DNA from: Methyloversatilis sp.
GTDB taxonomy: Bacteria > Pseudomonadota > Gammaproteobacteria > Burkholderiales > Rhodocyclaceae
Assembly: GCF_030698125.1 (NCBI RefSeq)
Contig: NZ_JAUYNV010000006.1
Span: forward strand, 1 to 64,000
Length of the DNA stretch: 64,000 nucleotides
Direction of reading: 5' to 3'
In this document: positions 1 to 64,000 of the stretch, in pieces
How the letters are laid out: each line of letters starts with the position of its first letter
How positions within the stretch are numbered: position 1 is the stretch's first letter
Made by a program: the position numbers and the translations under genes
Notes under the pieces: generated by a model
What the model was told of the DNA's origin: nothing
Databases searched by the model: none
What the model saw: the letters and a program-made list of their open reading frames with translations, nothing else

Positions 1-1
1 C

Positions 2-337
2 GGCATCGGCATCATGAACATCATGCTGGTGAGCGTGACCGAGCGCACCCGCGAGATCGGCCTGCGCATGGCGGTGGGCGCGCGCGGGCGCGACATCCTC
101 ACGCAGTTCCTGATCGAGGCGGTCACGCTGAGCCTGATCGGCGGCGCCATCGGCGTGGTGCTGGGCGCCATCGCGACCTGGGCGGTGGGGCAGTTCGCCG
201 GCTGGCAGGTCAGCATGACGCTGGACTCCATCGTGCTGGCGGCCGGCTTCTCGGCGCTGGTGGGCGTGTTCTTCGGTTTCTACCCGGCGCGGCGCGCCTC
301 GCTGCTGCTGCCGATCCAGGCCTTGCGCCACGAGTGA
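2..337 (+). CDS. ABC transporter permease (FtsX/MacB family), C-terminal fragment
   Basis: The reading frame is already open at the left edge, so this is the 3' part of a larger gene. The visible ~111 residues hold the MacB/FtsX signature 'ERTREIGLRMAVGARG', two hydrophobic membrane segments and the cytoplasmic end 'FYPARRASLLLPIQALRHE', which is typical of the last transmembrane segment and C terminus of MacB-type permeases. Such proteins work with an ATPase and a periplasmic adaptor in export of lipoproteins, macrolides or peptides. The partners would lie to the left, outside the window. It converges on the sensor kinase with 6 bp between stop codons. Confidence 0.85.
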   Translation, partial: GIGIMNIMLVSVTERTREIGLRMAVGARGRDILTQFLIEAVTLSLIGGAIGVVLGAIATWAVGQFAGWQVSMTLDSIVLAAGFSALVGVFFGFYPARRASLLLPIQALRHE

Positions 338-343
338 GCGTGC

Positions 344-2266
344 TCAGGCCGTCGTTCGCGCAGCCAGGCTGAAGCAGAAGGTGGCGCCCTGGCCCGGCGC
401 GGCCGAGGCCTGCAGGTCGCCGCTGTGGCGCTGCACGATGCGCAGCGAGGTCGCCAGCCCGATGCCCAGGCCACCGAACTCGTGCGGCATGTGCAGGCGC
501 TGGAACGGCTGGAACAGCTTGGCCGCGCGCGCCATGTCGAAGCCCGCGCCGTTGTCGCTGACGCAGAAGCGCGTCAACCCCCCGGATTCCTGCGCGTACA
601 CGCGGATGTGCGCATCGGGCGTGCGCGCGGTGTACTTCCAGGCGTTGTGCAGCAGGTTCTGCATCAGCGCCTCCACCAGCGCCGGGTCGGCCATGGCGTG
701 CAGGCCGGGCTCGACCTGCCAGCCCACCTGGCGTTGCGGCTCGGTGCCGGCGAACTCCTCCAGCAGGCGGGTGGCGATGGCGCTCAGGTTGACCGGCTTG
801 CGCTGCAGCTCACCGCGCGCGAACTGCGACAGCGTGAGCAGGCCGTCGATCAGCTCGCCCATCTTCTTGCTCGCGGCCATGATGCGCTGCAGGTGGGCCA
901 CGCTGTCGGCGTCCAGCGCCGGGTGGTCCTCCTGCAGGGCCTGGGCGAAGCCGTTGATGATGCGCAGCGGCGAGCGCAGGTCGTGGGCCACCGCATACGA
1001 GTAGCTCTCCAGCTCGTCGTAGGCCGCTTTCAGGGCCTGGGTGCGCTCCTGGATGCGGTGCTCCAGCGAGGTGTTGAGGCGCTGGATCTCCACCTCGCTG
1101 CGCTTGCGCTCGGTCACGTCGCGCGTCACGCCCAGGGCACGCACGGCACGGCCGTGGGCATCGCGCTCGAACTCGGCGCGCACCGTGAACCAGCGCCACT
1201 CGCCGCCGAACATGAGCCGGTACTCGATGTCGTACACCCCCTTGCCCTGCACCGCCAGCGCCCACTGGCGCATCACGGCGGAGCGGTCGTCGGGGTGGGT
1301 GAGGGCCAGCAGCTCCTCGTCGGAAAAGTCGGCCTGCGGCAGCCCCAGGATTTCGTGCGATCCCGACAGCGTGGTGAAGCGCCGCGTGGCCACGTCGGCC
1401 TGCCAGCTGGCCAGGCCCGCGAGCTCGTGCGCCTGGCGCAGCAGCTGCCCGCTGGTGCGCAGGGCCTGCTCGGCGTGCTTGAGGGCGGTGATGTCCTGCA
1501 CCACGGCGATCACGTAGTCGGCTTCGCCCGATGGCTTGCGCACCAGCGAGATCGTGAGATAGGCCCAGACGAAGTGGCCGAGCTTGTGGATGTAGCGCTT
1601 CTCGAAGGCGTAGTGGGGGACCTCGTCGTTCAGCGCGCGGTGGAAATGGGCGAGGTCGAGCTCGAGGTCGTCCGGGTGGGTGAAGTCCCGGAAGTGCATC
1701 TTCAGCATTTCGGCCTTGGTGTAGCCGATCATGTCGCAGTAGGTCTGGTTGATGCGGATCCATTCGCCGTTGAGGTGGCTGTGGGTCATGCCGGTGGCGC
1801 CCTGCTCGAAGGTGTCCTCGAGCTGCTGCTTGCCCTGCTGGATCAGCGCGGTGGCCTCGCGCAGGTGGCGGTTCTGCCGCTGCATCAAGGCGATCGCGCC
1901 CACCACCACGAACTGCGTGACCAGGTGCCACAGGTTGAGCCAGAAGGCCTCGACCGGGTCCTCGAACGCGAAGCTGAAATAGGGCTTGACCAGCACGAAG
2001 TTGATCACCAGCATGCCCAGCACGGTGCTGAACATGCCGACCCGGAAACCGCCGTAGAGCGCGGAGAGCGCCGCGGCCAGCGACAGCGTGATGAAGCGCC
2101 CGCCCGATTCGGCCGGTGCCAGCGCCACCCGCATCCAGGCCGCCAGCAGAGTGATTGCCAGCGCCACCGCCAGCCGTGTCCAGATGCTGTGCCGGTCGGG
2201 CTGCCAGTCCGCCACGCGCTGCCACACCCGCTGCATGGGGCTACCCGTTGGGGAGGGGGGCGTCAT
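344..2266 (-). CDS. Membrane PAS/PAC sensor histidine kinase
   Basis: About 640 residues from the chosen ATG at 2266. The N terminus has several membrane helices with a DUF4118-like stretch ('LVKPYFSFAF'), followed by two PAS/PAC modules ending in 'VVQDITALKHAEQ' and 'VTRDVTERKRSE', a coiled linker, a HisKA domain ('AVAHDLRSPLRIINGF', phospho-acceptor His near residue 428) and an HATPase domain with N box 'LLHNAWKYT' and G boxes 'DNGAGFD' and 'GGLGIGLA'. The lack of an adjacent response regulator makes it an orphan kinase. The frame stays open to an ATG at 2377, which would overlap the hydrolase gene; that extra N terminus is Arg/Ser/Pro-rich and unlike the family, so I used 2266 (2236 is also possible). 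Signal unknown. Confidence 0.8.
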   Translation of the reverse strand: MTPPSPTGSPMQRVWQRVADWQPDRHSIWTRLAVALAITLLAAWMRVALAPAESGGRFITLSLAAALSALYGGFRVGMFSTVLGMLVINFVLVKPYFSFAFEDPVEAFWLNLWHLVTQFVVVGAIALMQRQNRHLREATALIQQGKQQLEDTFEQGATGMTHSHLNGEWIRINQTYCDMIGYTKAEMLKMHFRDFTHPDDLELDLAHFHRALNDEVPHYAFEKRYIHKLGHFVWAYLTISLVRKPSGEADYVIAVVQDITALKHAEQALRTSGQLLRQAHELAGLASWQADVATRRFTTLSGSHEILGLPQADFSDEELLALTHPDDRSAVMRQWALAVQGKGVYDIEYRLMFGGEWRWFTVRAEFERDAHGRAVRALGVTRDVTERKRSEVEIQRLNTSLEHRIQERTQALKAAYDELESYSYAVAHDLRSPLRIINGFAQALQEDHPALDADSVAHLQRIMAASKKMGELIDGLLTLSQFARGELQRKPVNLSAIATRLLEEFAGTEPQRQVGWQVEPGLHAMADPALVEALMQNLLHNAWKYTARTPDAHIRVYAQESGGLTRFCVSDNGAGFDMARAAKLFQPFQRLHMPHEFGGLGIGLATSLRIVQRHSGDLQASAAPGQGATFCFSLAARTTA

Positions 2267-2366
2267 GGGGTTGGCCGCATGGTGTGGGCTTCCGGGGCGG
2301 GTGCTCGTGCTGTTGAAGCGGTTATACCGGAGCGGCTTGCGGCGGACACTGCGGGTCTGCCCTTGT

Positions 2367-3215
2367 TCACCGTGCACCGCTCAAGGTGTGCAGCATGGTG
2401 TCGATCGCCGCGGCCGTCTCCAGGGGTTTTTCCATCGGAAACAGGTGGCTGCCTTCGACCATCGCCAGCCGCTGCGGGTGCGCGCGGCCCACCAGCCGGT
2501 GCGTCATGGCCATGCCGACCTGCTTCATCTCCAGCGAGTGCGTGCCGCCGATGAAGCCGACCGGGCAGGCCAGCGGGTGGCGGCGCAGCAGCCGGTCCAG
2601 GTTGTGCGGCAGGGTGTTGTAGATCGCGGTCTCCACCTCGCGGTCGAAGGCCAGCACGCGGTGGGTCTCGCCGCGGGCGTCGGCCTCGTCGCGCGTGCCG
2701 TGGCGGATGTAGTCGCGCAGCACCTGCGGCTCCCAGGCCGCGAAGGCCTTCTTGCTGGCGAAGTGGGCGAACGCGGCGGCCTCGTCGGGCCAGCTCGCGC
2801 GGCGCCGGCGGCTGACCTTGCCGGGCGAGACCGAGCCCACCAGCTGCGTGCGCTTGATGAGTTCCAGCGTGCGCGCGCGCCAGCCGCCAAGCACCGGGGA
2901 GTCGATCAGCAGCACGCCCCGCACGGCGTGGCCGCCCAGCCGCGGGTGGCGCGCGGCGCACATCAGGCTGAGGAAACCGCCCAGCGAATGCCCGACCAGC
3001 CAGGCGCCCTGGCCCTGGCGCTGGATCTCGGGCGCGGCGAAGTCGGCGAGCTGCTGCACCAGGTGCGGCCAGTTGCTGGTGACCGGGTAGCGCGGGTCGT
3101 GGCCGAAGCGGTCCACGGCGCGCACCGTGTGGCCCCGGGCTCGCAGCGACTTGAAGAGCACACCGTAGGTGCTGGCGGGGAAACTGTTGGCGTGGGAGAA
3201 AACGATCAACGACAT
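2367..3215 (-). CDS. Alpha/beta-fold hydrolase
   Basis: 282 residues. It begins 'MSLIVFSHANSFPAS', with 'SHANSF' in the usual oxyanion-region position. The nucleophile elbow is 'GHSLGGFLSL' with a catalytic Ser, and the late His is probably in 'VEGSHLFPMEKP'. This is the pattern of small serine esterases/lactonases of the alpha/beta hydrolase superfamily; the substrate cannot be predicted. The start at 3215 lies just 2 bp after the stop of the upstream proteasome-like gene, so mutS, that gene and this one form a minus-strand operon. No signal peptide, so cytoplasmic. Confidence 0.8.
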   Translation of the reverse strand: MSLIVFSHANSFPASTYGVLFKSLRARGHTVRAVDRFGHDPRYPVTSNWPHLVQQLADFAAPEIQRQGQGAWLVGHSLGGFLSLMCAARHPRLGGHAVRGVLLIDSPVLGGWRARTLELIKRTQLVGSVSPGKVSRRRRASWPDEAAAFAHFASKKAFAAWEPQVLRDYIRHGTRDEADARGETHRVLAFDREVETAIYNTLPHNLDRLLRRHPLACPVGFIGGTHSLEMKQVGMAMTHRLVGRAHPQRLAMVEGSHLFPMEKPLETAAAIDTMLHTLSGAR

Positions 3216-3217
3216 GC

Positions 3218-4045
3218 CTAGATCAACTTTTCCCTGGCGTTCGTGATCTTCTTCAGCGGCTGGTTGCGCGGGCTGTTGCTCAGCAGCGGAACGTCGGTGT
3301 GGGCATCGTCCCAGGTCGGGTCCTCGATGCTGTCGAACACGTCGCGCAGCTTCTGGCCCCAGGTGTTGTGCAGCATGCGGAAGTAGGGGTTGTCGTTGTC
3401 GATGCAGGTGATCTTGTCGGACTGCAGCTGGTTGGCCTCGTACACCACCAGGTCCAGCGGCAGGCCCACCGACAGGTTGGACTTGAGCGTGGAGTCCATC
3501 GACACCAGCACGCACTTGGCGGCCTCGTCCAGCGGCGTCTCAGGGGCGATCACGCGGTCGAGCACCGGCTTGCCGTACTTGGACTCGCCGACCTGGAAGA
3601 ACGGCGTCTCGGTGGTGGCTTCGATGAAGTTGCCGGCCGAATAGACCTGGAACAGGCGCATGCCCTCGCCCTGGATCTGGCCACCGAAGATCATGGACAC
3701 GTTGAACTCCACGCCGGCGCGCTGCAGCGAATCGCCGTCGCGCTCGTAGACGTGGCGCACCGCCGAGCCGAGCACGCGCGCGGCGTCGAACATGCTTCTG
3801 GCGTTCCAGATCGTGATGGGCTCGCCGCCGTCGACGTCCTGCAGCTGCTCGACCTGCAGGATCTCGCGCACCGACTGCGAGACGCTCAGGTTGCCGGCCG
3901 AGAGCAGGCACATGAAGCGGTCGCCCGGCTTCTCGTAGACGATCATCTTGCGGAAGGTGCTGATCTGGTCCAGGCCTGCGTTGGTGCGCGAGTCGGAGAG
4001 GAAGACCATGCCGGCGTTGAGCTTGACGGCGACGCAGTAAGTCAT
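3218..4045 (-). CDS. Anbu-type proteasome/HslV-like peptidase
   Basis: 275 residues. It starts '[22 protein letters not shown]', so removal of Met1 exposes Thr2, the Ntn-hydrolase nucleophile; the Asp in 'SDSRTNAG' sits where proteasome beta subunits have theirs. This pattern matches the Anbu family (COG3484 type), self-assembling proteasome-like proteins distinct from HslV. Anbu is usually found with a transglutaminase-like and an ATP-grasp gene; here it is instead overlapped with mutS (ATGA, 4042-4045) and followed by a hydrolase. The coupling implies co-translation with MutS. Proteolytic targets are unknown. Confidence 0.8.
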
Positions 4046-6696
4046 GATGAAGAGGCCAGTTTTTTCAGGGTGTAGAGCTGTTCCAGCGCTTCGCGCGGGC
4101 TCAGGGTGTCGGGGTCGATCTGCGCCAGCGCGGTCTGCAGCGGGTGGGTCTCGGGCTCCAGTGTGGCAGGTGGCGGGGCGAACAGGTCCACCTGGCTGCG
4201 GCTTTCTTCGCTCTGGGCCTCCAGCGCGGCCAGGGCGTGGCGCGCATGCTGCACCACGCCGGCGGGCACGCCGGCCAGGCGCGCGACCTGGATGCCGTAG
4301 CTGCGGCTGGCCGGGCCGGGCTCGATCTGGTGCAGGAACACGATGCCGCCGGCCTTGCCCCCGGCCTCGACCGCGCTCACGTGCACGTTCACCGCGGCGT
4401 GGTGGCTGGCGGGGAACTCGGTGAGCTCGAAGTAGTGGGTGGCGAACAGCGTGAAGGCGCGCGACCTGTCGTGCAGGTGGGTGGCGATGCCGCCGGCCAG
4501 CGCCAGGCCGTCGAAGGTGGAGGTGCCGCGGCCGATCTCGTCCATCAGCACCAGGCTCTCGGGCGTGGCCGCGTGCAGGATCTGCGCCGCCTCGGTCATC
4601 TCCACCATGAAGGTGGACTGCGCGTTGGCCAGGTCGTCGGCCGCGCCGATGCGGGTGTGGATGGCGTCGATCGGCCCGAGCCGGCACGAGCTGGCGGGCA
4701 CGAAGCTGCCCATGCTGGCCAGCAGCACGATCACCGCGACCTGGCGCATGTAGGTGCTCTTGCCGCCCATGTTGGGGCCGGTGATCACCTGCATGCGCTG
4801 CTTCGGGCCGAGCACGGTGTCGTTGGCGATGAAGCCGCCGCCGCTGGTCTCGTTCAGGCGCGCCTCCACCACCGGGTGGCGGCCGCCGCGGATGTCGATG
4901 CAGGGCTCGGCCACGAACTGCGGCGCGCACCAGTTCAGCGTGAGCGAGCGCTCGGTGAGGGCACACAGCGCGTCGAGCGCGGCCATGGCGCGCGCCAGCC
5001 GCGTGAGCGGCGCCACGAAAGCCTGCAGCTCGTCGAGCAGGTGCTCGTACAGCCATTTCTCGCGCGCCAGCGCGCGGTCCTGCGCCGAGAGCGCCTTGTC
5101 CTCGAAGGCCTTGAGCTCGGGCGTGATGAAGCGCTCGGCGTTCTTCAGCGTCTGGCGGCGGCGGTAGTCTTCGGGCACCTTGGACGCCTGGCCCTGCGTG
5201 ACCTCGATGTAGAAGCCGTGCACCTTGTTGAACTGCACGCGCAGGTTGGCGATGCCGGTGCGCGCGCGCTCGCGCTGCTCGAGTTCGATCAGGAAAGCGT
5301 CGCTGTGGGTCTGGATGCCGCGCAGCTCGTCGAGCTCGGCGTCGAAGCCGTCGGCGATCACGCCGCCGTCGCGCACCAGCGCGGCGGGTTCGGGCAAGAG
5401 GGCGTCGCGCAGCAGGGCGGCGCAGCCCTCGGGGGGCGTGAGGTGCTGGCCGATGCCGTGCAGCAGGCCGCCGGCCTCCTGCGCGCCGAGCTGGTGGGCC
5501 AGCTGCTGCGCGCGCTCCAGTGTCTGGCCCAGGCCGACCAGCTCGCGCGGCTTGACCTGGCGCAGCGCGGTGCGCGCGGTGATGCGCTCGACGTCGCTCG
5601 CGCCCTTGAGCGACTGGCGCAGGCTTTGCCACAGGCCACCACGCAGGGTGTGGATGGCGGCCAGCCGCGCGCGGGCTTCTGTGCGGTCGCGCCGGGGCTC
5701 CAGCAGCCAGCTGCGCAGCGCGCGGCTGCCCATGCCGGTGCAGCAGACGTCGAGCAGCGAGAACAGCGTGGGGCTGGTCTCGCTGCGCAGGGTCTGCACG
5801 AGTTCGAGGTTGCGCCGGGTGTTGAGAGGCAGGTCGATGCGCTCGCCGCTGCGCGCCACCTGCAGGCTGGACACGTGGGTGAGGGCGCGGCCCTGGGTGT
5901 GCTCGGCGTAGTTCAGCAGCGCGGCGGCGGCGGCGTGCGCGTCGGGCATGTCCTGCGCGTCCCAGGCAGCCAGGCTCGCGGCCTGCATCTGCTCCAGCAG
6001 CTTGCGCTGGCCCAGCGCGGCATCAAACGCCCAGGCCGGGCGCAGCACCGCCACCAGCCGACCGCCGTTGTTGCCGGCCTGGCCGGCCAGCGATTGCACG
6101 TGTTTCTCGAACGCCGGCGTGGCGTCGGCGCTGTAGAGGATTTCGCCGGGCGCCACGCGCGCCACCCAGTCGGCCAGCTCGTCGCTGGCGCACTGCGCCA
6201 GGAACACGATGCCCTGCGTGACCGACATCCAGGCCAGGCCGCAACCGGTGCGCGCGCCCGGGTGCACGGCCATCAGCACCGCCTCGGTCTTGTCGGACAG
6301 CAGCTCGCTGTCGGTCAGCGTGCCGGGCGTGACCACGCGCACCACCTTGCGCTCCACCGGCCCCTTGGCCGTGGCCACGTCGCCCACCTGCTCGCAGATG
6401 GCGACCGATTCGCCCAGCTTGATCAGGCGCGCCAGATAGGTGTCGACGGAATGGAAGGGCACGCCGGCCATCACCACCGGCTGCCCGCCCGACTGGCCGC
6501 GCTGGGTCAGCGTGATGTCGAGCAAGCGCGCGGCCTTCTCGGCGTCGCCGAAGAACACCTCGTAGAAATCGCCCATGCGGTAGAACAGCAGCGTGTTCGG
6601 GTACCCGGCTTTAAGTCCGAAGTACTGCTGCATCATGGGGGTGTGCAGGGACAGGTCCGCAAGCGCGCCGGGCTGGGGAGAGGAATCCTGACTCAT
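4042..6696 (-). CDS. mutS: DNA mismatch repair protein MutS
   Basis: 884 residues, close to the family's ~855-890. MutS recognises mismatches and small loops and, with ATP, recruits MutL. The N-terminal mismatch domain carries '[10 protein letters not shown]'; the C-terminal ATPase carries Walker A 'GPNMGGKST' (about residue 640), Walker B '[12 protein letters not shown]' and the 'THYFEL' segment. I chose ATG 6696 ('[10 protein letters not shown]') because the conserved '[11 protein letters not shown]' follows it; an upstream in-frame extension to 6861 has no family character. Glu is mostly GAG (6 of the first 7), unlike the genes from hoxG onward. The nearest upstream gene is divergent hoxK. 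Confidence 0.97.
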
Positions 6697-7090
6697 CAAT
6701 GACTTCGGTGCGTGCGGTGCAAGGTGGGCCCATGCCGGGCTCGGAGCGGGCCCTATCTTATTTGATGGCCGTCGCAGGGCCCCGGGGCAGGTCGGCGCGC
6801 GCGGCCAGCCCGCGCCCGCACTGGAACATCGCATTCCACTTTGGTCCCTGCTCCGGCACACCGGCTTGCAAGGCCGCCTTCGCGCGTTTTTTCCGAGCGC
6901 GCTGGCCGCCGATTTGCCCCAATGAAAACAAGCACTTGAGCGAACCCATCAGGGTATTCCCGCGATGCGGGATCGCTGGCTCACGACTTGCGATGAAGCT
7001 GCGCCCCCACCCACAAAGTGCGCCGCGCTGTCCCGGTCTTCCCTGCACCGGGCGTGGCGATCATCACAAAGCAACTGGAGACATTGCACT
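6697..7090. other. 394-bp divergent intergenic region mutS/hoxK
   Basis: No convincing gene. It holds the promoter of mutS (leftward) and, on the right, the sigma-54 type element and leader of hoxK. A near-palindromic 'catcagggtattc' at about 6948 only weakly resembles an IHF site. The region is also the left border of the compositional change in the window. Confidence 0.6.
6977..6992 (+). promoter_or_regulatory. Sigma-54 (-24/-12) promoter for hoxK operon
   Basis: TGGCTC-ACGAC-TTGC: GG and GC are separated by exactly 10 bp, and the element differs from the TGGCAC-N5-TTGC consensus at one conserved position. Transcription would start near 7003, giving a leader of about 88 nt before the hoxK ATG. 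HoxA, an NtrC-family activator with an intact GAFTGA motif, is encoded in the same locus, and the Ralstonia membrane-bound hydrogenase operon is known to use such a promoter. Confidence 0.7.
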
Positions 7091-8173
7091 ATGGAAACCT
7101 TCTACGAGGTCATGCGCCGCAAGGGCATTTCGCGCCGCAGCTTTCTGAAGTACTGCTCGCTCACCGCGACCTCGCTGGGGCTGGCCCCGTCGTTCGTGCC
7201 GCAGATCGCCCACGCCATGGAGAACAAGCCGCGCACCCCGGTGCTCTGGCTGCACGGCCTGGAATGCACCTGCTGCACCGAGAGCTTCATCCGCAGCGCG
7301 CACCCGCTGGCCAAGGACGTGGTGCTCTCCATGATCTCGCTCGACTACGACGACACGCTGATGGCCGCCGCCGGCCACCAGGCCGAGGCCATCCTCGAGG
7401 AGATCATGACCAAGTACAAGGGCCAGTACATCCTGGCCGTGGAGGGCAACCCGCCGCTCAATGAAGACGGCATGTTCTGCATCCAGTCGGGCAAGCCCTT
7501 CGTCGAAAAACTCAAGCATGTGGCCAAGGATGCCAAGGCCATCATCGCCTGGGGTTCGTGTGCCTCATGGGGCTGCGTGCAGGCCGCCAAGCCCAACCCC
7601 ACGCAGGCCACGCCGATCCACAAGGTCATCACCGACAAGCCCATCATCAAGGTGCCGGGCTGCCCGCCCATTCCGGAGGTGATGACCGGCGTGATCACCT
7701 ACATGCTCACCTTCGACCGCGTGCCCGAACTCGACCGCCAGGGCCGCCCGAAGATGTTCTACAGCCAGCGCATCCACGACAAGTGCTACCGCCGTCCGCA
7801 CTTCGACGCCGGCCAGTTCGTCGAAGCCTGGGACGACGAGTCCGCGCGCAAGGGCTACTGCCTCTACAAGGTGGGCTGCAAGGGACCGACCACCTACAAC
7901 GCCTGTTCCACCGTGCAGTGGAACGAGGGCACCAGCTTCCCGATCAAGGCCGGCCACGGCTGCATCGGCTGCTCGGAAGACGGTTTCTGGGACAAGGGTT
8001 CGTTCTACGACCGGCTGACCGACATCCACCAGTTCGGCATCGAAGCGAATGCCGACCAGGTCGGTGCGACGGCCGCCGGCGTGGTCGGTGCGGCCGCTGT
8101 GGCGCACGCCGCGGCGTCGGCGATCAAGCGCGCCACGCAGAAGAACGATTCGCCGACCACCGTCGACCACTGA
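7091..8173 (+). CDS. hoxK: Membrane-bound [NiFe] hydrogenase small subunit, O2-tolerant
   Basis: 360-residue precursor of the electron-transfer subunit (three FeS clusters) of a group 1d uptake hydrogenase. A Tat signal 'RRSFLK' lies at residues 15-20, with probable cleavage after Ala42. Counting from there, cysteines fall at mature positions 17, 19, 20, 115, 120 and 149, exactly the six of the [4Fe-3S] proximal cluster in E. coli Hyd-1, including the extra Cys19 and Cys120 that give O2 tolerance. The C terminus has a hydrophobic Ala/Val-rich helix for membrane anchoring to the cytochrome b. GGAG at 7077 supports this start. Glu usage changes along the gene (7 of the first 9 GAG, 6 of the last 9 GAA), which places a possible recombination or assembly junction here. 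Confidence 0.97.
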
Positions 8174-8241
8174 TCCGCGCCGCCGGCGCTTGAGCGTCGG
8201 CGCGTGTGCGGACAGACCCGATTCCAGCAAAGGATACAGAG

Positions 8242-10098
8242 ATGGGTGCTTACGAAACTCAGGGCTACACGATGGACAACACCGGCCGGCGCATCGTCGT
8301 CGATCCGGTCACCCGCATCGAAGGCCACATGCGTTGCGAGGTCAACGTAGACAAGGACAACATCATCCGCAACGCGGTGTCGACCGGCACCATGTGGCGC
8401 GGCCTCGAAGTGATCCTGAAGGGCCGCGACCCGCGCGACGCCTGGGCCTTCGTCGAACGCATCTGCGGCGTGTGCACCGGCTGCCACGCGCTGACCTCGG
8501 TGCGCGCGGTGGAAGATGCGCTCGGCATCACGATTCCGAAGAACGCGTACCTGATCCGCGAAATCATGGCCAAGACGCTGCAGGAACACGATCACGCGGT
8601 GCACTTCTATCACCTGCACGCGCTCGACTGGGTGGACGTCGTGTCGGCGCTGAAGGCCGACCCGAAGAAGACCTCGGAACTGCAGCAGACCGTGTCGCCC
8701 AGTCACCCGATGTCTTCGCCCGGCTACTTCCGCGACATCCAGAACCGGCTGAAGAAGTTCGTCGAAAGCGGCCAGCTCGGCCCCTTCATGAACGGCTACT
8801 GGGGCAACAAGGCCTATGTGCTGCCGCCGGAAGCCAACCTGATGGCGGTCACCCACTACCTCGAAGCACTCGACCTGCAGAAGGAATGGGTCAAGGTGCA
8901 CACCATCTTCGGCGGCAAGAACCCGCACCCGAACTACCTGGTGGGCGGCGTGCCGTGCGCCATCAACATCGACGGCGACGGCGCGGCCGGTGCGCCGGTC
9001 AATATGGAGCGGCTGAACTTCGTCGAAGCGCGCATCAAGGAAATGATCGAGTTCAACAACAACGTCTACATCCCGGATGTGCTGGCCATCGGCACGATCT
9101 ACAAGAACGCCGGCTGGCTGTACGGCGGCGGCCTGTCAGCCACCAACGTGATCGACTACGGCACCTATGAAAAGGTGATGGGCGACCACAGCACGCAGCA
9201 GTTGCCGGGCGGCGCCATCCTCGATGGCAACTGGGACGAAATCCTTCCGGTCGATCCGCGCGACCCCGAGCAGGTGCAGGAGTTCGTCAACCACAGCTGG
9301 TACTCGTACGCCGACGAAAGCAAGGGCCTGCACCCGTGGGACGGCGTCACCGAGCCCAATTACGTGCTCGGCGCCAACACGAAGGGCACCCGCACCAACA
9401 TCGAGATCATCGACGAGGACGCCAAGTACTCGTGGATCAAGTCGCCGCGCTGGCGTGGTCATTCGATGGAAGTCGGCCCGCTGTCGCGCTACATCCTCGG
9501 CTATGCGCATGCGCTCAAGGGCAACCAGTACTGCCAGCGCGTGAAGGAACAGGTCGATGGTTCGGCACGCATCATCAACAGCGACTTCCCGAAGGCGCTC
9601 GGCATGGCGGAAACCAGCTACACCGCCAAACAGCTGCTGCCCACCACCATCGGCCGCACGCTGGCGCGCGCGCTCGAGGCGCAGTACTGCGCCGAAATGA
9701 TGCTCGACGACTTCAAGGAACTGGTCGCCAACATCAAGGCTGGCGACACCAACACCGCCAACGTCGAGAAGTGGGACCCGAAGACCTGGCCGAAGGAAGC
9801 CAAGGGCGTCGGCACGGTGGCCGCGCCGCGCGGCATGCTGGGCCACTGGATCCGCATCAAGGACGGCCGCATCGAGAACTACCAGTGCGTCGTACCGACC
9901 ACCTGGAACGGCAGCCCGCGCGACACCAAGGGCCAGATCGGCGCCTTCGAAGCCAGTCTGATGAACACGCCGATGGCCAATCCGGAAGAGCCGGTCGAAA
10001 TCCTGCGCACGCTGCATTCCTTCGACCCCTGCCTCGCCTGCTCGACGCACGTGATGAGCGAGGACGGCCGCGAACTGACCACGGTGAAGGTGCGCTGA
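8242..10098 (+). CDS. hoxG: Membrane-bound [NiFe] hydrogenase large subunit
   Basis: 618 residues. This subunit splits H2 at the Ni-Fe(CN)2CO centre, exported folded with HoxK. The L1 motif '[14 protein letters not shown]' supplies Cys75 and Cys78; the L2 motif 'DPCLACSTH' supplies Cys597 and Cys600. The 15 residues after His603 form the tail removed by HoxM after nickel insertion. AAGGA about 7 bp upstream fixes the start at 8242 rather than the in-frame ATG at 8206. It is followed closely by hupE. Glu is GAA in 8 of the first 9 cases. Confidence 0.98.
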
Positions 10099-10133
10099 AG
10101 CGCACCCACGACATGACGACATCAGGAGGAAAC

Positions 10134-10736
10134 ATGAATACGTCCCTCGCCTTATCCCTGGCCCGCCGCGTCTGCGTTGCGGCCGCCCTGACGCTGGCTG
10201 CCGGCGTCGCTCACGCGCATGAAGGTCACGGCGCACACGGTCTGGCCGCCGGCCTGGCGCATCCCTTCGCCGGTGTCGATCACCTGCTGGCAATGATCGC
10301 CGTCGGCGTGTGGTCGGCCGCCGCGCTGCGGGGCGCTCAACGCCTGGCCGGCCCGGCCTGGTTCCTGCTCGCGCTGCTGGCCGGTGCCTTCGTCGGCGTG
10401 CAGACCGGCGCCGGTGTGTACATCGAAGCCGGTGTCGCGCTCAGCGTCGCGCTGTTCGGCGTGCTGCTGCTGGCGCGCCGACAACTGCCGGCGGTCGCCG
10501 GTCTTGCGCTGGTTGCCGCAGCCGGTGCGCTGCACGGCGTCGCGCACGGCGCCGAGTGGGCGGCAGGGACGTCCTTCACCGGCTATGCCGCAGGCTTCAT
10601 GCTCGGTTCGGCACTGCTGCACGCCGCCGGTCTCGCAGCGGGTGCTGCGCTGGCGCGCGTGCCGGCCTGGGTGTGGCGCGTGCAGGCGGCCGGGCTCGGC
10701 GCTGCCGGCCTGTTCATGTTTGCGTCGCGCCTCTGA
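10134..10736 (+). CDS. hupE: HupE/UreJ-family nickel permease-like protein
   Basis: 200 residues: signal peptide ending near 'GVAHA', then the HupE signature 'HEGHGAHGLAAGLAHP' and 'GVDHLLAMIAVG', and about six membrane helices. HupE/UreJ proteins are thought to let nickel (or cobalt) into the periplasm or cytoplasm for hydrogenase and urease maturation; the His-rich start fits metal binding. A strong AGGAGGA just upstream fixes the start at 10134. It sits between hoxG and hoxZ, a place where the Ralstonia locus has no such gene, while several rhizobial and photosynthetic bacteria have hupE in their hup operon. Confidence 0.85.
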   Translation: MNTSLALSLARRVCVAAALTLAAGVAHAHEGHGAHGLAAGLAHPFAGVDHLLAMIAVGVWSAAALRGAQRLAGPAWFLLALLAGAFVGVQTGAGVYIEAGVALSVALFGVLLLARRQLPAVAGLALVAAAGALHGVAHGAEWAAGTSFTGYAAGFMLGSALLHAAGLAAGAALARVPAWVWRVQAAGLGAAGLFMFASRL

Positions 10737-10761
10737 AGCAGCCAACCGCGGGAGACCAAAG

Positions 10762-11490
10762 ATGTCCGCCACTACTGAAAAGCTGTCCCACGCCACCGGC
10801 ATCGACGAGGGGGCAGTTGCCCACGGCCGCTCGATCAAGTCGGTCTACGTGTATGAGGCGCCGGTGCGCGTGTGGCACTGGATCAACGCGCTGGCGATCA
10901 CGGTGCTCGCGCTGACCGGCTACTTCATCGCCTCGCCGCTGCCGACGCAGCCGGGCGAAGCCAGCGCCAACTACCTGATGGGCTACATCCGCTTCGCGCA
11001 TTTCGCCGCCGGCTACATTCTCGCGGTCGGCCTGATCGGCCGCACCTACTGGGCCATCGCCGGGAACCATCATGCGCGCGAGTTGTTCTGGGTACCGCTG
11101 TTCACCCGGGCCTACTGGGTCGAGGTGCTGGGCATGCTGAAGTGGTACGCCTTCATCAGTCCGCGTCCCGGCCGCTACGTGGGCCACAACCCGCTGGCGC
11201 GCCTCGCCATGTTCTTCGGCTATCTGATGCTCACGGTGTTCATGATCGTGACCGGCTTCGCGCTGTACGGCGAAGGCTCGCAGATGGGGTCGTGGCAGGA
11301 GCGGATGTTCGGCTGGGTCATCCCGCTGTTCGGTCAGTCGCAGGACGTGCATACCTGGCACCACCTCGGCATGTGGGCGCTGATCGTGTTCATCATCGTG
11401 CATGTCTATGCCGCCATTCGTGAAGACATCATGGGGCGGTCGAGCGTGGTGAGCACGATGATTTCCGGCCACCGCACCTTCAAGGACTGA
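10762..11490 (+). CDS. hoxZ: Ni/Fe-hydrogenase b-type cytochrome subunit
   Basis: 242 residues, HyaC/HupC/HoxZ family. It is a four-helix di-haem cytochrome b that anchors HoxKG to the periplasmic face of the inner membrane and passes electrons to quinone. Haem-ligand His candidates are in 'VRVWHWINALA', 'RFAHFAAGY', 'TWHHLGMW' and 'IIVHVYAAIRED'; the last is the typical C-terminal motif of this family. GGGAGA precedes the ATG at 10762. The protein has an ~25-residue polar N-terminal extension before the family core begins at 'SVYVYEAPVRVWH'. Confidence 0.95.
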   Translation: MSATTEKLSHATGIDEGAVAHGRSIKSVYVYEAPVRVWHWINALAITVLALTGYFIASPLPTQPGEASANYLMGYIRFAHFAAGYILAVGLIGRTYWAIAGNHHARELFWVPLFTRAYWVEVLGMLKWYAFISPRPGRYVGHNPLARLAMFFGYLMLTVFMIVTGFALYGEGSQMGSWQERMFGWVIPLFGQSQDVHTWHHLGMWALIVFIIVHVYAAIREDIMGRSSVVSTMISGHRTFKD

Positions 11491-11494
11491 TGCC

Positions 11495-11941
11495 ATGTCG
11501 GCCGCCGCCTCGCCCGCAGGACGCAGCCCGGCCGACCTGGCAACCACCTCTTCTATTGAAAGCAGGCTCGTTGTGCACCCCGTTGTGTATCCCGTTGTGC
11601 ACCCTTTGCGTCCCGGACGGTCACTGTTGCAACGCGTACCTGCCGGCATTCCGGTGCGTGCGCCGTGGCATCCGGGACGATTTCTTTCGCGCAACTATCT
11701 CGAGCCGCTCGGCCTGTCGCAGAGCGAAGCCGCGCGCGCGCTCGGCATGTCGCGTCGCCGCCTGCACGAAATCGTGCACGGTCAGCGCGCGCTGACGCCC
11801 GACACCGCCATCCGCTGCGCCCTGCTGTTCGGAACCGACGCCGCCTTCTGGCTGGCGCTTCAGTCCGCCTGGGACAGCTTCCACGCCTGGAAGGCGCTGC
11901 GCGCCACGCCCGACGCCACGCTTCCGCGCGGCGTTCACTGA
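11495..11941 (+). CDS. HigA-like XRE-family antitoxin/regulator
   Basis: Up to 148 residues. The core 'WHPGRFLSRNYLEPLGLSQ' followed by a helix-turn-helix 'QSEAARALGMSRRRLHEI' and 'FGTDAAFWLALQSAWD' is the HigA/VapI antitoxin pattern. No HigB-type toxin gene lies next to it, so it may be a solitary regulator. The first ~45 residues are low-complexity and overlap three tandem 12-bp repeats; a later start (for example GTG near 11653) would give a normal HigA length and make the repeats an upstream operator. It sits inside the membrane-bound hydrogenase operon between hoxZ and hoxM, where the Ralstonia order has nothing. Role in hydrogenase control is inference only. Confidence 0.7.
   Translation: MSAAASPAGRSPADLATTSSIESRLVVHPVVYPVVHPLRPGRSLLQRVPAGIPVRAPWHPGRFLSRNYLEPLGLSQSEAARALGMSRRRLHEIVHGQRALTPDTAIRCALLFGTDAAFWLALQSAWDSFHAWKALRATPDATLPRGVH
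11570..11605 (+). repeat. Three tandem 12-bp direct repeats
   Basis: Units GTTGTGCACCCC, GTTGTGTATCCC and GTTGTGCACCCT follow one another without a gap. They encode 'VVHPVVYPVVHP' in the long form of the HigA-like gene, or form an operator-like array if that gene starts downstream. Confidence 0.8.
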
Positions 11942-11964
11942 TTTTTCCGAAGGGAAGTTCGACC

Positions 11965-12663
11965 ATGAACCCGAATCCGTCCGAATGCAGCTGTCACCCA
12001 CCCCGTGACAGCGTCGTCGTGCTCGGCATTGGCAATGTGCTGTGGGCCGACGAAGGGTTCGGCGTGCGCTGCGTCGAGGCATTGCAGCAGCGCTTCGAGT
12101 TCGATTTCGCACCGGAAGAGGGCCCCGAGGTGCAGCTGATCGACGGCGGCACCCAGGGCCTCTACCTGGTGCAGCACGTGCAGGCGGCCGACTGCCTGCT
12201 CATCTTCGATGCCATCGACTATGGCCTCGAGCCGGGCACGCTCAAGTGCATCGCCAACGACGACGTGCCGCGCTTCATGGGCGCCAAGAAGATGAGCCTG
12301 CACCAGACCGGTTTCCAGGAAGTGCTGTTGCTGGCCCAGCTGACCGGGCGGTATCCGCGCGAAGTTCTGCTGATCGGCTGCCAGCCGGAAGAGCTGGAAG
12401 ACTACGGCGGCAGCCTGCGCCCGTCGGTGCGCCGCGCGATGGAACAGGCGCTGGCGCTGGGCCTGGGCGCGCTGCGCCGCTGGGGCGCCCGGCCGGTGCC
12501 GCGCACCACGCCGCTGACCGTGCGCGAGTGCATCACCTTCGCCGAACTCGAACTGGCGCGCTACGAAGATGAGCGTCCGCCGGAAGACGTCGCCTGCCGC
12601 AGCGGCGACGCGCGCTTCTTTCCTGCCGCCGGTGCGGAGGACTCGACTGTGGGCACAGCCTGA
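11965..12663 (+). CDS. hoxM: Hydrogenase maturation endopeptidase (HyaD/HupD/HoxM)
   Basis: 232 residues, peptidase M52 family. It checks nickel insertion into HoxG and then cuts the C-terminal tail after the L2 His. The family start 'VVVLGIGNVLWADEGFGVR' holds the Ni-binding Glu/Asp, 'LIDGGTQGLYL' the second Asp and 'LHQTGFQEVL' the His. It is longer than HybD-type proteases (~165) because of a C-terminal extension of about 50 residues rich in Glu/Asp and Arg. AAGGGAAG precedes the ATG. Next gene hoxL starts 2 bp after the stop. Confidence 0.95.
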   Translation: MNPNPSECSCHPPRDSVVVLGIGNVLWADEGFGVRCVEALQQRFEFDFAPEEGPEVQLIDGGTQGLYLVQHVQAADCLLIFDAIDYGLEPGTLKCIANDDVPRFMGAKKMSLHQTGFQEVLLLAQLTGRYPREVLLIGCQPEELEDYGGSLRPSVRRAMEQALALGLGALRRWGARPVPRTTPLTVRECITFAELELARYEDERPPEDVACRSGDARFFPAAGAEDSTVGTA

Positions 12664-12665
12664 TC

Positions 12666-13031
12666 ATGTGCCTGGGCATACCGATGCAGGTGACCGCCGT
12701 CGAGCCGGGCCATGCGCGCTGCGCGGGCCGGTTGGGTGAACGCCGCGTGCGCAGTGCGCTGGTCGGTGAGGTGGCCGTCGGCGACTGGCTGCTGGTGTTC
12801 CTCGACAGCGCGCAGGAACGCATTTCGGTCGAGCGGGCGCGTGAGGTCGACGCCACGCTGGACCTGATAGAAGCCGTCATGCAGGGCGAAGCCGGCGACG
12901 GCAACGCCGCCTTTGCGCTGCCGTCGGCGATGAGCAGCGAACAACTGCGGGCCCTGTCCGGCGCCCGCGCCGAAGTGCCCGACATGTCGCAGGAAGACTC
13001 GCAGGACAACTCGCAGGGAGAAATCGCATGA
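12666..13031 (+). CDS. hoxL: HypC-family chaperone specific for HoxG (HoxL/HupF)
   Basis: 121 residues beginning 'MCLGIPMQV', the HypC-family N terminus whose Cys2 binds the iron of the nascent cofactor and the large subunit. It is one of two HypC homologues in the locus; position next to hoxM-hoxO matches HoxL/HupF, the partner dedicated to the membrane-bound enzyme. The C-terminal ~45 residues beyond the HypC core are polar and end in a Gln/Asp/Ser-rich stretch. Its stop overlaps the next start (ATGA, 13028-13031). Confidence 0.9.
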   Translation: MCLGIPMQVTAVEPGHARCAGRLGERRVRSALVGEVAVGDWLLVFLDSAQERISVERAREVDATLDLIEAVMQGEAGDGNAAFALPSAMSSEQLRALSGARAEVPDMSQEDSQDNSQGEIA

Positions 13032-13522
13032 GCATCGAAACCGCATCATCCGAAGCAGTCGTCACGCTGCCGGTCGCCGCACCGGCTGCCGTGTCGCCGC
13101 TGATCGAGCGCCTGGTCAGCGCACACGGCGCGACCTGGCTCACCAGCGACAACGTCGCCGACTGGGCGGCTGGCGGCGGCGACCGCGTCATCCTGCTGGC
13201 CGGCGACCCGGTGCGCTTCCCCGAGGCGCTGGATCTCGCCGTCGTGCTGCCCGAACTGCGTCAGCACTTCGCGCAGCGCTTCGTCGTCGGCGTCGCCACG
13301 CGCGAACACGAAGACGCAATCGCCAGACGTTACGGCGCGATCCGCTGGCCGGCGCTGGTGTTCGTGCGCGACGGCCAGTACGTCACCGTGCTGTCCGGCA
13401 TGCTCGACTGGCAGGTCTATGTCGAGCGCGTCGGCGAAGCGATCGCGATGCCTGCGTCGCGCGCGCCCACCATCGGCATTCCGGTGCGCCATGGCAGCGC
13501 ATCCGATTCGTCCTGTCACTGA
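13028..13522 (+). CDS. hoxO: Hydrogenase chaperone HyaE/HupG/HoxO
   Basis: 164 residues with a thioredoxin-like fold but without a CxxC pair. The core 'VILLAGDPVRFPEALDLAVVLPEL' and 'YGAIRWPALVFVRDGQYV' match the HyaE/HoxO family, which binds the signal peptide region of the small subunit and protects HoxK during FeS assembly and Tat export. Translationally coupled to hoxL by a 4-bp overlap and followed 14 bp later by hoxQ. Confidence 0.9.
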   Translation: MSIETASSEAVVTLPVAAPAAVSPLIERLVSAHGATWLTSDNVADWAAGGGDRVILLAGDPVRFPEALDLAVVLPELRQHFAQRFVVGVATREHEDAIARRYGAIRWPALVFVRDGQYVTVLSGMLDWQVYVERVGEAIAMPASRAPTIGIPVRHGSASDSSCH

Positions 13523-13536
13523 ACGGAGTACGGCAC

Positions 13537-14412
13537 GTGAAAGAATTTCCCGCATTTCCCATTCCGGTTGCCGTCATCGGCCCCGGCACCCAGGTCGAAG
13601 ACGAAGCGCTGCACTACCTCAACATGCCGCAGGGCATGGAAACCTTCCGCCCGCCCATCCTGCCCGAGCCGGAAGAGCTGGTCGGCCACGAACAGGCCCA
13701 TCTGGCGCTGCGCGACGTGCTGGCCTGCCTGGGCGCGACGCGCACCGACGGGCACAACCGCAGCATCGACCTGACCCGGCTGCCGCCGGAGGACCTGAAA
13801 CTGATCAACCAGGTCATGGGCGAAGGCGAGGTCAGCGCGCAGGTACGTGCCGACGACGATGCCGGCCGCCACGTCGCGGTGCAGGAATCGGTGTTCGCCG
13901 GCGTCTGGCGCGTCATCGTCAGCGACGGCGGCAGGGTCGTGTCCGACACCATGGAGGTGGGGGCCATTCCGCAGGTACTGCGTACCTCCGCCACCGAAGA
14001 CCTGTGGATCACCGCGCCGCGCTGGCAGGGCGCGCTGCCGCCCAATGTGCAGAACGCGCCGGCGCTGCTGGCCGAGATCGAGGACCAGTGGCGCGCGTGG
14101 AAGCCGGGCACGCCGGCGCACGTCGTGAATCTGACGCTGCTGCCGATGTCGAATGAGGACATCGGCTTCATGGACCACCACCTCGGCACCGGCCGTGTAC
14201 TCATCCTGTCGCGCGGCTACGGCAACTGCCGCATCACCAACACGTGCGTGCCCAACACCTGGCGTGTCGTGTATTACAACTCGCAGGACGTGGTCATCCT
14301 GAACACGGTCGAAGTGAGCGCGCTGCCGGAAGTCGCGATGGCGGCGAAGGAAGATCTGGAAGACTCGTTCGAACGCCTGACCGAAGTGCTCGCCTGGGTG
14401 GAGGGCGACTGA
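13537..14412 (+). CDS. hoxQ: Hydrogenase expression/formation protein HyaF/HupH/HoxQ
   Basis: 291 residues with a GTG start at 13537 preceded by CGGAG. The HupH/HyaF C-terminal pattern is clear: 'YGNCRITNTCVPNTWRVVYYNS' is shortened here to its key part 'NCRITNTCVPNTWRV', followed by 'NTVEVSALPEVAMAA'. With HoxO, this family chaperones the small subunit of O2-tolerant enzymes. It sits in the conserved order between hoxO and the rubredoxin gene. Confidence 0.92.
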   Translation: MKEFPAFPIPVAVIGPGTQVEDEALHYLNMPQGMETFRPPILPEPEELVGHEQAHLALRDVLACLGATRTDGHNRSIDLTRLPPEDLKLINQVMGEGEVSAQVRADDDAGRHVAVQESVFAGVWRVIVSDGGRVVSDTMEVGAIPQVLRTSATEDLWITAPRWQGALPPNVQNAPALLAEIEDQWRAWKPGTPAHVVNLTLLPMSNEDIGFMDHHLGTGRVLILSRGYGNCRITNTCVPNTWRVVYYNSQDVVILNTVEVSALPEVAMAAKEDLEDSFERLTEVLAWVEGD

Positions 14413-14414
14413 TC

Positions 14415-14636
14415 ATGTCGGCCACTGTGCGTTTCGAAGGCAGCTATCTCGGCGACGCCGGCAAGTTGCCGGACAATGCGAAGCTCGAATGCAAGATCTG
14501 CTGGTGGGTGTATGACCCGCAGCAGGGCGACCCGGTGTGGCAGATCACGCCGGGCACCGCGTTCACCGACCTGCCGTCGCACTGGCGCTGCCCGCAGTGC
14601 GACGGCGATGCCGACCAGTTCATGGTCATTGATTGA
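14415..14636 (+). CDS. hoxR: Rubredoxin-like hydrogenase accessory protein HoxR/HupI
   Basis: 73 residues carrying two rubredoxin iron knuckles, 'CKICWWVYDP' and 'RCPQCDGDADQF', with the typical 'W.ITPGTAFTDLP' loop between them. HoxR/HupI is needed for active membrane-bound hydrogenase in air, probably by keeping or forming the special proximal cluster. Start ATG 14415, 2 bp after hoxQ; the longer in-frame opening from 14244 lies inside hoxQ and is rejected. Confidence 0.93.
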   Translation: MSATVRFEGSYLGDAGKLPDNAKLECKICWWVYDPQQGDPVWQITPGTAFTDLPSHWRCPQCDGDADQFMVID

Positions 14637-14654
14637 GACTGCCGCGCAGCCAAT

Positions 14655-15158
14655 ATGACCGACCCGATGCTCGCCCACCGCATCAGCGCCCTCGAAGCGC
14701 TGTTCCGCCAGATCGCCGACACCCGCATGGCCGGGCTGCCGATCGTGAACGCGGCGCTGTGCGTCGAGACGGTGGGTTTCGAGCCCTTTGCGTCGGAGCC
14801 GGATCTGCCGGCGGCGGCCAGCGGCGTGCTGGTGACGCCCTGGTTCATGAATCTGGTGCGCCTGCCGCTGGCGCGCGAGGACGAGCTCGGCCGCGTCGGC
14901 GTCACGCGCCGGCTGGCGGTCGGGCGCGAGCACTTCGACTTCATCGGCGCGCACGAAGCGGCCATCGGCACCTTCGACGCCTGTTCGCTGTTTTCGCCGA
15001 TGTTCGATTTCGCGTCGCAGGACACCGCCGTCGCCACCGCGCAGGCGGTGCTGGCACGGCTGCGCGAACCGCTGCCCGACGTGGCGATGGATGCGGCGGA
15101 ACAGCCCGAACGCCCGGCCCGCCGCGGCTTCCTGTTCGGCCGGAGCCGCACGCCATGA
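14655..15158 (+). CDS. hoxT: [NiFe]-hydrogenase assembly chaperone HybE/HupJ/HoxT
   Basis: 167 residues. The HybE-family core 'MAGLPIVNAALCVETVGFEPF', 'VLVTPWFMNLVRLPL' and 'REHFDFIGAHEAAIGTFDACSLFSPM' (key part 'GTFDACSLFSPM') is complete. HybE-type proteins bind small and large subunits to prevent export before maturation. The C-terminal tail is Arg/Pro-rich. Its stop overlaps hoxV by 4 bp (ATGA at 15155-15158). Confidence 0.92.
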   Translation: MTDPMLAHRISALEALFRQIADTRMAGLPIVNAALCVETVGFEPFASEPDLPAAASGVLVTPWFMNLVRLPLAREDELGRVGVTRRLAVGREHFDFIGAHEAAIGTFDACSLFSPMFDFASQDTAVATAQAVLARLREPLPDVAMDAAEQPERPARRGFLFGRSRTP

Positions 15159-16246
15159 TGTCGCTCGATGCACTGGCCGGCGTGCTGCGCGTGCAACCGG
15201 GTGCTCGACGCCCGGCCGCGCTGGGCGGCCAGCGTCCGGACTGGGCGGCGCGCCTCGCCGTCGGTCGCCCGGCACAGTCGCTGCCCGACCTGCTCGGTGC
15301 CGTGTTCAGCCTGTGCAGTCACGCGCACCGGTTGTGCGCGCGGTCTGCGGTAGAGGCTGCGCGCGGTATTGATGCGCCGCGGCCGGACACACTGCGCAGC
15401 GAAACCCTGCGCGAACACCTGCGCCGCGTGCTGCTCGACTGGCCGGCGCTGCGGGCGGCGGAACCGTCGACCGACGCGCAGCGCGCGCTGGCCACCTGTC
15501 CGGCACTGCGTGCCGGCGGCCGCGACGACGCGTGTGCCGACAACATGCCGGACTGGATCGAACACCATCTGCTCGGCATGGCGCCAGCGCACTGGCTGGC
15601 CGCCTTCGAGCGCGCGCCGGAGCAGGCCTTCGCCGACTGGCGCGATGCTGCGCCGTCCTGGCTGGCTCGTTTGCTGCGCGACAGCGCGGCGCTGGCCGAC
15701 GCGCCGCTCGCCGCAGCGGCGCCGCTGCACGTCCACGCCAGTGAAGCGGCGCTGCGCGCACTCGCCGCCGCGATGACGGCTGACCCGGCCTTCACCCGTC
15801 GCCCGCGCATCGACGGCGCCTGTGCCGAAACCGGCTGCTGGACGCGGCTGGCCGATGACACCATGCCGGTATCCGTGTCCGGCCGTTTCGCCGCGCGGCT
15901 GGCCGAACTGGTGCGCCTCGCGCTGCCCGGCGGCGAGCGCCGCCTGCGCAGCGGTCGTCTCGCGCTGGCGCCGGGCGAGGGGCTGGCGTGGGCGGAAATG
16001 GCGCGCGGCCTGCTGGTGCATCACGTGCAGCTCGACGGCCGCGGCGACGACGCGCGCATCGACGCCTGTCATGTGCTGGCGCCGACCGAATGGAATTTCG
16101 ATGCCGACGGCGCAGTGGCCGCCGCAATCGAGAAGCTGGGCCCGGCAGAACCCGATTGCGCGCGCCGCGTCGCATTGCTGATGGCGGCATACGACCCCTG
16201 CGTGCGCTACGAGGTGGCCGGCGCCGCGGAGCTGGCCCATGCATGA
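15155..16246 (+). CDS. hoxV: Hydrogenase maturation scaffold HoxV/HupK
   Basis: 363 residues, HupK family, a relative of hydrogenase large subunits thought to hold the Fe(CN)2CO unit for transfer to HoxG. The C-terminal half shows the degenerate large-subunit features 'CHVLAPTEWNFDADGAV' and 'AAYDPCVRYEV', where a single Cys remains of the L2 pair. The N-terminal half is poorly conserved and Ala/Arg-rich. It overlaps hypA by 8 bp. Confidence 0.88.
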   Translation: MMSLDALAGVLRVQPGARRPAALGGQRPDWAARLAVGRPAQSLPDLLGAVFSLCSHAHRLCARSAVEAARGIDAPRPDTLRSETLREHLRRVLLDWPALRAAEPSTDAQRALATCPALRAGGRDDACADNMPDWIEHHLLGMAPAHWLAAFERAPEQAFADWRDAAPSWLARLLRDSAALADAPLAAAAPLHVHASEAALRALAAAMTADPAFTRRPRIDGACAETGCWTRLADDTMPVSVSGRFAARLAELVRLALPGGERRLRSGRLALAPGEGLAWAEMARGLLVHHVQLDGRGDDARIDACHVLAPTEWNFDADGAVAAAIEKLGPAEPDCARRVALLMAAYDPCVRYEVAGAAELAHA

Positions 16247-16583
16247 AGCCAGTCTGGCCGGCGGCATCCTGCAGCTGGTCGAACGCACTGCCGAACGCGA
16301 GCGCTTCGTCCGCGTCACGCATCTGCGGCTGGAGGCCGGGCAGCTGGCGGGCGTCGAGTCGCGCGCGCTGCGCTTCGCGCTCGAAGCCATCGCGCCCGGC
16401 ACGCTGCTCGACGGCGCGTTGATCGACATCGACGAACCGCCGGGTCAGGCTTGGTGCATGGACTGCAGCCTCACCGTGCAGATCACGCAGCGCGGCGATG
16501 CCTGTGCGCACTGCGGCGGCTACCGCCTGCAGCCGACCGGCGGCACCGAACTGAAGGTGATCGACATGCAGGTCGAGGATTGA
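16239..16583 (+). CDS. hypA: Hydrogenase nickel incorporation protein HypA
   Basis: 114 residues. The N-terminal 'MHEASLAGGI' provides His2 for nickel, and the zinc site is formed by 'CMDC' and 'CAHC'. HypA receives nickel from or with HypB and delivers it to the hydrogenase large subunits. Length matches the family. It is separated from hypB by a 451-bp repeat-filled gap, which interrupts the otherwise compact hyp series. Confidence 0.96.
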   Translation: MHEASLAGGILQLVERTAERERFVRVTHLRLEAGQLAGVESRALRFALEAIAPGTLLDGALIDIDEPPGQAWCMDCSLTVQITQRGDACAHCGGYRLQPTGGTELKVIDMQVED

Positions 16584-17034
16584 AGTGCGGGTGCGGAGGC
16601 CCTATCGCGGGCAGGGCCCGCTCCGGGGGTGGGGCGGGCAGAAAGGAACAGGTGTTTTGGGTGAATGCGCATGAGCTTCTCCGTGTGCGGTTTCTCAATC
16701 CCTCTCCCGCATCAGCGGGAGAGGGTGGCGCGCAGCGACGGGTGAGGGCTGCGGCGTTTGCTCCCTCACCCCCGGCCCCTCTCCCGCTGATGCGGGCGAG
16801 GGGAGAAGGGCGATGCGGTGGTGGGGTGGAACGGTTTTCGCAGGAGCCTGCCCCGCAGGCGATTCGGTGGTGGATGAACGCAGGCGCGGATTCGGAGGCC
16901 CTATCGCGGGCAGGGCCCGCTCCTGCGAAGGGCGATGTGGCGGTGGGTTCACAGATCGACATGCCGGAGGACGACGCGGCGGTGGCAGGAATGGATCACC
17001 CGGCACAGACCGGGTAACGAAGGAGGAGATCGAT
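16584..17034. repeat. REP/BIME-like repeat cluster between hypA and hypB
   Basis: No gene. A 30-bp unit (starting GGAGGCCCTATCGCGGGC) occurs at 16595-16624 and identically at 16894-16923; it resembles proteobacterial REP sequences (GCGGGCAGGGCCCGCTCC core). An inverted partner TTCGCAGGAGC at 16837-16847 pairs with GCTCCTGCGAA at 16919-16929. Two further hairpins share the CCTCTCCCGC arm: 16700-16725 (perfect 11-bp stem) and 16776-16803. These would fold strongly in RNA and could attenuate or stabilise parts of the operon message. Confidence 0.85.
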
Positions 17035-17991
17035 ATGTGTGTAGTCTGCGGATGTGCCGACAGCGGCGACAAGGGCGTGACGATGGAAGGCGGTGCCGGC
17101 CATCACCATTCTCATCACGGCCACGCCTACATGCCGGCCGCGCGTCGGACGAAGCCGGCGCGGCATGAGACGGCGCATGTGGCCGTCGACCCTTCCAGCG
17201 GCGACCTGCATTTCGGCGCTGGTGCGGCGAAGGTGTCGGTGCCCGGCATGAGCCAGGCGCGCGCGATACGGCTCGAAACCGACATCCTTGGCGAGAACGA
17301 CCGCGTGGCCGCGCAGAACCGCGCGCAGTTTGCGGCGCACGGCGTGACCGCGCTGAATTTCGTGTCCAGCCCCGGCTCCGGCAAGACCACGCTGTTGTGC
17401 GCCACCATCGAGGCGCTGAAGACGCGGGCGCCCGGCCTGCGGGTGGCGGTGATCGAGGGCGACCAGCAGACTTCGTTCGACGCCGACCGCATCCGCGCCA
17501 CCGGCGCGCCGGCGCTGCAGGTGAACACCGGCAAGGGCTGCCACCTCGACGCGCCGATGGTGGCCGAAGCCTTTGCCCGCCTGCATCGCCACGCTGCCGG
17601 CCACGGCGACAGTCGCAGCCTGCTGTTCATCGAGAACGTCGGCAACCTCGTGTGCCCGGCGATGTGGGATCTGGGCGAAGCCGCCAAGGTGGCCATCCTG
17701 TCGGTGACCGAGGGCGAGGACAAGCCGCTGAAGTACCCGGACATGTTCGCCGCCAGCACGTTGATGCTGGTGAACAAGATCGACCTGCTGCCCCATGTGA
17801 ATTTCGACGTCGAGCGCTGCATCGCCTTCGCGCGCCGCGTCAATCCGGCCATCGAAGTCATCCGCGTGTCGGCCACCACCGGCGAGGGCATGGGCGACTG
17901 GCTGGCGTGGATGGCGTCACGGCTGACGAGCGACGCGGTGGCCGGGCTGCGGGCAGGGCTCGACGACATCGTGCGGAGCGTCGCCTCATGA
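17035..17991 (+). CDS. hypB: Hydrogenase nickel incorporation GTPase HypB
   Basis: 318 residues. The N terminus 'MCVVCGC' is the high-affinity nickel site, followed by a His-rich stretch 'GHHHSHHGH' (residues 22-30) for nickel storage. The GTPase has P-loop 'SSPGSGKTT' (about 111-119), the metal-site motif 'GKGCHLDA', '[10 protein letters not shown]' and the base-recognition 'NKIDLL'. GTP hydrolysis drives nickel delivery with HypA. AAGGAGGAG at 17020 marks the start; the open frame upstream runs through REP repeats and is not coding. ATGA overlap with hypF. Confidence 0.97.
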
Positions 17992-19127
17992 GCCCGACAC
18001 CGCCCACCGTGCTGGCAGTCGGCGCCTGGTTGAAGAACGCCGCCTGCCTGCTCGAGGACGGCCGCGCGGTGTGGTCGCCGCTGCACGGCGACCTCGGTGA
18101 TCCGCAGGCCTGCGTGGCGCTCGACCGTTCGCTGGATGCGCTGCTCGCGCAGGCGACCACGCCGGTCGCAGCGATCGCACATGATCTGCACCCGGATTTC
18201 TACAGCACGCAGCGGGCGGTTGCGCTGGCCGACCGGCTCGGCGTGCCGGCCATCGGCGTGCAGCACCACCACGCGCACATCGCCGCGGTGATGGCGGAGC
18301 ACGGCCTGACCGAACCGGTGGTCGGACTGGCGCTCGACGGCGTGGGCCTGGGCACCGACGGCCTCGCCTGGGGCGGCGAACTGCTGTGGGTCGCGCCAGG
18401 GGACTGGCGCCGGCTTGGCCACCTGTGGCCGCTGCAACTGGCCGGCGGCGACGTGGCCGCACGCGAGCCCTGGCGCATGGCGGCGGCCGCGCTGCATACG
18501 CTGGGTCGCGGCCCCGACATCGAAGCGCGCTACACCCCTGCAGTCGGCGCGCAGGCTGCGCGCACCGTCGCCCGCATGCTCGATACCGGTCTGAACAGCC
18601 CGCCGACCACCAGCACCGGCCGCTGGTTCGACGCCGCGGCCGGCGCCCTCGGCGTCAGCGTGCGCCAGTCGCACGAGGCCGAAGCCGCCATCGCGCTCGA
18701 AGCGGCCGCGCAGCGCTGGTTTGCCGTTCACGGCGAGCCGACGCTGGACAGCGCCGTCGAGGTTGCGGGTGACTCCACGCTGGATCTGCGCCCGCTGCTT
18801 GCCCGCCTGCTCGACTGGCCGCAGGACCGCGCCGACGAAGCCGCCGCGTGGTTCCACCTGGCACTGGCCGACGGCCTCGCGCAGTGGGCGATCACCGCCG
18901 CGCACGATACCCAGGTCGACACCGTCTGTCTTGGCGGTGGTTGTTTCATGAATGCGCTGCTGACCCGCCGCGTCACGCTGCGGCTGGAAAGCCGCGGCCT
19001 GCGCGTGCTGCGGCCGCAGGCCACCTCCTGTGGCGATGCCGGCCTGGCGCTCGGCCAGGCCTGGGCAGTCGCACAGCAGATCCACCTCGCCCCCGGCGTG
19101 CTCACGGAGTCCCTGTCATGTGTCTAG
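17988..19127 (+). CDS. hypF: Truncated HypF (Kae1-like carbamoyltransferase domain only)
   Basis: 379 residues, while full-length HypF is about 750. Only the C-terminal Kae1-like domain is present, with metal-binding '[14 protein letters not shown]' (His93-97), '[18 protein letters not shown]' and '[13 protein letters not shown]'. The acylphosphatase, zinc-finger and YrdC-like carbamoyl-AMP domains are absent. Ralstonia eutropha has a similarly short, functional HypF1. HypF makes the cyanide ligands from carbamoyl phosphate with HypE, so a full HypF or another YrdC-type partner may exist elsewhere. It starts 4 bp within hypB and overlaps hypC by 10 bp, which shows the short form is not a sequencing break at its 5' end. 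Confidence 0.9.
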
Positions 19128-19360
19128 CCATCCCCGCCATGCTGGTCGAACTGCGCGCCGACGAGCGCGCCGTCGTGAACCTCGGCGGCATCCGCAAGGA
19201 CGTGTCGATCGAACTGGTGCCCGAGGCGCAGGTCGGCGACTACGTCATCGTCCATGTCGGCCACGCCATCGGCATGATCGACCCGGAAGAAGCCGAGCGC
19301 ACGCTGGCGCTGTTCGGCGAGATGGCCGAAGCGGCCGCCGCAGCCGGAGCAGCCGCATGA
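19118..19360 (+). CDS. hypC: Hydrogenase assembly chaperone HypC
   Basis: 80 residues beginning '[12 protein letters not shown]'. Cys2 and the following fold form the HypC family; it shuttles the Fe(CN)2CO unit between HypD and the large subunit. Length is standard, unlike the extended HoxL paralogue at 12666. The Ala-rich C terminus overlaps hypD by 4 bp. Confidence 0.95.
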   Translation: MCLAIPAMLVELRADERAVVNLGGIRKDVSIELVPEAQVGDYVIVHVGHAIGMIDPEEAERTLALFGEMAEAAAAAGAAA

Positions 19361-20499
19361 AATACATCGACGAATTCCGCGACGGCGACGTCGCCCGCAA
19401 GATCGGCGAGCGTCTGCGCACCGAAGCCGATCCGGCCCGCCAGTACAGCTTCATGGAGTTCTGCGGCGGCCATACGCACGCCATTTCGCGCTACGGCGTG
19501 CGCGAACTGCTGCCGCCGAACGTGCGCATGATCCACGGCCCGGGCTGCCCGGTGTGCGTGCTGCCGATCGGCCGCGTGGACATGGCGATCAAGCTGGCGC
19601 TCGAGCGCGGCGCCATCGTGTGCACCTACGGCGACACCATGCGCGTGCCGGCTTCCGACAACCTGTCGCTGACCAGGGCGAAGGCGCGCGGCGGCGACAT
19701 CCGCATGGTGTATTCGGCCACCGACGCGCTCACCGTCGCGCGCGACAACCCGGGACGCGAGGTGGTGTTCTTCGCCATCGGCTTCGAAACGACGACGCCG
19801 CCGACCGCGCTGGCCATCCTGCGCGCGCAGCGCGAGGGGCTGGCGAACTTCAGCGTGCTGTGCTGCCACGTGCTGACGCCGTCGGCCATCACGCACATTC
19901 TCGAGTCGCCGGAGGTGCGCCGCTACGGCACGGTGCCGATCGACGGCTTCGTCGGCCCGGCGCACGTGAGCATCGTCATCGGCTCGGGCCCGTACGAGCA
20001 CTTCGCCGAGGAATACCGCAAGCCGGTGGTGATCGCCGGCTTCGAACCGCTGGACGTGATGCAGGCCATCCTGATGCTGGTGCGCCAGGTAAACGAAGGC
20101 CGGGCGCACGTCGAGAACGAGTTCTCGCGCGCGGTCGACCGCGACGGCAACCTCGGCGCGCAGCAGAAGGTGTCCGAGGTGTTCGAGCTGCGGCCGACCT
20201 TCGAATGGCGCGGCCTGGGCGAGGTGCCGTACAGCGCGCTGAAGATCCGCCCGGCGTTCGCGCAGTTCGACGCCGAGCGCCGCTTCGGCCTCGGCTACAC
20301 GCCGGTCGCCGACAACAAGGCCTGCGAGTGCGGCGCCATCCTGCGCGGCGTCAAGCAGCCGACCGACTGCAAGATTTTCGGCACCGTGTGCACGCCGGAA
20401 AACCCGGTGGGCTCGTGCATGGTGTCGAGCGAGGGCGCCTGTGCCGCGCATTACGCGTATGGTCGCTTCAAGGACATTCCGGTCAAGGTGAGCGCATGA
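19357..20499 (+). CDS. hypD: Hydrogenase formation protein HypD
   Basis: 380 residues. HypD is the [4Fe-4S] scaffold on which the iron receives CN and CO. Conserved motifs are present: 'FMEFCGGHTHAI', 'HGPGCPVCVLP', 'GFETTTPPTA', 'PGREVVFFAIG' and a C-terminal Cys cluster in 'NKACECGAILRG', 'DCKIFGTVCTP' and 'GSCMVSSEGACAAHY'. Flanked by 4-bp overlaps with hypC and hypE. Confidence 0.97.
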   Translation: MKYIDEFRDGDVARKIGERLRTEADPARQYSFMEFCGGHTHAISRYGVRELLPPNVRMIHGPGCPVCVLPIGRVDMAIKLALERGAIVCTYGDTMRVPASDNLSLTRAKARGGDIRMVYSATDALTVARDNPGREVVFFAIGFETTTPPTALAILRAQREGLANFSVLCCHVLTPSAITHILESPEVRRYGTVPIDGFVGPAHVSIVIGSGPYEHFAEEYRKPVVIAGFEPLDVMQAILMLVRQVNEGRAHVENEFSRAVDRDGNLGAQQKVSEVFELRPTFEWRGLGEVPYSALKIRPAFAQFDAERRFGLGYTPVADNKACECGAILRGVKQPTDCKIFGTVCTPENPVGSCMVSSEGACAAHYAYGRFKDIPVKVSA

Positions 20500-21572
20500 A
20501 CGCGAGAGACGACAGCAAGGGCGGCACGGTGCGCGCCGGTTACGTCCGGCCGCTGGACATCCGGCACGGCCGCATCGACATGGGCCACGGCGCCGGTGGT
20601 CGCGCCGCCGCGCAGCTGATCGAAGAGATTTTCCTCGTCGCCTTCGACAACCCGTGGCTGCGCCAGGGCAACGACGGCGCCGCCTTCGCCATCCCGGCCG
20701 GCCAGCGCATGGTGATGGCGACCGACGCGCATGTGATCTCGCCGCTGTTCTTCCCCGGCGGCGACATCGGCGCGCTGAGCGTGCACGGCACGGTCAACGA
20801 CGTGGCGATGATGGGCGCCACGCCGCTCTACCTGGCGGCCAGTTTCATCCTCGAAGAAGGCTTTCCGCTGGCTGACCTGAAGCGCATCGTGCAGTCGATG
20901 GCGGCGGCGGCGCGCGAAGCCGGCGTGCCGGTCATCACCGGCGACACCAAGGTGGTCGAACAGGGCAAGGGCGACGGCGTGTTCATCAGCACCACCGGTG
21001 TCGGCGTGGTGCCGCACGGCATCGACGTGTCGGGCGCGAACGCGCGGCCGGGCGACGTCATCCTGCTGTCCGGCACCGTCGGCGACCACGGCGTGGCCGT
21101 GCTGTCGCAGCGTGAATCGCTCGAATTCGAAACCACCATCACCTCCGACACGGCGGCGCTGCACACGCTGGTCGCCGCCATGCTGGCCGCCTCGCCGGCC
21201 ATCCGCGTGCTGCGCGACCCGACGCGCGGCGGCCTGGCCACCACGCTGAACGAAATCGCCGGCCAGTCGGGCGTCGGCATGCTGCTCGACGAGGCGGCCA
21301 TACCGGTCAAGCCCGAAGTCGACGCCGCCTGCGAACTGCTCGGGCTCGATCCGCTGTACGTCGCCAACGAAGGCAAGCTGGTCGCCATCGTGCCGGCGGA
21401 GCAGGCCGACGCGGTGCTGGCGGCGATGCGCGCGCATCCGCGCGGCGTGGATGCCGCACGCATCGGCGTCGTGCAGGAAGACGCGCACCACTTCGTGCAG
21501 ATGAATACCCGCTTCGGCGGGCGGCGCGTCGTCGACTGGCTCAGCGGAGAACAGTTGCCGCGCATTTGCTGA
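20496..21572 (+). CDS. hypE: Hydrogenase maturation protein HypE
   Basis: 358 residues. It dehydrates the thiocarboxamide on its own C-terminal Cys to thiocyanate, the source of the cyanide ligands. The protein ends 'LPRIC', so the essential terminal Cys358 is intact. The PurM/AIRS-like ATP-binding fold shows 'MGHGAGGRAA', 'HGTVNDVAMMGA', 'GDTKVVE' and 'DPTRGGLATTLNEIA'. Coupled to hypD by ATGA overlap; followed by a gene of unknown function. Confidence 0.97.
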   Translation: MNARDDSKGGTVRAGYVRPLDIRHGRIDMGHGAGGRAAAQLIEEIFLVAFDNPWLRQGNDGAAFAIPAGQRMVMATDAHVISPLFFPGGDIGALSVHGTVNDVAMMGATPLYLAASFILEEGFPLADLKRIVQSMAAAAREAGVPVITGDTKVVEQGKGDGVFISTTGVGVVPHGIDVSGANARPGDVILLSGTVGDHGVAVLSQRESLEFETTITSDTAALHTLVAAMLAASPAIRVLRDPTRGGLATTLNEIAGQSGVGMLLDEAAIPVKPEVDAACELLGLDPLYVANEGKLVAIVPAEQADAVLAAMRAHPRGVDAARIGVVQEDAHHFVQMNTRFGGRRVVDWLSGEQLPRIC

Positions 21573-21584
21573 CAAGGGGGGCGC

Positions 21585-22070
21585 ATGCCGCTGCCGCCGG
21601 ACCCGGTTTTCACGAAGACGGCGCAAGGGCGCGCCGAACTGGAGGCGCGCAGCGGCGCGCTGAACGGCCGCTTGCGGGCGGCGCTGATCGTCGTCAACGG
21701 ACAGTTGTCGTTGGCCGCGCTGCAGCGGGTGATCGGCGACGGTGCCGCTGCGCTGATCGAACAGCTGCGGCAGCTCGGTCATGTCGAAGCCGTCGATGCG
21801 CTCGCCGACCCGACCGTTGCCGCCGTACCGGAGACCAGCGCAGCGGCTGAACACGCGCTGCTGGCGCAGCAGATCGGTCGCCGGCAGCGCGAGGCGCTGG
21901 CGCGGCTGGCCCCGCATTTCGGCCCCGACGTGGACATGGTCGCGCAGCCGCTGCTCGCCGCGCGCGAGGCCGACGCCTTCAACCAGGCGCTCGACCTGAT
22001 GGAACGCAAGCTCGCGCTCTACCTCGGCCGCAGGGAAGCGGCCCGCACACTGGCAGGACTGAGGATCTGA
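21585..22070 (+). CDS. Conserved-looking protein of unknown function between hypE and hypX
   Basis: 161 residues, predominantly alpha-helical, no signal peptide, membrane segment or Cys motif. The start 'FTKTAQGRAELEARS' followed by 'LRAALIVVNGQLSLAALQRVI' and 'LIEQLRQLGHVEA' recalls small betaproteobacterial proteins with a winged-helix-like N-terminal module; I do not know a function. GGGGG precedes ATG 21585, it starts 12 bp after hypE and ends 3 bp before hypX, so it is clearly part of the operon. Alternatives: accessory factor for HypX, or a regulator carried along. Confidence 0.75.
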   Translation: MPLPPDPVFTKTAQGRAELEARSGALNGRLRAALIVVNGQLSLAALQRVIGDGAAALIEQLRQLGHVEAVDALADPTVAAVPETSAAAEHALLAQQIGRRQREALARLAPHFGPDVDMVAQPLLAAREADAFNQALDLMERKLALYLGRREAARTLAGLRI

Positions 22071-22073
22071 ACG

Positions 22074-23858
22074 ATGAATGCCGAGCCGCGCCACCTCGAC
22101 CCCGCTCCGCCGGCCAGCCGCGCACTGCGCATCCTGCTGCTGTGCCACAGCTTCAACAGCCTGAGCCAGCGGCTGTACGTCGAGCTGACGGCGCTCGGTC
22201 ACGTGCTGTCGGTCGAACTGGACATCGCCGATGCGGTGACGGAAGAGGCGATTGCGCTGTTCCGCCCCGACCTCGTGCTGGCGCCCTTCCTGAAGCGGCG
22301 CATTCCGGAGTCGGTGTGGCGCGTCGTGCCGTGTTTCGTCGTGCACCCGGGTCCGCCGGGCGACCGCGGCCCGGCGGCGCTCGATTGGGCGATTCTGGAA
22401 GGCCGGCGCGAATGGGGCGTCACCGTGCTGCAGGCGGATGGCGACTTCGACGCCGGCCCGGTGTGGGCGCACGCCACGTTCCCGCTGCGCGCGGCGTCCA
22501 AGGGCGCGATCTACCGGCGCGAAGTGACCGAAGCGGCGCTGGCGGCGACGCTGCAGGCAATCGCGCGCTTTGCCGTCGGCGACCTGCCACGGCAGCACTC
22601 GGCCCACGCCGACGGCTGGCGCGGCGTGCTGCCGCAATCGCGGCGCGCAATCGACTGGTCGCGCGACGACAGCGCGACCGTGCTGGCGAAGATCCGCGCG
22701 TCCGATGGTCAGCCGGGTGTGGCGGACGCGTTGTTCGGCCGGCTCTGCCGGCTGTTCGACGCACACCCGGCGAGCGCGGCCGCACTGGCCGGTCTCGGCG
22801 GCGCGCCGGGCGCTGTACTGGCGCAGCGCGATGGCGCGCTGCTGCGCCGGACCGTGGATGGCGGCATCTGGATAGGGCGCGTGTCGGTTGTGCTCGGTGA
22901 CGCCGCGTCGCCGATCAAGCTGCCGGCGACGCAGGCCTTTGCGGCGGAAGCAGCCACGCTGCCCGAACGTGCAGTGCCGCTCACACGAGCGGCCGATGAG
23001 TGGGGCGAGCTGCGCTACACCGAGCACGGCGAGGCGGGCGCTCGCGTCGGCGTGCTGAGTTTCGACTTCTGCAATGGTGCGATGTCCACCGCGCAATGCC
23101 TGCGCCTGCGCGACGCGCTGGTCGAGGTGAAACAGCGCGACACGCAGCTGCTGCTGATCGCCGGCGGCGATGGCTTCTTCAGCAATGGCATCGACCTCAA
23201 CGGCATCGAAGCGGCCGCGCACCGCGACGGCGACAGCGCGGCCGACGAATCGTGGCGCAACATCAATGCGATGAACGACGTCGCGCTGGAAATCATCACC
23301 GCCACCGACCGCCTCACCGTATCGCTGCTGCGCGGCAATGCCGGCGCTGGCGGCGCCTTCCTCGCGCTGGCGGCGGACGAGGTGTGGGCGCAGCGCGGCG
23401 TCATGCTGAATCCGCACTACAAGAACATGGGCAATCTGTACGGTTCGGAATACTGGACCTATCTCGCGCCGCGCCGGCTCGGTGCCGACGGCGCGCGCGC
23501 GCTGATGCAGCGCCGGCTGCCGCTGTCGGCGCCCGAGGCGCTGCGCATCGGCTTCATCGACCGCTGCCTCGACGCGCCGGCCGGCGAGGCGCTCGATGCG
23601 GCGCTGCGGGAGGCCCGCCTGCGGGCCGCGTCGTACAATCTGCGCGATCGCGTGCTGCGCAAACAGACCGAGCGTTCAGCCCACGAAGCCGAACGTCCAC
23701 TTGCCGATTACCGCCAGGAAGAACTGTCCCGCATGCACCGAAACTTCTACGGCTTCGATCCCAGCTACCACGTCGCGCGCCACCACTTCGTGCACAAGCT
23801 GCCGCATGCCTGGACGCCGCGCCATCTGGCGGTGCACCGCGAGGTAGGCACGCGATGA
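22074..23858 (+). CDS. hypX: HypX/HoxX, CO-ligand synthesis protein
   Basis: 594 residues with two domains. Residues ~18-270 resemble methionyl-tRNA/10-formyl-THF formyltransferases ('ILLLCHSFNSLSQRLY', 'FVVHPGPPGDRGPAALDWAI'). Residues ~300-550 resemble enoyl-CoA hydratase/crotonase ('LLLIAGGDGFFSNGIDLNGIE', 'GNAGAGGAFLALAADEVWA', 'NPHYKNMGNLYGSEYWTY', quoted in parts). HypX makes CO from the formyl group of 10-formyl-THF in air, for the CO ligand of [NiFe] centres. Its presence fits a lifestyle of aerobic H2 oxidation. It overlaps hoxA by 4 bp. Confidence 0.95.
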   Translation: MNAEPRHLDPAPPASRALRILLLCHSFNSLSQRLYVELTALGHVLSVELDIADAVTEEAIALFRPDLVLAPFLKRRIPESVWRVVPCFVVHPGPPGDRGPAALDWAILEGRREWGVTVLQADGDFDAGPVWAHATFPLRAASKGAIYRREVTEAALAATLQAIARFAVGDLPRQHSAHADGWRGVLPQSRRAIDWSRDDSATVLAKIRASDGQPGVADALFGRLCRLFDAHPASAAALAGLGGAPGAVLAQRDGALLRRTVDGGIWIGRVSVVLGDAASPIKLPATQAFAAEAATLPERAVPLTRAADEWGELRYTEHGEAGARVGVLSFDFCNGAMSTAQCLRLRDALVEVKQRDTQLLLIAGGDGFFSNGIDLNGIEAAAHRDGDSAADESWRNINAMNDVALEIITATDRLTVSLLRGNAGAGGAFLALAADEVWAQRGVMLNPHYKNMGNLYGSEYWTYLAPRRLGADGARALMQRRLPLSAPEALRIGFIDRCLDAPAGEALDAALREARLRAASYNLRDRVLRKQTERSAHEAERPLADYRQEELSRMHRNFYGFDPSYHVARHHFVHKLPHAWTPRHLAVHREVGTR

Positions 23859-25303
23859 ACGCCAGCCTGCGCGTGCCTACCGTGCTGGTGGTCGACGACG
23901 AGGTGCGCTCGCAGGACGCGATGCGCCGCACGCTGGAAGAAGACTTCAGCGTGCTCACCGCCAGTGGCGCCGACGACGCGCGCCAGCAGCTGGAGCGGCA
24001 CGCGGTGAACGTCATCCTGTGCGACCAGCGCATGCCCGGCCTGACCGGCGTGCTGTTCCTGAAAGAGGTACGCGAGCGCTGGCCGGACGTCGTGCGCATC
24101 GTCATTTCCGGCTACACCGATTCGGAAGACATCATCGCCGGCATCAACGACGCGGGCATCTACCAGTACATCCTGAAGCCCTGGGTGCCGGACCACCTGC
24201 TGGCCACCGTGCGCAACGCCGCCGAAGCGCAGACGCTGCAGCAGGAAACCGCCCGCCTCGACCTCGAACTGCGTACCGCCACGCCGGTGCTGCGCCAGCG
24301 CGCCGCGCACAAGCTGGAGCGCGCGCGCAAGACCTTCGGCTTCGACCGCATCGAGCGCTCGCCCGGCAGCCCGCTCGATTCGGTGTGCGAAATGGCGGCA
24401 CGTGTTGCGCGCTACGACCTGTCGGTGCTGGTGCTCGGTGAATCCGGCACCGGCAAGGAACTGCTGGCACGCGCCATCCACTACGCCAGCCCGCGCGCGA
24501 ATGGCGCCTTCGTGGTCGAGAACTGCGCGGCGATACCGGAAACCCTGCTCGAATCCGAACTGTTCGGCCACAAGCGCGGCGCCTTCACCGGCGCCTACGA
24601 AGACCACATCGGCCTGTTTCAACGTGCCGACGGCGGCTCCGTATTTCTCGACGAGATCGGCGAAACCTCGCCCGCCTTCCAGGTACGCCTGCTGCGCGTG
24701 CTGCAGGAAGGCGAAGTGCGCCCGGTCGGCGGCACGCGGGCGCTGCCGGTGGATGTGCGCGTCATTGCGGCCACCCACCGCGAGCTCGAACAGCAGGTGC
24801 GCGAAGGCCTGTTCCGCGAGGATCTGTACTACCGCATCGCCGGCGCCACCTTCACCGTGCCGCCGCTGCGCGAGCGGGTGGGCGACATCGAGCCGATCGC
24901 CCGTCGCGTGATCGACGAGGTGGGCATCGAACTGGGCCGCCCCGGCGCGGCGCTGAGCGACGAGGCGATGGCCTGTCTGATGGGCTATCCGTGGCCCGGC
25001 AACATCCGCGAACTGCGCAACGAACTGGCGCGCGCGCTCGCACTGAGCGACAGTGAACGCATCGAGGCGCAGTCGCTGTCGCTGCGTGTGCTGCACGGTC
25101 AGGCCGGCCTGACCGCCGCCGCCAGTGCCACACCTTTGCCCGCCAGCGGTACGCTGGCCGAGCGACTGGACGCGATCGAAGCCATGGTGCTGCGTGAAAC
25201 CCTGCTGCGCCACCGCTGGAACAAGACGCGCGCGGCCAGGGAACTGGGTCTGTCCCGCGTCGGTCTGCGTGGAAAGATGGTGCGCTTCGGACTGGAGGGC
25301 TGA
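23855..25303 (+). CDS. hoxA: Sigma-54-dependent response regulator HoxA/HupR
   Basis: 482 residues: receiver (acidic 'DDE' at 14-16, phospho-acceptor Asp57 in 'LCDQRM', 'YILKPW' Lys108), AAA+ core with Walker A 'GESGTGKE' (195-202), sigma-54 contact loop 'GAFTGA' (242-247) and a FIS-type HTH at the end ('RAARELGLSRVGLRGKM'). In Ralstonia the unphosphorylated form activates hydrogenase promoters and HoxJ phosphorylation switches it off. It is encoded inside the series it probably controls, giving positive autoregulation. The hoxA stop and hoxF start share one base (TGATG). Confidence 0.96.
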   Translation: MNASLRVPTVLVVDDEVRSQDAMRRTLEEDFSVLTASGADDARQQLERHAVNVILCDQRMPGLTGVLFLKEVRERWPDVVRIVISGYTDSEDIIAGINDAGIYQYILKPWVPDHLLATVRNAAEAQTLQQETARLDLELRTATPVLRQRAAHKLERARKTFGFDRIERSPGSPLDSVCEMAARVARYDLSVLVLGESGTGKELLARAIHYASPRANGAFVVENCAAIPETLLESELFGHKRGAFTGAYEDHIGLFQRADGGSVFLDEIGETSPAFQVRLLRVLQEGEVRPVGGTRALPVDVRVIAATHRELEQQVREGLFREDLYYRIAGATFTVPPLRERVGDIEPIARRVIDEVGIELGRPGAALSDEAMACLMGYPWPGNIRELRNELARALALSDSERIEAQSLSLRVLHGQAGLTAAASATPLPASGTLAERLDAIEAMVLRETLLRHRWNKTRAARELGLSRVGLRGKMVRFGLEG

Positions 25304-27135
25304 TGGTCGTCAATGCTGCAGCCGTGAGCGAACCCACGGCGGAAACCGCCGACGCCGTACTGGATCGCTGGCAGCGCGATCCGCTCGCGCTGGTGCAGAT
25401 CCTGCGCGAAACGCAGGCCGCCACACACTGGCTGCCGCGCTCGCTGCTTGCGCATATCGCCGCAGCGCTCGGACTCACCGTCGCCCATGTCGAAGGCGTG
25501 GCCGGCTTCTACCGCTTCTTCCACACCCGTCCGGTCGGCCGCGTGCGGCTGCTGTTCTCCGACAACATCACCGACCGCATGCTGGGCAGCGAGGCGCTGC
25601 TGGCGCAGTTGTGTGCCCGCCTCGGCGTGGTGCCGGGCGAGGTCGATGCGCAGGGCCGCTTCAGCGTGGACCGCTGTTCCTGTACCGGCCTGTGCGACCA
25701 GGGGCCGGCGCTGCTGGTGAATCACCATCAGGTGATCACCCGGCTCGACGCGGCGCGCGTCGACGCGCTGGCCGATCTGCTGCTCGCCGGCACGCCGGTC
25801 GAGCAGTGGCCGGCGGCGTGGTTCGAGGTGGTCGATGGCGTGCGGCGCGCCGACCTGCTGCTGAGCGGCCTCGCCGCCGACGCACCGACGCTGCCAGCGG
25901 TGCTCGCGCAGTCGCCGCAGGCCTTGCTCGACCAAGTGGCGCAATCCGGCTTGCGCGGACGCGGCGGCGCAGGCTTCCCGACTGCGCGCAAATGGCAGGC
26001 CTGTCGCGACGCGGCAGGCCCCTTGCGCTGTGTGGTGTGCAATGCCGACGAAGGCGAACCCGGCACCTTCAAGGATCGCGTGCTGCTCGCCAGCCACGCC
26101 GATGCGCTGTTCGACGGCATGACGGTGGCGGCGCGCGCGGTCGGTGCGCAGCAGGGCTTCGTCTATCTGCGTGGCGAATACCGCTACCTGCTGCCGCAGC
26201 TCGAACAGGTACTGGCGCGCCGCCGCGGGCAGGGCCTGCTCGGTCGCGATGCCGCCGGCGTCATGGGCTTCGACTTCGACATTGCGATCCACCTCGGTGC
26301 CGGCGCCTATGTGTGCGGCGAAGAATCGGCACTGATCGAATCGCTGGAGGGCAAGCGCGGCACGCCGCGCATCCGCCCGCCCTTTCCGGTGCAGGCCGGC
26401 TACCTCGGCCGGCCCACGGTGGTGAACAACGTCGAAACCTTCTGCGCGGTCGCCCACATCGCGCGCCGCGGTGGCGCCTGGTGGGCAGGCATCGGTACCG
26501 CCCAATCAACCGGCACGAAAATCCATTCGGTGTCCGGCGATTGCGCGCGGCCCGGGCTGTACGAGTACCCGCTCGGCACGACCATCGCGCGCATCCTCGA
26601 AGACTGCGGCGCGCACGACCCGTTGGCGGTGCAGGTGGGCGGGCCATCGGGTGCCTGTGTTCCTGCATCGGAATTCGGCCGCGCCATCGCCTTCGAAGAT
26701 GTACCCAGCGCCGGCGCCTTCATGGTATTCGACCGCTCGCGCGACCTGTTCGAAGTGGCGCGCCACTTCGCCCGCTTCTTCGCGCACGAAAGCTGCGGCC
26801 TGTGTACGCCCTGCCGCGTCGGCACCGAACTGGTGGTGCGGCGGCTGGACAAGCTGGCGCACGCGCGCGGCGCCGGCCGCGGCTCGGCGTTCGACATCGA
26901 ACGCCTGCGCGACCTGGACACCGTGCTGCACAGCGGTACCCACTGTGGTCTCGGCGCGTCGGCCTGCAATCCGCTGCGCGACACGATGCGGCATTTCGGT
27001 GAGGCCTACGCGCAGCGCTCGACCGCGCCGCAGTTCCAGCCCGATATCGACCTCGACGCCCAGCTATCGTCGGCGCGGCGCGCCACCGGCCGCAGCGACG
27101 CGGGCGCGCATCTGCACACGGACACGCCCGCATGA
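25303..27135 (+). CDS. hoxF: NAD-reducing hydrogenase diaphorase subunit HoxF
   Basis: 610 residues, the NuoE/NuoF-like fusion of group 3d bidirectional hydrogenases. Residues ~20-170 are NuoE-like with a Cys cluster 'CSCTGLCDQGP'. The NuoF-like part carries the FMN/NADH site 'GLRGRGGAGFPTARKW' (~ residue 215), 'NADEGEPGTFKDR', 'GAGAYVCGEESALIESLEG' (in parts), and the [4Fe-4S] motif 'SCGLCTPCRVGT'. It reduces NAD+ with electrons from HoxH. It begins with the last base of hoxA, so the soluble hydrogenase has no separate promoter region. Confidence 0.96.
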   Translation: MVVNAAAVSEPTAETADAVLDRWQRDPLALVQILRETQAATHWLPRSLLAHIAAALGLTVAHVEGVAGFYRFFHTRPVGRVRLLFSDNITDRMLGSEALLAQLCARLGVVPGEVDAQGRFSVDRCSCTGLCDQGPALLVNHHQVITRLDAARVDALADLLLAGTPVEQWPAAWFEVVDGVRRADLLLSGLAADAPTLPAVLAQSPQALLDQVAQSGLRGRGGAGFPTARKWQACRDAAGPLRCVVCNADEGEPGTFKDRVLLASHADALFDGMTVAARAVGAQQGFVYLRGEYRYLLPQLEQVLARRRGQGLLGRDAAGVMGFDFDIAIHLGAGAYVCGEESALIESLEGKRGTPRIRPPFPVQAGYLGRPTVVNNVETFCAVAHIARRGGAWWAGIGTAQSTGTKIHSVSGDCARPGLYEYPLGTTIARILEDCGAHDPLAVQVGGPSGACVPASEFGRAIAFEDVPSAGAFMVFDRSRDLFEVARHFARFFAHESCGLCTPCRVGTELVVRRLDKLAHARGAGRGSAFDIERLRDLDTVLHSGTHCGLGASACNPLRDTMRHFGEAYAQRSTAPQFQPDIDLDAQLSSARRATGRSDAGAHLHTDTPA

Positions 27136-27824
27136 GCACCGGCGACCCGACCTTCGAACTGGATGGCCAGCGCGTGCCGTTGCAGCCGGGCGACACGATA
27201 CTGGCCGCCGCCGCGCGCGCCGGGCTGGACATTCCCTACCTGTGCTGGAGCGCCGAGGTGTCGGCCAGCGCGTCCTGTCGTGTCTGCACGGTGCTGGCCG
27301 ACGGCCGGCCGGTGGCCGCCTGCGTGACGCCGGCGGTGGCCGGCCAGAAGGTGGAGTGCCGCACGCCGTCGCTCGATACGCAGCGGCTGCGCCTGCTGCA
27401 GATGCTGTTCGTCGAGGGCAATCACTTCTGCCCCGGCTGCGAAAAGAGCGGCAACTGCCTGCTGCAGGTACAGGCCGAACGCGCCGGCATGACCGATCTG
27501 AATTTCGAGGTACTGAACCCGGAGCGGCCGGTCGATGCCAGCCACCCCGACGTGCTGTTCGAACCCAACCGCTGCATCCTGTGCCAGTTGTGCGTGCGCG
27601 CCAGCGACGAAATCGACGGCAAGCGGGTGTTCGCCATCGGCGGTCACGGCATCGCCACCCGCCTGCTGATCGACAGCCCGAGCGGCCGGCTGGGCGACAG
27701 CGCGCTGTCGGTGGGCGACCGCGCTGCCCACATCTGCCCGGTCGGCGCGCTGCTGCCCAAGCGGGTCGGCTTCGCGGTGCCGATAGGCCAGCGCCGCTTC
27801 GACACGGAGGACACGCGCGGATGA
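27132..27824 (+). CDS. hoxU: NAD-reducing hydrogenase diaphorase small subunit HoxU
   Basis: 230 residues, N-terminal NuoG-like. A [2Fe-2S] ferredoxin domain has 'IPYLCWSAEVSASASCRVC' and a fourth Cys in 'VAACVTP'; the His-Cys3 [4Fe-4S] site is 'NHFCPGCEKSGNC'; another cluster is bound by 'NRCILCQLCVRAS' with 'HICPVGALL'. It links HoxY to HoxF. Overlaps hoxF and hoxY by 4 bp each. Confidence 0.95.
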   Translation: MSTGDPTFELDGQRVPLQPGDTILAAAARAGLDIPYLCWSAEVSASASCRVCTVLADGRPVAACVTPAVAGQKVECRTPSLDTQRLRLLQMLFVEGNHFCPGCEKSGNCLLQVQAERAGMTDLNFEVLNPERPVDASHPDVLFEPNRCILCQLCVRASDEIDGKRVFAIGGHGIATRLLIDSPSGRLGDSALSVGDRAAHICPVGALLPKRVGFAVPIGQRRFDTEDTRG

Positions 27825-28354
27825 ATGCTAGCGCCCCAGCGCCACGCAAGCTGCGCGTGGCCACCGTGTCGCTGGGCGGCTGCTTCGGCTGCCACATGTC
27901 GCTGCTCGACATCGACGAGCGGCTGTTCGAACTGATCGAGAAAGTGGAATTCGACCGCTCGCCGCTGACGGATATCAAGACCGTGGGTGAATGCGACGTC
28001 GGGTTGATCGAAGGCGGACTGTGCAACGCCGAGAACGTCGAAGTGCTGCGCGCCTTCCGCGCGCACTGCACCGTGCTGGTGGCGGTCGGCGCCTGCGCCA
28101 TTACCGGCGGTCTGCCGGCGCTGCGCAACCACCTGGACGTCGGCGGCATCCTGCAGTCGGTGTACGGCGAGGTGCCGGACGACCCGGAACTGCCGTTGCC
28201 GCTGAACCGCGTGCTGCCGATACACGAAGTGGTGCATATCGACCACGCGCTGCCCGGCTGCCCTCCGCCGGCCGACGCCTTCTGGCAACTGCTGCAGGAC
28301 CTGATCGCCGGCCGCACGCCGGTGCCGGCGCCCGGCCTCATCCGCTACGACTGA
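27821..28354 (+). CDS. hoxY: NAD-reducing hydrogenase small subunit HoxY
   Basis: 177 residues, the short cytoplasmic small-subunit type without Tat signal. Proximal-cluster ligands are 'SLGGCFGCHMSLLD', 'GACAITGGLPALRN' and 'HALPGCPPPADAFW'. It carries electrons from HoxH to HoxU/F. The start at 27821 overlaps hoxU by 4 bp. Confidence 0.95.
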   Translation: MNASAPAPRKLRVATVSLGGCFGCHMSLLDIDERLFELIEKVEFDRSPLTDIKTVGECDVGLIEGGLCNAENVEVLRAFRAHCTVLVAVGACAITGGLPALRNHLDVGGILQSVYGEVPDDPELPLPLNRVLPIHEVVHIDHALPGCPPPADAFWQLLQDLIAGRTPVPAPGLIRYD

Positions 28355-28358
28355 AGCC

Positions 28359-29879
28359 ATGAACACGCGCCCGCTCGAAACCGCCGACAACCCCGCAGGA
28401 CCGCGCCGCATCGCCATCGATCCGCTGTCGCGCGTCGAAGGCCACGGCAAGGTGACGCTGCTGCTGGACGACGACAACCGCGTGCGGCAGGCGCGGCTGC
28501 ACATCGTCGAATTCCGCGGCTTCGAAAAATTCATCGAAGGCCGGCCGTACTGGGAAGTGCCGGTCATGGTGCAGCGGCTGTGCGGCATCTGCCCGGTGTC
28601 GCACCATCTGGCGGCGTCGAAGGCGCTCGACCGCGTGGCGGGCGGCTGGCCGGTGCCGCCGGCGGCCGAGCGCATCCGCCGGCTCATGCATTACGGCCAG
28701 ATCGTGCAAAGCCACGCGCTGCACTTCTTCCATCTCGCCTCGCCCGACCTGCTGTTCGGTTTCGACGCGGGCATCGACCAACGCAACATCGTCGGCGTGA
28801 CTGCGGCCTTTCCGGACGCCGCGCGCCAGGGCGTCATGCTGCGCAAGTTCGGGCAGGAGGTGATCCGCATCACTTCGGGCAAGCGCATTCATGGCACCGG
28901 CTCGATACCCGGCGGCATGAACCGCGCGGTCGATCCGGCCGAACGCGACGCGCTGCGCGCCGAATTGCCGCAGGTGCTGGCCTGGGCGCAGGACGCGGTG
29001 ACGCTGGCCCGCCGGCTGCACGAGAATCTGCCGGCCCGATACGCCGACTTCGCCGACACGCCGGCCGCCATGATGTCGCTGGTCGGCCGCGACGGCGCGA
29101 TGGAGCTGTACGACGGTGTGCTGCGCCTGCGCGAGGCCGACGGCCGCATCGCGGTCGACGGCTTCGACGACCAGCGCTACCGCGAACTGATAGCCGAGGC
29201 GGTGCGGCCCTGGACCTATATGAAATTCCCCTACCGCCGCGACCTCGGTGTCGATGACGGCTGGTACCGCGTCGGCCCGCTGGCGCGCGTGCAGAACTGC
29301 GACTTCATCCCGACGCCGCGCGCCGAAGAGGCGCGCCAGGCCTTCGTCGCCGCGCACGGCGGCCGGCCGGTGCACGCGGTGCTGGCCACTCACTGGGCAC
29401 GCATGATCGAACTGCTGCACGGCGTCGAGACGGTCGCCGCGCTGCTCGACGACGCGCTGATCACCGGCGGTCCGCTGCAGGCCGAGGGGCCGCGCCAGTG
29501 CTCGGGCATCGGCATCATCGAAGCACCGCGCGGTACGCTGATCCACGAATACGAAGTCGGCGGCGACGACCTGGTCACGCGCTGCAATCTGATCGTATCG
29601 ACCACGCACAACAACCAGGCCATGAACGAGGCGGTGCGCGCGGTGGCGCTGCGCTATCTCGACGGCGAAACGATTACCGAAGGCCTGCTCAACCACATCG
29701 AGGTGGCCATCCGCGCCTATGACCCCTGCCTGTCCTGCGCCACGCACGCGCTCGGCCAGATGCCGCTGGCGGTGAGCCTGCGCGCGGCCGACGGCCGCGT
29801 GCTCGACCACGTGCTGCGCAGTTCGACCGGTGAACTGCTGCGCGAGCGGCCTGCGCACGACGCCGGGGCGGCGCAATGA
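28359..29879 (+). CDS. hoxH: NAD-reducing hydrogenase large subunit HoxH
   Basis: 506 residues with the [NiFe] centre. L1 motif 'RLCGICPVSHHLAAS' supplies Cys75/Cys78 and L2 'DPCLSCATH' supplies Cys457/Cys460. A 43-residue tail follows His463 and should be removed by HoxW; it is long for this group, where I recall about 20-30 residues. With HoxFUY the enzyme couples H2 oxidation to NADH formation in the cytoplasm. Stop overlaps hoxW by 4 bp. Confidence 0.96.
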   Translation: MNTRPLETADNPAGPRRIAIDPLSRVEGHGKVTLLLDDDNRVRQARLHIVEFRGFEKFIEGRPYWEVPVMVQRLCGICPVSHHLAASKALDRVAGGWPVPPAAERIRRLMHYGQIVQSHALHFFHLASPDLLFGFDAGIDQRNIVGVTAAFPDAARQGVMLRKFGQEVIRITSGKRIHGTGSIPGGMNRAVDPAERDALRAELPQVLAWAQDAVTLARRLHENLPARYADFADTPAAMMSLVGRDGAMELYDGVLRLREADGRIAVDGFDDQRYRELIAEAVRPWTYMKFPYRRDLGVDDGWYRVGPLARVQNCDFIPTPRAEEARQAFVAAHGGRPVHAVLATHWARMIELLHGVETVAALLDDALITGGPLQAEGPRQCSGIGIIEAPRGTLIHEYEVGGDDLVTRCNLIVSTTHNNQAMNEAVRAVALRYLDGETITEGLLNHIEVAIRAYDPCLSCATHALGQMPLAVSLRAADGRVLDHVLRSSTGELLRERPAHDAGAAQ

Positions 29880-30370
29880 CGGCGCCGCTGCTGGTGCTGG
29901 GCTGGGGCAACCCGAGCCGCGGCGACGACGCGCTGGGCCCGATGCTGGTCGATGCGCTGGCGGCGTATGCCGAACGTGCCCTGCCCGCTGGCACGGTGGA
30001 CTGCCTCAGCGACTACCAGCTGCAGATCGAGCACGCGCTCGACCTGGTCGGCCGCGAACGCGTGCTGTTCGTCGACGCCGCGCGCGGGCTGGATGCCGCC
30101 TATGAGGTGCGCAGCGTGCAGCCGCAGCGCGAGCGCCGGATCACCAGCCACGCGCTGTCGCCGGAAGCGCTGCTGCAGGTATTCGTCGATCTGCAGCGCC
30201 GCCTACCGCCGGTGTGTGATGTACTGGCCATCCGCGGCCGCCGCTGGGAACTGGGTGAGCCGCCGGATGCGCAGGCCGCGGCCGATCTCGAACAGGCGCT
30301 CGCCCGGGCGCGCGGCTGGCTGCACGACACCGTCGCCCGCGGTGCGCACACCGAAGGAGTGATCGCATGA
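29876..30370 (+). CDS. hoxW: HoxH-specific maturation endopeptidase HoxW
   Basis: 164 residues, M52 family. The start 'LVLGWGNPSRGDDALGP' holds the nickel-sensing acidic residue, 'DCLSDYQLQIEHALDLVG' and 'VLFVDAARGLD' the second site, and 'RRITSHALSPEALL' the metal-binding His. It removes the HoxH tail. Placed directly after hoxH as in other soluble hydrogenase operons; no hoxI follows. Overlaps hoxB by 4 bp. Confidence 0.93.
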   Translation: MTAPLLVLGWGNPSRGDDALGPMLVDALAAYAERALPAGTVDCLSDYQLQIEHALDLVGRERVLFVDAARGLDAAYEVRSVQPQRERRITSHALSPEALLQVFVDLQRRLPPVCDVLAIRGRRWELGEPPDAQAAADLEQALARARGWLHDTVARGAHTEGVIA

Positions 30371-31362
30371 ACGTGCTCTGGTTGCAGTCCGGCGGCTGCG
30401 GCGGCTGCAGCATGTCGCTGCTGTGCGCCGACACCGACGATTTCCACGGCCAGCTGCGCGACGCCGGCATCGATCTGCTGTGGCATCCGTCGCTGTCGCT
30501 GGACAGCGGCTCTGAGGTGACCGCGCTGCTCGGCCGCATCCTCGATGGCGATCTGCCGCTGGACGCGCTGTGCATCGAAGGGTCGCTGCTGCGCGGGCCG
30601 AACGGCACCGGCCGCTTCCATGTCATGGCCGGCACCGGCGTGCCGATGGTCGAGTGGGTGCGTCGCCTCGCCGCGAAGGCACGTCACGTGATCGCCATCG
30701 GCAGTTGCGCCGCCTGGGGCGGTGTCACCGCCGGCGGCGACAACCCGACCGACGCCTGCGGCCTGCAGTACGAGGACGACGTGCGCGGCGGCCTGCTCGG
30801 TGCCGGTTTCCGCGCACACGGCGGCCTGCCGGTGATCAATATCGCCGGCTGTCCGACCCACCCGAGCTGGGTGCTGGATACGCTGATGGCGCTGGCCGCC
30901 GACGGCTTCACCGAAACCGACCTCGACACGCTGGGCCGGCCGCGCTTCTACGCCGACCAGCTGGTGCACCACGGCTGCACGCGCAACGAGTACTACGAAT
31001 TCAAGGCCAGCGCGGAAAAGCCCTCGGACCTCGGCTGCATGATGGAAAACATGGGCTGCAAGGGCACGCAGGCGCACGCCGACTGCAACACCCGGCCGTG
31101 GAACGGCGAAGGCTCCTGCACGCGCGGCGGCTATGCCTGCATCAGCTGCACCGAACCCGGCTTCCAGGAACCGGGCCACCCCTTCCACGCCACGCCGAAG
31201 ATCGCCGGCATCCCGATCGGCCTGCCGACCGACATGCCCAAGGCCTGGTTCGTCGCACTGGCCTCACTGTCGAAGTCGGCGACGCCGAAGCGGGTAAAGG
31301 TGAACGCGGTGTCGGACCACGTCGTCGTGCCGCCGGTGGCGCGGCGGACGCGGCTGAAATGA
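30367..31362 (+). CDS. hoxB: Regulatory (H2-sensing) hydrogenase small subunit HoxB/HupU
   Basis: 331 residues without Tat signal or membrane anchor, as in group 2b sensors. Cluster ligands: 'QSGGCGGCSMSLLCAD', 'AIGSCAAWGGVTAGGD', 'NIAGCPTHPSWVLD', then 'VHHGCTRNEYYEF', 'GCMMENMGCKGTQ' and 'GGYACISCTEPGFQ'. With HoxC it senses H2 and signals to the kinase HoxJ. The C-terminal tail is basic. It is coupled to hoxW, but its partner hoxC lies 0.9 kb away beyond a reversed gene. Confidence 0.95.
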   Translation: MNVLWLQSGGCGGCSMSLLCADTDDFHGQLRDAGIDLLWHPSLSLDSGSEVTALLGRILDGDLPLDALCIEGSLLRGPNGTGRFHVMAGTGVPMVEWVRRLAAKARHVIAIGSCAAWGGVTAGGDNPTDACGLQYEDDVRGGLLGAGFRAHGGLPVINIAGCPTHPSWVLDTLMALAADGFTETDLDTLGRPRFYADQLVHHGCTRNEYYEFKASAEKPSDLGCMMENMGCKGTQAHADCNTRPWNGEGSCTRGGYACISCTEPGFQEPGHPFHATPKIAGIPIGLPTDMPKAWFVALASLSKSATPKRVKVNAVSDHVVVPPVARRTRLK

Positions 31363-31382
31363 CGCCGGCACGGGTGCCGCAT

Positions 31383-32036
31383 TCAGCGCCGGCGGCGGCT
31401 CAGGGCGCCCAGTGTGATCAGGCCCGCGATGGCCAGTACCCAGGGTTGCGGCTCCGGTACCGGCGCCAGCACGATGCCCGGATAGAAGGCGTTCTGTTCC
31501 GGCGCGCCGAAGATGGGCAGCAGCCCATAGGGCGAGGTCGCTGTCGCGACAGTGGGGTTGTCATCTACCGTCGCACTGATCAGCGTCAGTTCGAGACGCA
31601 TGCTGTCGAACTTGAGACCGGCGTCGAGCGTGATGGTATTGGTACCGATATGGACGGACGAATTCACCACATCTGCCGCCGTTTCGCTGAATACCTCGGT
31701 CGCGTCGTTATAGAGCGTGAGCATGTAGTTCACGGTACGGTCGCCGGGTTCGCTGACGCCGAAGGCCATCAGCGGAAAGAAATCGCCCGATGCGACCACT
31801 TCCCAGTAACGATCGTCGACGATGGACAGGGTCCAGACGAAGGTGTCGCCGTCGTAGAGCACGGTGCCGTCCGGATCGTCGCTGCCGGCGGCAAGAGTGG
31901 CCACACCGGCGCCTTCATAAAGCACGTCGAATGTGTAGTTCGCCGCGTGGGCAGCCGGCGCAAGCGCCAGACCGCCGATCAGCGCGGCCAGCGCGACGCA
32001 GCGATGAAACGGGGTGCTCGTTGAGTGAATAGCCAT
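31383..32036 (-). CDS. PEP-CTERM sorting domain protein of unknown function
   Basis: 217 residues: signal peptide 'LALAPAAHA', a beta-rich Asp/Thr-rich secreted domain, and the C-terminal 'VPEPQPWVLAIAGLITLGALSRRRR' type signal (PEP motif, hydrophobic helix, Arg cluster) for exosortase processing. The start is set by AGGAAGGAAAG upstream of 32036. It is the only minus-strand gene in the hydrogenase locus and separates hoxB from hoxC, which are adjacent in the Ralstonia order. Function unknown; PEP-CTERM proteins usually go to the outer surface or exopolysaccharide. Confidence 0.85.
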   Translation of the reverse strand: MAIHSTSTPFHRCVALAALIGGLALAPAAHAANYTFDVLYEGAGVATLAAGSDDPDGTVLYDGDTFVWTLSIVDDRYWEVVASGDFFPLMAFGVSEPGDRTVNYMLTLYNDATEVFSETAADVVNSSVHIGTNTITLDAGLKFDSMRLELTLISATVDDNPTVATATSPYGLLPIFGAPEQNAFYPGIVLAPVPEPQPWVLAIAGLITLGALSRRRR

Positions 32037-32299
32037 GTCGTTCTTTCCTTCCTCGGGCGATGGACACACATCCGGTCGGTCGTGGCCGGACATGTCATGA
32101 ACGTGCGCGAAGGCACGCCAGCGACAGCAACTTCTCTAAAAGCAGGGATCGCGCCAGAATCGGCGCGTCGACGGCGGATGCCACAGCCGACGGCGGATAC
32201 AGGGCGAACTGGCTCGTCGCCGTCGGCAGGTACCGACGCAGCGCGGCGTCGCGGTGTAAAGCGTGTCGACAGTTGCTGCACGTTCTTCAGGGAGGTTTC
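32037..32299. other. 263-bp divergent gap between PEP-CTERM gene and hoxC
   Basis: Holds the PEP-CTERM promoter and RBS leftward and the hoxC leader rightward. Two copies of GACGGCGGAT (near 32169 and 32189) and an inverted CGCGCC/GGCGCG pair (near 32146-32165) are present; no clear sigma-54 element was found. Confidence 0.5.
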
Positions 32300-33754
32300 A
32301 TGACCCGCCTCCTCGTCGGCCCCTTCAATCGCGTCGAGGGCGATCTCGAAGTCACGCTGGACATCGCCGATGGTCGAGTCGCGTCGGCGCACGTCAATGC
32401 GCCGATGTACCGCGGTTTCGAGCAGATCCTGCGCGGGCGCGAGCCGCATGACGCGCTGGTGTATGTGCCGCGCATCTGCGGCATCTGTTCGGTGTCGCAG
32501 TCGGTGGCGGCGGCGCGGGCGCTGGCCGCGCTCGGCGGTATCGCGATGCCGGCCAACGGCCAGCACGTGACCAATGTGATCCTCGCCACGGAAAACCTGG
32601 CCGATCACCTGACCCACTTCTACCTGTTCTTCATGCCGGACTTCGTGCGCCCGGTGTATGCCGACCGGCCCTGGCATGCCGAGGCGGTGCGCCGCTTCAC
32701 GCCGCAGAGCGGCGAACAGGTGCGCGCCGCGATCGCCGCGCGCCAGCGCTGGTTCACATTGCTCGGCACATTGGCCGGCAAGTGGCCGCACACGCAGAGC
32801 ATCGACCCCGGCGGTTCGACGCGCGCCATCGACGCGGCAGAAAAGGTGCGCCTGCTGGCGCGCGTGCGCGAGTTCCGCCGCTTCCTCGAAACCCGCACCT
32901 ATGCCGCGCCGCTGGAACAGGTGGCTGCACTCGATTCAGAGGCGGCGCTCGATGCCTGGCATGGCGGCGCCGATCCGCTGAACGGCGACCTGCGCTTTTT
33001 CCTGACCGTCGCGCGCGATGCGGGGCTGGCCACACTCGGCGCCGGGCCCGGTCGCTTCATGAGCTACGGCGCCTATCCGCAGCCGGACGGCGGCACGGCG
33101 CTCGGGGCCGGCGTGTGGCGCGCCGGTACGCTGTCGCCGCTCGACCCGGCCGCCATCCGCGAAGACGCCACCCACGCCTGGCTGAGCGACGCCGGCGGTC
33201 CGCAGCATCCGCACACCGGTGTCACGCGGCCGGAGCCGGACAAGCCCGGCGCCTACACCTGGAACAAGGCGCCGCGGCTGGCCGGCGAGGTGGTCGAAAC
33301 CGGCGCCGTTGCGCGTCAGCTGGCGAGCGCTCATCCGCTCATCGTCGACCTGGTCGGCCGTTACGGCGGCACGGTCTACACCCGCGTCGTCGCCCGCCTG
33401 CTCGAACTGGCGCGCGTGGTGATCATGATGGAAGACTGGCTGCGCGCAGTGCGGCCGGGCGAGCCCTTCTGCACGCCGGGCCGGCTGCCGGACGAAGGCA
33501 GCGGCGCCGGCCTCGGCGAAGCGGCGCGCGGCAGCCTGGGGCACTGGGTTTCGGTGCGTGATGGCCGCATCGCCAACTACCAGATCGTCGCGCCCACCAC
33601 CTGGAACTTCTCGCCGCGCGACGCCGCCGGCCGGCCCGGCGCGCTGGAAGCTGCGCTCGAAGGCGCGCCGGTGCGCGACGGCGAAACGACGCCGGTGGCG
33701 GTGCAGCATATCGTGCGATCCTTCGATCCGTGCATGGTGTGTACGGTGCACTGA
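32300..33754 (+). CDS. hoxC: Regulatory (H2-sensing) hydrogenase large subunit HoxC/HupV
   Basis: 484 residues. L1 is 'RICGICSVSQSVAAAR' with Gln after CSVS instead of His, as in H2 sensors, and the chain ends exactly at 'DPCMVCTVH', so there is no cleavable tail, another hallmark of group 2b. CAGGGAGGT 4 bp before ATG 32300 fixes the start; 263 bp precede it, so it may have its own promoter. Its last 42 bp plus the stop are duplicated 2 kb downstream (35720-35766). Confidence 0.95.
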   Translation: MTRLLVGPFNRVEGDLEVTLDIADGRVASAHVNAPMYRGFEQILRGREPHDALVYVPRICGICSVSQSVAAARALAALGGIAMPANGQHVTNVILATENLADHLTHFYLFFMPDFVRPVYADRPWHAEAVRRFTPQSGEQVRAAIAARQRWFTLLGTLAGKWPHTQSIDPGGSTRAIDAAEKVRLLARVREFRRFLETRTYAAPLEQVAALDSEAALDAWHGGADPLNGDLRFFLTVARDAGLATLGAGPGRFMSYGAYPQPDGGTALGAGVWRAGTLSPLDPAAIREDATHAWLSDAGGPQHPHTGVTRPEPDKPGAYTWNKAPRLAGEVVETGAVARQLASAHPLIVDLVGRYGGTVYTRVVARLLELARVVIMMEDWLRAVRPGEPFCTPGRLPDEGSGAGLGEAARGSLGHWVSVRDGRIANYQIVAPTTWNFSPRDAAGRPGALEAALEGAPVRDGETTPVAVQHIVRSFDPCMVCTVH

Positions 33755-33756
33755 GT
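33710..33756 (+). repeat. hoxC 3' end, left copy of 47-bp direct repeat
   Basis: Contains the codons for 'IVRSFDPCMVCTVH', the stop and two more bases. It is 45/47 identical to 35720-35766 (differences at 33718 and 33751). The two copies bracket the ATPase/TOPRIM cassette, like left and right junctions of an insertion into the 3' end of hoxC. Confidence 0.9.
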
Positions 33757-33860
33757 TCGAGCAACTGCGCGACGCCAGGTCCGCAGCGCACATCGAGCCA
33801 GCGGCGTGTGAGCCGCAGCGAGTTTGGCTGCCGGGGCGGGCACCCCGTCTGGACGACCTT

Positions 33861-33870
33861 ACGGTACCGT
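33861..33870. promoter_or_regulatory. 10-bp palindrome upstream of the AAA ATPase gene
   Basis: Perfect ACGGTACCGT, 40 bp before the ATG at 33911 in the 154-bp gap after hoxC. Possible operator for the cassette; no clear -35/-10 pair seen. Confidence 0.3.
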
Positions 33871-33910
33871 ACGGGCTTTCTTCGAGTGCCATTCACAGGC
33901 GGCTCCAGTC

Positions 33911-35098
33911 ATGAAAATCGAATCCATACGCCTTAAGAATTACAAGGTGTTCCGCGATGTGCATCTGAAAGACATTCCGTCTTTTCTGGTCGTGGTCGGC
34001 GCCAACGGCTCGGGAAAATCGACCTTGTTCGATGTGTTCGGCTTCCTGCACGACTGCCTGAAAGGCACCGTGCGTCAGGCACTGGACAAGCGCGGTCGTT
34101 TTCGCGAAGTGTTGAGTCGTGATGCCGAGTCGGACACCATCCTTATCGAAATCCAGTACCGCATGTTGATTACCGGCGTGGAGCGCCTGGTGACCTATTC
34201 GCTGGAAATCGGTGAGCAGGATGGTTCTCCATTCGTGCAACGCGAGTTGCTGCGCTACAAGCGGGGACGTTACGGCAGTCCGTTTCATTTTCTCGATTTC
34301 GCGGTCGGCGAAGGCTTTGCTATCACCAACGAAGAGGACTTCAACAAGGCCGATGAAGATCTCGAGCGCGAATTCCAGAAGGTCAATCCCGATACATTGG
34401 CGATCAAGGGGCTGGGTCAATTCGAGCGCTTCAAGGCTGCGAATGCGTTCCGGCAGTTGATCGAGTCCTGGCATGTATCGGACTTTCACATCAGTGCCGC
34501 ACGCGGTCGCAAGGAAGCGGCGGGAGATTCCGAACATCTTTCAGAGACTGGCGATAACCTGCCGCGCGTGGCGCAATACCTGTTCGAGCAGCATCCGCAG
34601 ACTTTCCAGCGCATTCTGGAAACAATGACCCGGCGCGTGCCTGGCGTGGCTTCGGTCGAGCCACGTCTGATGGACGATGGGTATCTCACGCTGCGCTTTC
34701 AGGACGGGTCGTTCAAGACGCCGTTCCTCGATCGCTATGTGTCTGACGGCACCATCAAGATGTTCGCCTATCTGGTGCTTCTGCATGATCCGACGCCACA
34801 CCCCTTGTTGTGCGTCGAGGAGCCGGAAAACCAGCTCTATCCGAAGCTGATGGCCGAACTGGCCGAGGAGTTCCGGCTGTACGCCTTGCGTGGCGGACAG
34901 GTGCTGGTGTCCACGCATTCGCCGGATTTTCTGAATTCGGTCGGTCTGGACGAGGTGTGCTGGCTGGTCAAGCGCGGTGGCGGGACTGAAATTCGCCGTG
35001 CCCGCGATGACGCGCAGATTGCCGCGTATATGGCAGAGGGCGACCAGATGGGGTACCTGTGGAAGCAGGGCTTCTTCGAGGGAGCCGATCCCGAATGA
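33911..35098 (+). CDS. AAA family ATPase (ABC/SMC-like, AAA_21 type)
   Basis: 395 residues. 'IESIRLKNYKVFRDVHL' and Walker A 'GANGSGKST' (30-38) open the fold, a divergent insert follows, and the end holds Walker B 'LLCVEEPENQLYP' and H-loop 'VLVSTHSPDFLNSV'. This is the RecF/SMC-like ATPase group that occurs as the ATPase of OLD, PARIS, AbiL/RloA and retron-associated defence systems. Its stop overlaps the next start by 4 bp. Codon choice (more TTC/TTT, GAT and A/T third bases) is visibly less GC-biased than the hydrogenase genes, suggesting transfer. No RBS is obvious at 33911. Confidence 0.85.
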   Translation: MKIESIRLKNYKVFRDVHLKDIPSFLVVVGANGSGKSTLFDVFGFLHDCLKGTVRQALDKRGRFREVLSRDAESDTILIEIQYRMLITGVERLVTYSLEIGEQDGSPFVQRELLRYKRGRYGSPFHFLDFAVGEGFAITNEEDFNKADEDLEREFQKVNPDTLAIKGLGQFERFKAANAFRQLIESWHVSDFHISAARGRKEAAGDSEHLSETGDNLPRVAQYLFEQHPQTFQRILETMTRRVPGVASVEPRLMDDGYLTLRFQDGSFKTPFLDRYVSDGTIKMFAYLVLLHDPTPHPLLCVEEPENQLYPKLMAELAEEFRLYALRGGQVLVSTHSPDFLNSVGLDEVCWLVKRGGGTEIRRARDDAQIAAYMAEGDQMGYLWKQGFFEGADPE

Positions 35099-35688
35099 AG
35101 GAGTTGGTATTCCTGCTGGAAGAAGCGTCGGCGGGTGCGATGCTGGAAAGCCTTCTGCCGCGCATCCTCCAGCCGGGTATCCGGCACCGCTTGATTGTCT
35201 TCGAGGGCAAGCAGGATCTGGAGAAGCAACTGCATCGACGTCTGCGCAGCTATCTCAATCCGCAGGCTCGCTTCATTGTCCTGCGCGATCAGGACTGCGC
35301 GCCCGATTGCGCGACAGTGAAGGCGAAGCTGCTCGACATTTGTCATCATGCCGAGGCGGCGGGAAGGGCGCTGGTCAGAATTGCCTGCAAGGAGCTCGAA
35401 GCCTTTTATCTCGCAGATCTTCACGCTGTGGAGCAAGCGTTGGGTGTCACGAAGCTGGTATCCCGCCAGGGTAACGCACTGTTCCGCAGTCCCGACCGGC
35501 TTGGAAATCCAAGCAAGGAACTGGAAAAGCTGACTTCGGGCTTGTACCAGAAGGTGAGTGGATCACGCGCAATCGGTGAATGGCTCGATCTCGCCAACGA
35601 ACGCTCGCCCAGCTTCAGGAATCTGGTCGCCGGTATCCGGCGAATGGAAGCGGAGTTGCTCGTGCTTCCGGGTTCATCCGACGCTTGA
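35095..35688 (+). CDS. TOPRIM-like DUF4276-type protein, partner of the AAA ATPase
   Basis: 197 residues. 'ELVFLLEEASAGAMLESLLPRIL' (acidic Glu9/Glu10) and 'FIVLRDQDCAPDC' (Asp65, Asp67) reproduce the Glu...Asp-x-Asp arrangement of TOPRIM nucleases and of DUF4276 proteins; 'ACKELEAFYLADLHAVEQA' (quoted in full) is also typical of the latter. Overlap with the ATPase gene implies a complex. By analogy with PARIS and OLD-type pairs I infer an anti-phage or stress-triggered nuclease module, untested. Followed by the hoxC remnant. Confidence 0.75.
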   Translation: MKELVFLLEEASAGAMLESLLPRILQPGIRHRLIVFEGKQDLEKQLHRRLRSYLNPQARFIVLRDQDCAPDCATVKAKLLDICHHAEAAGRALVRIACKELEAFYLADLHAVEQALGVTKLVSRQGNALFRSPDRLGNPSKELEKLTSGLYQKVSGSRAIGEWLDLANERSPSFRNLVAGIRRMEAELLVLPGSSDA

Positions 35689-35719
35689 GGTGTCGACGCG
35701 TCGTGCGCATCCGCGCGAC

Positions 35720-35766
35720 ATCGTGCGGTCCTTCGATCCGTGCATGGTGTGTACGGTGCATTGAGT
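35720..35766 (+). pseudogene. Duplicated 3' end of hoxC (right copy)
   Basis: Encodes 'IVRSFDPCMVCTVH' and a stop (35762-35764) in frame but with no hoxC sequence before it. 45/47 identical to 33710-33756. Probably the displaced original end of hoxC or the far junction of the inserted cassette. Confidence 0.85.
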
Positions 35767-35796
35767 GCGTGGGCGGGACGCGGGGCGCATCGGATC

Positions 35797-35868
35797 GCGC
35801 CATATCCCGGTTGGCGCGATTTCCCGTTTTGTGCCAATATAGTGGCGCGATAATTGAATTGCGCCACT
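35797..35868. promoter_or_regulatory. Clustered inverted GTGGCGC-type half-sites upstream of fic gene
   Basis: Half-sites GCGCCA/TGGCGC occur at 35798-35803 and 35812-35817, a near match GTGCCAA at 35831, and a perfect AGTGGCGC-N12-GCGCCACT at 35841-35868, just 3 bp before the ATG at 35872. A GATAAT (-10-like) at 35849-35854 lies in the spacer, so binding would block transcription. The encoded protein has its own winged-helix segment and could be the repressor. Confidence 0.55.
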
Positions 35869-35871
35869 GAA

Positions 35872-37284
35872 ATGACCCGGCCCCGCTCGTCCATCGATCC
35901 GCACACGCTTGCCGCACAGATCGCCCGCCATCCGGAAGGCATCGGTGTGGACGGGTTGCTGCGCGCGCTGGGCGAGGGCGTGGCGCGACGCACGCTGCAG
36001 CGGCGGCTGGCCGAGCTGGTCGCGCAGGGCCGTGTCCTGACGCGCGGCGAGGCGCGGGCGCTGAAGTATTTCCCGGCGCCCGCCGGCGCCGCGCTGGCGG
36101 CGATGGAGCCCCTGCCGGCCGCCGCCCCGGCCCCCTATGTGACGCTGTCGGCCGAGGGTGCCGAGCTGCGCGATCTGGTGCGCCGGCCGCTGCATCTGCG
36201 TCGCCCCGTCGGTTACGACATCGGCTTCGTCGAGCGTTATCGCGCCAATGACACCTTCTATCTGCCGGAGCCGCTGCGCGCGCAACTGCACGTGCTCGGC
36301 CGCTCACCGGTCGGCGAAGCGGCGGCGGGCACCTTTGCCGGCGACATCCTGAACCGGCTGCTGATCGACCTGTCCTGGGCCTCGTCGCAACTGGAGGGCA
36401 ACACCTATTCGCGGCTCGATACCGAACGCCTGATCGAACTGGGCGAGATCGCCGAGGGAAAGGACGCGCTCGAAACGCAGATGATCCTGAACCACAAGGC
36501 GGCCATCGAGTACCTGGTGCATGGCGCGGGTCGCATCGGCGTCGATCGTGAAACCCTGCTGTCGCTGCACGCGCTGCTGTCCGACGGGCTGCTGCGCGAT
36601 CCGCAGGCCGGTGGCCGGGTGCGCAGCCGGGCGGTCGAGATCAGCGGCTGCGTGTACCGGCCGCTGGCGATGCCGCAGCCGCTCGACGAGCTGTTCGGCA
36701 TCGTCACCGACATCGCCGCCGACATCCTCGACCCGTTCGAGCAGGCCTTCTTCCTGATGGTGCATCTGCCCTATCTGCAGCCGTTCGAGGACGTGAACAA
36801 GCGGGTGTCGCGGCTGGCCGCCAACATTCCGCTGATCCGCACCAATCTGTGCCCGCTGTCCTTCATCGACGTGCCGCAGCAGGCCTATGTGGATGCGATG
36901 ATCGCGGTCTACGAGCTGAACCGCATCGAGCTGCTGCGCGACGTGTTCGTCCAGGCCTACGCCCGCTCGTGCCAGCAATACGTGGCGGTAAAACAGCAAC
37001 TGGTGCCGCCCGACACCTTCCGCCTGCGCCATCGCAAGGCGCTGACCGAAGCGGTGCGCGCCATCGTGCTGGGCGGGCGGCCGGCCAGCGCGGCGACGGC
37101 ACACGAGACGACGCCGGCCGGTGTGGCGGCGGCCGATCGGGCGCGCTTCGTCGAACTGGTGCTGCAGGAGTTCCGCTCGCTGCACGAGGGCAATGCGGTC
37201 CGCTTCGGCCTGCGACCGCTGGAATTTGCCGACTGGCTGGCCACGAACGGCGGGTCGATCGATACGACCTCATCGGAGTCATGA
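35872..37284 (+). CDS. Fic-family protein with winged helix and degenerate active site
   Basis: 470 residues. Residues ~1-65 form a wHTH ('RRTLQRRLAELVAQGRVL'). The Fic core contains the inhibitory-helix motif 'SSQLEGNTYSRL' and, where AMP-transferring Fic proteins have HPFx(D/E)GNGRxxR, the sequence 'QPFEDVNKRVSRL' (Gln303). The catalytic His is therefore Gln and both loop glycines are changed, so AMPylation is unlikely; this variant seems to define its own subfamily. A DNA-binding or nucleotide-sensing regulator is plausible. Starts without an RBS close to the inverted repeats; nikR begins 1 bp after its stop, so the two form an operon. Confidence 0.85.
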   Translation: MTRPRSSIDPHTLAAQIARHPEGIGVDGLLRALGEGVARRTLQRRLAELVAQGRVLTRGEARALKYFPAPAGAALAAMEPLPAAAPAPYVTLSAEGAELRDLVRRPLHLRRPVGYDIGFVERYRANDTFYLPEPLRAQLHVLGRSPVGEAAAGTFAGDILNRLLIDLSWASSQLEGNTYSRLDTERLIELGEIAEGKDALETQMILNHKAAIEYLVHGAGRIGVDRETLLSLHALLSDGLLRDPQAGGRVRSRAVEISGCVYRPLAMPQPLDELFGIVTDIAADILDPFEQAFFLMVHLPYLQPFEDVNKRVSRLAANIPLIRTNLCPLSFIDVPQQAYVDAMIAVYELNRIELLRDVFVQAYARSCQQYVAVKQQLVPPDTFRLRHRKALTEAVRAIVLGGRPASAATAHETTPAGVAAADRARFVELVLQEFRSLHEGNAVRFGLRPLEFADWLATNGGSIDTTSSES

Positions 37285-37285
37285 C

Positions 37286-37786
37286 ATGCAGCGCTTCACC
37301 ATTTCCCTCGACGACCAGCTGGCTGCCCAGTTCGACGACTGGATCGCGCAGCGCGGCTACGGCAACCGCTCTGAAGCGGTGCGCGACCTGTTCCGCGCCG
37401 AGCTTGACCGCACCGCCCAGCAGACGGGTAGTGCCACGCATTGCGTAGCGTGTCTGTCGTACGTGTTCAACCACCACGAACGCGACCTGGCCGAGCGCAT
37501 CATCAGCCTGCAGCACGCCCACCACGACCTCACGGTGTCGTCGATGCACGCCCACCTCGACCACGACTACTGCCTCGAAACGGTCATCCTGAAAGGCGAG
37601 ATCGCGGCGGTACGGCAGTTCGCCGATGCGGTGTGCGCCGAGCGCGGCGTGCATCACGGCCAGATCAACCTGATCAGCGTCGAACTCGATGCCGGCCACC
37701 ACCACGCGGGGCCGGGCGGGCACAGCTATACGCGGCGGCACGAACGCGGCGGGCATGGCCACGTGCACATCAAGCCCAGCACCTGA
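37286..37786 (+). CDS. nikR: Nickel-responsive regulator NikR
   Basis: 166 residues. Ribbon-helix-helix DNA-binding domain at 1-45 ('RFTISLDDQLAAQFDDWI', 'NRSEAVRDLFR'); ACT-like nickel domain with His77, His88, His90 and Cys96 matching E. coli NikR His76, His87, His89 and Cys95 with a one-residue shift. An extra His-rich tail ('GHHHAGPGGHSYTRRHERGG...') of about 30 residues is beyond the usual ~133 and may store nickel. NikR with bound nickel represses uptake genes. A matching operator lies 108 bp downstream of the stop, before the TonB receptor gene. Confidence 0.95.
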   Translation: MQRFTISLDDQLAAQFDDWIAQRGYGNRSEAVRDLFRAELDRTAQQTGSATHCVACLSYVFNHHERDLAERIISLQHAHHDLTVSSMHAHLDHDYCLETVILKGEIAAVRQFADAVCAERGVHHGQINLISVELDAGHHHAGPGGHSYTRRHERGGHGHVHIKPST

Positions 37787-37893
37787 CGCAAACACCGCTG
37801 CCGCCGCTGCACCGAACCGAGCGGCCACACCCTGACGTTGCTTGTACCGAAACACCGATCCGGCCAGTGTGCATGAACTGTAATGCTTCACTT

Positions 37894-37921
37894 GTATGCT
37901 AACTTTTTCGATTCTTCATAC
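37894..37921. promoter_or_regulatory. NikR operator upstream of TonB-dependent receptor
   Basis: GTATGC-N16-TCATAC, an 11/12 match with exact spacing to the E. coli NikR consensus GTATGA-N16-TCATAC. It ends 6 bp before the receptor ATG at 37928, so it would overlap the core promoter or start region and repress when nickel is plentiful. Confidence 0.85.
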
Positions 37922-37927
37922 AAGGAC

Positions 37928-40054
37928 ATGAACAGCAAGAAAATTTTGTCGGCGAAGGACTTGCTCGCTGCGCCAGCTTTGAAAAGGGGGATGTTCGGGG
38001 CGCTGTGCGTGCCCGTCATCGGGGCATCGAGCTTCGCGCTGGCGCATGAAACGTCACCGGCGGCCCACCACCTCGATACAGTGACCGTCGAAGGTCACTA
38101 CGACAACGCGATCGGCACCTCTGACGCGGCAAGCCAGGGTCAGGTCACCCGGAAGCTGATCGAGAACCGGCCGACGCTGCGTCCGGCGGAGTTGCTGGAA
38201 TTCGTGCCCGGCATCATCGTCACGCAGCACAGTGGTGGCGGCAAGGCGAACCAGTACTTCCTGCGCGGCTTCAACCTCGACCACGGCACCGATTTCGCCA
38301 CCTACATCGACGGCATGCCGGCCAATATGCCGACGCATGCACACGGCCACGGCTATACCGATCTGAACTGGCTCATCCCGGAGCTGATCGGCCGCATCGA
38401 TTACCGAAAAGGTCCCTACTACGCCGAAGAAGGCGACTTCTCCTCAGCAGGCTCCGCCCGCCTGGGCCTGCGCGACCGGCTCGACTACGGCACCGCCGAA
38501 GTCAGCACCGGCAAGGACGGCTACCGGCGCGCGCTGCTGATGAATGCCCATGAGGCGGGCGCGGGCAGCCTGCTCTATGCACTGGAAACTTCGCGCAACG
38601 ACGGCCCGTGGGAAAACCCGGAAGATTTCCGTCGCATCAACGGCGTGTTGCGCTACACCTTGGGTGAAGGTGCAAACCGCACGTCGGTCACTGCGATGGC
38701 CTATACCGCCCGCTGGGATTCGACGGACCAGATTCCGCTGCGCGCCGTGCAGTCCGGCCAGATCGGCCGGTATGGCACGGTGGACCCGACGGATGGCGGC
38801 AAGACGCAGCGCTACAGCCTGTCGGTGAACCATCAGCGCGCCTACGACGATGGCGCCTTCCGCCTCAACGCCTACGCGATACAGTCGGAACTGGATCTGT
38901 GGTCCAACTTCACGTACTTCCTCGACAACCCGACCGACGGCGACCAGTTCCGCCAGTCCGAGCAGCGCAAGGTACTTGGCATGAGCGCCAGTCGCAGCTG
39001 GGACGGCCGGCTGGCCGGGCTCCCGATGACCAACACGCTGGGCGTGCAGGTGCGTCACGACCGCCTGAGCCCGGTCGGGCTTTACACCACGGTTGCGCGC
39101 ACCACCACCGGTGTGACCCAGGAAAGTCGCGTGCGCCAGACCAGCGTCGGCCTGTATGGCGAGAATTCGGTGCAGTGGTCGTCCTGGCTGCGCAGCGTGG
39201 CTGGCGTGCGCGTGGACCGCTACGAATTCGATGTGTCGAGTTCGATTGCGGCCAACAGCGGCGATGCGTCGGACCACATTGTCTCGCCCAAGCTGTCGCT
39301 CATCTTCGGGCCGTGGGCGCGCACCGAGTATTTCGTGAATTACGGCAACGGCTTTCACAGCAACGACGCCCGCGGTACCACGGCGCGCATCACCGCCCGG
39401 GGCGGGCTGCCGACCGACCCGGTGGACGCGCTGGTGCGCACCCAGGGCGGAGAAGTCGGTGTGCGCACGGAGCTCATACCGGGGCTGCAGAGCTCGCTGG
39501 CCGTGTGGACGCTGAAGCTGGATTCGGAACTGCTGTTCGTCGGCGACGCCGGTGAAACCGAGCCCAACCGGGCCAGCCGGCGCAGCGGCATCGAGTGGAA
39601 CAACCGGTGGGCGGTGCAGCCCTGGCTGCTGGTCGACCTCGATCTTGCCGCCTCGCGCGCCCGCTTCACCGAGAACGATCCGGCAGGCAACCGCGTACCG
39701 GGGGCGGTCGACCGCGTCGTCGCTGCCGGCCTGAGCCTGACCGACGACAATCCGCTGGCGAATGGCTGGTTCGGTCACCTGCAACTGCGTCACGTCGGCC
39801 CGCGCCCGCTTCTCGAAGACAATTCGGTGCGCGCCGGTTCGACCACGCTGGCCTATCTGCGCCTCGGCCACCGGTTCAGCCGCGACCTGCGGCTGATGCT
39901 GGACGTGTTCAACCTGTTCGACAGCGGCGACAACGACATCGAGTACTTCTACACCTCGCGCCTGCGCGGCGAAGCGGCGGGTGGCGTCGACGACCGCCAC
40001 TTTCATCCGGTCGAGCCGCGCAGCCTGCGCTTCACGCTGAGCGCCCGCTTCTGA
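37928..40054 (+). CDS. TonB-dependent outer-membrane receptor, probable nickel uptake
   Basis: 708 residues. Long signal peptide ending about 'ASSFALAHE', plug domain ('VTVEGHYDNAIG', 'PGIIVTQHSGGGKANQYFLRGF' in parts, 'YIDGMPANMPTHAHGHGYTDLN') with several His residues, and a 22-strand type barrel ending in the aromatic 'RSLRFTLSARF'. Substrate nickel is inferred from the NikR operator and hydrogenase context, as for FecA3/FrpB4 in Helicobacter. Start choice is uncertain: 37928 has AAGGA very close, 37991 has AAAAGGGG but leaves a short signal; 37883 would put the operator in the gene. Confidence 0.88.
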   Translation: MNSKKILSAKDLLAAPALKRGMFGALCVPVIGASSFALAHETSPAAHHLDTVTVEGHYDNAIGTSDAASQGQVTRKLIENRPTLRPAELLEFVPGIIVTQHSGGGKANQYFLRGFNLDHGTDFATYIDGMPANMPTHAHGHGYTDLNWLIPELIGRIDYRKGPYYAEEGDFSSAGSARLGLRDRLDYGTAEVSTGKDGYRRALLMNAHEAGAGSLLYALETSRNDGPWENPEDFRRINGVLRYTLGEGANRTSVTAMAYTARWDSTDQIPLRAVQSGQIGRYGTVDPTDGGKTQRYSLSVNHQRAYDDGAFRLNAYAIQSELDLWSNFTYFLDNPTDGDQFRQSEQRKVLGMSASRSWDGRLAGLPMTNTLGVQVRHDRLSPVGLYTTVARTTTGVTQESRVRQTSVGLYGENSVQWSSWLRSVAGVRVDRYEFDVSSSIAANSGDASDHIVSPKLSLIFGPWARTEYFVNYGNGFHSNDARGTTARITARGGLPTDPVDALVRTQGGEVGVRTELIPGLQSSLAVWTLKLDSELLFVGDAGETEPNRASRRSGIEWNNRWAVQPWLLVDLDLAASRARFTENDPAGNRVPGAVDRVVAAGLSLTDDNPLANGWFGHLQLRHVGPRPLLEDNSVRAGSTTLAYLRLGHRFSRDLRLMLDVFNLFDSGDNDIEYFYTSRLRGEAAGGVDDRHFHPVEPRSLRFTLSARF

Positions 40055-40136
40055 TCGCAGGCGCGATGCGACGAGTTGGCGGGGCGGACACCGTCGGCGC
40101 TACCATGCGCTGCTGTGCCGCCCCCTGCCCGCCGCG

Positions 40137-41570
40137 ATGACCGAACATCCGAAATCCGTCGACACCGAAGCCCTGCTTGCGCGCGCCCACATCGAAGGTG
40201 TGGACGAGGCGACCTGGCTGGACGTGATCCAGCGCATGGACGAGGTGTATTCGCAGCTGGTGAGCGACGAAATCGCGCTCGAGCAGAAGAACGTCGAACT
40301 GGAACAGTCGCAGCAGTTCATCTTCAGCGTCATGTCGGCGATGTCGGACGTGCTGCTGGTGTGCAACGAGCGTGGCGAGATCGAGGAAACCAACGCTGCG
40401 CTGTGCGAGCTGGTGGGGCGCAGCGACGACGCGCTGCGCGGTACGCCGGTGTTCGCGCTGCTGGCCGACGACGAAAGCCGCGCCCGCATGCGCGGCGTGC
40501 TCGATGACGCCAATCCGTCGCGCCGGGGCGAGGCGGTCGAATTGAACCTGCGCGACGCTGCGGGCGCCGGGGTGCCGGTGGATACCAATCTGACGCCGCG
40601 CTTCACGCGCAACGGCCGGCGCGCCGGCACCGTGCTGGTCGGCCGGCCCACTGCGGAACTCAAGCGCGCCTACCACGAACTGCGCGAAGCGCACGAGGCG
40701 CTCAAGCTGGCACAGCAGCAGCTGCTGCATTCGGAAAAGATGGCTTCGCTCGGCCGCCTGGTGGCCGGTGTCGCGCATGAGCTGAACAACCCGATCAGCT
40801 TCGTGCTCGGCAACGTGCATGCGCTGAAGAAGTACAGCGAACGCATGAGGTGCTACATCGACGCCGTGCACGCCGGAGCGTCCGACGAGGAACTGGGCGC
40901 GCTGCGCGCCAGGTTGCGCATCGAACATCTGCTGAAGGATCTGCCCTCGTTGATCGAAGGCACCATGGAAGGCGCGCAGCGCACCGCCGACATCGTCAAC
41001 GGGCTGAAGCGATTTTCCGCCGTTGATCCGGAAGGTCGCAGCGCCGTCGATCTCACTGCCGTGATCGAGCGGGCCATCCACTGGATACACAAGGGCACCA
41101 GCGCGGTCGTCACCCTGCACTGGGCGGCGCGCGAACCTTGCGTGGTCACGGGCAGTGCGGGTCAATTGCAGCAGGTGGTCATGAATCTGCTGCAGAACGC
41201 CTACGACGCCGCCGGTGCCGACGATCGTGTCGCCGAGCTCACGCTGAGCTGCACCAACGAGGGCGACCGGGTGCGCATGAGCCTGCGCGACGACGGGCCG
41301 GGCATACCCGACGAGTACCTGTCGCGCATTTTCGAGCCCTTCTTCACCACCAAGCCGGTCGGCAAGGGCACCGGCCTTGGCCTGTCGATCAGCTACGGCA
41401 TCGTCGAACAGCACGGCGGCGTGCTGTCCGCCCGCAACCACCCGGACGGCGGTGCGGAATTCGTGCTGGACTTGCCACGTTCGATGGCCGACCCGTCGGG
41501 GGACGAAGCGGATCGGCCTCCGGCGAGCGAGCCGGCGGAAACTACTCGATCCTGTCCAGCGCCGCCTTGA
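40137..41570 (+). CDS. hoxJ: H2-signalling sensor histidine kinase HoxJ
   Basis: 477 residues, no membrane segments. Coiled coil ('[15 protein letters not shown]'), one PAS domain ('[20 protein letters not shown]' in parts), then HisKA with '[19 protein letters not shown]' (His214) and HATPase with '[15 protein letters not shown]', '[10 protein letters not shown]', '[16 protein letters not shown]'. It closely follows the HoxJ layout that receives the H2 signal from HoxBC and phosphorylates HoxA. The G box is intact, unlike R. eutropha H16 HoxJ, which I recall carries an inactivating Gly-to-Ser change, so H2-dependent control should work here. It is 6.4 kb from hoxC and overlaps the convergent aminotransferase gene by 29 bp. 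Confidence 0.9.
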
Positions 41571-42669
41571 AGTTCTGCACCGTGCGTTCCACGTTCTGCA
41601 GCTTGTCCAGTCCGAACAGACCGATGCGGAAGCTGCGGAAATCGGCCGGTTCGTCGACCTGCAGCGGCACGCCGGCGGCGATCTGCAGTCCCTGCGCCAT
41701 GAACTTTTTGCCGTTCTGGATATCCGGATCGCTGGTGTAGCTGACCACGACGCACGGTGCCTTGAAACCTTCGGCGGCAACGCTTTCGAAGCCGCGCGCT
41801 TCCATCAGTGCGCGGATCTGGCGGCCCAGCTCGATCTGGCTGGCTTTCACCTTGTCGAAGCCGAAACTTTCGGTTTCCAGCATCACATTGCGCAATTGCG
41901 TCAGACCGTCGGTCGGCAGCGTGGCGTGATAGGCATGGCCGCCGCCTTCATAGGTTTCCATGATCTGCAGCCACTTCTTCAGGTCGGCGGCGTAGCTGGT
42001 GCTGGTGGTCGAATCGATGCGTGCGCGTGCGCGCTCGCCCAGCATGACCAGGCCGGCGCACGGCGAACCGCTCCAGCCCTTCTGCGGCGCGCTGACGACG
42101 ATGTCGATGCCCAGTGCACCCATGTCCACCCACAAGGTGCCGGCAGCGATCGCGTCAACCACGAACAGGCCGTCGACTTCGCGCACCGCGGCGGCGACCT
42201 CGCGCAGATAGTCGTCCGGCAGTTGCAGGCCGGCCGAGGTTTCGACCTGCGGTGCGAACACCACGGCGGGTTTGTGTTCGAGGATGGCGGCGACCACTTC
42301 ACTGACCGGCGGCGGTGCGAACGCCTTCTGCGATCCGGGCACCGGCTGGCGCGCCTTCAGCACGACCGATTCGGACGGAATGCGGCCCATGTCGAAAATC
42401 TGCGTCCAGCGGAAGCTGAACCAGCCATTGCGGATGACCATCACCTTCTTGTCGGTGGCGAACTGTCGCGCCACCGCCTCCATGCCGAAGGTACCGCTGC
42501 CCGGTACGACGACCGCCGATTTCGCGTTGTAGACCTGCTTGAGCACGCGCGAAATGTCCTTCATGACGCCCTGGAACGATTGCGACATGTGGTTGAGCGC
42601 GCGGTCCGTATACACGACCGAATATTCGAGCAGCCCCTGGGGGTCGACGTTGGGCAACAGGCTGGGCAC
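41542..42669 (-). CDS. Class V aminotransferase (alanine/serine-glyoxylate type)
   Basis: 375 residues, PLP fold type I. GTG start at 42669 preceded by GGAG. Motifs: 'VVVPGSGTFGMEAVARQF', 'VVDAIAAGTLWVDM' (PLP Asp) and 'VSAPQKGWSGSPCAGLVML' with the Schiff-base Lys. Family members move amino groups between alanine, serine or other donors and glyoxylate. It is not adjacent to other serine-cycle genes here. The C terminus overlaps the end of hoxJ on the other strand. Confidence 0.85.
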   Translation of the reverse strand: MPSLLPNVDPQGLLEYSVVYTDRALNHMSQSFQGVMKDISRVLKQVYNAKSAVVVPGSGTFGMEAVARQFATDKKVMVIRNGWFSFRWTQIFDMGRIPSESVVLKARQPVPGSQKAFAPPPVSEVVAAILEHKPAVVFAPQVETSAGLQLPDDYLREVAAAVREVDGLFVVDAIAAGTLWVDMGALGIDIVVSAPQKGWSGSPCAGLVMLGERARARIDSTTSTSYAADLKKWLQIMETYEGGGHAYHATLPTDGLTQLRNVMLETESFGFDKVKASQIELGRQIRALMEARGFESVAAEGFKAPCVVVSYTSDPDIQNGKKFMAQGLQIAAGVPLQVDEPADFRSFRIGLFGLDKLQNVERTVQNFKAALDRIE

Positions 42670-42795
42670 GGTTTTCTCCGGATAGATGAGGTGGTGTGAC
42701 AGGACCGCGCCGTCGCTCGTGGCGGCGGCAGGGCAGTGCCTGTGACGATTCGACGGGTCGTCGGTCGGCGGATGGCCGGGCCGTGCGTACTCGAA

Positions 42796-42841
42796 GGCCC
42801 GCGATTCTAAATCACCGCGGGCCGGTTCGCTCGACCGGCCC
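42796..42841. promoter_or_regulatory. Two overlapping, mutually exclusive hairpins
   Basis: GGCCCGCG-N12-CGCGGGCC (42796-42823) and GGGCCGGT-N7-ACCGGCCC (42819-42841) share bases, so only one can form. They lie in the 290-bp gap between divergent starts (42669 and 42960). No U-run follows either, so simple terminators are unlikely. Confidence 0.5.
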
Positions 42842-42959
42842 GCGCAACCCGTCAGGGCAGTGTCCGCCCGGTCTGCTAACGTCCGTGTCTGGCATTCATC
42901 GTGCGGGCAGGCTGCTCGCAGTGGTGCCTGCCGCGTTACAAACCGTGAGGACAAACATC

Positions 42960-43328
42960 GTGTCTGACCTGAAGGACCCGCGTGTGCTGTTCGCCGCCGA
43001 GCGCACGCTGCTGGCGTGGAACCGCACCAGTCTGGCGCTGATCGCCTTCGGTTTCGTCGTCGAACGCGCCGGCATCCTGATCCGGCTGGTGTCGCCGGCA
43101 CAACATGGGGCCGGCCTGTCCGGTGCGTCGCTGTGGTTCGGGCTGGCGTTCATCGTGCTCGGCGCATGGGTGGCCGGCTGGTCGTCGCGGCAATACCTGC
43201 GCCTGCTCGGCACGCTGACGCCGGCCGAATTTCCGCCCGGCTACGGCGCACGCTGGGGCGCCTGGGTCAATCTGATTGTTGCGGCGCTGGCGGCCGGGCT
43301 GGCGGTCATGCTGTACCGCGCCGCCTGA
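42960..43328 (+). CDS. DUF202/YidH-family inner-membrane protein
   Basis: 122 residues, GTG start at 42960 with GAGGA upstream. Signature 'DPRVLFAAERTLLAWNRTSLALIAFGF' (shown in part: 'AERTLLAWNRTSLALIAF') and three membrane helices are typical of the YidH/DUF202 family, whose role is not established. Stands alone; comM follows after 95 bp. Confidence 0.85.
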   Translation: MSDLKDPRVLFAAERTLLAWNRTSLALIAFGFVVERAGILIRLVSPAQHGAGLSGASLWFGLAFIVLGAWVAGWSSRQYLRLLGTLTPAEFPPGYGARWGAWVNLIVAALAAGLAVMLYRAA

Positions 43329-43423
43329 GCGCTCGCGCCGCGGCACCGCGAGCGGTTGAACCCGATGGCATGACCGGACGGGGTGTGCGCTAGACTGCGC
43401 CCATTGCATCACATGACGAACAC

Positions 43424-44923
43424 ATGTCACTCGCCATCCTGCGCAGCCGCGCGCTGGCCGGTCTGTACGCACCGGAGGTGGCGGTCGAAGTGCACGTCGC
43501 AAACGGGTTGCCCGCGTTTTCGCTGGTCGGTCTGCCTGATGCCGAAGTGCGCGAAGCGCGCGACCGTGTGCGCGCGGCCATCCTCTGCTCCGGCTTCGAG
43601 TTTCCGGCCCGGCGCATCACCGTCAATCTGGCGCCGGCCGACCTGCCGAAGGAATCCGGCCGGTTCGACCTGCCGATCGCGCTCGGCATCCTGATCGCGT
43701 CCGGTGCGCTCGACGCGCCCGCGCTCGACCGCCACGAATTCGCTGGCGAACTGTCACTGACCGGTGCGCTGCGTCCGGTGCGCGGGGCGCTGCCGATGGC
43801 GCTCGGCGCGCGCGACGCCGGTCGCTGTTTCGTGCTGCCGGCGGAATCGGCGGCCGAAGCCGTGATGGTGGCCGGCGTCGATGTGCGCGCCGCGCGCTCG
43901 CTGCTCGATGTGTGCGCCCACCTGTGCGGCCGCGAGGCGCTGCCCCGCGCGAGCGCGCCGGCGCAGCGCGCAGCGCCGGTCTGGCCGGATCTGGCCGATG
44001 TGCGGGGCCAGCTGCAGGCACGCCGCGCACTGGAAATTGCCGCCGCGGGCAATCATTCGCTGTTGCTCAGCGGCCCGCCCGGCACCGGCAAATCGATGCT
44101 GGCGGCGCGTCTGCCCGGCCTGCTGCCCGATCTTGAAGAAGCCGAGGCGCTGGAAACGGCGGCCGTGCTGTCCGGCGCCGGCCTGTTCGATGCCGCCCGT
44201 CTGACGCATCGGCCGTACCGCGCGCCGCACCATTCGGCGAGCGCTGCCGCGCTGGTGGGCGGAGGCGCGGTACCGCGGCCAGGCGAGATTTCACTGGCAC
44301 ACCACGGCGTGCTGTTTCTCGACGAACTGCCTGAATTCGACCGTCGCGTGCTCGAAGCGCTGCGCGAGCCGCTGGAAACCGGTCATGTGACGATTGCGCG
44401 CGCCGCCCACCGGGCGCAGTTTCCGGCGCGTTTCCAGCTGGTTGCCGCGATGAATCCGTGTCCGTGCGGGTATCTGGGTCATCCGTCGGCGCGCTGTCGC
44501 TGCACGCCGGATCAGGTGGCGCGTTACCGCAACCGCCTGTCAGGCCCGCTGCTCGACCGCATCGACCTGCTGGTGACCGTTGCACCGCTGGCCGAACATG
44601 AACTGCGCGCCGGTCCCGGCGAAGCGACGCCGGTGGTGCGTGCGCGGGTGTCGGCCGCACGCTGCCGGCAGCTCGCGCGTCAGGCGCGGACGAACCAGTC
44701 GCTGGAGGCGGCCGACATCGATCTGCACTGCGTGCTGACCGATCCGGCGCGCGCGCTGCTCGGCCAGGCGATGACGGCGCTGAACCTGTCGGCGCGCGCC
44801 TATCACCGTTGCCTCAAGGTGGCGCGGACGATCGCCGATCTGGCACAGGCGGACTGCATCGCCCCGGTCCACGTCGCCGAAGCGATCCAGTACCGGCGCG
44901 CGCTCGACGCACCGGCACGTTAG
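43424..44923 (+). CDS. comM: ComM/YifB-family Mg-chelatase-like AAA+ ATPase
   Basis: 499 residues. N-terminal Lon-like domain 'VHVANGLPAFSLVGLPDAEV', AAA+ core with Walker A 'GPPGTGKSM', Walker B 'GVLFLDELPEF', the zinc-like 'NPCPCGYLGHPSARCRCTP' and the C-terminal 'LNLSARAYHRCLKVARTIADL' (in part). ComM is a hexameric branch-migration helicase that helps integrate donor DNA during natural transformation. dprA, another competence gene, lies at 61.8 kb. Confidence 0.95.
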   Translation: MSLAILRSRALAGLYAPEVAVEVHVANGLPAFSLVGLPDAEVREARDRVRAAILCSGFEFPARRITVNLAPADLPKESGRFDLPIALGILIASGALDAPALDRHEFAGELSLTGALRPVRGALPMALGARDAGRCFVLPAESAAEAVMVAGVDVRAARSLLDVCAHLCGREALPRASAPAQRAAPVWPDLADVRGQLQARRALEIAAAGNHSLLLSGPPGTGKSMLAARLPGLLPDLEEAEALETAAVLSGAGLFDAARLTHRPYRAPHHSASAAALVGGGAVPRPGEISLAHHGVLFLDELPEFDRRVLEALREPLETGHVTIARAAHRAQFPARFQLVAAMNPCPCGYLGHPSARCRCTPDQVARYRNRLSGPLLDRIDLLVTVAPLAEHELRAGPGEATPVVRARVSAARCRQLARQARTNQSLEAADIDLHCVLTDPARALLGQAMTALNLSARAYHRCLKVARTIADLAQADCIAPVHVAEAIQYRRALDAPAR

Positions 44924-44993
44924 GGGTCTGCAAATCGATGTCAGCACACCCCGGGGTCTGCGATGACGCAGCAACCGATCCCGGGCGGCCCGC

Positions 44994-45614
44994 TCAGTGC
45001 TGTCCGCTCAGTTGCCGGAAGCGCGCGAGGTCTTCCTGGAAGCGCTGCTGCGTCTCGACCAGATCGCGCTCTTTCGAGGCGATGTTGTCGGCCAGCAGGC
45101 GCATGTCCTGCGCGTTGGTGTCCAGCCGGTCCTTGATGCCCGCCGGTAGCGGCTTGCCGGCGAAGCGCGCGGCGTCGGTTTCCAGCTTGACGTGGCGCTG
45201 CTTGAGCGTCTGCGCCTGGTCGCGCAGCTGCGTCAGCAGGTCTTCGATATCGGTCACCCGGCGCTTGCGCGCCATGTCGATGTCGCGTTCGCTTGAATAG
45301 GTATTGAGCAGCGTGGCATCGCGCCGCCGCTGTTCCTGGCGCACGCGGTCTTCCTCGCTGGCCTTCTGCGCCTCGGCGTCGCGCTTTTCGCGCTGTTCCA
45401 CACTGATCGGCGCGTCGACCTGCTTCACCGTGGCGCCCTGCTTGTTGAGCTCCCGGTAGCTGCGGTCGGCACAGGCTTCCGGCAGTACGTCGCCGCACAC
45501 CTGCTGTCCGCGCGCGTCCTTGCAGCAATAGACGCGCGCCTCGGCGAGCGGGGCGAACATCAGGCCGATCAGGGCCAGGCCGGGCAGCAGGTGACGCAGT
45601 TCCAGGGTGTTCAT
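44994..45614 (-). CDS. Exported coiled-coil protein with DUF4124-like N terminus
   Basis: 206 residues. Signal peptide ending near 'PLAEA', then 'RVYCCKDARGQQVCGDVLPEAC', a four-Cys segment like the DUF4124 domain, followed by ~140 residues of charged coiled coil ('EQREKRDAEAQKASEEDRV' etc.). Predicted periplasmic; function unknown. It starts 2 bp after the pyrE stop, so it is probably co-transcribed with pyrE. Confidence 0.8.
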   Translation of the reverse strand: MNTLELRHLLPGLALIGLMFAPLAEARVYCCKDARGQQVCGDVLPEACADRSYRELNKQGATVKQVDAPISVEQREKRDAEAQKASEEDRVRQEQRRRDATLLNTYSSERDIDMARKRRVTDIEDLLTQLRDQAQTLKQRHVKLETDAARFAGKPLPAGIKDRLDTNAQDMRLLADNIASKERDLVETQQRFQEDLARFRQLSGQH

Positions 45615-45616
45615 CT

Positions 45617-46258
45617 TCAGGGACCGACTCCGTATTGCGCGCGGTACGCCTGCACCGCAGCCAGATTGCTCTCCATGCCGGCGGTGAGCTGCAGATAGCT
45701 CACCAGATCATCGAGACTGGCGCAGGCCACCACCGGCATGCCGTATGAACGTTCCACTTCCTGAACCGCTGACAACGCGCCGCTGCCGCGCTCCATGCGG
45801 TCGAGTGCGATGGCGACGCCGGCCGGTATCGCGCCGGCGGCACGGATCAGTTCGACCGACTCGCGCACCGAAGTACCGGCGCTGATCACGTCATCGATGA
45901 TCAGCACGCGGCCCTTGAGCGGCGCGCCGATCAGCGTGCCGCCTTCGCCGTGGTCCTTCGCTTCCTTGCGGTTGAACGCGAACGGCACATCGCGACCGCG
46001 CTGCGCCATCTGCATCGCCGCACCGGCGGCCAGCACGATGCCCTTGTAGGCCGGGCCGAACAGCATGTCGAACGCAGGCGCACGGTTCAGGATGGTTTCG
46101 GCATAGAACTCCGAAAGCTTTAGCACCGACGCGCCACTGTTGAACAAACCGGCGTTGAAAAAGTACGGCGACTGGCGGCCAGCCTTGGTGGTGAAGCTGC
46201 CGAAGCGCAGCACGCCGGTGTCGCAGGCGAACTGCACGAATGAACGTCTAGAATCCAC
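45617..46258 (-). CDS. pyrE: Orotate phosphoribosyltransferase
   Basis: 213 residues with a GTG start at 46258, the same length as E. coli PyrE. It joins orotate and PRPP to give OMP in pyrimidine synthesis. Motifs: '[20 protein letters not shown]', '[12 protein letters not shown]' and the PRPP loop '[19 protein letters not shown]'. An ATG at 46291 would add 11 residues and overlap the xthA start codon on the other strand, so I prefer 46258. Confidence 0.95.
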
Positions 46259-46289
46259 GGATTTTCCCAACGAATCGGATAAACCGGCC

Positions 46290-47084
46290 ATGTTACGTAT
46301 CGTGTCGCTCAACCTCAACGGTATCCGCTCGGCCACGACAAAGGGTGTGTGGGCCTGGCTGGCCGGCGAGTCGCCCGGCGTGCTGGCGGTGCAGGAGCTG
46401 AAGGCGCAGGCGGCCGATCTCGACGATACGATGCGCGCGCCGGCCGCCCTCGGCGGTCTGCCCGGCCATTTTCACTACGCGCTGAAGAAGGGCTACAGCG
46501 GCGTCGGGATTTACTCGCGGCGTGCGCCCTCGCGCGTGATCACCGGCTTCGGCGTGCAGGAATTCGATGACGAGGGCCGCTATGTGGAAGCCGATTTCGG
46601 CGACCTGACGGTCATTTCGCTCTATCTGCCGTCCGGCTCCAGCGCACCGGAGCGGCAGGAGGCGAAATTCCGCTTTCTCGATGCGTTTGTGCCGCATCTG
46701 GCGGCGCTGCGCGCCAGCGGTCGCGAAATCGTCATCTGTGGCGACTGGAACATCGCGCACCGGGAAATCGACCTGAAGAACTGGAAGGGCAATCTGAAGA
46801 ATTCAGGCTTCCTGCCCGAAGAGCGGGCGTGGATGAGCGCACTGCTCGGCCAGGGCGGCTGGGTCGATGTCTACCGCAGCCTGCACCCCGACACCACCGA
46901 CGACTGCTACACCTGGTGGAGCAACCGCGGCCAGGCGCGCGCAAACAATGTCGGGTGGCGCATCGACTACCAGATCGCGACCCCGGGAATCGCGGCGAAG
47001 GCCCGCGCAGCGAGGGTCTACAAGGATCATCGATTCAGTGATCATGCGCCGCTGATTGTCGACTACGATGTCTCTACGGCATGA
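46290..47084 (+). CDS. xthA: Exodeoxyribonuclease III
   Basis: 264 residues, AP endonuclease/3' exonuclease of base-excision repair. Conserved blocks '[13 protein letters not shown]', 'LAVQELKAQ', '[10 protein letters not shown]', '[19 protein letters not shown]', '[10 protein letters not shown]' and '[13 protein letters not shown]' supply the metal and phosphate ligands. Divergent from pyrE with 31 bp between start codons. Confidence 0.96.
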
Positions 47085-47122
47085 CGAAGTCGTGCCTCCA
47101 AAAAAAGCACAGCGAGGTCAGC

Positions 47123-48217
47123 ATGAATACGAAAAGCCGTTGCACGCGCGTGCTTGCCGCCGCGCTGTTTGTCGCGTTTCCGTGGTCGAGCGCCTATTCA
47201 GCGAGCTCGCCGTACAGTGGAATCGTCGCATTCGGCGACAGCCTGACCGATACCGGAAACTTCACTGCGCTGGCCAGCGGGCTGTCCTCCGGCCTTGTCA
47301 ATTTCCCGAGCCCTGACTTCGGCTATGCCCAGGGGCGCTTTTCGAATGGCAAGGTGGCGATCGAATATCTGGCCGAATCGCTGAACCTGAACCTGACCAG
47401 TTATGCGGTGGGCGGTGCCAAGACGGGTCCGTCCGCGCTGCCCGGTCTGCCCGACAACTATATCGATGAAGACGGCGAATCCGGCTTTCCGGCGGGATCG
47501 TTCGACGGCACCGGCGTGGTCGCCCAGGTGGCGTCGCACATCGCCGGGAACGGCGGCACGATCGACGGCCAGGCGCTGTATTTCGTCTGGGCCGGGCCGA
47601 ACGACTACTTTTCGCTTGCCGATCAGGCTCTCGCCGGGGCGCCTGAAGCGATACCGGCGCTGACCTCGGCCTACATCTCCAATGCGATCGGCCACCTGCA
47701 AGGTTCGGTGCAGACGCTCTACGCCGCCGGTGCGCGCAGCTTCCTGATCCCGAACATGCCGAATCTTGGCGTGACGCCCTTTGCGCTGGCCGCCGGACCG
47801 CAACTGTCCGCCCTGGCGACACAGACTGCGGCGTCGCACAACTTCTATCTGAGCGGCCTGCTGGGCGGGCTGGCCGGATCGCTGACCGATGCGCAGTTCT
47901 TTTCCAGCGACACCTTCGCGCTGACCACCCATGCGAATCTGGACCCCGCCGGTGCCGGATTCGGCAACACGACGGACATGTGCCAGTTCAATCCATCGTG
48001 TACCGATCCGACGTCCTATCTGTACTGGGACGACGTGCACATCACCACTGCAGCGCACGAGGCGCTTGCCGGGCGGTTCGCGCAGGCGCTGGTTCCGGTG
48101 CCTGAAATACAGACCTGGGCCATGCTGCTGGCCGGTCTTGGCCTGATCGGCGTAGCCGGTCGCCTACGTGCTTCAAGGGTACAGGCCCACATGGGTGCGT
48201 TGCGCGAGGCAACTTAA
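47123..48217 (+). CDS. GDSL-family esterase/lipase with PEP-CTERM signal
   Basis: 364 residues. Signal peptide ending 'SSAYSAS', block I 'VAFGDSLTDTGNF' (catalytic Ser), block III 'WAGPNDYF', block V 'YWDDVHITTAAHEALAG' (catalytic Asp/His), then 'VPVPEIQTWAMLLAGLGLIG' and an Arg-containing end for exosortase sorting; 15 residues continue past the usual Arg cluster. A secreted or surface-bound hydrolase of lipids or acyl groups. Second PEP-CTERM protein in the window. Confidence 0.92.
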   Translation: MNTKSRCTRVLAAALFVAFPWSSAYSASSPYSGIVAFGDSLTDTGNFTALASGLSSGLVNFPSPDFGYAQGRFSNGKVAIEYLAESLNLNLTSYAVGGAKTGPSALPGLPDNYIDEDGESGFPAGSFDGTGVVAQVASHIAGNGGTIDGQALYFVWAGPNDYFSLADQALAGAPEAIPALTSAYISNAIGHLQGSVQTLYAAGARSFLIPNMPNLGVTPFALAAGPQLSALATQTAASHNFYLSGLLGGLAGSLTDAQFFSSDTFALTTHANLDPAGAGFGNTTDMCQFNPSCTDPTSYLYWDDVHITTAAHEALAGRFAQALVPVPEIQTWAMLLAGLGLIGVAGRLRASRVQAHMGALREAT

Positions 48218-48268
48218 GGGGTTAACTTCCTGTCTTTAGAGGCGCCCCATTCAACAAGGAGAACATCA

Positions 48269-48589
48269 ATGTCCGAACTCATCGATCAATCAACCGTCAC
48301 CAAGCAAAAGCTGATTGCGGACCTGAAGGTAGTGATCACCGACGCGGAAGAGCTGCTGAAGGTCACGGCCAACCAGGCGGGCGAAAAAGTGGGCGAACTG
48401 CGCGTGCGCATGCAGGAAAATCTGACCTCCGCGCGACACAAGCTGGCTGACGCCGAAGTCGCGCTGAAGGAAAAGTCGCGCGAAGTGGCGCGCGTCACCG
48501 ATGACTACGTACACGATCACCCGTGGAAGGCGATCGGCGTTGCGGCCGGCGCCGGATTGCTGATCGGGCTGCTGATCGGTCGTCGCTGA
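48269..48589 (+). CDS. DUF883/YqjD-ElaB family protein
   Basis: 106 residues: soluble helical N terminus with 'KQKLIADLKVVITDAEELLK', and a C-terminal anchor 'HPWKAIGVAAGAGLLIGLLI' ending in Arg-Arg, the YqjD/ElaB pattern of inner-membrane, ribosome-associated proteins. AAGGAGAA precedes the ATG. First gene of a three-gene set (yqjD-yqjE-yqjK-like). Confidence 0.9.
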   Translation: MSELIDQSTVTKQKLIADLKVVITDAEELLKVTANQAGEKVGELRVRMQENLTSARHKLADAEVALKEKSREVARVTDDYVHDHPWKAIGVAAGAGLLIGLLIGRR

Positions 48590-48594
48590 GCGCG

Positions 48595-48975
48595 ATGTCG
48601 GAATCGCAACGGCCCGAGCGTCTTGCCGTATCGCTGAAGGGCTTCTTCTCCAGCCTGATCGAACTTGTTCAGGTCAGGCTGGAGTTGGTCACGGTCGAGG
48701 CGCGCGACGAAGCGCTGCGTCTGACCGAACTGCTGGTGTACGGCGCGCTGGCCATTGCCTTCCTCACCTTCGGCATCGCCTTTGTGGCGGTGCTGCTGAC
48801 CGTTCTTCTGTGGGACAGCCACCGCCTGCTGGCGTTGACGCTGTTTTCCACACTATTCATCACGCTCGGAGTGCTGGCGGCGGTCGTCGCGCGGGCACGC
48901 ATGGCCGAGGGCACACGCCTGTTTGCTTCGTCGCTCGACGAACTGAAACGCGACCGCGATAGCCTGCGCCAATGA
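48595..48975 (+). CDS. YqjE-like phage-holin-superfamily membrane protein
   Basis: 126 residues with 'LIELVQVRLELVTVEARDEALR' (in part) and two membrane helices, typical of the putative holin/YqjE family found after YqjD. It starts 5 bp after the previous stop and overlaps the next gene by 4 bp. Role not established; envelope-associated. Confidence 0.85.
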   Translation: MSESQRPERLAVSLKGFFSSLIELVQVRLELVTVEARDEALRLTELLVYGALAIAFLTFGIAFVAVLLTVLLWDSHRLLALTLFSTLFITLGVLAAVVARARMAEGTRLFASSLDELKRDRDSLRQ

Positions 48976-49274
48976 ACCCGCAACGCCTGCACCTTGCGCT
49001 GGCGCGCGAACGTCTGCTGGAGCGATCGCGCCTGCTGCGCGGCATCGCAGTCGAACAATCGGCTGCGCTGTCACCGGCATTGCGCTTTGGCGACACGGTG
49101 CGCGATGGTGTGCAGTGGGTGCGAGGACATCCGGAAGTCATCGCCGCGGCAGCGGTCGCCCTGTTCCTGCTGCGGCCGCGTCGTGTCTGGCGCTGGGGTC
49201 TGCGGCTGTGGGGTGGCTGGCGATTGCTGCAGCAAGTGCAGCTCAGACTGGGTTCCGGCAGCCGGCGATCGTGA
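48972..49274 (+). CDS. YqjK-like small protein
   Basis: 100 residues, Arg-rich, with one hydrophobic segment 'VIAAAAVALFLLRP'. The position after YqjD- and YqjE-like genes and the overlap with the latter are the main evidence; the sequence itself is weakly conserved. Confidence 0.7.
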   Translation: MNPQRLHLALARERLLERSRLLRGIAVEQSAALSPALRFGDTVRDGVQWVRGHPEVIAAAAVALFLLRPRRVWRWGLRLWGGWRLLQQVQLRLGSGSRRS

Positions 49275-49387
49275 GTCGCGTGCGGCCCGGGATTATTCCC
49301 CGGCGGGACTCGGGTCGGCGCCGGTAACTCAAGTTTTCGGCATGATTGCCGAATTCAGATCACTGCCATCGTTCCGAGACGTCAGAC

Positions 49388-50245
49388 ATGTCCTCCCATA
49401 CCGCACAGGAACTGGCGCAGCGCACGACCGAGCTGGTGACCCTGCCGGCCATCTACCATCGCGTGAAACAGGTGTTCGACGACCCGGAAGGTTCGGTACT
49501 CGACCTCGCGAAAGTGGTGGTGGCCGATCCCGGCATCACGATGCGCGTGCTGCGCGTCGTCAATAGTGTGTTCTACGGATTTCCCGGCAAGGTCGAAACC
49601 ATGTCGCGCGCGGTCAGCGTGCTCGGCATGCAGCAGGTGCACGACATCGTTCTGGCCACCACGGTGACCGCAGTCTTCTCCGGCATGCGGCCCGAGCGCA
49701 TGGACGTTGCCCGCTTCTGGCGTGCGTCTGCGATGCGCGGTCTGCTGGCACGTGCGGCCGCCAAGAGCTGCGGCCTGCTCGATGCCGAACGTCTGTTCGT
49801 CGGTGGCCTGCTGGCCGATATCGGCCACATGGTGATGTACATGCACGTACCGCAGCTGGCCGAGGCGGCGCTGCTGGAAAGCCGCGGCGCCGATGTATCA
49901 CCGGAACAGATTGAACGCGCCCTGATCGGTTGCGATTACGCCGCCGTCGGCGCCGAACTGCTGCGGGCATGGCAGCTGCCGACCAGCTTTTCGACCGCGA
50001 TCGGTGCGCAGATCGATCCGGCACGCGGTGCGCCGCACGAATTCGAAGCCTGCCTGCTGCATTTCGCCCGCCGCGCGGTGGGCGAAGACGGCGAACTGCT
50101 GGATTCGGCCCGGATTGTGGCCACCGTAGTACCCGAGGCGTGGAACATGACCCGGCTGGAACCGCAGGCTTTCGAGGGCGCATGCGCCGAAGCAAGCAGT
50201 TCGATGGCCGCGGTGATGGGGCTGTTCTTTCCGGAATACGCCTGA
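49388..50245 (+). CDS. HDOD-domain signalling protein
   Basis: 285 residues. 'LPAIYHRVKQVFDDPEGSV', 'VVADPGITMRVLRVVNSVFYG', 'SRAVSVLGMQQVHDIVLA' and 'RLFVGGLLADIGHMVMY' are the HDOD pattern, a catalytically inactive HD relative that mediates protein contacts in signalling. No attached GGDEF/EAL or receiver domain. Start ATG 49388. Confidence 0.88.
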   Translation: MSSHTAQELAQRTTELVTLPAIYHRVKQVFDDPEGSVLDLAKVVVADPGITMRVLRVVNSVFYGFPGKVETMSRAVSVLGMQQVHDIVLATTVTAVFSGMRPERMDVARFWRASAMRGLLARAAAKSCGLLDAERLFVGGLLADIGHMVMYMHVPQLAEAALLESRGADVSPEQIERALIGCDYAAVGAELLRAWQLPTSFSTAIGAQIDPARGAPHEFEACLLHFARRAVGEDGELLDSARIVATVVPEAWNMTRLEPQAFEGACAEASSSMAAVMGLFFPEYA

Positions 50246-50349
50246 CCGCGCGCCTGACCGCACGGTTGTCCGACCGGCTTTGCTGCGCGGTCGGTCGGTG
50301 GGGCTGGTATCTTCCGGCCTTGTTCCCGCCCCGCACCCGCGCTTCGCCC

Positions 50350-51720
50350 GTGACCCCGCACCCCACTGATGCCGGCTGGCTCGACAGCCTGAAGGTCTAT
50401 GCCCACCCGCGCGTCGCGGGCATGCTGTTTCTCGGTTTTTCCGCCGGTCTGCCGCTGATCCTGGTGCTCGGCTCGCTGTCGTACTGGCTGCGTGAGGCGG
50501 GGATCGATCGCTCGACCATCGGCTATTTCAGCTGGATCGGTCTCGCCTACGCCTTCAAGTGGATGTGGTCGCCGCTGGTCGATCGCCTGCCGCTGCCGCT
50601 GCTGACCGGTCTGCTCGGTCGGCGCCGCAGCTGGTTGCTGGCGTCACAGCTCACCATCGCGCTGGCGCTGCTCGGCATGGCGGCAACCGATCCGGCGCAG
50701 AACCTGAGCCGCATGGCGTATTGCGCACTGGCGGTTGCGTTCGCCTCGGCGACGCAGGACATCGCGCTCGACGCCTACCGCATCGAGGCGGTCGAGCAGC
50801 GGCTGCAGGGCGCGATGGCGGCGACCTACCAGGGCGGCTACCGCATTGCGATGATCGTCGCGTCGGCCGGCGTGCTGTGGCTGGCGGCGTCGGTCGATGC
50901 GACCGAACTCGTTTATGAGCACGCGCCCTGGCGCTTCGCCTACCTCGTGATGGCGGCCAGCATGTCGGTCGGCGTGGTGACCACGCTGCTCATCCGCGAG
51001 CCCGAGGTGGTGGTGTCGGCCGAAACCGTGCAGCGCGAGGCGCGCGCCCGAGACTGGCTGATGCGCGAAGGCCTGCACGGCCCGCTGCTGCGTCTGGCTG
51101 CCTGGCTGCACGGCGCCGCACTGTCGCCGCTGCTCGACTTCATCCGCCGCTACCGCTGGCAGGCCGTGCTGCTGCTGGCCCTGATCGGCACCTACCGCAT
51201 TTCCGATGTGGTCATGGGCATCATGGCCAACGCCTTCTATGTCGACATGGGCTACACGAAGGATGAGGTGGCGACGGTGGCCAAGGTGTACGGCGTGGGC
51301 ATGACCATCGCCGGCGCGGTGATCGGCGGCGTGCTCACTGCCCGCATCGGCGTCATGAAGACGCTGTTTCTCGGTGCGTTGCTGTCGTCGGTCACCAATC
51401 TGCTGTTCGTCTGGCTGGCCGGTCGCGGCCACGACGTCAGCGGCCTCATCTTCGCGATCTCGGCCGACAACCTGTCGGCCGGCATTGCGTCGTCCGCCTT
51501 CGTGGCCTATCTGTCCGGGCTGACCAACGTGGCGTACTCGGCCACGCAGTACGCGCTGTTCAGTTCGCTGATGCTGCTGCTGCCCAAATTCATCGCCGGT
51601 TTTTCCGGTGTGGTGGTGGACGCGCGCGGCTACGAGTTCTTCTTCACCGGTACCGCACTGCTCGGCGTGCCGGTGCTGGCGCTGGTCTGGCTGGCGGCGA
51701 GGGCGGAACGGGACAGGTAG
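50350..51720 (+). CDS. AmpG-family MFS permease
   Basis: 456 residues from GTG 50350; about 12 membrane helices. 'MLFLGFSAGLPLILVLGSLS', 'WSPLVDRLPLP', 'ASATQDIALDAYRIE' and 'GLTNVAYSATQYALFSSLM' match AmpG, which imports GlcNAc-anhydro-muropeptides for cell-wall recycling. No ampD-like gene nearby. No good RBS, so the start is tentative. Confidence 0.88.
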   Translation: MTPHPTDAGWLDSLKVYAHPRVAGMLFLGFSAGLPLILVLGSLSYWLREAGIDRSTIGYFSWIGLAYAFKWMWSPLVDRLPLPLLTGLLGRRRSWLLASQLTIALALLGMAATDPAQNLSRMAYCALAVAFASATQDIALDAYRIEAVEQRLQGAMAATYQGGYRIAMIVASAGVLWLAASVDATELVYEHAPWRFAYLVMAASMSVGVVTTLLIREPEVVVSAETVQREARARDWLMREGLHGPLLRLAAWLHGAALSPLLDFIRRYRWQAVLLLALIGTYRISDVVMGIMANAFYVDMGYTKDEVATVAKVYGVGMTIAGAVIGGVLTARIGVMKTLFLGALLSSVTNLLFVWLAGRGHDVSGLIFAISADNLSAGIASSAFVAYLSGLTNVAYSATQYALFSSLMLLLPKFIAGFSGVVVDARGYEFFFTGTALLGVPVLALVWLAARAERDR

Positions 51721-51779
51721 CAAAGGTCAAACCGGCGCCTGTTCGGCGCCTGTTTCCGGGCACGGCAGCTTCCGGATTT

Positions 51780-52661
51780 TCAGCGGCGCTTCGCGCGCGC
51801 CTGTTCGAGCTGTTCGCAAAGTTTCGCCGCGCCGTCGAGTACGCGCGGCGTATTGCGCTGCAGCTGTTCCGGCGGAATGAAATAGAGATTGTCCCGGGCG
51901 ACGGCCGGCAGGCTGCGCCAGCGCCGCCACGCGTCCAGCCACTCCGGGCGCGCATCGGCCATGCCGCTGGCGACGATGACTTCGGGAGCGGCGGCCAGCA
52001 CCGCCTCTTCGGTCACCGTCGGGGCGAGGATGGTCAGACCGGCGAACACGTTGCGTCCGCCGCACAGTGTCATCACGGCGCTGATCAGATGCTGGCCATT
52101 GACCGTCATCGGCGGCCGGTCCCAGATCTGGTAGAACACGCCGACCGGCGGGCGGGATGCGTAACGGGCGGCCAGCCTGTCGCGTCGTGTGCGGAAGTCG
52201 AGTGCTGCGGCATCCGCATCGTTCGATGTACCGGCCAGCCGGCCGAGCAATTCGAGCGTGCGCGGGATGTCATCCAGCGAGCGCGGTTCGCTGACGAAAA
52301 CCGGAATGCCCAGCCGGTCGAGCTGACCGTATTGCGCGGCCCGGGTGCTGCTCTGCCAGACGACGACCAGATCCGGCTTCAGCGCGACTACCGCTTCGAT
52401 GTCGACTGCGCTGGAACTGCCGACCCGCGGCAGCGCCTGCGCCGCCGCCGGATAGTCGCTGTATTCCACCGCGCCGACCAGCTTTCCGCCGGCTCCGGCG
52501 GCGTACAGCAGTTCGGTCACGTGCGGCGCCAGACTGACGATGCGCTGCGCGGGGGCCGGCAGCGCGACGCTGCGTCCGGCGTCGTCGGTGACGCTGACAG
52601 CAGCGCGTGCCGGGGATGCGGCAAGCAACAGTCCGATCAGCAGCCAGGCCAGACGCATCAT
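51780..52661 (-). CDS. btuF: Cobalamin/iron-chelate ABC transporter substrate-binding protein (BtuF-like)
   Basis: 293 residues. Signal peptide 'LLLAASPARA', then 'RIVSLAPHVTELLYAAGAGG', 'VGAVEYSDYPAAAQALPRVG' and 'LKPDLVVVW', the class III binding-protein pattern closest to BtuF. It delivers a corrinoid or siderophore to BtuCD. Its start overlaps the ATPase gene (ATGA at 52658-52661). Confidence 0.85.
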   Translation of the reverse strand: MMRLAWLLIGLLLAASPARAAVSVTDDAGRSVALPAPAQRIVSLAPHVTELLYAAGAGGKLVGAVEYSDYPAAAQALPRVGSSSAVDIEAVVALKPDLVVVWQSSTRAAQYGQLDRLGIPVFVSEPRSLDDIPRTLELLGRLAGTSNDADAAALDFRTRRDRLAARYASRPPVGVFYQIWDRPPMTVNGQHLISAVMTLCGGRNVFAGLTILAPTVTEEAVLAAAPEVIVASGMADARPEWLDAWRRWRSLPAVARDNLYFIPPEQLQRNTPRVLDGAAKLCEQLEQARAKRR

Positions 52662-53437
52662 GCCGGCACGAAATAGCGACGCGCACCGTCGCGCAGCTCG
52701 CGCAGCGGGTGGCAGAAGGCGCGTGACAGCGTGTCCGGCTGCAGCACCGCGTCGACCGCTCCGCAGACCCACTCGCCGCCGCCGGTCAGCAACAGCACGC
52801 GGTCGCAGAAACGCAGCACCTGATTCAGATCATGCAGCACGGCCACCACGGCGCGCCCCTCGTCGTGCGCCATGTCGGCGAACAGCGACAGCGTGTCCAT
52901 CTGGTAGTCGAGGTCGAGATGGGTGACCGGCTCGTCGAGCAGGCACAGCGGTGCGTCCTGCGCCAGCAGCGCGGCGATGGCCACACGTTGTCTTTCGCCG
53001 CCGGACAGCGTGCGCACGTCGCGTGCCTCGAAGCCGGCGAGCGATACGCGGGCCATCGCGTCGAACGCGACCTGCACATCGTGCGCGCTGTCGTCCGACC
53101 AGCGGCCGATGTGCGGATGGCGACCGACCAGCACGGTGTCGAGCACGGTCGACGCGAAGGCGTCGTCGTGCGACTGCGGCAGCAGCGAGCGCCGGCGCGC
53201 CAGCGCGCGCGGCGCCATCGACGCGAGCGACACACCATCGAGCGTGAGGCGGCCGGCGAGCGGTGCGCGCAGCCCGGCCAGCGTGCTCAGCACGGTGGAT
53301 TTGCCGATGCCGTTGCGGCCGATGACGGCGAGCATTTCACCGGGCAGGATGTCGAGATCGAGCGCGGTGCACAGGGTGCGACCTTCGATGCCGACGCTGA
53401 CACCGCGCGCGACGAGCAGGGGCAGGGCGGCGCTCAT
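52658..53437 (-). CDS. btuD: ABC transporter ATPase (BtuD/FecE-like)
   Basis: 259 residues. Walker A 'GRNGIGKST', signature 'LSGGERQRVAIAALLAQ', Walker B 'LCLLDEPVTHLD' and H-loop 'AVLHDLNQVLRFCD' are complete. Powers import through the adjacent FecCD-type permease. Overlaps both neighbours by 4 bp. Confidence 0.93.
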   Translation of the reverse strand: MSAALPLLVARGVSVGIEGRTLCTALDLDILPGEMLAVIGRNGIGKSTVLSTLAGLRAPLAGRLTLDGVSLASMAPRALARRRSLLPQSHDDAFASTVLDTVLVGRHPHIGRWSDDSAHDVQVAFDAMARVSLAGFEARDVRTLSGGERQRVAIAALLAQDAPLCLLDEPVTHLDLDYQMDTLSLFADMAHDEGRAVVAVLHDLNQVLRFCDRVLLLTGGGEWVCGAVDAVLQPDTLSRAFCHPLRELRDGARRYFVPA

Positions 53438-54456
53438 CGGCGGCGATGCAGCAGGAACAGGAATACCGGCACGCCGAGCAGCGCCGTCAGCACGCCGACC
53501 GGCAGTTGTGCGGGTGCAATGAGAGTGCGCGCTGCGGTATCGGCCAACAGCAGCAGCAGGGCGCCGGCCAGTGCGCTGGCCGGCAGCAGCAGACGCTGGT
53601 CGTTGCCGAGCGCCAGCCGCATCAGGTGCGGTACGACCAGACCGACAAAGCCCACCGCGCCGACCGTGGTCACCGCTACAGCGGTCAGGGCCGAGGCAAT
53701 CAGGTAGATCGCCAGGCGCAGGCGCAGCACCGGTACGCCGAGCGTCTGTGCGGTGAGGTCGCCGCGTGCCAGCAGGTTCAGGTCACGCGCCAGTGGCGTG
53801 CAGATCAGTACGCCGACGGCCAGCGTCCACAGCGCAGCCGCGGGCGGCGCGGCCACGCCGGCGTCGCCCATCAGCCAGAACAGCATGCCGCGCAGCGACT
53901 GCTCGTTCGCCACCGTCAGCATGAAGGACACCGCCGCGCCGCAGCCGGCCGACACGATGACGCCGGTCAGCAGGAGCCGCGTCGGCGTGCGCCCGCCCTC
54001 GCCGTGGGCCAGCCCGAACACCAGCGCCATCGCGGTCAGTGCCCCGGCGAAGGCGGACAGTTCGAACAGCGCACCGGCCAGCCCGGCCGTCATGGCCAGC
54101 AGCGCGCCGACCGAGGCGCCGCCGGAAATGCCGAGCACGTAGGGGTCGGCCAGCGGATTGCGCAGCAGCACCTGCATCAGCGCGCCGGCCAGCGCGAGCA
54201 GGCCGCCGCAGGCTGCCGCCGCCAGCACCCGTGGCAGTCTCAGGCCGAGCACCACGTCGCCGGCCACCCCGGCATCGCCGCCGGTCGCGATCTGCCACAG
54301 CTGCGCCGGGCTGACCGGCACGCTGCCGAGCGACAGCGACAGTGCGATCGACAGCAGCAGGCCGACGGCGAGCAGCGGCAGCGCCAGCGTGCGGCGGCGC
54401 GGCGCGCGGGTGCGCACGGACGCTGGGGGCTGCATGGCGTCAGCAGGGATCGACAT
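53434..54456 (-). CDS. btuC: ABC transporter permease (BtuC/FecCD family)
   Basis: 340 residues, about ten membrane helices. 'LRLPRVLAAAACGGLLALAG', 'LRNPLADPYVLGISGGASVG' and 'FVGLVVPHLMRLALG' are the FecCD/BtuC signatures. First gene of the btuCDF set; it starts 6 bp after the helicase stop, so no room exists for a cobalamin riboswitch directly upstream. Substrate (B12 or siderophore) cannot be decided from sequence alone. Confidence 0.9.
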   Translation of the reverse strand: MSIPADAMQPPASVRTRAPRRRTLALPLLAVGLLLSIALSLSLGSVPVSPAQLWQIATGGDAGVAGDVVLGLRLPRVLAAAACGGLLALAGALMQVLLRNPLADPYVLGISGGASVGALLAMTAGLAGALFELSAFAGALTAMALVFGLAHGEGGRTPTRLLLTGVIVSAGCGAAVSFMLTVANEQSLRGMLFWLMGDAGVAAPPAAALWTLAVGVLICTPLARDLNLLARGDLTAQTLGVPVLRLRLAIYLIASALTAVAVTTVGAVGFVGLVVPHLMRLALGNDQRLLLPASALAGALLLLLADTAARTLIAPAQLPVGVLTALLGVPVFLFLLHRRR

Positions 54457-54462
54457 GCGCCG

Positions 54463-56154
54463 CTAGCTCCGCCCGAGGCGTTCGTCGAGCGTGCGCCCGG
54501 CGCGTTCGCTGACCACCAGCACCAGCTTCATCATGGCGCGTGTGGCGCCGACGAACAGCTTGCGCAGCGTGCGCTCGTCCAGCGCATCGAAGTCGACTTC
54601 GGCGAGGATGACCGCCGGCGCTGACTGACCCTTGAACCGGTAGACCGATTCGATCAGCACATCACCTTCGGAATATTCCGGCTGGCCGAGCAGGTCGTAC
54701 TGGCCGGTGAAGCTGCGCAGCGCGTTGGCGCCGAGCCGGTCGTGGCGCAGCAGTTCCGACTGTTCGCGGCCACGCCAGCTGACGATGGCGACGTCTTCGG
54801 TGCGAAAGCCGGCGGCAAAGCACAGGCGGATCGCCTCCTTGACGCGCTGGGTCAGCGGATGTTCGGCGTCGTACACCAGCCGCTCGACCTCGTCGGCATC
54901 GAACGGCGATGCCGCTTCGATCTGCGCGGCCTCGGGCAGCACGTCCTGCAGCAGTGTCTGCAGCATGTGCACGACCGGGCGCGGGCTGCGGAAGTTGCTG
55001 CGCGCGCGCAGCGTCACCCAGCCCGGAAGTTCGACCGGCGGTCGGCCATACAGATTCTGCATCGGGTCTTCCAGCCAGATCAGCCGCGCCTCGTCGGCGG
55101 CGTGGCGCCACAGCCCGGTCGCCCAGTCGGCGGAAAAGTCCTGACCTTCGTCGACGATGACGGTGTCGAAACGCAGGGCGGCCGGCACGTCGAGTTCGCC
55201 GGCGCGCGCGATCAGCGCGTCGAACGCGTCGGGCCGTGCGTAGTCGGGCCGTTCGCCATATTCGGCCAGCACGCGCTCGCACAGGTGGTGGAAGGTGCAC
55301 GCCAGTCCGCCTTCGGGCGCGATGCGCGCGAGGTGATCGGCCAGCGGCCGGTTGAAGCAGACATACAGCGGGCGCAGGCCGGCTTCGACAGCAGCCCGGT
55401 ACTCCGCGAGCGCGAGCTGGGTCTTGCCCGAGCCGGCCGTGCCGACGACGCGTAGCCGATAGGGTGAAAAGTCGAGCGCGCGCGCCCACTGCGACAGGCC
55501 GCCGGCAACCCGGGTCACGCGCTCGCGCGCGATGCCCATGCGCGCGCTGACGTCGGCTTCGAGCTTGATTTCGTCGCGCAGGAAACGATGCACTTCGGCT
55601 GCGCGAGCGCCATGTTCGCCCGGCGGAAGAATCGACTGGATGCGCGCGGCCAGCGTGTCGCGCAGCGCCGCATCGACGATGCGTTCAGGCTCGATGCCGG
55701 CGGTATGCGCCTGACGCACGAAGTGGTCGGGGCAGTACAGCAGGTACTCGAGGCTGGGCAGTGCGGCATCGGCGCCGCCCAGACGCGATGCCAGACGGGT
55801 GTGCAGTGCATGGCGCGATCGCGCGATGCCGACCGCGACATTGCGGTCGCGTCCGCGATGGCGGGTCAGCAGGCCGTGCGGACTTTCTTCGAGATAGCCG
55901 CTGCGCTGTTCGATGGCGAGCAGGTTGCCGGCGGCATTGACGATGACGAAATCGATATCGCCGTAGATCGAAAACCCCTGATCGACGCGCGTCCAGTGCA
56001 CGCCGTGATAGACGGTGTAGGCCGCCGGCAGCGCGCGCTCGAGCAGCGCCAGCGTGGCGCGCTCACGCTCGGCTGCGGCGCCCGGGCGGATGGCGTCGCC
56101 GGCGTCGTTGCCACCATCCATTTCGCGCCAGCCATCGGGTACCACCTTTGCCAC
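54463..56154 (-). CDS. NERD-domain UvrD-like helicase
   Basis: 563 residues from GTG 56154 ('VAKVVPDGWREM', with AGGA upstream). The N-terminal nuclease-related NERD-like part contains 'YTVYHGVHWTRVDQGFSIYG' and 'DIDFVIVNAAGNLLAIEQRSG' in parts. The helicase core has Walker A 'GTAGSGKTQ', 'TVIVDEGQDF', 'RSNFRSPRPVV' and 'LFVGATRAM'. Superfamily 1 helicase likely acting in DNA repair or defence. Upstream lies a gap with DnaA-box-like repeats. The frame is open to 56304 but without family similarity. Confidence 0.85.
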   Translation of the reverse strand: MAKVVPDGWREMDGGNDAGDAIRPGAAAERERATLALLERALPAAYTVYHGVHWTRVDQGFSIYGDIDFVIVNAAGNLLAIEQRSGYLEESPHGLLTRHRGRDRNVAVGIARSRHALHTRLASRLGGADAALPSLEYLLYCPDHFVRQAHTAGIEPERIVDAALRDTLAARIQSILPPGEHGARAAEVHRFLRDEIKLEADVSARMGIARERVTRVAGGLSQWARALDFSPYRLRVVGTAGSGKTQLALAEYRAAVEAGLRPLYVCFNRPLADHLARIAPEGGLACTFHHLCERVLAEYGERPDYARPDAFDALIARAGELDVPAALRFDTVIVDEGQDFSADWATGLWRHAADEARLIWLEDPMQNLYGRPPVELPGWVTLRARSNFRSPRPVVHMLQTLLQDVLPEAAQIEAASPFDADEVERLVYDAEHPLTQRVKEAIRLCFAAGFRTEDVAIVSWRGREQSELLRHDRLGANALRSFTGQYDLLGQPEYSEGDVLIESVYRFKGQSAPAVILAEVDFDALDERTLRKLFVGATRAMMKLVLVVSERAGRTLDERLGRS

Positions 56155-56225
56155 GTGTTGCGTCCTGTCGTCAGATCGATGCGAGCTTACACGGCGCGTG
56201 CCGATCATCGTGCGGCGCACGCCGG

Positions 56226-56248
56226 TTATCCACAGTATCTGTGGACAA
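56226..56248. repeat. Inverted pair of DnaA-box matches, copy 1
   Basis: TTATCCACA (56226-56234) is a perfect consensus DnaA box, and TGTGGACAA (56240-56248) is the reverse complement of TTGTCCACA, a common variant. The pair forms a palindrome. Confidence 0.6.
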
Positions 56249-56373
56249 GACGCGTCATCAAGCGGTAACACCGGCCGCAGCGCCGCACGCCACAACGGTG
56301 TCAATAGGGTTGCTCATTAATGAGGCAGGGTCCGGACAATTGAGGTGGCCGCGTGCGCAGCCGGTCACTCAGT

Positions 56374-56396
56374 CCATCCACAGTTTCTGTGGACAA
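56374..56396. repeat. Inverted pair of DnaA-box matches, copy 2
   Basis: CCATCCACA (two mismatches to the consensus box) at 56374-56382 and TGTGGACAA at 56388-56396, in the same layout as copy 1. Confidence 0.5.
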
Positions 56397-56480
56397 GGCT
56401 GTGGGCGAAAGCTGTATGGCGAGGGCAGCGCCGCCGCCAGCAAGGATGTGGGCACGACGCCTCATTTGCAGGCAGTGTGC

Positions 56481-56909
56481 TCAATCGGGGCCACGGGCGC
56501 CGAGCAGTTCATGCAGGTTCTCGGCCACCATTTCCTCGAAACCGGTTGCCGGGTCGATCTCGCGCCGGATGTCCCAGCCGGTGGCGATGCCGAGCACCAG
56601 TTCCATCGTGGTACGCACGATGCTGCCCGCCAGCAGGTGGCCACCGGTGACGCGCCCGTCAGCGTCGGCCACCATCATGTGCAGATGCACGCCGTGCCGG
56701 CTCACGGTGCCGGACAGCGTCAGCAGCTCACTGTCGCCGTCGATGACGATGGCACTGTCGCGACCGGCCAGACGCAGCATGGCGGGTGCCAGGCTGCCCA
56801 CTGCCGACAGCACGAAGGCGGCGCCGATGTCCTGCCGGCGCGCGACGGCTTCCAGGCTGCGTCGCAGATCGTCGCCCGGGCGCAGCCGCTCGATGTGCAG
56901 GGTGATCAT
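56481..56909 (-). CDS. PPC/DUF296-domain protein
   Basis: 142 residues: 'LRPGDDLRRSLEAVARRQDI', 'VLSAVGSLAPAMLRLAG', 'SRHGVHLHMMVADADGRVTGGHLL' (in part) match the PPC domain family, trimeric metal-binding proteins, with conserved His residues. In plants the domain occurs in AT-hook proteins; in bacteria its function is not established. Starts 10 bp after the NnrU-like gene. Confidence 0.88.
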   Translation of the reverse strand: MITLHIERLRPGDDLRRSLEAVARRQDIGAAFVLSAVGSLAPAMLRLAGRDSAIVIDGDSELLTLSGTVSRHGVHLHMMVADADGRVTGGHLLAGSIVRTTMELVLGIATGWDIRREIDPATGFEEMVAENLHELLGARGPD

Positions 56910-56919
56910 GGCCGCACGT

Positions 56920-57498
56920 TCAGCCGAAAGGCTTCACGCCGATCAGCGCAAGATGCAACCAGCCGGCAAACACTGCCCAGCCGACGATACCCGCGACGAT
57001 GGCGATCGCATCGCGCGATGCGCTGCCCGGGCGCTGCACACCGGCCGCGCGGTCGCGCCGGCGCAGCGTGGCGAACATGACGACCGCCCAGACGAGAAAG
57101 CTGCCGAACAGCAGCAGGTCGGCCAGCGTACCGTTGGCGATCAGGTGGGCGAACGCCCAGATCTTCACGCCGGCCACCATCGGATGGCCAAGTTTTTCGC
57201 GGATGCGCGTACCCGGCACATAGGCACAGGCCATCAGCACGAAGGCAGGCAGCGTGAGCAGTGCGGCCAGGTGACGCGTCCACACCGGCGGTGCCCACAG
57301 CAGCGTCGGTGCCATGCGCGCCTCGCCATAGCCCTGCACGATCAGCACCAGGCCGATCAGCGACAGCACCGCATAAAGGATTTTCCACGGCAGCAGACCG
57401 AGGCGCGCGACACCTGCATCGCGCAGACCGGGGGCAATCAGGCGCGTCGAGTGCACGCCGAGCAGCAACACCAGACCGAGTACCAGCATAGCCATCAC
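56920..57498 (-). CDS. NnrU-family membrane protein
   Basis: 192 residues with about five membrane helices. 'GVHSTRLIAPGLR', 'PWKILYAVLSLIGLVLIVQGYG' (in part), 'HPMVAGVKIWAFAHLIANG' and 'LLLFGSFLVWAVVMF' fit the NnrU family, linked to denitrification in Rhodobacter but widespread in non-denitrifiers. Likely co-transcribed with the PPC gene. No nitrogen-oxide genes nearby. Confidence 0.88.
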   Translation of the reverse strand: MMAMLVLGLVLLLGVHSTRLIAPGLRDAGVARLGLLPWKILYAVLSLIGLVLIVQGYGEARMAPTLLWAPPVWTRHLAALLTLPAFVLMACAYVPGTRIREKLGHPMVAGVKIWAFAHLIANGTLADLLLFGSFLVWAVVMFATLRRRDRAAGVQRPGSASRDAIAIVAGIVGWAVFAGWLHLALIGVKPFG

Positions 57499-57675
57499 AT
57501 TTTCTCCACGAGAGGGGTCAGAGCAAGGGTCAGAGCGCGAGCGTACCCGAGACGGGCCGCGCGCACCTGCGTCGATGCGGGAATCGTCCTACAGCCACCC
57601 CGCCATGCGGACGACAGGCGACGCCTTCGCCGCTACGCATACTGCAGTCGTGTCATGCAGACGGAGAAACGCATC

Positions 57676-58074
57676 ATGACGATTCGATTGCTGATGTCGG
57701 CGCTGTGTGGCGCCCTGCTGAGCGCGGCGCTGCTGACCGCCTTCCACATGGGGCGCGGGGCGGCGGCCCCGTCCGACAGCGTCGCTGCAATGTCGCGCCT
57801 TGATGGCCGGGAAGTGTTCGACACCGAAGGCGTGACGCTGGGCGTGGTCGAGCAGACCGTGTCCGGACGCCACGGTGACCGCAGCGCACGCTACGCCATG
57901 GTGCGCGTGTCGCGCTCCGGCAACGCCGGCCTGCGTCTGGCGGTACCCGCCTATCGGTTGCAGGCGGTGGACGACGGTCTCATGTTGACGCCCGATACAG
58001 AAGACGATGATGCTGCAGTCGGCGACGACGGTGAAATCATGCCGGCCGTATCGCAGCTTCGCAGCACGATCTGA
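57676..58074 (+). CDS. Exported PRC-barrel-like protein
   Basis: 132 residues from ATG 57676 (GGAG upstream). N-terminal hydrophobic segment 'LLMSALCGALLSAALLTAF', then 'LDGREVFDTEGVTLGVVEQT', like a PRC-barrel domain, and an acidic C terminus. A much longer open frame upstream covers antisense of the PPC and NnrU genes and is not coding. Function unknown. Confidence 0.65.
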   Translation: MTIRLLMSALCGALLSAALLTAFHMGRGAAAPSDSVAAMSRLDGREVFDTEGVTLGVVEQTVSGRHGDRSARYAMVRVSRSGNAGLRLAVPAYRLQAVDDGLMLTPDTEDDDAAVGDDGEIMPAVSQLRSTI

Positions 58075-58127
58075 GTGTCACAGGCAGGTTTCTGAACGCA
58101 ACACCCACTTTCCCAACGGAGATGAGC

Positions 58128-58271
58128 ATGAACAAGCTGATGACGATACTTATTCTGAGTGCCGGTCTTGCACTGGCGGGCTGCAACACGATTGCCGGCG
58201 CCGGCAAGGACATCGAGTCCGGTGGCGAGGCGGTGCAGGACACCGCGCGCGACGTACAGAAGAAGATGTAG
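58128..58271 (+). CDS. Entericidin-type small lipoprotein
   Basis: 47 residues: 'MNKLMTILILSAGLALAGC' is a lipoprotein signal with the lipobox Cys19, followed by 'NTIAGAGKDIESGGEAVQDT' which is typical of the entericidin EcnA/EcnB family. GGAG 6 bp before the ATG. Followed by a clear terminator. Entericidins are linked to envelope stress and programmed lysis in stationary phase. Confidence 0.9.
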   Translation: MNKLMTILILSAGLALAGCNTIAGAGKDIESGGEAVQDTARDVQKKM

Positions 58272-58297
58272 TTCCACGCTTCACGCCTTCCCGCTTT

Positions 58298-58330
58298 GCC
58301 CGACTCAGGCCTCGAGTCGGGCATTTTTTT
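58298..58330 (+). terminator. Rho-independent terminator after entericidin gene
   Basis: Stem GCCCGACTC / GAGTCGGGC (9 bp, 7-nt loop) followed by ATTTTTTT. Confidence 0.9.
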
Positions 58331-58454
58331 GGCATCCACCGATGCGCGGCCCACCCTGCGGGCGAACCGGACCCGGAACACGCGGCAGCGCGCGATCAAA
58401 TGCAGCGGGCGCATCGGATTGGCGAGGTTTGCACCCGCCCGCCATTGGCCGCCG

Positions 58455-61118
58455 TCAGGCGGTTTTCTTTGACGTGGCCTTTTTCGGGGTGGCCTTTTTC
58501 GGTGTGGTTTTTTTCGCGGCCGCCTTGATCGGAGCGGCCTTCTTTGCGACCGCCTTCTTCACCGGCGCTCCGGCAGGCGTTTCGCTCTCTGCCACTTCCG
58601 TGCCGGGCGCTGCCGCCTTGGCATCCTTCGCCCCGGCTTTGGGCTTGACCGCGCGCGGCTCGAATTCAAAGCCCACCTTGCCGTCCGGCTGACGCACCAG
58701 GAAGGCCGAGAACTTGCGCTTGGTGCGCGACGACACGAAACCCTTCAGCAGATCGGTGCGACCGGCCTCCAGCAGCTTCTGCATCTGTTCCGGTTCGATC
58801 GGCTGCTGCAGGATGATCTTGCCCGAGCGGAAGTCGCACGACTTTTCCGGACCGACCGCCTTTTCGCAGATGTAGGACATCGGCTGTTCGTACACCTTCG
58901 CCGCGCACTTCGGGCAGGCGCCGAGCGGCGTCTGCGCCGAGAAATCGACCGGCTCGGCATTTTCGTCATCGCGCGGCTGGCCGAAGTCGAACTCCGGTTC
59001 CATCTTGTCATTGAGTTTGATCAGCGCATTGAACGGCCGGCCCATCTTGTTGCGGAAGCCGGTCAGCGGTCCGACCTGACGATCGCGCAGCAGCGCATCG
59101 ATTTCGTGCGTTTCGAACTGACGGCTGGCGACGATCTTCCACAGCGCGAAGTCGCAGCTCTGGCACTGGAATTTCTTGTAGTTTTCCTTCACCACGCCGC
59201 CACAGCGCGGGCACTTTTCTTCCAGCGTCGCGAAATCGCCCGGAATGGTGTCGCTTTCGTAGCTCTTCGCCTGATGCACGATGCGCTGCGTCATGTCGGC
59301 GATCTCGCCCATGAAGGCCTCGCGCGACAGCTCGCCGCGCTCGATCTGCGACAGCTTGTATTCCCACTCGCCAGTCAGTTCGGGCGAACTGAGTTCGTCG
59401 ATCTTCAGGCCGCGCAGCGCAATCATCAGCTGGAAACCCTTGGCGGTCGGAATCAGTTCGCGGCCTTCACGCAGCATGTAGCTTTCGAGGATCAGGTTCT
59501 CGATGATCTGCGCACGCGTCGCCGGCGTGCCCAGACCACGCCCGGCCATCGCGGCGCGCAGCTCCTCGTCGTCGATGGTCTTGCCGGCGCCTTCCATCGC
59601 GGACAACAGCGTCGCTTCCGAGTAGCGCGCCGGCGGGCGCGTCTGCAGCGCCTTCACCAGCATGTCCTCGACCTTGACCGTCTCGCCCGGCTTGACCGGC
59701 ACCAGACTGGCCGCAACGGTCTCACCCTTGGCCCTGGCCTCGTCATCGACCAGTGCTGCTTCCTTGCCATATACGGCGAGCCAGCCGGCATTCACCAGCA
59801 CCTTGCCCTCGGTCTTGAAGGCTTCGCCTTCGACGCGGGTGATCCGGGTGGTGATCTGGTATTCGGCCGCCGGAAAGAACACCGCGAGGAAGCGGCGTGT
59901 CACCAGGTCGTAGATCTTGGCTTCGGCTTCGGACAGCGACTTCGGCTCGGTGCCGGTCGGAATGATGGCGAAGTGATCGGAAATCTTGGCGTTGTTGAAG
60001 ATGCGCTTGTTCGGCTTGACCCAGCCGTGCTTCACGATTTCGTTGGCATGCGGCGCATAGGTCTGCGGCAGGCGTGCCAGCACGTCGTTGACCGTCGGCA
60101 GATAGTCTTCCGGCAGTGCGCGCGCATCGGTACGCGGATAGGTCAGCACCTTGTGCTTTTCGTACAGCGCCTGCGCGATCTGCAGCGTGACGCGGGCAGA
60201 AAAGCCGAAGCGTCCGTTGGCCTCGCGCTGCAGCGACGTGAGGTCGTACAGCAGCGGCGACAGCTGGGTCGATGGCTTGGCTTCTTCCTCGACGGTACCG
60301 GTCTTGCCGGCGCATCTGGCCTGGATGGCACGCGCTTTCGCCTCGTCCCACACGCGTTCGGCGCGGGCGTGCTCGTCGCCTTCCGGTCGCTTGAATTTTT
60401 CGTCGATCCAGCGGCCGGTGTACTCACCCGCCACGGCGCCGAAACGACCTTCGATTTCCCAGTAGTCGCGCGACTTGAAGCGACGGATTTCTTCTTCGCG
60501 CCGCACGACGATGGCCAACGTCGGCGTCTGCACCCGGCCGACCGTCGTCAGGTGGAAACCGCCGGTCTTCGAATTGAACGCGGTCATCGCCCGCGTGCCG
60601 TTGATGCCGATGAGCCAGTCGCTCTCGGCGCGCGACATCGCGGCCTGACGCAGACCTTCGACTTCCTGCGAACTGCGCAGCTTCACGAAGCCGTCGCGGA
60701 TCGCTGTCGTGGTCATCGATTGCAGCCACAGGCGTTCGATCGGCTTGGTCGATTTGCTGTGCTCGACGATGTAATTGAAGATCAGCTCGCCCTCGCGGCC
60801 CGCGTCACAGGCATTCACGAGGCTGTCGACGTCCTTGCGCTTGATCAGCCGGGTCAGCAGGCGCAGTCGCTCGGCGGTCTTGTCGATCGGATTCAGCGTG
60901 AAGTGCGGCGGGATGACCGGAAGGTGGGCAAACGACCACTTGCCGCGCTTGACCTCGTATTCCTCCGGCACCGCCAGTTCCAGCAGATGGCCGATTGCGG
61001 ACGACAACACATAGTCGTCGCTTTCGAAGAAGTCACCTTCGCGCGTGAATCCGCCGACGGAGCGCGCGATGTCCTGCGCGACCGACGGTTTTTCCGCGAT
61101 GATCAGTTTTTTGCCCAT
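58455..61118 (-). CDS. topB: DNA topoisomerase III (type IA)
   Basis: 887 residues. 'MGKKLIIAEKPSVAQDIARS' is the TopB-type TOPRIM start; the catalytic Tyr lies in 'VLTYPRTDARALPEDYL'; 'NACDAGREGELIFNYI' carries the acidic triad; 'TTVGRVQTPTLAIVV' is conserved. After the core come two zinc-ribbon-like segments ('CPRCGGVVKENYKKFQCQSC', 'CPKCAAKVYEQPMSYIC') and a Lys/Ala/Thr-rich tail of about 35 residues. Start ATG 61118. Gene order topB-smg-dprA-LysM is typical of Betaproteobacteria. Confidence 0.93.
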   Translation of the reverse strand: MGKKLIIAEKPSVAQDIARSVGGFTREGDFFESDDYVLSSAIGHLLELAVPEEYEVKRGKWSFAHLPVIPPHFTLNPIDKTAERLRLLTRLIKRKDVDSLVNACDAGREGELIFNYIVEHSKSTKPIERLWLQSMTTTAIRDGFVKLRSSQEVEGLRQAAMSRAESDWLIGINGTRAMTAFNSKTGGFHLTTVGRVQTPTLAIVVRREEEIRRFKSRDYWEIEGRFGAVAGEYTGRWIDEKFKRPEGDEHARAERVWDEAKARAIQARCAGKTGTVEEEAKPSTQLSPLLYDLTSLQREANGRFGFSARVTLQIAQALYEKHKVLTYPRTDARALPEDYLPTVNDVLARLPQTYAPHANEIVKHGWVKPNKRIFNNAKISDHFAIIPTGTEPKSLSEAEAKIYDLVTRRFLAVFFPAAEYQITTRITRVEGEAFKTEGKVLVNAGWLAVYGKEAALVDDEARAKGETVAASLVPVKPGETVKVEDMLVKALQTRPPARYSEATLLSAMEGAGKTIDDEELRAAMAGRGLGTPATRAQIIENLILESYMLREGRELIPTAKGFQLMIALRGLKIDELSSPELTGEWEYKLSQIERGELSREAFMGEIADMTQRIVHQAKSYESDTIPGDFATLEEKCPRCGGVVKENYKKFQCQSCDFALWKIVASRQFETHEIDALLRDRQVGPLTGFRNKMGRPFNALIKLNDKMEPEFDFGQPRDDENAEPVDFSAQTPLGACPKCAAKVYEQPMSYICEKAVGPEKSCDFRSGKIILQQPIEPEQMQKLLEAGRTDLLKGFVSSRTKRKFSAFLVRQPDGKVGFEFEPRAVKPKAGAKDAKAAAPGTEVAESETPAGAPVKKAVAKKAAPIKAAAKKTTPKKATPKKATSKKTA

Positions 61119-61266
61119 GCCTGCCCGATGACCCGATCGCCGACTGCGGCGCACCGGGTGCGCGCCGGATCAAGCGGCGTGAAAGCGGCGCATGATAGGG
61201 ACAAAAATTCAGAACAGGCAAGCGAATACGCCGGACCTCGCCGTGCCCGACGCGTCGGGCGCCGGA

Positions 61267-61728
61267 TCAATGCGGGGCGCGCGGCTCGTCTTCGTCGGAC
61301 AGCAGCTCCTCGAGGACCAAGGTGTCGGTGGTCGCCTGCTGGTTCCACAGCACCATCAGCACGATCACCTTGAGCTGACTCAGCGACACCTCGTCATCCT
61401 CCAGCGCCAGTGCACGCTCGACCACGATTTCACGGGTCAGGGCGTTGATCGCACCGGCATCTTCGAGGAAAGAAAGGAAGCCGCGGCATTCCGTGTCGAG
61501 CCGCGATTGCTCTGCCGCCGAGTACAGCCGGATGGACCGGCTTTCTTCGGCAATCTTCGGCTTGTCGGCGCCACCGGCGCTTTCAAGACCGGACAGCCAG
61601 CCCATTGCTTCTTCGATTTCGTCCTGCTCGAAACCGGCAGCCGTGAGCTTGCGTGCGAGCTGGTTGGGCTCGGGATAACTGTCCAGATGCGCGTAAGTTT
61701 CGAAAAGATAGACCAGAACGTCGATCAT
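61267..61728 (-). CDS. smg: Smg/DUF494 family protein
   Basis: 153 residues: 'MIDVLVYLFETYAH', 'LARKLTAAGFEQDEIEEAMGWL' (in part) and 'RGFLSFLEDAGAINALTREIV' with the end 'LMVLWNQQ' match Smg, which usually lies next to dprA and def/fmt. Function not established. Confidence 0.93.
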   Translation of the reverse strand: MIDVLVYLFETYAHLDSYPEPNQLARKLTAAGFEQDEIEEAMGWLSGLESAGGADKPKIAEESRSIRLYSAAEQSRLDTECRGFLSFLEDAGAINALTREIVVERALALEDDEVSLSQLKVIVLMVLWNQQATTDTLVLEELLSDEDEPRAPH

Positions 61729-61806
61729 GATTCGGCTCCGCGCGAGCCGGTTGGCGGCAAGGCCCACCGGCGGTTTGTCACCCGGCTCGGGCGGACCCGA
61801 ACCGTA

Positions 61807-62907
61807 TCACCTGATGCGCTGGAATCGCCCGTCGGGCAGCAACGCCACCCGCCTTTCGAGTTCCAGCGAAAACAGCATGGCGGAGAGGGTGTCTGCCGTC
61901 AAGCCGGTATGTTGCGCGAGCAGGTCGATTCCGACCGGATCGAAGCCCATTGCATCAAGCAGCGCCGAGGCGTCGTCCGTCACGCGTGCGGCGGCGGCCC
62001 CGGCCGGTGCGACCTCTGGCTGCAGTTCGGACAGGATGTCGCGCGCGTCATCCACCAGTTTGGCCCCCTGGCGGATCAACTGATGGCAGCCCTTGGACAG
62101 CGGCGAGTGGATGGACCCCGGAATCGCGAACACCTCGCGCCCCTGGTCGCCGGCAAGGCGGGCGGTAATGAGCGTACCGCTGCGTGCTGCCGCCTCGACC
62201 ACCAGCACACCGCGTGACAGGCCGGAAATGATGCGATTGCGGCGCGGAAAGTTCTCCCGGAGCGCCGGTGTGCCGAGCGGAAATTCGGTGACCACCGCAC
62301 CCTGCGCGGCCACGCGGCGCGCGAGGTCCTGATTGCGCGGTGGGTAGATGCGGTCGGCACCGGTGCCGATTACCGCAATGGTCGAACCCGGACCGTCGAG
62401 CGCACCGTTGTGGGCGGCGGCGTCGCAGCCCAGCGCGAGGCCGCTGACGATGGTCAGGCCGCCGCGCGACAGCTCGCGCGCAAATTGTTCGGCTGTCTGC
62501 GCGCCCTGCGCGGTGGCGTTGCGCGCGCCGACAATGGCCAGCGCACGCCGGTTAAGCAGCTCGACGCGGCCTTTTACGTACAGCAGCGTCGGCGGGTCGG
62601 AAATTTCCAGCAGTGCTTGCGGATACGCGGCGTCTGCCAGTGTCACGAGGTGATTGCCGGGCTGCTGCGCCCAGTCGAGCGTACGGGCAATCGCTGCATC
62701 GTCATCGAAGGCGGCCAGCAGGCGGGCCGCCTTGTCGCCGACCGCCGCCGCGATCGCCGGGCCGGATGCCGCGAATACCCGCTCGGGCGGACCGAATGCC
62801 GACAGCAGACGGCGTTGCGCCTCCAGCCCGAGTCCGCGTGTCAGCGTGAGCCGCAGCCAGGCTGCGAGCGAAGCATCGGATACGGGCGCCACCGGCGACC
62901 GCGCCAT
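61807..62907 (-). CDS. dprA: DNA-processing protein DprA
   Basis: 366 residues: N-terminal SAM-like segment, Rossmann-type core with 'ALAIVGARNATAQGAQTAEQF', 'TIVSGLALGCDAAAHNGAL', 'RNRIISGLSRGVLVVEAAARSGTLITA' (in part) and 'VFAIPGSIHSPLSKGCHQLI', and a C-terminal winged helix. DprA loads RecA on incoming single strands in transformation. With comM at 43.4 kb it indicates competence capacity. Confidence 0.95.
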   Translation of the reverse strand: MARSPVAPVSDASLAAWLRLTLTRGLGLEAQRRLLSAFGPPERVFAASGPAIAAAVGDKAARLLAAFDDDAAIARTLDWAQQPGNHLVTLADAAYPQALLEISDPPTLLYVKGRVELLNRRALAIVGARNATAQGAQTAEQFARELSRGGLTIVSGLALGCDAAAHNGALDGPGSTIAVIGTGADRIYPPRNQDLARRVAAQGAVVTEFPLGTPALRENFPRRNRIISGLSRGVLVVEAAARSGTLITARLAGDQGREVFAIPGSIHSPLSKGCHQLIRQGAKLVDDARDILSELQPEVAPAGAAAARVTDDASALLDAMGFDPVGIDLLAQHTGLTADTLSAMLFSLELERRVALLPDGRFQRIR

Positions 62908-62921
62908 CGAGCCGTCGGCGT

Positions 62922-63941
62922 TCAGGGCTTGCGGACGCGGTCGCCGACGGTGATCGGGCGCTTGGCATCCATCACCAGCGCGTAGGAAATGGTGTCGAAC
63001 ACCCGGAACACGAACACCACGCCCGAACGTTCATCCGGCATCTGGAACGTGTTGATCTGCTGGTCGCGGCGCTCTGTGACCTGCTTGCCGGCGACAAAGG
63101 CGGCGAACACGTGGCCGACCTCCACACCATCGTTCGCGCCGCGGTTCAGCAGCACGACGTTGTGACGTCCGGCCGACGCTACGCCACCGACGATGCGTGC
63201 CACGCTGCCTTCGATATCCTTCTCGGGGGCACGCGGCACGTAGGCGACCAGTTCAGCCGGTGGCGCCGGCATCAAGCGGTCGCCCTTGCCCATTTCGAAC
63301 TGCGCTTTCTCGACTTCGAAAGTCGCCGGGTCGCCCTCGCGCGTCAGCCGCGCATCGCCGAGGTATTCGGCCTCGAAGCCGAGCACGGCCTTGGTCTCGG
63401 GATCGCGGATCGGGGCAGCCGGTCGATAGACATGCCACAGCGACGAGCTGTCGGTCACGCCGGTCACGTAGGCCACATCGCCCGCGCTGAGGTACACACG
63501 GCCTTCCTGCGTGCCGACGATGCGCGGCGCCGTTTCGTTGAAACCGGCTTCGACCGCAATCGGCCGGGTCAGGAAGGGTTCGATGGCCTTGTGCGGAATC
63601 GAGGCAATCGGCTCGGGCACCGCTTCTTCGTAGGTCCTGGGCGACAGTTTGACCGGCTGACCGACGCGCAGGCGAGGCGAACCGTTGAAATCTTCCAGAT
63701 AGACGATCTGCCCGGGGTAGATCAGGTGCGGGTTGCGGATCTGTTCGCGATTCATCCGCCAGACTTCGGGCCAGCGCCACGGCTCCTTCAGGAACAGGCC
63801 GGCAATGCCCCACAGCGTGTCGCCCGGCTTGACGACATGGCGATCAGGCGCGTTGCTGGCCATTGCGGGCGCACGGTCTGACTGGGCGAAGGCGGTCGCG
63901 CTTGAAAGGGCGACCAGCAGGGAGCATATAATCTTGCGCAT
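62922..63941 (-). CDS. LysM peptidoglycan-binding protein
   Basis: 339 residues. Signal peptide 'LLVALSSATAFAQ', LysM domain 'HVVKPGDTLWGIAGLFLKEP' to 'NPHLIYPGQIVYL', then a ~240-residue unassigned domain. ATG at 63941. Together with dprA, smg and topB it forms the usual betaproteobacterial block; def/fmt would be expected to the right beyond the window. Confidence 0.9.
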   Translation of the reverse strand: MRKIICSLLVALSSATAFAQSDRAPAMASNAPDRHVVKPGDTLWGIAGLFLKEPWRWPEVWRMNREQIRNPHLIYPGQIVYLEDFNGSPRLRVGQPVKLSPRTYEEAVPEPIASIPHKAIEPFLTRPIAVEAGFNETAPRIVGTQEGRVYLSAGDVAYVTGVTDSSSLWHVYRPAAPIRDPETKAVLGFEAEYLGDARLTREGDPATFEVEKAQFEMGKGDRLMPAPPAELVAYVPRAPEKDIEGSVARIVGGVASAGRHNVVLLNRGANDGVEVGHVFAAFVAGKQVTERRDQQINTFQMPDERSGVVFVFRVFDTISYALVMDAKRPITVGDRVRKP

Positions 63942-64000
63942 GTTGTGGCCTCGCACTGGCGGATGCCGGTAGCACAACGGTTACGGACGGATGGTCGCCG

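Follow-up and report, generated by a model that had tools for sequence, protein, structure and literature searches.

A candidate defence gene pair of the HEC-01 family behind hoxC in Methyloversatilis, probably gained by one-ended homologous recombination that left a gene-end scar

In the stretch of Methyloversatilis sp. DNA analysed here (64,000 nucleotides, the window), a pair of genes stands directly behind hoxC and the end of hoxC is met again on its far side, which raises the question of what the pair is and how it came to lie between two copies of a gene end. The features concerned are the following:

32300–33754 (+), hoxC, NiFe hydrogenase large subunit, intact
33710–33756 (+), repeat copy 1: the final 14 codons of hoxC, its stop and 2 bp
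33757–33910 (+), leader of the insert, 154 bp
33911–35098 (+), ATPase gene, AAA/ABC-type, HEC-01
35095–35688 (+), DUF4276 gene, predicted TOPRIM nuclease (E9, D65, D67)
35689–35719 (+), right end of the insert, 31 bp; relatives re-align from 35718
35720–35766 (+), repeat copy 2: hoxC tail joined to fic upstream DNA known from relatives
35854–37284 (+), Fic-family gene, open reading frame taken from the first TTG (Pfam Fic, 4.7e-9)

The direct repeat (33710–33756 and 35720–35766) was reproduced as the preliminary description had given it, at 45/47 identity and with its initial 45 bases made up of the closing 42 bp of hoxC and the stop codon; extended to 33759 and 35769, the identity is 47/50. 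Over those 45 bases the copies differ at two, with CAT for CAC one codon earlier. They are separated by 1963 bp, of which the two genes occupy 1778 bp, and native downstream sequence adjoins copy 2; at the non-homologous join before copy 2, AC only is shared. Direct repeats containing an exact 20-mer occur at just two places in the 64-kb window, the hoxC-tail repeat being the longer (32 nt exact vs 31). The hoxC gene is indeed intact (Pfam NiFeSe_Hases, 1.2e-76), with orthologues 84–96% identical in 11 of 12 other genomes of the genus, and its product is one that we take to be of the "regulatory" hydrogenase subtype. For the leader, no match was found among the 12 other genomes of the genus, and its similarity to the DNA that follows hoxC in 17 relatives, or to the window from 35765 onward, did not exceed that of shuffles. 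ARAGORN found no tRNA in the window. The insert holds only the ATPase and DUF4276 genes, neither of them an integrase or recombinase, as had been noted.

Both proteins match, nearly full length, the models of HEC-01 (Hma-embedded candidate 01) in PADLOC-DB: the ATPase matches PDLC04144 (1.7e-228, 756 bits, residues 1–395 of profile 1–395) and the DUF4276 protein PDLC04143 (2e-86, 286 bits, residues 1–189 of 197), in each case far above all other PADLOC models. The pair is thus one more locus of an already known candidate family, and not the undescribed unit that had been proposed. Its two genes form a coupled module, the ATPase stop and the DUF4276 ATG overlapping as ATGA, and their codon use is less GC-biased than that of the surroundings (GC3 0.71 and 0.68 vs 0.87–0.91 in hoxC, hoxB, fic and nikR), both points in agreement with the preliminary description. 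The ATPase has Pfam matches to AAA_21/AAA_15 and carries a Walker A motif (GANGSGKS), a signature (SDGT), a Walker B motif (CVEEPE) and an H-loop (STHS); its AF2 model (pLDDT 87) has Foldseek matches to PtuA, OLD and GajA. In the DUF4276 protein (Pfam DUF4276, 2.4e-13), Glu9 and Asp65-x-Asp67 are invariant in 36/36 aligned proteins, and the AF2 model (pLDDT 93) has as its top Foldseek match the C-terminal region of Burkholderia pseudomallei OLD (6nk8_B, E 4.2e-4, TM 0.53/0.51); a PDB sequence search using the DUF4276 profile found no relative. We conclude that the insert is a HEC-01 pair, a candidate defence system whose ABC-type ATPase and separate OLD-type TOPRIM protein are predicted from sequence and modelled fold. 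By analogy with known systems, the ATPase may act as a sensor that restrains the nuclease until binding of a phage trigger frees it, and the freed nuclease might then cut tRNA or DNA and so stop the infection. As a side observation, PADLOC labels PDLC04144 HEC-01B, yet its sister ATPase models HEC-01A.

The PARIS- and OLD-like layout claimed earlier is borne out by the two-gene arrangement and by predicted TOPRIM-like and PtuA/OLD-like folds, with differences from each known system. PARIS, in which AriA (ABC ATPase) and AriB (TOPRIM) are encoded by separate genes, has a two-gene layout in common with the pair; the AriA model matches the ATPase at 6.6e-29, far under the HEC-01 score, and the 16 PADLOC matches of the partner (E up to 0.1) include no AriB model. 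The OLD family (class 1 OLD, GajA) combines an ABC ATPase with TOPRIM, and the partner's predicted fold is TOPRIM-like, with Glu and Asp-x-Asp; OLD nucleases, however, are reported to have ATPase and TOPRIM within one chain (PMC10568477), whereas the pair is made of two genes in an insert without a helicase partner. Septu PtuA and retron-associated PtuA are the top Foldseek matches of the ATPase model, but the partners in those structures are, by their titles, HNH nucleases or retron complexes, and the partner here is the TOPRIM-like DUF4276 protein, not an HNH protein of the PtuB kind. Relatives of HEC-01 frequently lie inside restriction operons, and the family was discovered within Hma or other defence operons, a context that does not define it by sequence; the pair in the window differs in having hoxC and fic as neighbours. 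A literature search for HEC-01 together with PADLOC found nothing, and the matches listed for "HEC-01" were, judged by title, unrelated.

The empty-site check suggested in the preliminary description was run on eight genomes of the same genus, and all eight have a single hoxC tail and no insert, followed by fic in five and by nikR in three; fic itself, in other words, comes and goes between hoxC and nikR. Copy 2 is the hoxC-tail allele of one relative, G012 (0/47 differences over 35718–35764). From 35718 to about 37017, ending inside fic, the window is G012-like and hoxC is not: differences to G012 number 41/1300 in 13 hundred-base bins from 35718 vs 109/1455 in hoxC (Fisher 5e-7, for two regions under different constraint). 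The nikR gene is closest to that of G003, a genome with neither fic nor the pair. The shift to G012-like ancestry coincides with the insert and, as far as sequence comparison can tell, each of the two tails of hoxC corresponds to an allele of its own where the ancestry changes. This shift and the identity of copy 2 with the G012 allele support recombination, and we put at about two in three the probability that the candidate defence pair was gained by one-ended homologous recombination that left a gene-end scar. A fragment made up of the cassette and one end of its neighbouring gene would have recombined into the same gene of a relative; the recombined gene would have been kept intact, and the second gene end would have stayed behind as the scar. 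Homology-facilitated illegitimate recombination (HFIR) and single-crossover integration likewise join foreign DNA via homology at one end. HFIR is reported to involve 3–10 bp of microhomology and usually a deletion about as large, whereas most events with one-sided homology at E. coli lacZ duplicated part of lacZ and were set apart by the authors from true HFIR (PMC3240628). The window differs from true HFIR in its duplication and in the mere AC shared before copy 2. It should be noted that the junction is known from one genome, G000, a draft in 58 contigs, and that the search for a donor turned up no genome in which HEC-01 lies next to hoxC.

The same data leave some room for another order of events, in which the pair was there first and the second tail came later with fic, when a G012-like segment running from the hoxC tail into fic recombined behind HEC-01. 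This would account for the G012-like tract next to a hoxC of other ancestry and for a nikR nearest to a genome lacking both fic and pair. We regard it as rather unlikely, because it requires HEC-01 to have been behind hoxC already, and no second genome with HEC-01 beside hoxC, as a possible donor, was found; moreover, the G012-like tract stops within fic, so that the segment would itself be mosaic. As the repeat would again be a recombination scar, this scenario is a sub-case of one-ended recombination.

Flanking repeats were also sought around related pairs, in two scans. The first covered 84 loci in which a partner gene could be recognised and at least 60 bp was present on each side (16/100 entries without a partner were dropped, and the L127 entry is void), and the second covered 38/40 loci (two were too short, and L190 was kept without a recognised partner). 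Four ids are common to both scans, and L127 equals L104 and L176 equals L124, so that 118 ids correspond to 116 distinct places. With thresholds that were set after the scores were known, nine of the 116, at eight independent sites, have a flanking repeat and 107 do not; the preliminary description had itself named such pairs, at unrelated sites and without any repeat, as evidence against its reading, and the 107 also weigh against one-ended recombination. L102 (18.5), L094 (16.0) and L002 (16.0), between null and threshold, went uncounted. Mismatched pairs gave 5/2000 scores of at least 29 in the 84-locus scan and 1/600 of at least 25 in the 38-locus scan, the high null scores being taken to come from loci with homologous neighbours. 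Shifted cassettes reached at least 20 in 3/222 cases, two of them resembling tandem paralogues, vs 8/78 real loci; with the window left out because it had prompted the search, the count is 7/77 (p 0.0036). A 27-bp repeat at L051, which starts 734 bp past the pair and resembles a dispersed repeat, was not counted as a flanking repeat. The comparison gives 6/76 (p 0.010) without the window and L051, and 5/75 (p 0.027) if L061 and L064 are also merged as one event.

The repeats are 33–98 bp long, lie at varying distances from the pair and, outside the window, consist of the purD tail (L061/L064), the hsdS tail (L088), the tail of a 1029-aa gene (L105), the start of res (L060, L179) or non-coding sequence (L112, L202). 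At L088, copy 1 scores 58/55/46 beyond the repeat to L072/L083/L089, where copy 2 scores 16/15/22, and the reverse holds for L077/L098 (copy 1 20/25, copy 2 57/52); going by these scores, the copies belong to two different HsdS tail types. L179 has a res 5' fragment, a piece reading as a Mod C-terminus, the pair and then an intact res start. Over five coding repeats, third codon positions hold 19/35 differences (p 0.009), an excess that rests mainly on L105 (7/13 without it, p 0.10), and the purD copies fit simple decay of one copy. The arrangements at L088 and L179, the third-position excess and the occurrence of the pair behind HsdS-like genes and in mod-res operons speak for one-ended recombination; the dependence on L105 and the purD copies speak against it.

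These loci bear on a further explanation, that a staggered break of some 40–100 bp was filled around captured DNA and the two copies then drifted. Such a long target-site duplication would yield the order host, copy, insert, copy, host with sharp borders and variable repeat lengths, and it suits a purD copy 2 that resembles a decaying pseudogene as well as window copies that differ at just 2–3 sites. We consider it unlikely, given that no repeat among the nine loci is perfect, that the L088 copies match two different alleles and that the ancestry of the window changes at the insert.

Still less probable is a site-specific mobile element, the comparison drawn in the preliminary description, here in a form whose 47-bp attL and attR were made by an integrase acting in trans and which restored the hoxC 3' end. 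The gene-end position, the intact hoxC, the empty sites in relatives and the foreign codon use of the pair would fit, but the insert has no integrase, and elsewhere the pair is bracketed by the unrelated ends listed above, at varying repeat-to-pair distances; the best cases there look like two alleles. By-eye comparison of the insertions found no constant target site. The proposed targeting of hydrogenase genes was likewise not upheld, the hydrogenase tail motif FDPCxxCxxH being found, in six frames, in 0/99 related loci (the best 80 of 565 relatives plus 19 others, with L130 and L176–L202 left out; some, such as L066, hold little upstream DNA). Loci of the unrelated defence family AbiE carry similar repeats in 3/27 cases (27 usable of 30 fetched; the rate is not directly comparable because the flanks were wider), and the repeat is therefore not specific to the HEC-01 pair. 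A faulty assembly in which hoxC was fused with a HEC-01 contig from elsewhere, which a single draft genome with no second example at the site might suggest, is hardly credible, with both junctions inside a 267-kb contig, native sequence on both outer sides, distinguishable copies and comparable repeats in other assemblies.

Whether integrase-less defence cassettes generally leave short repeats of gene ends behind when they enter genomes is a more tentative matter; we hold it to be possible, with the odds against it. If true, the scars would date and trace defence-gene acquisitions, and the embedding of cassettes in restriction operons without a recombinase would be explained. The scar gives a searchable signature of how recombinase-free defence genes may spread, present at eight sites among the 116 HEC-01-type loci and in 3/27 AbiE loci, by which the arrival route of "embedded" defence genes would become testable across genomes. 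It also advises caution, in that neither the action of an integrase nor a preference for one target gene follows from finding a defence cassette flanked by such a repeat. No earlier description of gene-end scars was found in literature searches only loosely aimed at them.

At the related loci, conserved transposon ends with a fixed-length duplication were not found, and looking for older scars at the protein level added no clear case to the ones already apparent from DNA. A viral collection search returned just three relatives of the pair. Many related loci lie in restriction operons, and others belong to prophages or follow housekeeping genes; the pair follows HsdS-like genes in 15 loci and is also found in mod-res operons, and DNA similarity between loci ends at gene ends.

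The 3' end of hoxC is duplicated around a two-gene module, as stated in the preliminary description: the copy that closes the gene (33710-33756) and a second one beyond the insert (35720-35766) are identical at 45 of 47 bases, with the first 45 bases of the repeat made up of the last 14 hoxC codons and the stop. The genes between the copies are as follows.

33911-35098, ATPase gene, between the repeat copies, sharing an ATGA overlap with the DUF4276 gene
35095-35688, DUF4276 gene, between the repeat copies, sharing the ATGA overlap with the ATPase gene

Direct repeats with an exact 20-mer occur at only two places in the 64-kb window, of which the hoxC-tail repeat is the longer; the other, at 16594 and 16893 (299 bp apart), has 31 identical bases. 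The codon use of the pair is indeed less GC-biased than that of its surroundings (GC3 of 0.71 for the ATPase gene and 0.68 for the DUF4276 gene vs. 0.87-0.91 for hoxC, hoxB, fic, and nikR).

Judged by profile matches, the pair belongs to an already catalogued candidate defence system, HEC-01, and hence is not the undescribed unit it had been taken for: in PADLOC, the hit of the ATPase to PDLC04144 (labelled HEC-01B) covers its full length at 1.7e-228, and that of the DUF4276 protein to PDLC04143 (labelled HEC-01A) is at 2e-86. The AriA, AbiLi, GajA, and Old models also match the ATPase, but far more weakly. HEC stands for "Hma-embedded candidate", a name derived from guilt-by-embedding; antiviral activity is reported for several HECs, including HEC-06, in a passage from which HEC-01 is absent (PMC12988326). 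The predicted ATPase structure (pLDDT 87) matches PtuA, OLD, GajA, and SMC heads. For the predicted DUF4276 structure (pLDDT 93), no match falls below E 0.001 other than those to the two chains of a Burkholderia pseudomallei OLD protein, the best being to its C-terminal region (E 4.2e-4, TM 0.53), which is described as a TOPRIM domain (PMC10568477). A PDB sequence-profile search with the DUF4276 protein gave no relative, so that the protein is assigned to TOPRIM by its fold and by three acidic residues, Glu9, Asp65, and Asp67, which all 36 of the aligned sequences share. AriA, the ATPase of PARIS, keeps AriB inactive and frees it on binding a phage protein, and AriB then cuts tRNA (PMC12409363). 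By analogy, HEC-01 probably works like PARIS, with either tRNA or DNA as the possible target, since its TOPRIM-like protein is likewise encoded apart from an ATPase that resembles PtuA and AriA; it differs in that the partner has no AriB-model match at E up to 0.1 and in that the AriA match of the ATPase is much weaker than its HEC-01 match.

Aligned against 12 other genomes of the genus, the insertion behind hoxC is real, and the empty site expected in related strains is present: the eight genomes examined have a single hoxC tail, running into the fic upstream region in G012, G001, G010, G004, and G005 and into nikR in G003, G011, and G007. Other sequence lies behind hoxC in G002, G006, and G009, and G008 gave no hoxC match. 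Similarity to the relatives picks up again at 35718, just 2 bp short of copy 2. The 154-bp leader (33757-33910) has no match in any of the 12 genomes searched, and a full-length ATPase relative is found in one of them (G009, 62%), on a different contig from its hoxC. The junction after hoxC seems to be a variable site. The Fic-family gene, which lies at 35854-37284 with hoxC on one side and nikR on the other, is itself accessory, being present in five and absent from three of the eight relatives. The minus strand, opposite to that of its neighbours hoxB and hoxC, holds between these two (31383-32093) a gene for a 236-residue protein with no Pfam match and a C terminus that, by eye, is like a PEP-CTERM sorting signal; no alignment extends across this stretch in G001, G010, and G004.

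In the best cases, the repeat copies behave in sequence like two alleles rather than one duplicated site. Copy 2 and the two preceding bases are the G012 allele (0/47 differences); copy 1 shows 2 differences from G012 over 45 bases, and 2 to 5 from the tails of the other ten relatives. Identity to G012 is 96.8% from 35718 to 37000 and 92.5% in hoxC, with the shift lying at the insert. At the related locus L088, the two HsdS tails are of distinct types once past the repeat, and at L179 the order is a res-start fragment (the upstream copy), a Mod-like tail, the pair, and an intact res start. Summed over five coding repeats, differences at codon positions 1, 2, and 3 number 11, 5, and 19 (p 0.009); L105 gives 22 of these 35, and third positions hold 7 of 13 without it (p 0.10). 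The L112 and L202 repeats are non-coding and uninformative on the question of alleles. The purD cases (L061 and L064), kept out of the sum, show no third-position excess; one of their copies seems to be decaying, as a true target duplication would have it. Such a duplication is possible in the window, but the change of ancestry at the insert argues against it, as do, for the repeats in general, the two tail types at L088.

One-ended homologous recombination is the most economical origin of the repeat. A fragment carrying the pair and one gene end would recombine within that gene, its other end being joined without homology; alternatively, the fragment would circularise and be integrated by a single crossover. 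Among the one-homology integrations described in E. coli, most events duplicated part of lacZ, and the authors keep these apart from true homology-facilitated illegitimate recombination, which usually gives a deletion (PMC3240628). Two orders of events are conceivable at hoxC, and the repeat would be a scar under both: the pair brought a new hoxC tail with it, or it was there first and a G012-like tail-fic segment was later added behind it.

Compared across loci, the flanking repeats of the pair recur at unrelated places. In tight windows, 7 of 84 loci (our window counted) score 29 or more, vs. 5 of 2000 mismatched pairs (mean 9.3); in a second draw (order and class samples), 2 of 38 loci reach 25 or more (null 1/600). 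With overlaps removed, 9 of 116 distinct loci have a repeat at these thresholds, representing eight independent sites, as the two Xanthomonas purD cases have both neighbours in common and are counted once. When "fake cassettes" were made by shifting the position along these loci, 3 of 222 scored at least 20; by that scoring, 7 of 77 real loci did so, not counting the window (p 0.0036; 0.010 without L051; 0.027 with purD as one event). Of the 27 usable loci of AbiE, an unrelated defence/toxin-antitoxin family, 3 have strong repeats when scored with wider flanks than the HEC-01 set, and the flanking repeat is therefore not special to HEC-01; it is the recurring gene-end scar that is worth pursuing. 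The AbiEii loci L212, L214, and L216 have direct repeats (53-71 bp) on either side, a footprint similar to that of HEC-01.

The proposed targeting of hydrogenase genes finds no sign in these sequences: FDPCxxCxxH occurs in 0 of 99 related loci (80 close relatives kept from 565, plus 19 further), and the pair is found near unrelated genes. One upstream-neighbour cluster (n = 16) is mainly HsdS-like, with HsdS-like tails in 15 and a poor score for L086. Read by eye rather than by profile search, five upstream neighbours are type III Mod, 12 downstream neighbours are HsdM, and further loci lie behind purD, purL, ilvA, metH, glmU, and dinG. A distant relative is present in 6 of 5426 E. coli genomes; in the two loci examined (L138 and L139; 3672-5419), the ATPase-DUF4276 pair has a phage CI repressor on one side and a phage integrase on the other, in prophages that are probably P2-like, judging by their gene order. 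A relative on a viral contig (L142) has neighbours similar, by protein comparison, to those in the E. coli prophages. At L179, the res fragment and HEC-01 are immediately preceded by what by eye are an ATPase-like gene and a small TOPRIM-like gene (100-1287), which gives this type III restriction locus the look of a stack of two such pairs.
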